Assembly (NCBI GenBank): GCA_013823055.1
Contig: PNLN01000123.1
Span: 1 to 33,262 of the forward strand
Direction of reading: 5' to 3'
DNA length: 33,262 nucleotides
Source: Cyanobacteria bacterium DS2.3.42
GTDB lineage: Bacteria > Cyanobacteriota > Vampirovibrionia > Obscuribacterales > Obscuribacteraceae
Shown: piece by piece, positions 1 through 33,262 of the stretch
How the letters are laid out: the number at the start of each line of letters is the position of its first letter
Position numbering within the stretch: the first letter of the stretch is position 1
Program-made: the position numbers and the translations under genes
Notes under the pieces: model-generated
Told to the model about the DNA's origin: nothing
Database searches by the model: none
Seen by the model: only the letters and a program-made list of their open reading frames with translations

Positions 1-3
1 CCC

Positions 4-19
4 TTCCCAGAAATGGGAA
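4..19. other. Short hairpin with GAAA tetraloop at window edge
   Basis: TTCCCA (4-9) and TGGGAA (14-19) form a perfect 6-bp stem closed by a GAAA loop, followed by TTT. It may be the end of a terminator for a gene left of the window, but the T tract is weak and the upstream context is missing. Positions 20-170 hold no gene that I can see. Confidence 0.35.
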
Positions 20-173
20 TTTGATGATGTGAGCGCGTGCAACCCTGGTGGTTGATTCAATCTAAATGCTTCCCCGCCAAGGTCGTGTTTAGATGGAATC
101 TAGAGTTCGTTTTATAACGCAGGTTAAAAACGGACATATGGTTAAGTTGCACGTAAAAGAGCGGTGGTTACAT

Positions 174-202
174 ATGGAACGGCCGTTCTGGGGCGCTAGA
201 AT
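174..202 (+). promoter_or_regulatory. Candidate promoter of tRNA-Thr-tuf
   Basis: A good -10 box, TAGAAT (197-202), lies about 10 bases before the tRNA. With 17-bp spacing the -35 region would be ATGGAA (174-179), only half consensus. The DNA between the -10 box and the tRNA is GC-rich (GCCCCG, 205-210). That is the kind of discriminator seen at stringently controlled stable-RNA promoters. Inferred transcription would start about 209-211, giving almost no 5' leader. Confidence 0.4.
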
Positions 203-211
203 ATGCCCCGT

Positions 212-286
212 GCCTATGTAGCACAGTGGTAGTGCACCCCCTTGGTAAGGGGGAGGTCACCAGTTCGAACCTGGTCATAGGCTCCA
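212..286 (+). tRNA. trnT: tRNA-Thr (anticodon GGT)
   Basis: Complete cloverleaf. The acceptor stem is GCCTATG/CATAGGC (212-218 with 276-282), the anticodon stem is CCCCC/GGGGG around the loop TTGGTAA with anticodon GGT, and the T-arm contains GTTCGAACC. The discriminator is T and the 3' CCA is encoded (284-286). The anticodon reads ACC/ACU threonine codons. It sits 118 bp upstream of tuf on the same strand, the same pairing as thrT-tufB in E. coli, so the tRNA and tuf are probably co-transcribed and separated by processing. Confidence 0.95.
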
Positions 287-404
287 TTTTTTATAGAGCG
301 CGTTTCTAGCGTCGCGAATTAAGTGAGAAAACGCGTTCTGCGCGCGTAGGGGACAAACCAAATAGAACGAGTTAGCAGTCAACACAGTTAAGGAGAGTTG
401 TAGG

Positions 405-1589
405 ATGGCCCGCCAGAAGTTTGAACGAAATAAGCCGAACGTAAACATCGGCACCATCGGCCACGTTGATCACGGCAAAACAAGCCTGACGGCCGCAATC
501 ACACTGGCATTGTCGAAACTCGGCAAAGCCAAATTCAAAAAGTATGATGAAATCGATGCTGCGCCGGAAGAAAAAGCGCGTGGTATCACCATCAATACCG
601 CTCACGTTGAGTATGAAACCGACAATCGTCACTACAGTCACGTAGATTGCCCGGGACACGCCGACTACATCAAAAACATGATCACCGGCGCCGCCCAAAT
701 GGACGGAGCTATCCTGGTTATCTCGGCAAACGATGGACCGATGCCACAGACCCGTGAGCACATCTTGCTCGCCCGTCAGGTCGGCGTTCCTTACATCGTT
801 GTCTTCCTGAACAAGGTTGACCTCGTAGACGATCCGGAATTGGTCGAATTGGTCGAAATGGAAGCTCGCGAATTGCTCAGCAAATATCAGTTCCCTGGCG
901 ACGATATTCCTTTCTTGAAAGGATCCGCCACCAAGGCACTCGAAGGCGATGCAGCCATGGAAGCAGTCATTACTGACCTGATGAAGGCAGTTGATGACTA
1001 CATTCCGACACCGGAACGCGAAATCGACAAGCCGTTCTTGCTGGCAGTTGAAGACGTGTTCTCCATCACCGGTCGCGGTACCGTAGCTACAGGTCGTGTC
1101 GAGCGCGGCAAAGTCAAAGTTGGTGATGAAGTCGAAATCATCGGTCTTCACGACACCAAGAAGACAACCGTAACCGGTATTGAAATGTATCAAAAGACCC
1201 TGGACGAAGGCATCGCAGGCGACAACGTCGGCGTACTGTTGCGCGGTATCGACAAAACCATGATCGAACGCGGACAAGTAATCGCTAAGCCAGGTTCTAT
1301 CAAACCGCACACCAAGTTCAAAGCCGAGGTTTACATCCTCTCGAAAGAAGAAGGTGGACGTCACACTCCATTCTTCCCTGGCTACAGACCGCAGTTCTAC
1401 ATCCGTACAACTGACGTTACCGGCTCCATCACCCTGCCTGCAGGAGTTGAAATGGTTATGCCTGGCGACAACGTTGCAATGGACGTTGAACTCATCCAAC
1501 CTGTAGCTATCGAGCAAGGAATGCGCTTCGCCATCCGCGAAGGCGGCAGAACTGTCGGAGCCGGTGTTGTAGCAACGATTACCGAGTAG
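405..1589 (+). CDS. tuf: Elongation factor Tu
   Basis: 394 residues, the full length of the family. EF-Tu is the GTPase that delivers aminoacyl-tRNA to the ribosomal A site. The N-terminal G domain shows the P-loop GHVDHGKTS (Ser where many species have Thr), the switch I segment [19 protein letters not shown] (switch II) and NKVD. Beta-barrel domains 2 and 3 follow, with [13 protein letters not shown] and a C-terminal [10 protein letters not shown]. The start ATG is preceded by AAGGAGAG at a normal distance. The protein starts like cyanobacterial EF-Tu but lacks their roughly 10-residue insertion. It follows tRNA-Thr rather than fusA, and is separated from the S10 operon by 4.7 kb. A long antisense ORF opposite it is a codon-bias shadow. 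Confidence 0.98.
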
Positions 1590-1593
1590 TCTC

Positions 1594-1618
1594 GTAGAGG
1601 CGATGCCATGCGTCGCCT
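1594..1618. repeat. Dispersed palindromic repeat, copy 1
   Basis: 25-nt imperfect palindrome beginning GTAGAGGCGATG and ending GCGTCGCCT, four bases after the tuf stop codon. It matches the identical copies at 12817 and 19202 in all but three positions. It forms a GGCGA...TCGCC hairpin just upstream of the true tuf terminator. It is probably a REP-like dispersed element. Confidence 0.6.
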
Positions 1619-1631
1619 GACAAAAATCTCA

Positions 1632-1663
1632 AAAGGGCGGTGCTAAATGCATCGCCCTTTTTT
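1632..1663 (+). terminator. Rho-independent terminator of tuf
   Basis: A 12-bp stem (1632-1643 with 1649-1660, one G-T pair) encloses the loop TAAAT and runs into a T6 tract. It is the strongest terminator-like structure in the first half of the window and separates tuf from the convergent minus-strand gene ending at 1683. Confidence 0.88.
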
Positions 1664-1682
1664 AATGCCAACACATTCCTTG

Positions 1683-2219
1683 TCACTGCGGATCCAATAT
1701 CTCCACTCTTTCTTCAAATCCTTTGACAGCAGCCAGACTGAGATAGGAAATCGCCTTGCCGTACTCCGACTTATCGAAATCAGACTTGTGCAATTTCAAT
1801 CCGGACTGCACTGCATTTTGACTGAGGCTGACCGCTTTATCAAATGCCACCACGACTTTGCCTTTGCTACGTTGTGACAGCTGCATTGAAATGGAGATTC
1901 TGACCGGAGCCTCAGGCGAATAACTGAATGCAATCAGATTGGCACCGACGGCCCAATCGGCAGGCCGAATTTTCTGAGGATGCTTAAGATTGACTGGATT
2001 GATAATCGTAAAGAGTTTTCCCTTGCTCAAATGTGCATAGATAACATCATGCATGAGCCTACGAGGTTCTTCGCTGTCGTGCTCCTTCATCCCTTCGCTA
2101 GTACGTAATGTAGCAACTCGTTTTCCGGTGGCCTGGCTGGGCGCTTGTGTGTAAACGATCGCTACCACAAGGGCAAGGCACGAATACTTCGCTACGGACC
2201 CGAGCATAAATAGCCGCAT
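1683..2219 (-). CDS. Predicted secreted protein of unknown function
   Basis: 178 residues from the ATG at 2219. I chose this start over the upstream in-frame ATG at 2264 because GGTGAGGAG lies just upstream and the protein then begins with a signal-peptide-like segment: MRLF, then a hydrophobic stretch ending near SQA. The remainder is soluble-looking, with no membrane segment and no motif that I recognise. It contains a Lys-rich middle and a Ser/Lys-rich C-terminal half. It lies last in a minus-strand set with three Tad-like genes, so a role at the cell surface is possible, but that is only context. A strong hairpin lies immediately upstream. Confidence 0.6.
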   Translation of the reverse strand: MRLFMLGSVAKYSCLALVVAIVYTQAPSQATGKRVATLRTSEGMKEHDSEEPRRLMHDVIYAHLSKGKLFTIINPVNLKHPQKIRPADWAVGANLIAFSYSPEAPVRISISMQLSQRSKGKVVVAFDKAVSLSQNAVQSGLKLHKSDFDKSEYGKAISYLSLAAVKGFEERVEILDPQ

Positions 2220-2240
2220 TGATATGTTCTCCTCACCTTG

Positions 2241-2273
2241 GAAGAAGGGGATGGTTTTCACCATCCCCTCTTC
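2241..2273. other. Strong hairpin between tadG-like gene and secreted-protein gene
   Basis: GGGGATGGT (2247-2255) and ACCATCCCC (2260-2268) pair perfectly around a TTTC loop. The stem extends outward through GAAG/CTTC with one bulged base. Read on the minus strand it follows the TadG-like gene and ends about 21 nt before the next start. It could be the terminator of the pilin genes or a control element for the downstream gene. The T tract on the minus side is poor (TTCTTCC), while the plus-strand side continues TTTAGTTTTG. Confidence 0.55.
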
Positions 2274-2323
2274 TTTAGTTTTGTCCTAGCTGAGTCTAAC
2301 TGTTGGGATTCCTTTATAGACGC

Positions 2324-4117
2324 TTATCTGGTCAGAGTGACGAGAGAGCGTGCGATGTCCGAGAAAGCTCGGTTCAGTGCTGCGGCTTGTCCTGCACCAG
2401 GAGGAATTTGATAGAACGCTCCACCTGAGTTGGTTGCCATCGGACTGAGAACTGCTGTCATCGGAGCTACGAGACCGGGATTCTGTGCCAAACCAATCGT
2501 GTAGATTTTCACTCCATTGGCGGCGGCTACCGATGTCATTGAGACTCCATTCATGTCACCAGTTCCGGTATTGGCTGTGGGCAAGCCGTCGGTGAACATA
2601 ACGATCGCAGGTGTCGCACCAACTCTCATTCTGTCCATTCCACCGCCGATTTGTGCAGGTTTCAGCATGTTTTGCAGTGCTAGAGTGAGCGCACCATTTA
2701 TGTCCGTGCTGTTGTTGGCAGTCAGTTGAGGAACTACTGTTGACGGCAGAATCGGAGGTAATGGGAGGTATGAATTAATCGCGGTGAACTGACTTCCTGC
2801 TGCACCGGCTGTCTTGTTCAGTGGGACATAGGGAACCGGGACATTCACGTTGGTGGTTATGGGGATGTTTCCGGCAACCGGTGGGCTTGGGAAAGTGTGT
2901 GTTTGAGGATTGCCTATCGCACGAGCCGATGTAGTGTTGTTTTCATCTGACGCAAAGCCGATCAGGCAGAAGTGGGCGTTTGTTGAATTGTTGATGATTT
3001 GGAAGAAGTTTGCTGCGGCTGACTGGGCGTCAAAGAGGGGATGCCTGTGAGTCAGAGCCTGCTCCCAATAAGTCCTGTAATATCCCGACTGCGGGACAAT
3101 TCCCCATGATCCGTATGGGACGCTAGCTGCGTTTGCAATTGCAATCGACTCTAGATTGCCTCTGGAAGCTTCTACAAGACTACCGACAGTGGGGAAATTG
3201 AGACCGCCGTGTATCAGACCTCCGGGACCGGAGCCGTAAGTAAGACCTTCATCTAAATTGACCACGATGTCCGAGAACCGATTTCCGGTAGACGCAGTTG
3301 TGACAGGAGCTCTCTGACCTTGAGTCTGCCCACGTCGAGCAGCGGAGGTCGCATCGTAGAGGATCGAAGGTCCATCAAGCTCGAGATTCTGAGGGTAGCA
3401 TGCGTTAAGGGAGGTGCCGGTGAGACTGGTGGTACCGGATGCAGTGTACAGCGTGTCGTCTGCAACGACTCTGTAGATGGTGTTCCCTACTGCAGGAGAG
3501 TAACGGTCTACTATGGTCACAGGAGTTGAGTCGTCGATAGACCCTGAAAGGTCGAAGCAGAGAGCAACATCTAACATTGTCCCGCCGCCGTTGCCGATCG
3601 CAACGACTGCGCCCAAGGTGTTGTTGCCCAGTCCGATCCAGCTACCCACTAGAGGAGGGTATGCGTAAGCTCCGGAGACTCGGAAAATTTTCTGGTCTCC
3701 AGGGACGGCGGTCGGTACGCCAGTTTCCGGATCGACCCATGTGAAACTCATGTTAGCCGTATTGGCGACCGCCGGCATCGTCGGCACTGTGGTTCCTGCT
3801 GTCCAGGTGGTTTTGCCGGCCAATGACTTTTCCAAAATCGCGTTCTGCTCCATCATCCACTGCGCTGTCTGTATGGCTGCAGATTGTGCTACCGCTTGGT
3901 TCGTAGACTGTGCTGATGCAAGCCCTGCGGCGCCGCCGAGTGCGGCGATGTCTACGCAGTGCTGGAATTGCTGACAGCAAAGGTTGTAGCGAGCAAACTC
4001 AAAGGCTGTCATGCCCAAGAGAAGAATGAAAAACACAAGCAAGAACACAATCAAAACGATCATTGATTGTCCTTTGGGTTTTCGTCTAAACATTTTTTTC
4101 GACATGACTTTTTCCAT
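2324..4117 (-). CDS. TadG-like protein: pilin-type N-terminus plus VWA domain
   Basis: 597 residues. A basic N-terminus (KKMFRRKPKGQS) precedes a single hydrophobic helix at about 19-39, typical of TadE/TadF/TadG proteins of Tad/Flp pili. A von Willebrand A domain carries the metal-site motif DLSGS near residues 189-193 and a second motif, MFTDGLPT, in the last fifth. Between them lies a long Gly/Ala/Thr/Asn-rich extracellular-looking region, larger than in a minimal VWA. It probably sits in the membrane with the VWA domain outside, assisting pilus assembly or adhesion. It follows two TadE-like genes on the same strand. The start is uncertain: in-frame ATGs at 4117, 4105 and 4093 all lack a strong ribosome site. 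I saw no pilin, ATPase or secretin gene nearby. Confidence 0.75.
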   Translation of the reverse strand: MEKVMSKKMFRRKPKGQSMIVLIVFLLVFFILLLGMTAFEFARYNLCCQQFQHCVDIAALGGAAGLASAQSTNQAVAQSAAIQTAQWMMEQNAILEKSLAGKTTWTAGTTVPTMPAVANTANMSFTWVDPETGVPTAVPGDQKIFRVSGAYAYPPLVGSWIGLGNNTLGAVVAIGNGGGTMLDVALCFDLSGSIDDSTPVTIVDRYSPAVGNTIYRVVADDTLYTASGTTSLTGTSLNACYPQNLELDGPSILYDATSAARRGQTQGQRAPVTTASTGNRFSDIVVNLDEGLTYGSGPGGLIHGGLNFPTVGSLVEASRGNLESIAIANAASVPYGSWGIVPQSGYYRTYWEQALTHRHPLFDAQSAAANFFQIINNSTNAHFCLIGFASDENNTTSARAIGNPQTHTFPSPPVAGNIPITTNVNVPVPYVPLNKTAGAAGSQFTAINSYLPLPPILPSTVVPQLTANNSTDINGALTLALQNMLKPAQIGGGMDRMRVGATPAIVMFTDGLPTANTGTGDMNGVSMTSVAAANGVKIYTIGLAQNPGLVAPMTAVLSPMATNSGGAFYQIPPGAGQAAALNRAFSDIARSLVTLTR

Positions 4118-4164
4118 TTTGACCTGAGGGGTAAAACTGTATATCTCGGGTTAGTCCCACTTCT

Positions 4165-4677
4165 CTACGGAGGCGGTAAGTTGACGATAGGCATGGAGTA
4201 GCTTCGCTGAAAAACCAGAGCTCCGGAGCCCATGGATTGACCCATGAAGATTGGCATTGGCAAGTTGACATTCATACGACTCTGAACCCTCACAAAAGGG
4301 GTCTGTGGAATCGGCGGCAGTGGTCCTCCATTCGAAGCACCATAGTCTTGCCAAACAAATCCGCCGGGCACGAAAGTAGGATTGCCAATGTATGGTCTGC
4401 TGACTGAGTGAAGCTGAAGTTCTCTGGTAGCTGCATTTTGAGCCGCTGTCTTGTACGCTGCTGCCGTGCTGGTCGGGCTCGTCGCTTGTGCTGCTGCTCT
4501 ACATGCATCGCGGCAGGCCATGTCATTGAGCATGAATGCTTGCATCCATACGTAGCCATCGATACCCACAAACACGATAACTGCCATAGCGACAGACGCG
4601 ATGCCGACTTCTATGAAAGAACTACCGTTTTCATCTCTTGTTTTATCTGAATTTCGAACGTGTTTATTCAGCCGCAT
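4165..4677 (-). CDS. TadE-like minor pilin / membrane protein
   Basis: 170 residues from the ATG at 4677. AGGA lies six bases upstream, and this start avoids overlap with the preceding gene. The open frame extends back to 4836, but that part is the other gene's C-terminus in another frame. A hydrophilic leader ends in GSSFIEVGIAS, with the Glu typical of TadE proteins, followed by a membrane helix at about 22-42 and then an Ala-rich helix (ACRDACRAAAQA). The C-terminal part is Pro/Gly-rich and probably extracytoplasmic. It lies between two related genes and is likely co-expressed with them. Family membership rests on architecture, so TadF is also possible. Confidence 0.65.
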   Translation of the reverse strand: MRLNKHVRNSDKTRDENGSSFIEVGIASVAMAVIVFVGIDGYVWMQAFMLNDMACRDACRAAAQATSPTSTAAAYKTAAQNAATRELQLHSVSRPYIGNPTFVPGGFVWQDYGASNGGPLPPIPQTPFVRVQSRMNVNLPMPIFMGQSMGSGALVFQRSYSMPIVNLPPP

Positions 4678-4733
4678 AATCATTCCTGTAGACCTGTACG
4701 TGAATTTTAGTATTTGGTTTTGAGAGTAAGTCA

Positions 4734-5303
4734 CTAATTTTTCAGACCAGATGGCTTTTCGCACATGTTGGCACAAATGATTCTCACAGGGAATGGTCTG
4801 GTGAGACCAGGTACACCCGCAGCACCACCAAACCAACCTGCTCCGTTACCAGCTGCTTCAAACAGAGGTCGCACTTCTGCGTCTACTTGAACTGTGATGT
4901 TGTAGACATTAGTAGCTGTGTTAATCGGAACTGCCGCAGGTATAGGAGTTGCTGGACCGTATCTGGTGACGGCACCGGTTCCGATGTTTATTACATCGGC
5001 ATAGGTATTGGTAGCAATCAACCTAAGACCGTTTGCGCCCGTGCCGTTTGAAAACAGATTCAAGACCTGGGTCGCGCGGTTTCTTGCCGATAATTGGTAA
5101 GCACTCTGATCAGTGATGAATTGCGAACACTTAGATGCTTCACGTGCAGCTTGTCGAACAGCGTAGAACATAAGGGTGTAGCGAATGCCCAAACTGGCCA
5201 AACATGCTACGGGAAGTACCATGATCAAGAGCACCAAGAAAATAGCCGGACCCAATTCGGCTATCGAGTGACCCTTTTTCTTTCTGAACCTTTTTCTATA
5301 CAT
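4734..5303 (-). CDS. TadE-like minor pilin / membrane protein
   Basis: 189 residues. The basic leader MYRKRFRKKKGHS is followed by IAELGPAIF (Glu at the start of the hydrophobic segment, as in TadE) and a membrane helix to about residue 41. After that comes an amphipathic AVRQAAREAS stretch, common in TadE-like proteins, and a beta-rich C-terminal domain ending in a CANMC motif. It is the first gene of the minus-strand Tad set. No convincing promoter was found upstream. It probably works with the next two proteins in a surface filament or secretion apparatus whose other parts are elsewhere. Confidence 0.7.
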   Translation of the reverse strand: MYRKRFRKKKGHSIAELGPAIFLVLLIMVLPVACLASLGIRYTLMFYAVRQAAREASKCSQFITDQSAYQLSARNRATQVLNLFSNGTGANGLRLIATNTYADVINIGTGAVTRYGPATPIPAAVPINTATNVYNITVQVDAEVRPLFEAAGNGAGWFGGAAGVPGLTRPFPVRIICANMCEKPSGLKN

Positions 5304-6011
5304 GTATCATTCAGCTCCCGATATTCAAACCAAAATGCGCACCAATTAGCTACATACCCGTGAGATTGCCGTTTTGCTCGAATTAATAGTACAGAGGCGA
5401 GTCTTGAATCCTTTCAATGAAAGACGCTCGGTTTTGTTTAGGACCACATCACCAAACTGGGTGATTGAGGTCGTGACAATACCAACATAGCCGCGGCTTC
5501 ATGATCTCGTCAATAGCCCACAGGCTGGGAAATCTTCCATTCGCTGGAAAAGCTTGAAGCTGAAAACCATTGTCTGGAGAGCGATTTGGGAAACGGACTG
5601 GTTTTGGGATCAAAAACTACACGTAAACCACACGTATAACTAATCTCCCTGAGGCTCGAAACGCACAGCCTGTGGTGAATTCGGCTGCTGCCATTCGAGC
5701 GGAAATTGCACACGTTCACTTCATTTTCGGCCGCATCCGGGTCACTCGCCCAAAAGGGTGACTTTTCATATATAAGGATTAAAACTATTGCTAGAGATTT
5801 CCCGATGCCCTTGTGTTTAATAATGTGTACGAAACCAAAACTGAAGTTTTTGTATACATGCCAAGTGCCCGGCTTGCTGATCTGGAGCGCGAAAGTGGCA
5901 ACCTGTCGGCACTCCCGTGAATTAATCAGAGCGGGCAAAAGACCCGAAACGCTCAATATCGGCTCTATATCTGCTTGCCGATCATTATTGTGAAATAAAT
6001 TTTTAGAATCA
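5304..6011. other. Gene-free stretch with many hairpins, first part
   Basis: No frame here looks coding: the available ORFs have random composition and poor ribosome sites. Visible structures include GCTCGAA/TTCGAGC (5654-5660 with 5694-5700) enclosing CAGCC/GGCTG; GTCAC..CCC/GGGTGAC (5741-5762) followed by TTTT; a stem of about 10 bp at 5825-5857; AGTGCC/GGCACT (5864-5869 with 5908-5913); and ATCGGC/GCCGAT (5958-5963 with 5977-5982) followed by an AT-rich run. It may hold promoters for both flanking operons and perhaps a small RNA. None of these matches an RNA family that I know. Confidence 0.4.
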
Positions 6012-6270
6012 GCGGGGCTTCTATTAGTAAAATGTGTGGTTCGTCCGCTGGATCGGTCACTCTGTGACGCATTCGAATATAAGTCGGAGCTAATGAGCCC
6101 CGCGCTTTTGAGAATGCCGGTTGGAAAGGCAACCTACTTAAGGGTTTGCGCCTTTTGGATCGCCGCAGAGCCGTCTCGGCTGACTGTCGCTCTGGCTTGG
6201 CCGCCTTCGGTTTCAACCTTCTATAGGTTTGCCGAAAGGACTTCTTCCTGAGTCTCAGGTTCGAGTCCTT
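6012..6270 (+). promoter_or_regulatory. Structured leader of the S10 operon
   Basis: An 8-bp long-range helix, GCGGGGCT (6012-6019) with AGCCCCGC (6096-6103), encloses the hairpin GTCAC-TCT-GTGAC (6056-6068). Downstream are GGTTG/CAACC (6119-6134), AGCCG-TCT-CGGCT (6169-6181), a stem at 6204-6239 and a stem at 6236-6270. The last two share bases 6236-6239 and cannot both form completely. Ribosomal operons are often autoregulated through such leaders (L4 acting on the E. coli S10 leader), so that is the natural hypothesis here, but the sequence does not look like the E. coli leader. Confidence 0.45.
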
Positions 6271-6342
6271 AAAAAGCGTCCGAATTGAGAGAGATGCAAC
6301 TGAGAGAGCCCGAAATAATTGATCTAAGGGGTAATTGAGCTA

Positions 6343-6696
6343 ATGGCACGCGCCAACAAACAAAAGAATGACAATGCTTCCGGAACCTCCAAGGTTCAGA
6401 GAATTCGCATTCGCCTGAAGTCATACGACCACAGGCTGCTCGATAAATCGTCCGAGCAAATTGTCGAGACGGCCAAACGCACCGGTGCTGCCATCATTGG
6501 CCCCGTGCCCCTGCCGACCAGAAAGCGTATCTATTGTGTATTGCGCTCACCGCACGTCGACAAAAAATCACGCGAACATTTTGAGATCCGCATTCACAAG
6601 CGTCTCATCGATATAAACGATCCCACCCCTACCACAGCCGATGCTCTGATGAGACTCGACCTGCCGGCAGGGGTTGATATTGAAGTCAAACTTTAG
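6343..6696 (+). CDS. rpsJ: 30S ribosomal protein S10
   Basis: 117 residues against about 102-105 usually. The extra length is a polar N-terminal extension of about 15 residues before [18 protein letters not shown], the conserved S10 start. Also present are [19 protein letters not shown] and the [16 protein letters not shown] segment. S10 sits in the 30S head and, with NusB, supports antitermination. First gene of the 33-gene operon. AAGGGG precedes the ATG at a slightly long spacing, so a start inside the extension cannot be excluded, though no better ribosome site is visible. Confidence 0.96.
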
Positions 6697-6715
6697 GTCT
6701 TAAAGGAAGAAAGCG

Positions 6716-7369
6716 ATGAAAGCCGGAGAGAACAAATTAGGCTTATTGGGCAAGAAAGTTGGCATGACTCAAGTCTTCGACGACAAGGGTCTGTCCGTTC
6801 CCGTGACCGTGGTCAAATTGGGCGCCAACGTAATTACTGGTAAGCGCACCAAAGAGAAAAACGGTTATGAAGCCGTTCAAGTCGGTGGTTTTGAAACTTA
6901 TGAAAACCGCCTGAACAAGCCGCAAGCCGGAATGTTCAAAAAGAACAACCTGCCTCTGCTCAAAGTTCTCAAAGAGTTCAGAGTTGATGATTCGTCCGGA
7001 TTCAATGTCGGCGACAAGCTCAATGCTGCAGAGATGTTGCCGGAAGGAAGCAAATGCGATGTGCGCGGCACGTCGATCGGTAAAGGCTTCCAGGGCACGA
7101 TCAAAAAGTTCAATCATGGTCGCGGACCGATGAGCCACGGCTCCAAGTTCCACCGCTCGATGGGTTCCATCGGTGCCGGTACCACTCCCGGCCGCGTTTT
7201 CCGCGGTTTGGCCATGCCCGGTCAAATGGGCAACGTAACCGTTACTGTCCGCAAATTGACTGTCGTCAAAGTGGACGTTGAAAAATCTATTGTGCTGATT
7301 AAAGGTGCCATCCCCGGTGCCGAAGGCGGTCTTGTCGAGATCACCTCATCACGTACGACATGGAATTAG
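6716..7369 (+). CDS. rplC: 50S ribosomal protein L3
   Basis: 217 residues, normal for bacterial L3. The conserved GLLGKKVGMTQVF is near the start, after an 8-residue leader. The peptidyl-transferase-facing loop GRGPMSHGSKFHRSMGSIG is in the second half, followed by GRVFRGLAMPGQMGNVTVT, which includes the Gln that PrmB methylates in other bacteria. L3 is an early 50S assembly protein. It starts 19 bp after rpsJ with AAAGGAAG before the ATG. Confidence 0.97.
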   Translation: MKAGENKLGLLGKKVGMTQVFDDKGLSVPVTVVKLGANVITGKRTKEKNGYEAVQVGGFETYENRLNKPQAGMFKKNNLPLLKVLKEFRVDDSSGFNVGDKLNAAEMLPEGSKCDVRGTSIGKGFQGTIKKFNHGRGPMSHGSKFHRSMGSIGAGTTPGRVFRGLAMPGQMGNVTVTVRKLTVVKVDVEKSIVLIKGAIPGAEGGLVEITSSRTTWN

Positions 7370-7425
7370 TTCCAAAAAGAACAAGCATCCATATAAGTAG
7401 AACCATTCTGTAGAGAGATTGAAAA

Positions 7426-8241
7426 ATGACATCCGCTCAAGTCATAGATCACAAAGGCAATAAAGTCCGCGAAATCGAATTGGACAAAGAGGTCTTTGGA
7501 TTGACGCCCAATAAGGGCCTGATGCACACGGCATTGCTCCGTCAGCTCGCCAACGCGCGCTCCGGATCTGCCAACACAAAGACTCGCTCTGAAGTACGCG
7601 GCGGCGGCAAAAAGCCCTGGCGTCAAAAAGGCACCGGTCGCGCACGCGCCGGCTCCATCCGCTCTCCATTGTGGGAAGGCGGTGGTGTCACCTTCGGTCC
7701 CAAGCCACGCGACTACTCTTCCAAATTGAACAAGAAGATGCGCGTGCTGGCAGTCAAGTCGGCTCTCTCAGCCAGAAGCAATAACCTCGTTATCGTCGAC
7801 AATTTCGACGCCATCAAAGACGGCAAGACCAAAGAGTTCGCTCAAGTTTTGAAGTCGGCGAAAATCGAAGAGAAGAAAGTTCTCCTCGTAATGGAATATT
7901 CAAACGACCAATCCGTCCTGGTCGAGCGCTCTGCTCGCAACATGGAAATGGTGAAAGTCGTTCATGTAAGCAACTTGAATGTCAAAGATCTGATCGAAGC
8001 TGAAGTTGTTCTGCTTTCCGAAAAGGGCTTGGACATTATCAACAAGCGCTACCAGAAGGATTACAAAGGCGAAGCTCAAACACCAGCCAAGCCGAAAGCC
8101 ACCAAAGAAAAAGCGGCAAAAGCCAAAAAGGCTCCTGTCGAAAAGAAAGCCAAAGCCGCAAAACCGGCTAAAGAAGCTAAGCCCAAAGTGAAGGACGAAG
8201 CTCCCAAGGCTGAAAAACCTAGCAAGAAATCTGAGTCCTAG
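7426..8241 (+). CDS. rplD: 50S ribosomal protein L4 with long basic C-terminal tail
   Basis: 271 residues against about 200-210 usual. The core is typical: the tunnel loop segment GGGKKPWRQKGTGRARAGS, then RSPLWEGGGVTFGPKPRDY. After about residue 205 comes a tail of some 60 residues made almost only of Lys, Ala, Pro and Glu. L4 lines the exit tunnel, and in proteobacteria it represses the S10 operon by binding the leader. The tail resembles those on L30, L15 and Ku in this window. GAGAGA precedes the ATG. Confidence 0.96.
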   Translation: MTSAQVIDHKGNKVREIELDKEVFGLTPNKGLMHTALLRQLANARSGSANTKTRSEVRGGGKKPWRQKGTGRARAGSIRSPLWEGGGVTFGPKPRDYSSKLNKKMRVLAVKSALSARSNNLVIVDNFDAIKDGKTKEFAQVLKSAKIEEKKVLLVMEYSNDQSVLVERSARNMEMVKVVHVSNLNVKDLIEAEVVLLSEKGLDIINKRYQKDYKGEAQTPAKPKATKEKAAKAKKAPVEKKAKAAKPAKEAKPKVKDEAPKAEKPSKKSES

Positions 8242-8262
8242 TTCCAAGCAAGAGTATTAGCA

Positions 8263-8577
8263 ATGAACATTCGCCACACGCAAATTATTCTTCGTCCGAT
8301 CGTCACCGAGAAATCGGCTCAGATGAGCATGCTTAATCAATACGTTTTTGAAGTGACCAAGGACGCCAACAAGATCGAAATCGCTCAAGCAGTAGAGCAA
8401 TTGATCAAGGATATCTATCCAAAGAGCAAATCCAAGGTAACCGCGGTTAATACGTCCGCTATTCGTGGACGTTTCCGCAGCCGCAAGCGGCATGGAGCCC
8501 ACCCTAAGGACTCCAAAAAAGCGATCGTCACCATTTCTGGCGACCCGCTCGATATCTATCAAACTGCTGAAAGCTAG
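8263..8577 (+). CDS. rplW: 50S ribosomal protein L23
   Basis: 104 residues, usual length. It starts with the conserved ILRPIVTEKSAQM. The YVFEVTKDANKIEIAQAVE segment and IRGRFRSRKRHGAHPKDSKKA loop are also typical. L23 sits at the tunnel exit and is the docking site for trigger factor and SRP. The ribosome site before the ATG is weak (AGAGTATTAGCA), so translation may be coupled to rplD, 21 bp upstream. Confidence 0.96.
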   Translation: MNIRHTQIILRPIVTEKSAQMSMLNQYVFEVTKDANKIEIAQAVEQLIKDIYPKSKSKVTAVNTSAIRGRFRSRKRHGAHPKDSKKAIVTISGDPLDIYQTAES

Positions 8578-8634
8578 ATATCAATTGATTCTGAACCGGA
8601 ATAGATCGACAGAACAAGATAAAGGACAGAGAAA

Positions 8635-9462
8635 ATGCCTCCCCGGAAAGTAAATCCAACCTCTGCAGGTCGCCGCAATATGTCGGTGCACGACTTCTCT
8701 GATATCACAGAGAAGAAGCCAGAGCGCTCGCTTTTGGCGCCGCTCAGGAAGACTGGCGGACGTAATAACCAAGGTCGTTTGACCAGCCGTCACAAAGGTG
8801 GCGGTCACAAACAGACTTATCGCATCATCGATTTCAAGCGCAACAAACACGATATTCCGTGCGTTGTAAAAACCATCGAATACGATCCCAATCGCAATAC
8901 ACGCATTTGCCTCGTACAGTACGCCGACGGCGAAAAGCGCTATATCCTCGGACCTTTGAATATCAAGGTCGGCGACAAGTTGATGTCCGGACCGAATGCC
9001 GACATCAAAAACGGCAATGCTTTGCCGCTTCGCAACATTCCTTTGGGCACCATGGTGCACAACGTCGAATTGACTGCCGGAAAAGGTGGACAACTCGGAC
9101 GCGCCGCCGGCACCCAAATTCAAGTATTGGCTAAAGAAGGTGCCATGTGCACATTGCGCCTGCCTTCAGGCGAAATGCGTATGGTGCGCCTCGAGTGTCT
9201 GGCTACCATCGGACAATTAGGCAACACTGACTTCAAAAACGTGCGCATCGGTAAAGCCGGTCGTACCCGCTGGATGGGCATCAAGCCTGCCAACCGCGGT
9301 GTAGCAATGAACGCTGTCGATCACCCGCACGGCGGCGGCGAAGGCAAATCGCCAATTGGCGGCAAGCCGCAAACACCTTGGGGCAAACCGGCAATGGGTT
9401 ACAAGACCCGCCGGGGCAACAAGCAGTCCGACCGTTTTATCGTCAAGCGTCGTACCAAGTAG
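8635..9462 (+). CDS. rplB: 50S ribosomal protein L2
   Basis: 275 residues, full length. Present are [18 protein letters not shown], the SH3-like/KOW-like core, and the C-terminal [15 protein letters not shown], containing the conserved His near the peptidyl transferase centre. L2 is needed for subunit joining. AAGGACAG precedes the ATG. An overlapping plus-strand ORF in another frame (8859-9134) is a shadow. Confidence 0.98.
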
Positions 9463-9476
9463 GAGGTATTTGATCC

Positions 9477-9758
9477 GTGTCTCGTTCGCTAAAAAAAGGC
9501 CCGTTCGTTCATGCCAGCCTCACCAAAAAAATTGAGGACATGAATAAGAAAGGCGAGAAGAAGGTGATCAAATCCTGGTCGCGTGCTTCCATGATCATCC
9601 CCGACATGATCGGCCACACCATTGCCATCTACAACGGCAAGAAGCATGTTCCGGTCTACGTAACCGAACAAATGATCGGCCACAGACTGGGAGAATTTGC
9701 TCCAACAAGAATGTTCAAAGGACACGCCGGCGGCGATAAGACTGCCAAACGCGGTTAA
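9477..9758 (+). CDS. rpsS: 30S ribosomal protein S19
   Basis: 93 residues, normal. It starts with GTG, read [12 protein letters not shown], and an excellent AGGAGG overlaps the rplB stop. The conserved [21 protein letters not shown] and [11 protein letters not shown] are present. S19 is in the 30S head, contacting S13 and the A-site tRNA region. Three small hairpins of one repeat family follow in the gap before rplV. Confidence 0.97.
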
Positions 9759-9771
9759 TCCAAGGAAATAG

Positions 9772-9840
9772 AATCGGCGGGAACCGCCGGCATTAGAATC
9801 GGCGCTGAGCGCCGGGATAAAATCGGCGGGAACCGCCGGC
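9772..9840. repeat. Three tandem short hairpins between rpsS and rplV
   Basis: Three units at 9772-9791, 9797-9816 and 9821-9840. Units 1 and 3 are identical: AATCGGCGGGAACCGCCGGC, a 6-bp CGGCGG/CCGCCG stem with a GAA loop. Unit 2 keeps AATCGGCG but changes both stem arms in a compensating way (CGGCGC-TGA-GCGCCG). Related units lie after rplP (11400-11440). Confidence 0.75.
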
Positions 9841-9855
9841 AAAAAGGAAAAAGCC

Positions 9856-10203
9856 ATGCAGAGTAAAGCACATACAAAATGGTTGAGAATGTCACCGCGG
9901 AAGGTGCGCCGCGTCGTGGATGAAATCCGCGGCAAGTCGGCTGCCGACGCCGTGACCATCCTGCGCTTCATGCCGTACTCGGCCGCACGTGAAGTGGAAA
10001 AAGTTTTGAAATCCGCCATGTACAACCGTGTACATGCCGCCAAACAGCCGATTTCCGAAGACGAAGCCGGCGATCTCAAAATCGTAGAAGTTTTTGCAGA
10101 CCAAGGTCCGACTCTGAAGCGTATTCAGCCCAGAGCACGTGGCCGCTGGTATCCAATCCTGAAGCGTTCGAGCCATATCACGCTCGTTCTCTCGGATGTT
10201 TAA
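9856..10203 (+). CDS. rplV: 50S ribosomal protein L22
   Basis: 115 residues, normal. Conserved features: KWLRMSPRKVRRVVDEIRGK near the N-terminus and, in the tunnel-lining hairpin region, GPTLKRIQPRARGRWYPILKRSSH. L22 lines the exit tunnel and is a site of macrolide-resistance changes in other bacteria. The ATG follows AAAAAGGAAAAAGCC, directly after the third hairpin of the repeat cluster, so those hairpins are part of its untranslated region. Confidence 0.97.
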   Translation: MQSKAHTKWLRMSPRKVRRVVDEIRGKSAADAVTILRFMPYSAAREVEKVLKSAMYNRVHAAKQPISEDEAGDLKIVEVFADQGPTLKRIQPRARGRWYPILKRSSHITLVLSDV

Positions 10204-10229
10204 GAACTCAATTCAAAGGAGCTAGGACA

Positions 10230-10976
10230 TTGGGTCAGAAAGTCAATCCTAACGGTTTCCGCGTCGGCATCCACAGAGGATGGCGAGCCAATTGGTTCGT
10301 CAGTAAGAAAGATGTGCCGTTCTTGATCGAGGAAGACCACCGCATTCGCACTTACTTGAAAAAAGAGTTGACCAATGCCGGCGTCTCTAAAGTTGAGATT
10401 TCCAGAAAAGCCGATCATATCGAGCTGGATATCTACACTGCCCGTCCCGGCGTCGTCGTCGGCAAGGGCGGACAGGGCATCGAAACCCTTCACCAAAAAG
10501 TGAAAGCCCTTTTGAACCGCCAGGGTATCAATATCAAAATCAATATTTTGGAAGTCAATCGCGTCGATCTCGAATCGCAATTGGTGGCTGAGTCAATCGG
10601 ACAACAATTGGAAAAACGCGTTGCTTTCAGACGGGCAATGAAACAAGCCATTCAGCGCTGCATGCGCGCCGGCGCCATCGGCGTCAAAGTAATGGTGGCA
10701 GGCCGCCTGGGCGGTGCTGAAATCGCTCGTACGGAATGGTCCAAAGAAGGACGTATTCCACTGCAAACTCTTCGCGCCGACATCGATTACGGCTTGGCAG
10801 AAGCCCACACCGTAATGGGAATCATCGGTATCAAAGTTTGGATTTTTAGAGGTGAGTTGGAAATGGGCCAATGGTCCCCGCCCAATATCAAGACCTCCAG
10901 TGATCGCAATAAAGGGGAGCAACCTGGCGAAAGACCAGGTCAGAGATCTGGTCGCAGACCAAGGAAGGCAGGTTAG
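10230..10976 (+). CDS. rpsC: 30S ribosomal protein S3
   Basis: 248 residues, slightly long. The start is TTG (protein [13 protein letters not shown]), with AAAGGAG upstream and no better alternative. The KH domain carries [11 protein letters not shown], and the C-terminal domain contains [24 protein letters not shown]3 forms part of the mRNA entry helicase with S4 and S5. The last 25 residues or so are Arg/Gly/Pro-rich and look disordered, another basic tail in this cluster. Confidence 0.97.
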
Positions 10977-10981
10977 TCATC

Positions 10982-11392
10982 ATGCTGTTGCCAAAGAGAA
11001 CAAAATTCAGAAAGCATCATAGAGGTCGCATGACCGGCTGTGAAACACGCGGCGTTGAAGTTCAGTTCGGCGAGTTCGGACTGCAAGCTTTGGAGCCGGC
11101 TTGGATCACATCCAGACAAATTGAAGCGGCCAGAAAAGCCATGACCAGAAGCGTTAAGCGTGGCGGTCAAATGTGGATCAGAATATTCCCGGATAAATCA
11201 GTCACCAAGAAAGCGGCTGAAACCCGTATGGGATCCGGAAAAGGTAACCCAGAATTCTGGGTCGCTGTGACCAAGCCCGGTCGCATCATGTTTGAAATGT
11301 CCGGTGTGGCAGAAAAAGATGCTCACCATGCACTTGAACTTGCTGCGCAAAAATTGCCCATCAAATGCCGTGTAGTGACAAGACATCCATAA
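10982..11392 (+). CDS. rplP: 50S ribosomal protein L16
   Basis: 136 residues, normal. It begins [17 protein letters not shown]. The conserved [44 protein letters not shown] and the C-terminal [12 protein letters not shown] are present. L16 helps position the A-site tRNA acceptor arm. It starts five bases after rpsC ends, and its ribosome site (GGAAGGCAGG) lies within the rpsC 3' end. Confidence 0.97.
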
Positions 11393-11399
11393 CGGAGAT

Positions 11400-11440
11400 A
11401 TCGGCGTAACTGCCGATTCGAATCGGTGTTCAGCACCGTT
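11400..11440. repeat. Two further hairpins of the AATCGG family between rplP and rpmC
   Basis: ATCGGCG-TAAC-TGCCGAT (11400-11417) and AATCGGTGTTCAGCACCGTT (11421-11440) have the same size and layout as the three units at 9772-9840, although the stems differ in sequence. They end just before the ribosome site of rpmC. Confidence 0.6.
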
Positions 11441-11455
11441 ACAAGGGAAATGGCC

Positions 11456-11656
11456 ATGAGAACCAAAGAAATTAGAGAACTTTCCGCAGACGATATCAAA
11501 ACGCATATTGTTGAAGCTCGCAAAGAGATTGTCGAATTGCGCTTTCAACTGGCGATCAGAAAGTTGGAAAGTCCAGCCAAATTGAGAACGGCGCGCAAAA
11601 AACTTGCTCGTTTGCTCACAATTGAAAGCGAAAAAGAAACCGGAAAAACTGCGTAA
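11456..11656 (+). CDS. rpmC: 50S ribosomal protein L29
   Basis: 66 residues, normal. It begins MRTKEIRELSADDI and includes ELRFQLAIRKLESPAKLRTARKKLARL. I chose the ATG at 11456 because AAGGGA lies seven bases upstream. The in-frame ATG at 11450 is too close to that site, and a longer frame from 11426 would run into the repeat hairpins. L29 lies by the tunnel exit next to L23. Confidence 0.93.
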   Translation: MRTKEIRELSADDIKTHIVEARKEIVELRFQLAIRKLESPAKLRTARKKLARLLTIESEKETGKTA

Positions 11657-11704
11657 GCACGGTTTCAACTCAAAAGAAGTGTCGATAGGACGGAGCGCTA
11701 AAAA

Positions 11705-11977
11705 ATGCCGAGAAAGGAACTGGTAGGAAAAGTAGTCTCGAACAAGATGGACAAGACAGTTGTCGTCGCAGTCGAGAACCGCTTTCCGCATCCTAAATAC
11801 GAAAAGCAGATAGCCAGAACCCACAAGTTCAAAGCACATGATGCTGAGAACAAGTGCAGTATCGGCGACAAGGTGCGCATTCAAGAATGCCGCCCGTTGT
11901 CCAGAGAAAAGCGCTGGCTGGTTGTGGAAATCACCGAAAAATCCATTTCGGCCTTGATCAAGCCAAGTGAGGGTTAA
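11705..11977 (+). CDS. rpsQ: 30S ribosomal protein S17
   Basis: 90 residues. The OB-fold protein is recognised by [39 protein letters not shown] and the C-terminal [15 protein letters not shown]. It is a primary 16S rRNA binding protein. The ATG is preceded by GGACGGAG. The 48-bp gap after rpmC holds nothing else. Confidence 0.97.
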
Positions 11978-11982
11978 CGATA

Positions 11983-12351
11983 ATGATTCAGCAAGAAACA
12001 CGTTTGAATTGCGCCGATAACACAGGCGCCCGCGAGCTTCTCTGCATTCGCGTACTGGGCGGCGGCAACCGTCGTTACGCCTCGGTCGGCGACGTCATTG
12101 TTGCTACCGTCAAAGATGCTCTTCCCAATATGCCGGTCAAAAAATCGGAAGTAGTTAGAGCCGTAGTAGTGCGTGTGCGCAATCACGTAAAGCGCGCCGA
12201 TGGCTCGACAATTCGTTTTGACGACAATGCCGCCGTCATCATCAACAAAGACGGCAACCCCAAAGGCACGCGCGTTTTCGGACCGATTGCCCGCGAACTT
12301 CGGGACAAGGCATTCACCAAAATAATCTCTCTGGCACCCGAGGTAATGTGA
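11983..12351 (+). CDS. rplN: 50S ribosomal protein L14
   Basis: 122 residues, exact family length. It starts [24 protein letters not shown] and includes [14 protein letters not shown] and the C-terminal [22 protein letters not shown]. It forms intersubunit bridges and is the binding site of the silencing factor RsfS. Its ribosome site, GAGGG, lies in the end of rpsQ, five bases upstream. One base separates its stop from the start of rplX, which suggests translational coupling. Confidence 0.98.
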
Positions 12352-12352
12352 G

Positions 12353-12814
12353 ATGGCAGGCCAATCGAGAACTAGCGTTCGTTATTCCAACAGTCCCGTA
12401 TCCAAGAAAATAAAGATGGGCGGCACCACCGTTCTGTCTCGCGCTCTTGTGAAACCGGGCGCCACCAATTTGACGCCGAAGATTCACGTCAAGCGCGGCG
12501 ACATGGTGATGTTGATTTCCGGACCGAAGAAGAAAGACCCTAAACGCGACGCCAAAGTGACGAAGCGTTTGGACGAGCGCAATGCATACAAAGGAACGAC
12601 CGGCAAAGTTGTCGCTGTTTTTCCTGAGCAAGGCAAAGTGCTGGTAGAAGGCGTCAACATGCTTTCCACCGTTATCAAGCCGAAAATGGGCGGAGGCAAG
12701 TCCACCCTGGTGAGACAAGAAGCTCCGATTTTTGCTTCCAAATGCATGCTCTACTCTGCACAATCGAAAAAACCGGTGCGTGCAGAATTCAGAAAACGCG
12801 AAGGCTTAGAGTAA
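12353..12814 (+). CDS. rplX: 50S ribosomal protein L24, extended
   Basis: 153 residues against about 100-115 usual. The first 40 or so residues are an unusual extension. The KOW motif is recognisable as HVKRGDMVMLISG, but then a charged insertion of roughly 17-20 residues (PKKKDPKRDAKVTKRLDERN) separates it from KGTTGKVVAVFPEQGKVLVE. GVNMLSTVIKP follows. L24 initiates 50S assembly and sits near the tunnel exit. A later start is possible, but only the ATG at 12353 is tightly coupled to rplN. The identification rests on the KOW halves and the position between rplN and rplE. Confidence 0.93.
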   Translation: MAGQSRTSVRYSNSPVSKKIKMGGTTVLSRALVKPGATNLTPKIHVKRGDMVMLISGPKKKDPKRDAKVTKRLDERNAYKGTTGKVVAVFPEQGKVLVEGVNMLSTVIKPKMGGGKSTLVRQEAPIFASKCMLYSAQSKKPVRAEFRKREGLE

Positions 12815-12816
12815 TC

Positions 12817-12841
12817 GTAGGGGCGATGCCATGCATCGCCC
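12817..12841. repeat. Dispersed palindromic repeat, copy 2
   Basis: 25-nt palindromic element beginning GTAGGGGCGATG and ending GCATCGCCC, identical to 19202-19226, starting two bases after the rplX stop codon. GGCG-CTGGA-CGCC forms a second small hairpin just downstream. Confidence 0.75.
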
Positions 12842-12916
12842 GAGAAGATGGCGCTGGACGCCCTGCATGAGCAGTGAAACGTCCGCAATTAGAGACAACA
12901 CAGAGGTTAGCGAGTA

Positions 12917-13456
12917 ATGATTGACATAAAGGAACACTACAAAAAAACAGTAGTGCCCAACCTCACAAAACAATTCGGCTACAAAAACCAACTGCAGGTT
13001 CCGCGCCTGGAGAAGGTCGTGGTCAACATGGGACTTGGTGAAGCAACTGCAAATGCCAAGGCAATTGAAAACGGCGTCAAAGATTTGGCTACCGTCACCG
13101 GTCAAAAGCCGATCATCAACCGTGCCCGCAAATCAATCGCTACATTCAAAGTCAGAAAAGGTATGGCAGTCGGCACTTCGGTGACGCTGCGCGGCAAGAG
13201 AATGCATGATTTTCTCGCCAAGTTGATTCATATTTCGCTTCCTCGTATCCGCGACTTCCGCGGTCTGTCCAACAAATCGTTTGACGGCAGAGGCAATTAC
13301 TCTTTGGGCATCAAAGAGCAATTGATCTTTCCAGAAATCAATTATGAAAACGTTGATGCCATCCGCGGGATGGACGTAGCAATCGTTACGACCGCGCGCA
13401 CTGACCAGGAAGGTCTGGCGTTGCTAACAGAACTAGGAATGCCATTCAGGAGGTAG
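12917..13456 (+). CDS. rplE: 50S ribosomal protein L5
   Basis: 179 residues, normal. Conserved features: [57 protein letters not shown] and [13 protein letters not shown]. It binds 5S rRNA and contacts the P-site tRNA. GAGG precedes the ATG by nine bases. The 102-bp gap upstream holds the repeat copy. Confidence 0.98.
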
Positions 13457-13458
13457 TA

Positions 13459-13665
13459 GTGGCTAAGACTTCACTTATCGATAAAGAGCACAAACGCAGG
13501 GTTGCTGTCGCCAAAGGCAAATACCCTCAAGTGCGGCTCCACAACCGCTGCAAAATTTGCGGACGGCCCAGGGGCTACTATCGCGACTTCGGCCTTTGCC
13601 GTTGCTGTCTTCGCAAGATGGCCCATGAAGGGGTTATTCCTGGTCTCACAAAGTCGAGCTGGTAG
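13459..13665 (+). CDS. rpsN: 30S ribosomal protein S14, zinc-binding type
   Basis: 68 residues. It starts at GTG, with AGGAGG five bases before, two bases after rplE. The CKICG and CRCC pairs form the C-X2-C...C-X2-C zinc site of the short (type Z, about 61-residue) S14. It ends with the conserved [11 protein letters not shown]. Photosynthetic cyanobacteria usually carry the longer cysteine-free form outside this operon, so this is a useful taxonomic marker. It sits in the 30S head. Confidence 0.97.
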
Positions 13666-13675
13666 GAGATTATAA

Positions 13676-14077
13676 ATGCCGGTTACAGATCCGATTTCAG
13701 ACATGTTCACGCGCATCAGAAATGCTTCGCGCGTTCATTCACAAGCAGTTGAAATGCCTGCTTCCAAGCAGAAAGTGGCACTTGCCGAACTTCTGCGCAA
13801 TGAAGGGTTTATCTCTTCATTCGAGACCAAAGGTCTCGGCTCTCCCGACCAGAAAATGCGTATCGTACTCAAGTACGGTCCGAAGGGAGAACAGGTTATA
13901 CAGGGCATCTCGCGTATTTCGAAGCCCGGTTTGAGAGTCTATCGCGCCAGCAAGAAATTGCCTCGCGTATATAACGGATTGGGTCTGGCAATCGTCAGCA
14001 CCAGTACCGGCCTCATGACCGACAGACAAGCACGCAAGAGCAATGCCGGTGGAGAAATTCTCGCTTACGTTTGGTAA
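13676..14077 (+). CDS. rpsH: 30S ribosomal protein S8
   Basis: 133 residues, normal. It begins DPISDMFTRIRNASRVHS. The C-terminal GLGLAIVSTSTGLMTDRQARKSNAGGEILAYVW is diagnostic. S8 is a primary binder of the 16S central domain and in E. coli represses the spc operon. AGGAG precedes the ATG. Confidence 0.98.
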   Translation: MPVTDPISDMFTRIRNASRVHSQAVEMPASKQKVALAELLRNEGFISSFETKGLGSPDQKMRIVLKYGPKGEQVIQGISRISKPGLRVYRASKKLPRVYNGLGLAIVSTSTGLMTDRQARKSNAGGEILAYVW

Positions 14078-14100
14078 GCCTGATTGACTCACCGTAGGAA

Positions 14101-14136
14101 CAGATAGAGCAGATAGAGCAGATAGAGCAGATAAGA
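14101..14136. repeat. 9-nt tandem repeat between rpsH and rplF
   Basis: CAGATAGAG is repeated three times exactly (14101-14127), with a degenerate fourth unit, CAGATAAGA (14128-14136). It lies 16 bases upstream of the rplF start, in the untranslated gap, so copy-number changes would alter only leader length. Confidence 0.9.
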
Positions 14137-14152
14137 ACTCAGGGGAAGAAAG

Positions 14153-14698
14153 ATGTCTCGTATTGGGAAAGCACCAATCATCGTGCCTAAAGGTGTGACC
14201 GTTGACCTGAAGGGCAACGACGTCAAAGTCAAAGGACCGAAAGGTGAGCTATCGCGCACCATTCGCCCTGAGATTGCCATCAAGATGGAAGACGACAAAG
14301 TAGTTCTCTCCACCGTGAAAGACGACAGAATGTCTCGCTCGCTTCATGGCTTGAGCCGGACTCTCGTCGCCAATATGGTCAAAGGCGTATCCGATGGTTT
14401 TGACAAAGTGCTCGAAATGACCGGCGTCGGCTATCGTGCCACCATGGAAGGTAAGAAACTCGTTCTGGCACTGGGTTATTCACATCCAGTCGAAATCGAT
14501 CCGCCGCAAGGCCTCGAAATCGCAGTCGGAAAAGGTAACGTCATTACCGTCACCGGCATCGACAAGCAAGCAGTCGGCGATCTCGCTTCATTCATTCGCG
14601 AGAAGAGACCGCCGGAAGTCTACAAAGGCAAGGGCGTCCGCTATAAAGGCGAAGTAATCAGACGTAAAGCCGGTAAGGCCGCTGGTAAGAAGAAATAG
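14153..14698 (+). CDS. rplF: 50S ribosomal protein L6
   Basis: 181 residues, normal. It begins [15 protein letters not shown] and contains [10 protein letters not shown] and the C-terminal signature [23 protein letters not shown]. It supports the factor-binding site near the sarcin-ricin loop. AGGGGAAG precedes the ATG, directly after the tandem repeat. Confidence 0.98.
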
Positions 14699-14782
14699 TT
14701 TTTGATTTTTTATACGTGTATTTAGTGATACCAAAGCCGGTGACAAAGAAATCGGCGAAATGACCAAAAGTTGGAGACGGCA

Positions 14783-15145
14783 ATGATTCAGAAACCAGAC
14801 AGAAAAGAATTGAGGGCAAGGCGCCACATGCGCATTCGCCGTCGCCTCACGGGCACAACAGAACGTCCGAGATTGTGCGTCTACAGATCCAACAAGCACA
14901 TCTACGCGCAAATCGTTGATGATGCCTCCCAAAAAACTCTCGTATCGGCATCCACTCTTGACGCCGAGATGAAGGGCAAGAAGAGCTGGGACACCGATTC
15001 TGCCCGCACCGTCGGCAAATTGGTAGCTGACAAAGCTAAAGCCAAAGGCATCAACTCGGTCGTTTTCGACAGAGGCGGATACATCTATCACGGTCGCGTA
15101 GCAGCAGTCGCTGACGCCGCTCGTGAAGCAGGTTTAGACTTCTAA
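14783..15145 (+). CDS. rplR: 50S ribosomal protein L18
   Basis: 120 residues. The start is the ATG at 14783, with GGAG six bases upstream. The open frame continues back to a TTG at 14771, which would overlap that ribosome site. Conserved: [28 protein letters not shown] and [24 protein letters not shown]. It binds 5S rRNA together with L5. Confidence 0.96.
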
Positions 15146-15187
15146 TTACGTAACCACTGAAAAGGAAAGAAGAGGAAGATTTCTCAA

Positions 15188-15796
15188 ATGACTAATGATG
15201 TCAAAAATCCCAACGCTCCGCAGGATGAATCCGGCGCACCAGAAGGCGGTCAACGTCGCGGTCGTCGCGGTGGTCGTGAAGGCGGTCGCAAGCCTCCAGA
15301 GGATAATCGCCGTGAGCAATCCGAGTGGGAAGAAAAAATCATTCAAGTTCGCCGCGTAACTAAAGTAGTTAAGGGCGGTAAGAAATTGAGCTTCCGTGCA
15401 GTTGTCGCTGTCGGCAACGGTAAGGGTCAAGTCGGCATCGGCGTCGGCAAGGCTTCGGAAGTAATCAGCGCCATTCAGAAAGGCGTTGTCGATGCTAAAA
15501 AGAGCCTCGTGAAAGTGCCTATGATCGGAACCACCGTTCCTCACCAAATCATCGGACGTCAGGGCTCCAGCCGCATCATGCTTAAGCCTGCTGCTAAAGG
15601 TACTGGCGTCATCGCCGGTGGTGCTGCACGCGCCATCCTGGAATTGGCAGGCATCGGCGATATTCTCTCCAAGTCACTCGGTTCGCGCGCTCCACTCAAT
15701 GTAGCCCGCGCCACCGTAGATGGTTTGAAGAATCTGAGAACCTTTGAAGAAGCAGCTCGTCTGCGCGGCATCACCATTAAGCAGATGCTAGCGTAG
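15188..15796 (+). CDS. rpsE: 30S ribosomal protein S5 with RG-rich N-terminus
   Basis: 202 residues against about 166. The extra part is N-terminal: roughly 45 polar residues including a Gly/Arg-rich block ([13 protein letters not shown]). The core begins [25 protein letters not shown], followed by [32 protein letters not shown] and the C-terminal [22 protein letters not shown]5 is a fidelity protein at the mRNA entry site. GAGGAAG precedes the ATG by nine bases. Confidence 0.97.
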
Positions 15797-15856
15797 TTCT
15801 GAACTATTCAGAACTGGATAGATCTCATAACCAACAATTCGATCAGGTAAGGAAAA

Positions 15857-16156
15857 ATGCTCAAGATCACTCTCACCCGCGGAATGGTGGGCAAGAAATT
15901 AACCCAGAAAAAGGTTGTACAAGCCCTCGGACTTGGCAAATACGGCTCTTCAGTCGTGCATGCCGACAGCCCTACGATCCGCGGTATGGTGACCAAAATC
16001 AGCCACCTTATCTCGGTTGAAACCGTAGAAGGCGGCGAACACAAAGCCAAAGCTGCAAAAGCCAAAAAGCCTGCAGCCAAGCCGGCTGCAAAAGCAGAAG
16101 CTAAAGCAGCTCCTGCTGCTAAAGCAAAAGCAGCCACCAAAAAAGACGCTGAGTAA
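15857..16156 (+). CDS. rpmD: 50S ribosomal protein L30 with Lys/Ala tail
   Basis: 99 residues against about 60. The first 60 are L30 (LKITLTRGMVGKKLTQKKVVQALGL, then VHADSPTIRGMVTKISHLI). The last 35-38 are a low-complexity Lys/Ala tail. Cyanobacterial operons normally lack rpmD, so its presence matters for placement. TAAGGAAAA precedes the ATG. Confidence 0.95.
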   Translation: MLKITLTRGMVGKKLTQKKVVQALGLGKYGSSVVHADSPTIRGMVTKISHLISVETVEGGEHKAKAAKAKKPAAKPAAKAEAKAAPAAKAKAATKKDAE

Positions 16157-16216
16157 AAAATACACTGCCGAGTCGTAATGTCCATCGAGGCAACGGCGCA
16201 AGGCTGAGGAGAACCA

Positions 16217-16939
16217 ATGGCTAAGGTCAAAAAAGAAGTAGTAGAAGAAATCAAGGATTTGGGCGATCTTCAACCAACTCCTGGATCAAGAAGAAAACTT
16301 AGACGCGTCGGTCGCGGTCGTGGCTCGGGTCACGGTAAAACCTCCACCCGCGGTCACAACGGTCAAGGTCAGCGCTCCGGTGAATCCAAGCGCTTCGGTT
16401 TTGAAGGCGGACAAACTCCCCTTTTCCGCAGACTGCCAAAAATCCATAACTTCGACCAAGTAATCAATAGAAAGTGGGTGGAAGTCAATGTCGGCGCGCT
16501 CAATTCAGCCAAGTCCGGCTCCGAAGTCAGCCCTTTGACTCTTGTAGAACTCGGTCTGATGCGCAAAGTATCGGACAGTGTCCGCATTCTCGGCAACGGC
16601 GAATTGAAAGTGTCGCTTAAAGTCAAAGCGCATCACTTCTCCAAAGGCGCTCAAGCCAAAATTGAAGCAGCCGGTGGATCGATTGAAGTAATTCAACCGG
16701 AACCGAGAAAGCCCGGCAAGCGCGCACCTAAGCCGATCAAGGTCAAAGTAGCTCCAGTGCCACCTGAGAAGAAGAAAAAAGGTGAAGTCGCTGAAGGTGA
16801 AGAAGCTCCTAAAAAGGTCAAGAAAGATAAGAACATTGATGTGTCTGGAACCAGCGCTCAGTCTTCTTCTAAATCATCGAAGCCTGCCGCCGGCAAGCCT
16901 GGTCAAAAGCCCGGCGCCAAGCCTCCCAAGAAGAAGTAG
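16217..16939 (+). CDS. rplO: 50S ribosomal protein L15 with long disordered tail
   Basis: 240 residues against about 145-150. The core has RRVGRGRGSGHGKTSTRGHNG, GFEGGQTPLFRRLPK and the C-terminal core motif HHFSKGAQAKIEAAGGSIEV. After about residue 158 there are about 80 residues rich in Lys, Pro, Glu, Ser and Gly. GAGGAGAACC precedes the ATG. L15 is a late 50S assembly protein. The tail lacks any motif that I know. Confidence 0.96.
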   Translation: MAKVKKEVVEEIKDLGDLQPTPGSRRKLRRVGRGRGSGHGKTSTRGHNGQGQRSGESKRFGFEGGQTPLFRRLPKIHNFDQVINRKWVEVNVGALNSAKSGSEVSPLTLVELGLMRKVSDSVRILGNGELKVSLKVKAHHFSKGAQAKIEAAGGSIEVIQPEPRKPGKRAPKPIKVKVAPVPPEKKKKGEVAEGEEAPKKVKKDKNIDVSGTSAQSSSKSSKPAAGKPGQKPGAKPPKKK

Positions 16940-16972
16940 GTCGATTGCCTGTCCTAAAACAGAAATGAGATG

Positions 16973-17008
16973 AACCGGCCGGGGCGGAATTTTTGCTAAA
17001 GGCCGGTT
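16973..17008. other. Inverted repeat upstream of secY
   Basis: AACCGGCC (16973-16980) and GGCCGGTT (17001-17008) form an 8-bp stem around a 20-base loop, followed by ATTCTTT. It lies in a 157-bp gap, one of the longest in the operon. It could be a partial terminator or attenuator between rplO and secY. A smaller CATCC/GGATG hairpin follows. Confidence 0.45.
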
Positions 17009-17096
17009 ATTCTTTGGAATTGTTGAGTTAACATCCGCTTAGGATGCCGTGAAAAAAATGCGGTCTCCAGCACCACAGAAGAGAGGGACGAACTAA

Positions 17097-18536
17097 ATGG
17101 ATTCACAATCCAGACGCGGCGCAAAAATCGGCGGTCCGGAAGATCTGGTCAAAATGCTCTCAGCCGCAGGGCTCAAGGAGCGCATTTTTTTCACATTGAT
17201 GGTGATCGCCATTTATCGCATCGGGGTTCATATTCCCATCCCCGGCGTCGATCCTTCCGCTTTTACCAAGCACCCTGAATTGGCGCAAAACTTGCTTGGT
17301 ATGATCGACTTGTTCACAGGCGGCGCCTTGAACAAACTCTCCATCTTCTCGATGGGTATCGGACCATACATCACAGCATCGATCATCATGCAGTTGATGT
17401 CGGTCGTTGTCCCCAAACTCGAGGAATTGCAAAAGCATTCCGGCGAACAAGGACGTAAGCAGTTGGCGCAATACACGCGCATCGCTTGCGTAGGTCTGGC
17501 TGTTTTCCAATCCTTGATGTTGGCTAATCTACTGACAAAAATTCAAAACCCGCCTGTCGTTCTCACACCCGGCCCGCTCTTCATGGTTTCCACGACCATT
17601 ATTCTGTCTGCCTGTGCAGTCTTTGTTATGTGGATGGGTGAAATCATTACTGAGCGTGGTGTCGGTAATGGTGCCTCGCTTTTGATCTTCCTGGGTATTG
17701 CATCCCGGTTGCCTGTCATGGTGAAAAACACATACGAAGCCGTTCAAACCGGGCAGTCGCCGGTCTGGGGCGTGATTGTTTTGTGCGCCGTTTTTCTTCT
17801 ATTGATTGCGCTGATTGTCTGCCTGCAGCAGGGAGTGCGAAAAGTGCAAGTTCTTGGTGCGCGTAGAAACGTAGGCCGTCAGGTCTTTAACGCGCCGGAA
17901 GATTCGATTTATCTGCCCGTCAATCCGTCAGGTGTGATGGCTATCATCTTCGCCTCATCACTTTTGATGTTTCCTTCCACGGTTATGTCTTTTGCCGCAC
18001 AGAGCGGGAAGAACCCATTTCAAATCATTTATGAATTGATGACGCCGATACCCGGATTCGTCAATTTCTGCAAAGAGCAGTGGGTGCAAAACGTCTGGAG
18101 TTTTCTCACGATCGAAACTGCAAATGCTTTCTCCTATTACCACTGGGAGCATTCAGTTCTCTATTTCATGCTGATTTTGTTCTTTGCATTCTTCTATGCC
18201 TCGATTGTTATTCCGGTGCGTGATATTGCCGAGAACTTGAGGCGTAGCGGTCGGGCAATTCACGGCGTCAGACCAGGAAGACCGACATCTGAGTTTCTTG
18301 AGAAAACTTTGAGCCGTCTCATCTTTATCGGTGCCTCCGCCGTCGGTATCATCGCCATTCTGCCTATTCACGTGGAGCAGATGACATACGTTCAAACTTT
18401 GCAAGGCTTGGGTTCTACTTCATTGATCATCCTTGTCGGTGTAGCCATCGACACGCAAAGGCAAATCAAAACCCATGCTCTCTCTGCTCGCTATCAAGCG
18501 CAGGGACTTTTCCCATCAGGCAATAAGGAAATTTAG
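17097..18536 (+). CDS. secY: Protein translocase subunit SecY
   Basis: 479 residues, somewhat longer than the E. coli protein (about 443). SecY is the ten-helix channel of the Sec translocon, working with SecE/SecG and SecA. It begins with an amphipathic LKERIFFTLMVIAIYRIGVHIPIPGVD, then GGALNKLSIFSMGIGPYITASIIMQL (the plug/TM2 signature), MGEIITERGVGNGASLLIF and a conserved C-terminal half with VVIP-like IVIPVRDIAENLRRSG. Extra residues appear in the periplasmic loop around NFCKEQWVQNVWSFL. GAGGGACG precedes the ATG. It sits between rplO and adk, the usual place. Confidence 0.97.
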   Translation: MDSQSRRGAKIGGPEDLVKMLSAAGLKERIFFTLMVIAIYRIGVHIPIPGVDPSAFTKHPELAQNLLGMIDLFTGGALNKLSIFSMGIGPYITASIIMQLMSVVVPKLEELQKHSGEQGRKQLAQYTRIACVGLAVFQSLMLANLLTKIQNPPVVLTPGPLFMVSTTIILSACAVFVMWMGEIITERGVGNGASLLIFLGIASRLPVMVKNTYEAVQTGQSPVWGVIVLCAVFLLLIALIVCLQQGVRKVQVLGARRNVGRQVFNAPEDSIYLPVNPSGVMAIIFASSLLMFPSTVMSFAAQSGKNPFQIIYELMTPIPGFVNFCKEQWVQNVWSFLTIETANAFSYYHWEHSVLYFMLILFFAFFYASIVIPVRDIAENLRRSGRAIHGVRPGRPTSEFLEKTLSRLIFIGASAVGIIAILPIHVEQMTYVQTLQGLGSTSLIILVGVAIDTQRQIKTHALSARYQAQGLFPSGNKEI

Positions 18537-18538
18537 TT

Positions 18539-19195
18539 ATGAGAATTCTCTTTCTTGGCGCACCTGGCGCCGGTAAAGGCACTCAGTGCAAGCGCTTGTC
18601 GGCAAAGCTCAATTTGCCGCATCTGTCTTCCGGTGATTTGCTGCGCGAAGCAGTCAAGGCCGGATCACCAGCCGGTGTCGAAGCCAAAGGGTACATGGAT
18701 AAAGGCGTTCTGGTTCCGGACCCGGTTTTGATCAAAATGTTCGGAGAAAAACTGAGTTCGCAAGAGTGCAAAAACGGATTTATTCTCGACGGCTTTCCGC
18801 GCAATTTGGCTCAAGCACAAAGTCTTGACGAACTGCTCGAATCTTTGAAGAGCAATCTGACTACAGTCATCAATCTCGAAGTAGATGACAGCCTTCTCAC
18901 AGAGCGCATCTGCGGCCGCTGGACTTGCAGCAATAAAGCTTGTGCTGCTGTTTATCACGTCAAATTTGCGCCGCCCAAAGCGGAAGGCAAATGTGATGTG
19001 TGCGGTTCGGAGCTCGGTCAGCGCGCAGACGACAAAGAAGAATTGGTAAAGGCAAGGCTAAATACTTACCGTGAGCAAACCCAACCTTTGATCGAGTATT
19101 ACACGCAGAAAAAATTGCTCAAGACTGTTAAGGGAGAAGGGGACCAGGAAGAAATCTTCCAGGACATTCTCAAGTCTACAAAAGTGACCGCCTAA
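18539..19195 (+). CDS. adk: Adenylate kinase, zinc-type lid
   Basis: 218 residues. It catalyses ATP + AMP to 2 ADP in the cytoplasm. The P-loop is GAPGAGKGTQ at about 7-16, the AMP site is HLSSGDLLREAV, and DGFPRNLAQAQ follows. The long LID domain has Cys residues in TCSNKAC and CDVC, the four-Cys zinc pattern of Gram-positive-type enzymes (the first pair is spaced by four residues rather than two). It starts two bases after secY, and its AAGGAA lies in the secY end. A copy of the dispersed repeat follows its stop. Confidence 0.97.
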   Translation: MRILFLGAPGAGKGTQCKRLSAKLNLPHLSSGDLLREAVKAGSPAGVEAKGYMDKGVLVPDPVLIKMFGEKLSSQECKNGFILDGFPRNLAQAQSLDELLESLKSNLTTVINLEVDDSLLTERICGRWTCSNKACAAVYHVKFAPPKAEGKCDVCGSELGQRADDKEELVKARLNTYREQTQPLIEYYTQKKLLKTVKGEGDQEEIFQDILKSTKVTA

Positions 19196-19201
19196 AGATT
19201 T

Positions 19202-19255
19202 GTAGGGGCGATGCCATGCATCGCCCGGATGGCGCATCGCGTCACCCCTACAGAA
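19202..19255. repeat. Dispersed palindromic repeat, copy 3, with outer inverted ends
   Basis: 19202-19226 is identical to 12817-12841. It is followed by GATGGCGCATCGCG and a terminal CACCCCTAC, so that TGTAGGGG (19201-19208) pairs with CCCCTACA. The whole 54-bp stretch is a larger imperfect palindrome lying between adk and map. It may be the full-length element of which the other copies are shortened forms. Confidence 0.7.
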
Positions 19256-19278
19256 GGAGAAATTGGAGTTTTGACCGC

Positions 19279-20061
19279 ATGATAGTGACCACAGATATTG
19301 AAATCGATAGTTTCAAGAAAGCCGGCAAGCTGGCCGGAGAAGTTCTTGAAGCGACTTCCAAACTGGTTAAGCCAGGCGTATCAACCTGGGAATTGGACGA
19401 GTTTGCAGAAAAAATGATTCGCGATGCCGGATGCATTCCAACATTCAAAGGCTATCGTAAATTTCCCGCCACCATTTGTGTGTCGATAAACGAAGAAGTT
19501 GTCCACGGCATTCCCAACCGCAACCGCGTGCTCAAAGACGGAGATGTGATAAGCATCGATTTGGGCGCTACTTTTAGAGTGGGAGAAAACGGCAAGCATA
19601 TGGACTACATCGGTGACACGGCATTGACAGTGCCGGTCGGCGAAATCAATCCTCGTTTGCAGCAACTTCTTGACGACACTCGAAAATCGCTTTATGCAGG
19701 CATTAAGGTCTGCAAAGCGGGAGCAACTCTCGACGATATCGGCGGAGCAATTGAAGACATTGCTAAGCATGGTATGTACGGTATCGTTCGCGATTACGGC
19801 GGGCACGGCATCGGGCCCAACTATCATGAAGACCCGCTCATCTTCAACTACAGAACCGGTAGCAAGGTGAAGTTGAAACCTGGTATGGTTATAGCGATTG
19901 AACCTATGTTCAATCAGGGCGGCGACCGCGTCCGTCTCAAACAAGATGGCTGGACAGTTGTTACGCAAGATTACAAGCCATCTGCGCATTTTGAACATTC
20001 GATCCTGGTGACAGAAGGCGAGCCATATGTGCTCACTCAACGTCCCAGCGAGGTAATTTGA
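19279..20061 (+). CDS. map: Methionine aminopeptidase, type I
   Basis: 260 residues from the ATG at 19279. The upstream in-frame start at 19216 lies inside the repeat and is unlikely; GGAG lies ten bases before 19279. The enzyme removes the N-terminal Met from new proteins and needs two metal ions. The five metal ligands are visible: Asp in ISIDLGAT, Asp in YIGDTA, His in GGHGIG, Glu in IAIEPMF and Glu in the final LVTEGEP. The substrate-site His of VVHGIPN is also present. Its stop overlaps the infA start (TGATG), pointing to coupling. Confidence 0.97.
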
Positions 20062-20282
20062 TGACGAAACAAGGTGTAATTGAATTCGAAGGCATAATCC
20101 GGGAATCCCTTCCCAATGCCATGTTTCGAGTCGAATTGGATAACGGTCACAAGGTCTTGGCCCACATCTCGGGCAAGATTCGCAAAAATTTTATTAAGAT
20201 ACTTCCAGGCGATCGAGTGCGCGTAGAGCTCACCCCATACGACTTAACGCGCGGAAGAATCACATATAGAATCAAAGATTGA
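20061..20282 (+). CDS. infA: Translation initiation factor IF-1
   Basis: 73 residues, family length (72). It has the OB fold with [33 protein letters not shown] and [23 protein letters not shown]. It binds the 30S A site during initiation. The start is the ATG overlapping the map stop, with GAGG seven bases upstream; a TTG one codon earlier is also open. The 152-bp gap that follows has no gene or clear promoter. Confidence 0.98.
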
Positions 20283-20434
20283 TGTACAATCTGTCGTTTG
20301 TATCCGTAGCTATCGCGGTTTGACGCAACTCGCTTTCGGGATTGTGAACTGCTGCACGGAAACTAGAATCTATGCGCGACCCTAATCGCCCATAGGCTCG
20401 GTCATCACTTCGATAAAACCAAAGCGAGACTCTC

Positions 20435-20548
20435 ATGAAAGTTAGAGCTTCTGTCAAAAAAATCTGTGACAAATGCAAGGTCATCCGCCGTAAAGGCAGA
20501 GTGGCTGTCATTTGCGAAAACCCAAAGCACAAGCAGCGCCAGGGTTAA
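20435..20548 (+). CDS. rpmJ: 50S ribosomal protein L36
   Basis: 37 residues, full family length. It begins [21 protein letters not shown] and ends KHKQRQG. Cys-X2-Cys, a third Cys (VAVICENP) and the His of PKHK form the zinc site, so this is the zinc-bound form. The ribosome site (AGCGAGACTCTC) is weak. It sits at its usual place between infA and rpsM. Confidence 0.96.
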
Positions 20549-20584
20549 GCCCAGGTACTAAAGAGATTTGATTCTGGAGGACAA

Positions 20585-20971
20585 ATGGCCCGCATCGCCG
20601 GTATAGATCTGCCGAAAGGCAAGAGAACACACATCGCGCTTACTTACATCTACGGCATCGGTCACACGACTGCCCGCAAGGTGGCGCAAAGAGTAGGCAT
20701 TCCTGAAGATCGCCGGGTCAACGACCTGACTGAAGACGAAGTCAGTCGCCTCCGTGAAGAGATTGAAAAGGGCGGAATTCAAGTCGAAGGCGACCTGAGA
20801 CGTGTAGAAGGTCTCAACGTTAAGCGTTTGATTGAAATCAACTGCTACCGCGGTCAGCGCCACAGAAGAGGCCTGCCGACCCGTGGTCAGCGCACCAAGA
20901 CCAATGCTCGTACCCGTCGCGGTCGCAAGCGCGTAACCGTGGCCGGCAAGAAGCAAGCAGCCGCCAAGTAA
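20585..20971 (+). CDS. rpsM: 30S ribosomal protein S13
   Basis: 128 residues. It begins [25 protein letters not shown] and has the C-terminal [19 protein letters not shown] and a Lys-rich end. S13 is in the 30S head, contacting S19, tRNA and L5 (bridge B1). CTGGAGGACAA precedes the ATG. Confidence 0.98.
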
Positions 20972-21025
20972 GTAATTCATAACTAACGACTAAAAATTGA
21001 AACCAAATAAGAGAGATTAGAAGCC

Positions 21026-21418
21026 ATGGCAAAGTCGCCCAAAGCAAGGACAAAGAAAAAAGAGAGACGTTATGTGTTGCAGGGTGTTGTACACATCCAA
21101 AGCACCTTCAACAACACGATCATCTGCTCTACCGATCCGCAAGGCCAGGTTATTGCCTGGGCATCGGCCGGTACCGTCGGTTTTAAAGGCGCTAAAAAAG
21201 GCACTCCATTTGCAGCTCAACAAGCCGCAGAATCAGTGGCTAAGCGCTCGATGGACCAGGGCATGAGACAAGTGGAAGTATTGGTCAAAGGACCAGGCGC
21301 CGGTCGCGAAACCGCCATCCGCGCTCTGCAAGCTTCCGGCTTGGAAATCACGCTCATCAAAGACGTCACTCCGATCCCTCACAACGGCTGCAGACCACCA
21401 AAACGTCGCCGCGTCTAG
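21026..21418 (+). CDS. rpsK: 30S ribosomal protein S11
   Basis: 130 residues. It contains [41 protein letters not shown] and the C-terminal [16 protein letters not shown]11 forms part of the 30S platform at the E site. It is followed directly by rpoA; rpsD, found here in E. coli, is absent, as in Cyanobacteria. Confidence 0.98.
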
Positions 21419-21449
21419 AAATTATCAATCAAGGGTGCCCAATACCCGG

Positions 21450-21470
21450 TGTTTATCAAGCGTGTAAACA
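21450..21470. other. Hairpin in rpsK-rpoA gap
   Basis: TGTTTA (21450-21455) pairs with TAAACA (21465-21470) around a 9-base loop, in the gap of about 128 bp before rpoA. GGGTGCCCAATACCC just upstream can form another small stem. This is possibly a regulatory element or processing site that sets RpoA levels apart from ribosomal proteins. Confidence 0.35.
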
Positions 21471-21546
21471 TCAGCGCGTGAGGGAGACCGCCCGCAATAT
21501 GGTTCGAGCCTACGCTTCTTAAAGGCAGTGTGTAATGGAGAAATTG

Positions 21547-22494
21547 ATGGAACCGCTCAAGATCAAGTGCTTGGAAAACAAAACCGGCGCTGATGGATCT
21601 ATTTACGGCAAGTTCGTAATTGAGCCTTTGGAAAGAGGTTATGGCACTACTCTCGGCAACTCTCTTCGCCGCGTTTTGTTGTCGTCTTTGGACGGCTCAG
21701 CAGTAAGTGCAGTAAGAATCGAAGGTATTACTCACGAGTTCACCACTATCCCTGGTGTTGTTGAAGACGTTATCGACGTCATGCTCAACCTAAAAGGATT
21801 GGTAGTGAAGACCTTCAGCAACGATCCTCAATATCTTCACCTCGATGTCGAGCGCACTGGTGCAGTCACCGGCCGTGACATCATCTGCCCGGCAGATGCC
21901 ACCATCATCAACCCCGATTGGCAACTTTGCACTCTGGCTGAAGGCGGCAGAATTCGCGCTGAAATCACAGTCGAGCGCGGCCGTGGTTATGTGCCTGCCG
22001 ATTCGCACAGCCACTACAAGCAAGCCATCGACGTGCTGCCGATCGACGCAGTATTCATGCCTGTAAGAAAAGTCAGCTATCTTGTTGAACCAACCCGCGT
22101 CGGCGAGTCGACAGACTTCGACAAATTGACGATGGAAATCTGGTCCAACGGTTCTATCGACGCAACCGAAGCCATTTCTCAAGCTTCGCGTCAAATCATC
22201 GAACACCTGGTGCCGATCGCAGAACTCTCGGGCAAGCCGATGGTTCCTGCCGCGACCCAACCCACGCAGCAAGACGGAAAGCACAGCTCCATCTCTATCG
22301 AAGAGCTCGAGTTGTCGGTCCGCGCTTACAATTGCTTGAAGCGTGCCAACATCAACTCCCTGGGCGAGCTTCTCAAGCTGACCTACGACGATCTGATGAA
22401 CATCAAAAACTTCGGTAAGAAGTCTGCCGATGAAGTCATCGAACGTCTTCGCCAGTTCGGACTCACCCTTGCCGACACTCCTAAAGACAAATAG
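21547..22494 (+). CDS. rpoA: RNA polymerase subunit alpha
   Basis: 315 residues from the ATG at 21547. An in-frame ATG at 21535 is also possible, but 21547 has GGAG six bases upstream and lets the N-terminus line up with cyanobacterial RpoA (20 residues to YGKF). The N-terminal domain, which dimerises and assembles polymerase, carries YGKFVIEPLERGYGTTLGNS and the LRRVLLSSLDGSAV segment. The C-terminal domain, which binds UP elements and activators, is at about 245-310 with ELELSVRAYNCLKRANINSL. A linker rich in Gln and Pro lies between them. Confidence 0.97.
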   Translation: MEPLKIKCLENKTGADGSIYGKFVIEPLERGYGTTLGNSLRRVLLSSLDGSAVSAVRIEGITHEFTTIPGVVEDVIDVMLNLKGLVVKTFSNDPQYLHLDVERTGAVTGRDIICPADATIINPDWQLCTLAEGGRIRAEITVERGRGYVPADSHSHYKQAIDVLPIDAVFMPVRKVSYLVEPTRVGESTDFDKLTMEIWSNGSIDATEAISQASRQIIEHLVPIAELSGKPMVPAATQPTQQDGKHSSISIEELELSVRAYNCLKRANINSLGELLKLTYDDLMNIKNFGKKSADEVIERLRQFGLTLADTPKDK

Positions 22495-22537
22495 TCTTTC
22501 GGAAGAATCACGAAATCATAAATAAGGACTTGGAACA

Positions 22538-22969
22538 ATGCGTCACCGTCTACCTGGAAATCGTTTAGGCCGCCCAGCCGATCAAAGAAAGGCAATATTG
22601 CGCTCATTGGCGACCGAACTTTTGCGCCATGACGAGATCATCACAACTCTCGCCAAAGCAAAGGCGGTACGCCCCGAAGTCGAAAAATTGATCACTAAGG
22701 GCAAGAAGGGCGCTCTTACTGCAGACGCTCACAAATCTCTGTCTGAAAAGGCAAAGAAGGGTGATGCTGCTGCTGCTAAAGAAATTGCCCGTGCAGTTCA
22801 CTTGCGCCGCCAAGTCGCTTCATACATCTTTGATGGTGAAGTCGTGAAGCGCGTCTTCGAAGAAGTCGCACCTCGCTACGCGAAGCGTCCGGGCGGTTAT
22901 ACACGCATTCTCAAAGCCGGCATTCGCCGCGGAGATGCAACTCCAATGGCGATCATTCAGCTGGTCTAA
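22538..22969 (+). CDS. rplQ: 50S ribosomal protein L17
   Basis: 143 residues against about 116-127. It begins MRHRLPGNRLGRPADQRKA and contains ATELLRHDEIITTLAKAKAV and the C-terminal YAKRPGGYTRILKAGIRRGDATPMAIIQLV. The middle, between LITKGKKG and VASYIFDGEVVKRVF, holds an Ala/Lys-rich insertion of about 20 residues. It lies near the tunnel exit. AAGGACTTGG precedes the ATG. Confidence 0.96.
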   Translation: MRHRLPGNRLGRPADQRKAILRSLATELLRHDEIITTLAKAKAVRPEVEKLITKGKKGALTADAHKSLSEKAKKGDAAAAKEIARAVHLRRQVASYIFDGEVVKRVFEEVAPRYAKRPGGYTRILKAGIRRGDATPMAIIQLV

Positions 22970-23764
22970 TTGACTCGCGTCGCGCTCTTAATCGAGTATT
23001 CGGGAAGACTCTTCCACGGCTCTCAATTCCAGGTAGGTGTCCGCACCGTCCAGGAAGAGCTTGAGAAGGGTCTTACTGTTTTGTGCCGCCGTCCCATGAA
23101 GGTGATCTTCTCGGGGCGCACCGATTCCGGCGTTCATGCCAAAGGGCAGGTCGCCCATTTTGACATCGATGACTTCGACGGTGATTTCTATCGTTTTCTC
23201 TGGGCGCTCAACGGCATTCTGCCTGATGATTTATCAGCCTATGAAGGCGCCATCGTGCCTCACGATTTCCACGCACGTTACAGTGCAACGGAACGTATCT
23301 ATGTTTACAGAATTCTAAACCGGCAGCAAAGATCGCCAATACTCGCCGCCAATCATTACCTTGTCCGACTGCCTCTTGATGTGGAGGCGATGCGAAGCGC
23401 CGCCAGTTGCCTGTTAGGGACGCATGACTTTACTTCCTTTCGCTCTGCAAATGCCGACGAGACTTCGCCCCTGTGCTCTGTTCAGCGTGTTCAAATGTTG
23501 AAATTAGATGAAGGACAGCTTGAATTCTGGATTGGCGCCAACCACTTCGTGTACAATATGGTGCGCATAATCGTCGGAACGCTTGTGGAAATCGGGCTCG
23601 GCAAGAGAGCGCCAGAGAGCCTCCATGAGGCTCTGTCCGGACGAGATCGCAATCTGTCCGGGACTACTGCGCCAGCGCATGGGTTGACCATGCAAATGGT
23701 TAAATACCCCGAGAGCCTCAGGCTCTTTGAGAAAAGCGCTGAAAAGTGCAACCTGCCAATATAA
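22970..23764 (+). CDS. truA: tRNA pseudouridine(38-40) synthase TruA
   Basis: 264 residues. It makes pseudouridine at positions 38-40 of the tRNA anticodon arm. The catalytic Asp is in FSGRTDSGVHAKGQVAHFD, at about residues 50-60. HDFTSFRSAN and the FVYNMVRIIVGTLVEIG segment are also typical. The start is TTG immediately after the rplQ stop, with no own ribosome site visible, so translation probably depends on coupling. rplQ-truA-rplM-rpsI is the cyanobacterial order. Confidence 0.93.
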   Translation: MTRVALLIEYSGRLFHGSQFQVGVRTVQEELEKGLTVLCRRPMKVIFSGRTDSGVHAKGQVAHFDIDDFDGDFYRFLWALNGILPDDLSAYEGAIVPHDFHARYSATERIYVYRILNRQQRSPILAANHYLVRLPLDVEAMRSAASCLLGTHDFTSFRSANADETSPLCSVQRVQMLKLDEGQLEFWIGANHFVYNMVRIIVGTLVEIGLGKRAPESLHEALSGRDRNLSGTTAPAHGLTMQMVKYPESLRLFEKSAEKCNLPI

Positions 23765-23807
23765 GGCAGACAAGTAAAAGCCCAAGAAGTATTTGGAGAA
23801 GCCGCTC

Positions 23808-24257
23808 GTGAAGACATATATCGCCAAGGACGGCGAAGTTGCGGAAAAATGGTTCGTAGTAGACGCTGAAGGCAAAACCTTGGGCCGTCTCGCCACCAGA
23901 GTCGCCGATATCCTGAGAGGCAAGACCAAGCCTCAATTCACGCCCCACGTTGACCTGGGTGACTTCGTCATCATCATCAATGCCGAGAAAATCAAAGTCT
24001 CAGGCAAGAAAGAAACACAAAAGCTTTATTCGAGACATTCCGGCTTCCCGCACGGCTTCAAGCAAGAAACCTTGAAGTCATTGAGAGATCGCCGTCCGAC
24101 GGCAATCATCGAGCGTGCAGTTAAAGGAATGCTCCCCCACACCAGGCTCGGCGCCAGACAATTCACGAAATTGAAAGTCTACGCCGGCGTTGAGCATCCG
24201 CATGCTGCCCAGCAACCGGAAGCATTGACTTGGACCGAATCAAACCAAAGCAACTAA
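23808..24257 (+). CDS. rplM: 50S ribosomal protein L13
   Basis: 149 residues. The start is GTG at 23808, with GGAG nine bases upstream; the frame is open back to 23793, but that would place the start on the ribosome site. It begins [20 protein letters not shown], then [33 protein letters not shown] and [10 protein letters not shown]. It is an early 50S assembly protein. Confidence 0.96.
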
Positions 24258-24294
24258 GACAGGCACCAGAGACTAAGCGGTTAGGAAAAAACAG

Positions 24295-24693
24295 ATGACA
24301 AGCGTTATTCAGTACTACGGCACCGGCAGAAGAAAATGTGCTTCGGCAAGAGTTCGTCTTATTCCCGGTACGGGTCAGGTGGCCATTAACGGTCGCACTT
24401 TAGAAGACTATGTAGGCGGCCGTCCAGGTCTGAAGAAAGAGTTTCAATCGCCAATCGTTGCGGCTGATGCAGCGGGCCGTTTCGACATGATCGTCACGGT
24501 TAGAGGCGGCGGTATTATCGGTCAAGTCGGCGCTATTCGTCACGGCATCGCCCGTGCGCTCGCCGAAGCTGCACCGCAAAACCGCCCTGCATTGCGCGTT
24601 GAAGGTCTGCTTACTCGTGACCCCCGCGTCAAAGAACGTAAGAAATACGGACGTAAGAAAGCTCGCAAACGCTTCCAATTCTCGAAGCGCTAA
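24295..24693 (+). CDS. rpsI: 30S ribosomal protein S9
   Basis: 132 residues. It has [19 protein letters not shown] near the N-terminus, [19 protein letters not shown] in the middle, and the C-terminal [12 protein letters not shown] whose last residues contact the P-site tRNA anticodon. It is the last gene of the operon, with AGGAAAAAA before the ATG and two terminators after it. rpmE and prfA, which follow in many cyanobacteria, are not here. Confidence 0.98.
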
Positions 24694-24699
24694 TTGTCG

Positions 24700-24720
24700 A
24701 GGCGCATGGCCTGCGCCTTT
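24700..24720 (+). terminator. First terminator of the ribosomal operon
   Basis: AGGCGCA and TGCGCCT form a perfect 7-bp stem around TGGCC, ending in a short TTT. It lies six bases after the rpsI stop. The T tract is short, so read-through to the next terminator is likely. Confidence 0.65.
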
Positions 24721-24737
24721 GTACAAATCAAATTCTC

Positions 24738-24772
24738 GTAAGGGTGCATTCTATGTACCCTTACTGCTTTTT
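24738..24772 (+). terminator. Second terminator of the ribosomal operon
   Basis: An 11-bp stem (24738-24748 with 24754-24764, one G-T pair) with loop TTCTA is followed by TGC and a T5 tract. Together with the hairpin at 24700 it closes the 18-kb operon. Confidence 0.8.
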
Positions 24773-25015
24773 GCAGCTGAGTTTGCCCTTGTGTTTGCAG
24801 TTTTTACGCGCGAATCGTCAAATACGGAAAGGCACCATTGCTGGTGCCCTACCGCTGCCGTGCCGAGCAGAAATTCGTAAGAGAGGTGCTCGTACCCCAG
24901 CCTACAGCCAAAGTCTAAGCGAGAGCTGTGCAGCGCCATAATGTGCTGCAGCCCACGCAATTTCGCTTTTAAAATCCAAATCTTGTTCTAAGAACTAGAC
25001 TTCAGATCGAACCTA
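24773..25015. other. Gene-free stretch after the ribosomal operon
   Basis: No convincing gene on either strand. Two perfect small hairpins are visible: GGCACC-ATTGCT-GGTGCC (24831-24848) and TGCAGC/GCTGCA (about 24928-24949). A GTTC-TTA-GAAC palindrome near 24985 lies just downstream of the small minus-strand gene. I recognise no RNA family. Confidence 0.35.
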
Positions 25016-25144
25016 CTAACTAGCTTCCTGGTTCTTTTCAGCGCGTTTGTCCTTTAAGTTTTTCCATGATTTTGCAAGTGCGATTATCACTACTGGCATG
25101 ATCAATACAGGAACCAATACCCACGGATTTTGAAATAATTCCAT
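25016..25144 (-). CDS. Small single-pass membrane protein, 42 aa
   Basis: An ORF of 42 residues with GAGG about eight bases before its ATG at 25144. It starts MELFQNPW, has one membrane helix at about residues 8-24 (WVLVPVLIMPVVIIALA), then a basic, Lys-rich cytoplasmic tail (KSWKNLKDKRAEKNQEAS). The ribosome site, the clean helix-plus-charged-tail design and two consecutive stops support a real gene. The function is unknown. It lies alone between the ribosomal operon and another membrane protein on the same strand. Confidence 0.65.
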   Translation of the reverse strand: MELFQNPWVLVPVLIMPVVIIALAKSWKNLKDKRAEKNQEAS

Positions 25145-25466
25145 TTTTATATCCTCGCCTTTGCTTTCTATCTAATGGTAATTTGCCCAGTAATTGAAAT
25201 CAGCAAGCCCGAGGCCAAATTCGCTAAGAGCGAACCGACACGCCAAATCTCAGGGGACACATTCAGTCTAACCTTATTGGCGGTTGCCAAGCATGGCAAA
25301 TGCGTATACAAACATACCGGGAATCACATAAATTTTGTCACAACCAAATCCACAATACCAGTGTTCTACTGGATTTCAAGGAATTTGCCAATTTAAATCG
25401 AACGAAAATAACGCTTTCGGGAATTTAATTTTCAAATTGAAAGATTTTGAATAGCTGAGCGCTGCG
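25145..25466. other. AT-rich intergenic stretch
   Basis: 322 bp between two minus-strand genes. The only ORF (25175-25396, plus) has atypical composition and no ribosome site. The stretch probably contains the promoter of the 42-residue gene, but no site is clear enough to call. Nothing else is visible. Confidence 0.4.
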
Positions 25467-25838
25467 TTAACGAACCGAACTGGCAGCTCTTTCAGGTTCT
25501 ACCGCTGCCGGTGTTGGCTCTGCGCGATTCTGTTCGCGGGCTTGCTCTTCTTCGCCGGGCTGGATGGTCTCTGCCTGCTGAGCAGATTCTTCCCGGCCGA
25601 CGAGGCCTTTCACGCGGTAGTTGTTCTGAAAGCGTATCAGGGCTACGAACGCACTAATGATGATGGTGAAAGAGACGGCCAGGAAAGCATAGCCAGGACT
25701 TTTGTCTTCCGTGTAGAGAACCATGTACATGCCGCCGGCCGAAATCACGCAGGCGATAAAAAGAGACAGTGGTATGTATAGCGCCTTGACCGCCTGTATA
25801 AGGGCTGCCCGCTCTGCTTTGACCAACTCTTGACTCAC
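25467..25838 (-). CDS. Two-helix membrane protein of unknown function
   Basis: 123 residues from the GTG at 25838, which has GAGG upstream. The open frame extends to 25877, but no ribosome site supports that start. An amphipathic N-terminal helix (ELVKAERAALIQAVKALY) leads into membrane segments at about 22-42 and 50-70, then a cytoplasmic-looking tail rich in Glu, Gln, Ala and Pro. I do not recognise a family. It is divergent from the zinc-ribbon gene at 26112, with about 270 bp between, where a shared control region could lie. Confidence 0.65.
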   Translation of the reverse strand: MSQELVKAERAALIQAVKALYIPLSLFIACVISAGGMYMVLYTEDKSPGYAFLAVSFTIIISAFVALIRFQNNYRVKGLVGREESAQQAETIQPGEEEQAREQNRAEPTPAAVEPERAASSVR

Positions 25839-26111
25839 GCTAAACCGCCTCTGGTTGCCGACGTCCAATTTTATCACTCAATCAGTTTTGAGCCGTCGGC
25901 GAATTCTCGTATGCCTTGGCGTATTTTGGCATATCCGATGTACGGTTTAGTGCGGCGTTGTGCGATTGGTCCGTATATAACGTCTATCTTTGCATCGTGG
26001 AAAACGGCTCGGTAAGCCGTCTGGCGCTATTGCCAACGAATTATTGTATGGTGCTAAACTTGAACGGACCGCAAATTCAGGGTATCGAGCAAGTCAAGTG
26101 GAGTTGGCGAC

Positions 26112-27089
26112 TTGGGACGGCTGACGACAGCTTCTAACCAAACTGAAGAATGTGAAATTAGAGCAACATTGCTCAGTGACACATTTGAGGATGAATCACA
26201 TTCAAGGCCCTCGTCTCACTCTTCGCAATTGGTTTTGCAGTGTCCTGACTGCCGTGCCGAAACGTTTCTGGGCGATCAATTCTGTCAGGAATGCGGAAGT
26301 ACGCAGCCCGCCTTCGTAAACAACAAAGCTCCTATTTCTCCTGCTGCCGTAAAGACGTTACTTGCATCCCGAAAAAAACTTCTCGTTGCCAGCTGCGCGC
26401 TATTGTTCGGAGTTTGGTCCGTCACTGCAATCGTTTTTGCCAGCAATCTTCCTGGCGAGCTGGATAGGACAATATCTCAAAATCGTCTGAACGACGCTAC
26501 CGCGCTTGCGGAAAGATTGTTCTTGTCTCGCTTTGGTGCGCTCAGTGGACGCGATGCTGAGTCGTACTCGGAAGCGTTTTACAGAAGAGCGCAAATTTTT
26601 GCAAAAAATCGCAATTTCAAATTGGCTCTAGGAGATTTGACGAAGGTTTTGCCGAGCTACTCAAGGAGCGCTGAAGTTGCTCAACTGAAGGCGTCTTACC
26701 AGCTCTTTTTGAGCCAGGGAAATCTCGCTGTTGAGCCAAGCCCAGCTGCGACGAAGGAGGCACCTTCTGTCTTTCACCAAACTAAGTCTAATGACATTAG
26801 TGTGCCGGCTGTAGGCAAAACGCCCGCTAGATCCAGGATGCAGGCAGTGGTCTCCCCAACTGCAAAGAGTGAAGCCACAGACACCGCAGAGTCGACTGAG
26901 TTGCAACCAGTCGATGTCGCCAACTCGGATAAAGAGGAAGTAAACTCAGAAGAAGTGGATATGGCGGCGTACAACAGGCATCTTGCCGAGTATTTTTCGC
27001 GCACAGAATCGAAGAATTCAAAGGGCTTGCCTGTGAAGGAGCCGCCTTCTTTTAGCGAATGGGTTCAATCAGGAAAAGCGGAATTTTAG
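26112..27089 (+). CDS. Zinc-ribbon membrane protein
   Basis: 325 residues. A zinc ribbon with Cys at about 44, 47, 58 and 61 (CPDC...CQEC) precedes a single membrane helix at about 90-110. The next section, to about 205, is helical and TPR-like (ALAERLF, FKLALGDLTKVLPSY). The C-terminal 120 residues are polar and low in complexity. The ribbon would be inside the cell and the helical part outside. The start is TTG with GGAG eight bases before. It is followed after 10 bp by the YkgJ-type gene, so the two are likely co-transcribed. No specific function is assigned. Confidence 0.7.
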   Translation: MGRLTTASNQTEECEIRATLLSDTFEDESHSRPSSHSSQLVLQCPDCRAETFLGDQFCQECGSTQPAFVNNKAPISPAAVKTLLASRKKLLVASCALLFGVWSVTAIVFASNLPGELDRTISQNRLNDATALAERLFLSRFGALSGRDAESYSEAFYRRAQIFAKNRNFKLALGDLTKVLPSYSRSAEVAQLKASYQLFLSQGNLAVEPSPAATKEAPSVFHQTKSNDISVPAVGKTPARSRMQAVVSPTAKSEATDTAESTELQPVDVANSDKEEVNSEEVDMAAYNRHLAEYFSRTESKNSKGLPVKEPPSFSEWVQSGKAEF

Positions 27090-27099
27090 TGGTGGCGCT

Positions 27100-28497
27100 A
27101 TGACGTACGGTAATACAATTCAGGATGAAGATAAGAGCGGCGACAACCAATTGCCACTCATCATTCCTGAGGATATTCGATATAACTGTCAGGGCTGTGG
27201 TCGGTGCTGTTCCGGTTGGGCAGTCGGTTTGACCGACGAAGACTATGACCGCGTCAAAGATGTGAATTGGGGTGAACTCAAAGAAGAGCTCAAAGGACAG
27301 GAGCTCTTCATCGACCGGCGCAAGGAATTTGATGCCGGTTATTCTATGTATCCCTACTTCACAAAGTCGCGTCCTGACGGTACATGCCCGTTTCTCTTCG
27401 ACAATCTTTGCTTCATCCATGCCTCTAGAGGTGAAGATCAGAAGCCCGAGATGTGCAAACTTTTTCCATACACGTTCGTTCCGACACCTTCAGGCATTTT
27501 TGTCAGTGTTGTCTCCAACAGCATGGCGTCGGTGCGCAATCTTGGCGAATTGCTGACCAATCAGCGCAAGATGCTGTCTGAAATATGGCAACAAACCGTC
27601 GATCACGAACGCGCTCAAGGAAGAAGCACACAGCAGGTTTCCGATGTAGCGTCGACAATCACAGCCGAGAATTTAAAAGGTGTCAAATATGACGTCAACC
27701 TTGTGCCCGGAGTGGCGCTCACTTGGGACGAGTACATGCACATTGATTCTCGTTTGATTGAACTGATCAAGTCTGAAGAGCACGCAAATATTTTTGATAC
27801 TTTGATCGCGGCAGGTGAGCTGCTTTTGGAAGCGCTGAAGATCAAGAACAAAGGCGAGAGCCTGGCGCAATTATCTGAGCTTGCAGTCAGTCCGGAAACC
27901 GTCGACAAGTACAAGCAAGAACCGCCAACAACATTTGAAAACATGCTTTTCAATCTTCAATGTTTCCGCAGCTTTGAATGGCCTCTTTTGCGCAAACAGT
28001 ACGCCGCTAATTGGGCTGCTGCAAACAAGAGTCCGCTCATGGAGCCGAAAGTACTTAAAGCCGGCATACGTTCTGTGATGGGCGGAAAGATCGAATTTCC
28101 TTACACCGGCGTGGTCAGCATACCAGCTGTGCGCAAGTACAAAGTCGAGCCTTTGTCACCGGAGATCAATCAATTTCTCCGCCGATACCTCTATATGAAA
28201 GTCTTCAGTAAAGGTTTCTGCGGCCCATCAATGAGCGGGCTTTCAGTGATTGCCGGATACAACAATATTGTCGCCAATTTCTTGACGGCCGTGATTTATG
28301 TAAAAGCGCACGCGATGACCAAAAAGGAAACAGAGGTCAAGATCGCCAACTTTTACGAAGCTTATTTCCTTCTCGATAAGGAAGTAGTACAAGTCAGCCA
28401 GTTGCCCAAAGATAAGGCACAGTTTTTTGACTCCGGATTTGCTTCGCCTCGGCTTTTCAGCCGTTTGCTTGGGCGGATGGCGAAGGAGATTGGATAG
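27100..28497 (+). CDS. YkgJ-family cysteine-cluster protein
   Basis: 465 residues. The N-terminus holds CQGCGRCC (Cys 30, 33, 36, 37), followed by Cys 96, 104 and 119 in TCPFL, LCFIH and MCKLFPY. This is the pattern of the YkgJ zinc/iron-cluster family, also seen in FliB-type lysine N-methylases. The long helical C-terminal region after residue 130 has no motif that I know, although FliB-like proteins also have a large C-terminal part. No flagellin genes are near. The ATG lies 10 bp after the previous gene; the ribosome site is weak (GTGGTGG). Confidence 0.75.
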   Translation: MTYGNTIQDEDKSGDNQLPLIIPEDIRYNCQGCGRCCSGWAVGLTDEDYDRVKDVNWGELKEELKGQELFIDRRKEFDAGYSMYPYFTKSRPDGTCPFLFDNLCFIHASRGEDQKPEMCKLFPYTFVPTPSGIFVSVVSNSMASVRNLGELLTNQRKMLSEIWQQTVDHERAQGRSTQQVSDVASTITAENLKGVKYDVNLVPGVALTWDEYMHIDSRLIELIKSEEHANIFDTLIAAGELLLEALKIKNKGESLAQLSELAVSPETVDKYKQEPPTTFENMLFNLQCFRSFEWPLLRKQYAANWAAANKSPLMEPKVLKAGIRSVMGGKIEFPYTGVVSIPAVRKYKVEPLSPEINQFLRRYLYMKVFSKGFCGPSMSGLSVIAGYNNIVANFLTAVIYVKAHAMTKKETEVKIANFYEAYFLLDKEVVQVSQLPKDKAQFFDSGFASPRLFSRLLGRMAKEIG

Positions 28498-28557
28498 ATT
28501 TCTCTCGTAACTTTCAGTTGAAACCCCGATTTTGATTTGGCGATGGGACTGGTAAAA

Positions 28558-31020
28558 ATGAGTAAAGCAAAGAATAAGAAGCAAAAGACATCGCAAGAAA
28601 AACCGATTGTGCGCGCTAGTGAGTCCGCTGCTGAAACGGCTTCCGACGCTGCCAAAGAAACAAAACGCGAGATCAAGAACGAAAATATGTTTCGCATGTG
28701 GAATGCGCGTCCCACGCAAATTCCAAGCGTTCCAAAAGCAAAAGGGGCGGCCGCTGAGTCCGCCGGGTTACCTCAAAATCTGGTCGATTGGAAGACGGTT
28801 TCGATCTCTGCCACCATTATTTGTGTCCTGGCGATTTTTTCTCACATCATGGGCTTGTTCGGACAATTTGTTTTGAACGATCAGTTGATATTGACTCCTC
28901 TGAAAATTGGCGCTGACAGCGATGTGTTCTGGTCTCGGCTTATAACCAGCGGACTGGCCACGCCTCTTTCTGGGTTATGGACTAATGTCAGTCTGGCAAT
29001 GGATCTGAAGTCCGTAAGTATGGTCTGGTTTCACATGGTTAATTTGTCACTGCATGCAGTGGCATCCGTTTATCTCTTCTTTCTACTTTTTCAGCTTGGA
29101 CGATACTGGTTGCTCGAGCATCGCACTGATGTTCGCCCCGAACATTTCGCATTTGCGGCGGCAGGTTTGTTTGCTTGCCATCCGCTTGTATCGGAAGTCA
29201 TCTCATACATTCCGGCGCGCGAAATGGGTTTGGTCGGAACGAACTACTTTCTCTCGATGTTCCTTTTCTTTGCTGCATTCGTAGCTCGCAGTCCTGTGAC
29301 AATGGTTCTGCTTTACGCAGCGATGTTTGCTTGCGTGGCGATGGCCGCATTGTCTGGACCGGCTTCAGTAACCATTCCCCTGGCGCTTCTCTGTATCGCT
29401 GCACTGGCAAAGCCAGCGGATATGCAATGGAAAGAGTTTTCACAACTTCGCTGGCCCGATCTGGCTGTTATAGGAATACTTGCAGGTGCATTCATTTATC
29501 TGATTACATTGGGGATTCCAACGACGTTGAATAACGGGATTGGACTTGCTACTTTGCCCTTCGACCAATACCTTGCTTCAGAGTTCAAGGCATTTGTCAC
29601 ATACTTTCTGCGTTGTTTCCTTGTCCCTGGTGGACTTTCAGTCGAGCCGCCCCTTGTAATTGCCTCAGGTTTTACTGACCCGTTGGCGCTTTTGGGTGTC
29701 GTTGCTGTCGGCGGAATTGCATATTTGGCTTACCGCTATCGTACGATTCCGCAAGTAGCTTTGGGCCTCGTGTTGACTTTGATCGGACTGCTGCCTGATT
29801 TTGTCACTCCACAATCTGAGATCGTTTCGGACTCACGCTTCTATATCTCTATCGCTGGACTGGCAATTGTTTTTGGTTGGGGTGTTGCGAAGATGTCGCT
29901 GCTCAACTTCAAGCAAGTTGCGGCAGCGGTTGCCATTCTATTTATCGGTTTTGGCGGGCTTTCCAACTGGCGCGCTCTTGCGTGGTCTAGCGATGAAAAG
30001 CTTTGGCGCGAAATTTTGAAAACCAATCCTCAGAGCGCGCGTGCTCACGCAAAGCTGGGTTTTATCGCCCTTCTCGATAAGAAGACACCAGAGGCTCAGA
30101 AAGAAGTGGATGAGGCCCTGAAGCTTGATCCGCAGTCCCCTCTGGCTCATCTCCTGCTAGGCAGAATTCTACAATCTCAAAATAACAACCTGGAAGCGTT
30201 CAAAGAATTTGAAACCGCTCTCAAGCTTGCTAAAGACAATAGAGCGTCATCAATCACAGTTGCTCAGTGTCAGGCGCAACTTGCTGACGCGCTGGTGCGA
30301 CAAGGTGATTATGCGCGAGTGAAATCGCTTGTCGATGAAGCGAGAGTCGTTTTGGGCGAGAGTGCGCAGCTCCATTATTTGATGGGCATGCATTTGTTGA
30401 ACGATAAACAGTACGTGCTGGCTATCAACGAATTGCAACAAGGGTTTATCCAAGATCAACGAAACGCTCAGTATGTCGAGCCGCTTGCCGCTGCCTATTT
30501 GGGTAGTCGCTTACCTACTCTGATTCCACAAGCTTATAAGTTGATGGAGAGATCAGTTTCATCATTCCCGACGAAGGAAGCATTTTTGCTCCATGCTAGA
30601 GCGGCAATTGAGTTGAATAGAATTCCAGAGGCCCAGAAATCGATCGAAGATGCGGTGAAGATGGGTGGAGAAGACGCACAAGTCTTCTATCTTCGCTACT
30701 TCATTGCCAAAGCGATGAAGAATGATGCACAAGCGGCAGCTTTCAAAGCAAAGGCGCTTTCGCTCGATCCTAAGATTGAAACGAATGTGCCTATGATTGC
30801 ACCGGAGCGAATCAAGAAATATCTGGATGACGAAGATCGCAAGTCTCAGGCACCGGCTCAGGCACCGGTTCCGGCGACTGTTGCACCGTCTACGAATACT
30901 CCGGCAACCACTGCGCCTGCCACACCGGCGACGAATGCTCCGGCAACCACTGCGCCTGTTTCACCAACAGCTCCTGCACCAACAGTTGCGCCTGTTGCGA
31001 AACCCGTTGCGAAACCCTAA
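28558..31020 (+). CDS. TMTC-like membrane protein with TPR repeats
   Basis: 820 residues. Regions: a charged, Lys-rich N-terminus of about 75; about nine or ten hydrophobic helices at roughly 80-475; TPR-like repeats at about 490-740; and a Pro/Ala/Thr-rich tail of about 70. The membrane part resembles TMTC/GT-C O-mannosyltransferase-type proteins: FHMVNLSLHAVASVYLF, and CHPLVSEVISYIPAREMGL, which fits the family pattern HP...EAV..I..R. The Asp-Asp motif of the first loop is reduced to Asn-Asp (FVLNDQLIL). I infer a membrane glycosyltransferase or a derived scaffold. In-frame alternative starts lie at 28543 (ATG) and 28537 (TTG). I saw no lipid-carrier genes nearby. Confidence 0.65.
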   Translation: MSKAKNKKQKTSQEKPIVRASESAAETASDAAKETKREIKNENMFRMWNARPTQIPSVPKAKGAAAESAGLPQNLVDWKTVSISATIICVLAIFSHIMGLFGQFVLNDQLILTPLKIGADSDVFWSRLITSGLATPLSGLWTNVSLAMDLKSVSMVWFHMVNLSLHAVASVYLFFLLFQLGRYWLLEHRTDVRPEHFAFAAAGLFACHPLVSEVISYIPAREMGLVGTNYFLSMFLFFAAFVARSPVTMVLLYAAMFACVAMAALSGPASVTIPLALLCIAALAKPADMQWKEFSQLRWPDLAVIGILAGAFIYLITLGIPTTLNNGIGLATLPFDQYLASEFKAFVTYFLRCFLVPGGLSVEPPLVIASGFTDPLALLGVVAVGGIAYLAYRYRTIPQVALGLVLTLIGLLPDFVTPQSEIVSDSRFYISIAGLAIVFGWGVAKMSLLNFKQVAAAVAILFIGFGGLSNWRALAWSSDEKLWREILKTNPQSARAHAKLGFIALLDKKTPEAQKEVDEALKLDPQSPLAHLLLGRILQSQNNNLEAFKEFETALKLAKDNRASSITVAQCQAQLADALVRQGDYARVKSLVDEARVVLGESAQLHYLMGMHLLNDKQYVLAINELQQGFIQDQRNAQYVEPLAAAYLGSRLPTLIPQAYKLMERSVSSFPTKEAFLLHARAAIELNRIPEAQKSIEDAVKMGGEDAQVFYLRYFIAKAMKNDAQAAAFKAKALSLDPKIETNVPMIAPERIKKYLDDEDRKSQAPAQAPVPATVAPSTNTPATTAPATPATNAPATTAPVSPTAPAPTVAPVAKPVAKP
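30892..30960. repeat. 39-nt repeat in the Pro/Thr tail
   Basis: ACGAATNCTCCGGCAACC is followed by an identical ACTGCGCCTG in two copies 39 bases apart (30892 and 30931), encoding TNT/NAPATTAPA-type repeats. The tail has clearly grown by local duplication. Confidence 0.7.
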
Positions 31021-31036
31021 GTATCAGCTTCTATAA

Positions 31037-31435
31037 CTAAGATCCGGCTTGGAAGTTGAGGGTGATTTCGCCCATCGCCTTTTCGTCGACGTTCGTATCA
31101 CGCCCATGAACTTCAGCAGGTGGTGAAGTTGCTTCAACGGCGCTGAACTCTTCCAAGATTTCATAGTGATGATTGGCGTGCGAAGGCACTACCCATGAAT
31201 TGCCCGGTTCCAGAATAATTACTTGACCTTCGCAGTGAAGCTTTGCTTTTCCGCTCAGAACATAGCCGACTGTTTCATAGCCACGTTTCGATTCGACGAC
31301 GCCATTGCCGTTGGTAGGTGGTTCTTTTTCCCAGAGACGCATGGAAACATTTTTGCCACAGGCTAAATATTTCTGCCCCATTTCTCCCTTTGGAGAAAAT
31401 TCTGAATCTATTTTTTTTATCGTGGTATCGCTCAT
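31037..31435 (-). CDS. Cupin-domain protein
   Basis: 132 residues. A single cupin barrel is suggested by GYVLSGKAKLHCEGQVIILE, then EPGNSWVVPSHANHHYEIL, which matches the second cupin motif (G-X5-P-X4-H-X3). The start is the ATG at 31435, with AGGGG about eight bases upstream; the frame is open to 31483. Such small cupins bind a metal or small molecule, and I cannot assign a substrate. It converges with the TMTC-like gene, whose stop is 16 bp away. Confidence 0.75.
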   Translation of the reverse strand: MSDTTIKKIDSEFSPKGEMGQKYLACGKNVSMRLWEKEPPTNGNGVVESKRGYETVGYVLSGKAKLHCEGQVIILEPGNSWVVPSHANHHYEILEEFSAVEATSPPAEVHGRDTNVDEKAMGEITLNFQAGS

Positions 31436-31617
31436 TTTCGAACCCCTATGACAAGCTTGTTTAGACTCTTTGATTAATTGCAAAGTTGGGATGACAGCGT
31501 GATGGCTGAGAAGTTCCCCAGACCGGCTAAACCTTCACAGCGTGAAATGTGAGGTTTGCCTAAGCGGCGTCTCGTCACACTAGAGGCGATGCAAATGCTT
31601 AAAACGACTGCCAATGC

Positions 31618-31680
31618 AAAAAAAAACCGGCAAATGCCACAAACGAACGCAGAGGTCCAGGGGTTACCCTGACCTCTGCG
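31618..31680 (-). terminator. Hairpin with downstream T tract, minus strand
   Basis: CGCAGAGGT and ACCTCTGCG flank CAGGG-GTTA-CCCTG (31648-31680), a 14-bp stem with one bulged C. On the minus strand it is followed after 21 bases (with a small GGCA/TGCC stem) by T9 at 31618-31626. It probably terminates the small gene at 31715-31858. The distance between the large hairpin and the T run is unusual; the smaller stem may be the actual terminator. Confidence 0.65.
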
Positions 31681-31714
31681 GCCTGGTTGTCCGGTTAAGT
31701 TCACGGACCGCCGT

Positions 31715-31858
31715 TTAGCTCGCTTTAGCGAGATTCGCCTTCTTACCTTCGTCTTTATTGCCAAGCTTACGCTCCAGCATTTTGATGATTTCGGTAGCGA
31801 GAGACAGAACCATGGCCGATGCGACCGCTAATGCTATCTTCCGGATGATCATATGCAT
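31715..31858 (-). CDS. Small membrane protein, 47 aa
   Basis: 47 residues from the ATG at 31858, with GGAG seven bases before. It starts MHMIIRKIALAVAS, has a hydrophobic helix at about 4-22 and ends with a Lys-rich tail (LERKLGNKDEGKKANLAKAS). The helix-plus-basic-tail design is like the 42-residue protein at 25016. A longer frame back to 31936 lacks a ribosome site. It has its own terminator-like structure. It lies between the cupin and Ku genes on the same strand. Function unknown. Confidence 0.6.
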   Translation of the reverse strand: MHMIIRKIALAVASAMVLSLATEIIKMLERKLGNKDEGKKANLAKAS

Positions 31859-31932
31859 TTCACCACTCCGTAGGTTTCTTAGAAGACACCAACTTTGGTA
31901 ATAAGTTCCCAGCGAATGTCTTCGGTTTTGTA

Positions 31933-32931
31933 TCAAGCCGAACGTTTCTTAGATTTCGCTTTGGTGCTCGTTTTCGCTGTTTTCTTTGTTGCAGCCGCTT
32001 TGGTCCTTGATTTCGCTATTCGCCCGATACCCGACGCTTTCTGCGCTCTGGCGGCAGATTTTGGCGCAGCTTTGCCTGGGGTAGTTTTCTTGGCTCCACG
32101 TTTAATCTGCACCACGTTTTCTTTCTCATCATCTGCACTCTTTTCAGCTGCGCGTTTGCCGCTCGATTTCACGCTGCTGACGCTATTTTTTAATGCTTCA
32201 AGAAGGTCTACAACGTCACCCTGCGCGGTTTTATGCTTCGCTTGCTTAACTGGCTGACCTTCCAGTTTTGCCTCAATCATTTCCATTAGTGCGGCGCGAT
32301 AGCGATCCTCATATTGCGTAGGTTCGAAATCTTCAGTGAGTAAATCGATAAGATTAGTCGCCATATCCAATTCCTGCTTCGTCACCTTTTGCTCGGGCAG
32401 TTCTTCTGAGGGATCGATGCGCAATTCATCCGGATATAGAAGAGTCGACATAACCAGATGTGCACCCACCGGACGGAGCACGCACAGCCGTTCTTTCGTG
32501 CGCAGTGTAATGCTGGCGATACCCAACATCTCTTTATCAACCAATGCTTTGACGAATAAATCGAACGGCCGCTTGCCGTTTTTCTCAGGTTCGAGGTAAT
32601 AGTGTTTTTCAAAGTAAATAGGATCGACTTCAGCAACAGTGCAAAAGGAAGACACGTCGATGGAGTCTTTGCTCGGAATTGGAAGCTTTTTGAGGTCTTC
32701 GTCTTCGAGCATTACATAATCGCCTTTGGAATATTCGAAGCCCTTCTGAACCTCTTCCCACGGTACTTCTTTGTCGCAGCTGGGGCACCAGCGTACTTCT
32801 TTTATGCGCGTCTGGCAGACGGCATGAAGCTGGTGGAATGACACGTTTCGATTCTCTGTCGCGGCATATAGTTTGATTGGGATGCTCACCATCCCGAAAC
32901 CTATGACCCCGCTCCACATTGCTCGTGGCAT
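31933..32931 (-). CDS. ku: Non-homologous end joining protein Ku
   Basis: 332 residues. Bacterial Ku forms a homodimer ring on broken DNA ends and recruits ligase. It begins MPRAMWSGVIGFGMVSIPIKLYAA, then VSFHQLHAVCQTRIK, a CPSC segment, GDYVMLEDEDLKKLP and the core KALVDKEMLGIASITLRTKERL. From about residue 245 there is a long Lys/Ala-rich tail typical of extended Ku proteins, which bind DNA or ligase. The start is the ATG at 32931, with AGGAGAA eight bases before; the frame stays open to 33258, but that part is the opposite strand of the ligase gene. It diverges from that ligase. Confidence 0.96.
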   Translation of the reverse strand: MPRAMWSGVIGFGMVSIPIKLYAATENRNVSFHQLHAVCQTRIKEVRWCPSCDKEVPWEEVQKGFEYSKGDYVMLEDEDLKKLPIPSKDSIDVSSFCTVAEVDPIYFEKHYYLEPEKNGKRPFDLFVKALVDKEMLGIASITLRTKERLCVLRPVGAHLVMSTLLYPDELRIDPSEELPEQKVTKQELDMATNLIDLLTEDFEPTQYEDRYRAALMEMIEAKLEGQPVKQAKHKTAQGDVVDLLEALKNSVSSVKSSGKRAAEKSADDEKENVVQIKRGAKKTTPGKAAPKSAARAQKASGIGRIAKSRTKAAATKKTAKTSTKAKSKKRSA

Positions 32932-33085
32932 GGCTAATTCTCCTGAAAACTCTTCTGGTGGACGAGGAGCGGCTTGCGGAGTTCCTTTTCGATATAAATC
33001 TCTAATGGAACTAGTTGGCCGCAGGGGCGTCTCACCGGCAGCTAGTGAGTGGGCAATAGCTGATTCCAAACTCAAGGCAAAAAAG

Positions 33086-33262
33086 ATGTTGAAAAAACCG
33101 AGTAAGCCACGCAGTACCGGTAAAAAGGCTTCTGCCTCACCGGCACCGGAGCGGACGGGACGAAAGCGGGCAAGCCGGAAGCAAGAGCCAATTGCACCGA
33201 TGCTCGCCAGCGTGGCGGAAGAGCCCTTTAGCAAAGACGGATGGGTGTTCGAGCCCAAGTTC
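33086..33262 (+). CDS. ligD: ATP-dependent DNA ligase (LigD-type), 5' part only
   Basis: Incomplete at the window edge; 59 residues are visible. A basic Lys/Ser/Arg-rich leader is followed by PIAPMLASVAEEPFSKDGWVFEPKF, the start of the adenylation domain. The Lys of FEPK is the expected adenylated residue (motif I, ExKxDG). Together with divergent Ku it forms an NHEJ pair. The start is uncertain: ATG 33086 has AAGG seven bases before, while 33005 and 32930 are in-frame alternatives. Whether polymerase and phosphoesterase domains exist cannot be seen. Confidence 0.8.
   Translation, partial: MLKKPSKPRSTGKKASASPAPERTGRKRASRKQEPIAPMLASVAEEPFSKDGWVFEPKF

Follow-up and report, generated by a model that had tools for sequence, protein, structure and literature searches.

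A conserved probable promoter and leader core upstream of the S10 operon in Obscuribacterales

Introduction

What controls the S10 operon in a deep, uncultured branch beside the photosynthetic cyanobacteria? Known leaders of ribosomal-protein operons have a patchy distribution and are often not the same from one lineage to the next, and an earlier note – made from the letters of a single genome – proposed that the stretch before rpsJ (6012–6342) is an autoregulatory RNA with mutually exclusive hairpins of the attenuator type, responding to L4 or another ribosomal protein and unlike the leader of Escherichia coli. The comparison with related genomes described here retains one part of that proposal, a strongly constrained and probable S10 control region unlike that of E. 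coli, and gives up the attenuator. If the reading put forward below is true, it adds an S10-operon control element for this branch, while in a sister order rpsJ has a structured leader unrelated to it. The case also shows more generally that switch-like hairpins seen in one genome can be a local stretch, with the conserved signal lying nearby.

The locus and its operon

The window, as the whole stretch of 33,262 nucleotides analysed is called here, is a contig of a 4.2-Mb draft genome of Obscuribacterales type (Melainabacteria, Cyanobacteriota). It carries an S10 operon in the order S10–L3–L4–L23–L2, with rpsJ at its head:

6343–6696, plus strand: rpsJ (S10), first gene of the operon; PF00338, E 3.5e-40
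7426–8241, plus strand: rplD (L4), third gene of the operon; PF00573, E 5.8e-67
6326–6331, plus strand: AAGGGG, ribosome-binding site of rpsJ, read from the sequence

Directly 5' of the rpsJ start codon, 17 of 20 bases are invariant within the genus, represented here and in all genus comparisons of the region by four genomes, the window's included. The longer open reading frames further 5' (2324–5303), in which a Pfam search found no family at cut-off, lie on the opposite strand, so that the S10 operon probably needs its own promoter. The neighbourhood of other loci argues in the same direction: tuf lies upstream of rpsJ at ten of them, and since a strong terminator often stands between the two genes (in at least five cases: L016, L005, L021, L029 and L131), rpsJ would need a promoter of its own. 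In the other orders sampled, rpsJ often directly follows tuf.

A probable promoter

Among 53 genomes of the order, rpsJ was found in 43 and its upstream region was extracted from 42; at the 43rd locus (G064), the element described below is also present by pattern search. Two features stand out at the upstream end of the comparison:

5991–6002, plus strand: A/T block TGAAATAAATTT, UP-element-like, directly 5' of the -35 position; invariant in the genus across all 12 columns
6028–6033, plus strand: TAAAAT (consensus TANAAT), probable -10 box; TANAAT at 42 of 42 loci

The hexamer keeps the T1, A2 and T6 of a sigma-70-type -10 box at every locus, as TAGAAT (20 loci), TACAAT (15) or TAAAAT (7), and a G two bases 5' of it is common among the representatives. 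In the same family, the promoter of a 16S rRNA gene (L181) reads TTGACG...TAGAAT, with TAGAAT as its -10 box. Across 21 divergent representatives, the place expected for a TTGACA-like -35 box holds no conserved hexamer; the A/T block just upstream is conserved instead, its positions carrying high information in the same set, and its AAATTT ends 25 nt 5' of the -10 box in nearly all loci, save a few divergent ones.

We infer from this sequence pattern that the A/T block, which sits where a proximal UP element would be expected, would together with TAAAAT give the S10 operon its own promoter. Transcription would then probably start near 6039–6041, and the first ~27 bases of the interval singled out in the earlier note (6012–6039) are probably promoter, not RNA.

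The conserved leader core

Immediately downstream of the probable -10 box begins a conserved leader core:

6034–6094, plus strand: leader core, starting right behind the -10 box and ending with ATAAG-N6-YTAAT; 42 of 42 rpsJ loci extracted from the order
6079–6094, plus strand: near-invariant tail motif, ATAAG-N6-YTAAT in the order and ATAAGTCGGAGCTAAT here; ATAA and TAA unchanged in all 21 representatives
6056–6068, plus strand: perfect hairpin GTCAC-TCT-GTGAC inside the core, weakly supported; kept in the four genus members

At all 42 loci, which cover both families of the order, TANAAT is followed 41–51 nt on by ATAAG or ATAAT, N6 and YTAA. The spacing from the -10 box to the tail is exactly 44 nt in 24 of them; length changes elsewhere run from -3 to +7 nt, and one-base indels separate loci within the core. 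Between core and start codon the distance varies far more widely, running from 20 to 332 nt across the order. Within the genus – with gaps scored as changes – 53 of 61 columns of the core are invariant (87%), against 39 of 106 (37%) just downstream and 2 of 91 in the stretch holding the proposed alternating hairpins; the core is conserved, and the flanking sequence on either side has diverged.

The core is also specific to one operon. A genome-wide search of the 53 genomes with the commonest form of the pattern found roughly one copy in each genome, located at rpsJ, plus three chance-like matches elsewhere; being strict, it overlooks some loci, among them the window's own, where T replaces A after ATAAG. 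A repeat element can be discarded as well: searched against the genome, both halves of the leader gave nothing but short weak matches elsewhere. What is well supported is a promoter plus leader core found throughout the order and specific to the operon, consistently associated with the 5' region of a ribosomal-protein operon.

Folding and covariation of the core

The hairpin GTCAC-TCT-GTGAC, which the earlier note had placed inside a longer helix, is indeed there letter for letter, and its region received modest support from an arm-swap test on the 21 divergent representatives (158 of 20,000 shuffles as good). A helix joining the core's 5' end to its tail, suggested by eye in several loci, fared no better than chance: 7235 of 20,000 swaps were as good as the native arrangement, and it was rejected. 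The earlier note had named covariation in related genomes as its check and absence of covariation as evidence against its proposal; in the conserved core no pair reached significance (best pair E=3.2, in our own R-scape-like test with tree-based null alignments), and RNAalifold predicted zero pairs on 29 sequences aligned with MAFFT. Mean folding z was -0.92 for the core, -1.16 for its antisense, -0.47 for upstream controls and -0.38 for coding controls. As judged from these predictions, the core appears to be a conserved sequence whose folding is weak and just slightly above controls.

Searches for known relatives gave little. Rfam returned no match at the gathering threshold and none relevant up to E 10, a result informative on an E. 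coli-type leader only insofar as that leader is modelled there. Mimicry of rRNA at the sequence level was set aside, as a profile of the core found no match in the 16S and 23S rRNA loci of relatives.

The sister order as a yardstick

In the sister order Gastranaerophilales, rpsJ is preceded by another promoter (GTTGACA) and by a leader in which a 9-bp helix encloses UCCGAAAUAU...AAUAGC. R1, a model of this leader built from 13 sequences, finds a match in 55 of 117 genomes. Across 52 distinct matches, in an alignment fitted to the structure, pairing in the helix reaches 92% and double-changed cells number 50, against 15.6 in shuffles; sliding the helix position destroys the support. In our own covariation test, the two best pairs both fall in the 9-bp helix (E 0.05 and 6.2), and the mean folding z is -2.33. 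Searched against the Obscuribacterales loci, R1 gave no significant match (best E 1.2).

The two leaders share their class, their gene, a promoter of their own and a leader core at the 5' end, but the Gastranaerophilales leader has a long helix with compensatory changes and folds strongly. It looks like an undescribed ribosomal-protein leader, better supported than that of the window. Since the same kinds of test detect this real leader, the negative outcome for the Obscuribacterales core becomes more informative, albeit with set sizes and alignments that differ between the two. The R1 matches are L193–L238, L032, L033, L035, L046–L048, L056, L069, L096 and L097; weak second matches, L239 and L240 (G134:C19 and G118:C7; E 8e-4 and 1.7e-3), occur in genomes where rpsJ already has a match.

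What the core may do

With moderate confidence, we read the region as a promoter of the operon's own followed by an order- and operon-specific leader control element, most likely acting as RNA, that tunes S10-operon mRNA. The first 50–60 nt of the transcript would carry this element, ending in ATAAG-N6-YTAAT; it would be recognised early in transcription, either by one of the operon's own products or by a factor carried on RNA polymerase, and recognition would adjust the quantity of S10-operon mRNA made or kept. Ribosomal-protein feedback on the operon is plausible, and L4 is a candidate regulator solely by analogy with E. coli. With so variable a distance between core and start codon, a mechanism that simply masks the ribosome-binding site is disfavoured, and the different, structured rpsJ leader of the sister order indicates that S10-operon leaders are under selection in the class. 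A narrower version of this reading, which we hold only tentatively and think rather unlikely, is that the core is a largely unstructured RNA signal read by sequence, with ribosomal-protein feedback that needs no covarying fold and an S10-operon product or RNA-polymerase factor that reads it early.

The core might alternatively act as DNA, as an extended promoter in which conservation reflects the initially transcribed region, another promoter overlapping the first or a regulator that binds there, and have no role as RNA. This is a possibility to be reckoned with, if a somewhat doubtful one: the core keeps an almost fixed position relative to the -10 box, as the constant 44-nt spacing at over half of the loci illustrates, RNA structure is weak, significant covariation is absent and the tail is a loose palindrome. 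However, that palindrome is consistently asymmetric, and the length changes in the core are out of step with the helical repeat, a pattern easier to reconcile with RNA than with a factor bound to DNA. TATAAG in the tail was rejected as a second sigma-70 promoter: its last base is G at nearly all loci, where a -10 box calls for T.

It is improbable that the core merely sets mRNA stability or ribosome standby by protecting the 5' end, without feedback. Its place at the very 5' end and the variable distance to the start codon would suit such a role, but ~55 conserved nucleotides at one operon only are not what it would lead one to expect; beyond this, nothing specific speaks against it.

The proposed helix and switch

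Two helical proposals of the earlier note concern letters outside the core. The letters of the 8-bp outer helix are as it gave them (GCGGGGCT at 6012–6019 pairing with AGCCCCGC at 6096–6103), but the helix itself does not hold up: an 8-bp perfect inverted repeat arises in 31% of shuffles of the region, the three sister species lack the GCGGGGC/GCCCCGC arms, and the arm at 6012–6019 precedes the likely -10 box and so, if the promoter reading holds and transcription starts where expected, is outside the RNA.

The proposed switch was placed further downstream, where CCTT (6204–6207) and CCTT (6267–6270) were both to pair with AAGG (6236–6239); the letters are correct. Two-way pairing positions for 4-mers are no richer than in shuffles (11 versus a mean of 15.6), and the entire 331 nt show a mild folding excess (z -1.7, 6 of 100 shuffles). 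The CCTT/AAGG/CCTT stretch is present in two sister species (L003 and L004), and in all three species that have it the pairing of the upstream CCTT with AAGG has a modelled probability of 0.00. Forcing this alternative costs 9.0, 7.7 and 9.0 kcal/mol in the three and 5.8 kcal/mol in the full predicted leader. The two competing stems are therefore not of comparable stability – one pairing is favoured by 6–9 kcal/mol in three species – and the idea of mutually exclusive hairpins was rejected; a kinetic switch during transcription is conceivable in principle, but nothing speaks in favour of it. What the stretch forms is better described thus:

6207–6270, plus strand: two side-by-side hairpins (CGGTTTCAACC..GGTTTGCCG and AAGGACTT..GAGTCCTT), genus-specific; common fold in three species

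Folding z for the pair is -4.3 in the window, far beyond chance, and -2.3 and -3.2 in the two sister species, and the alignment shows, by eye, one compensatory change per hairpin (A-U to G-C and U-A to C-G). The stretch is absent from a further species of the same genus (L002, S10 99% identical) and did not turn up among the other family members; rather than a switch, it is a stably folded stretch peculiar to the genus. Where the sisters have a shorter loop, the window's second hairpin (6242–6270) carries an extra inner hairpin, CCTGA-GTC-TCAGG, and GGTTCGAGTCC, a string resembling a tRNA T-arm.

These results leave an L4-responsive attenuator with mutually exclusive hairpins very improbable, and the idea of an L4 attenuator is not supported. 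L4 is encoded within the operon, and in E. coli it controls the S10 operon through the leader, as it does in some gammaproteobacteria, though reportedly not in Pseudomonas (PMC10931766). Against this stand the vanishing probability of the alternative pairing, the absence of the stretch from a species of the same genus and, it appears, from the remainder of the order, and a terminator scan of 6012–6342 that found no intrinsic-terminator-like site on the sense strand, contrary to the attenuator type proposed.

A translated leader peptide scarcely merits belief: the window has a short frame from an ATG at 6032 (MCGSSAGSVTL-stop), but this ATG overlaps the -10 box, one-base indels separate the loci and, of the three frames anchored on the tail, two are interrupted by stops in every one of the 21 representatives and the third in 10 of them.

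Relation to known leaders and to rRNA loci

Like the L4-controlled S10 leader of E. coli, the Obscuribacterales region stands before rpsJ in an operon encoding L4, but no intrinsic attenuator was seen in it, and its core is much shorter and weakly folded. The S10 ribosomal leader of Firmicutes (PMC7247131) is also lineage-specific and lies before S10-operon genes; it is known as a conserved structure, whereas the core described here shows no significant covariation. The rpsJ motif RLC-47-1 of Peptostreptococcaceae (PMC11109978) is likewise a family-restricted candidate leader before the S10 gene and differs in lineage. A search of a limited set of literature returned no report on an rpsJ leader in Obscuribacterales.

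Two observations concern rRNA loci of the order. The leaders 5' of 16S rRNA genes (L178–L185) have a common block, GAACCCTGATAACTGAATAG...GGCGCCTGTCAA, which we take to resemble the cyanobacterial boxA-like antitermination site; boxA-like antitermination was rejected for the rpsJ core, in which the block GAACCCTGATAACTGAATAG is not seen and whose profile is, as stated, without a match in 16S and 23S loci. In six Obscuribacterales genomes (G006, G009, G012, G016, G034 and G065; L178–L184 and L186–L191), the genes for 16S and 23S rRNA are widely separated or sit on separate contigs, and in these genomes they appear to be unlinked.
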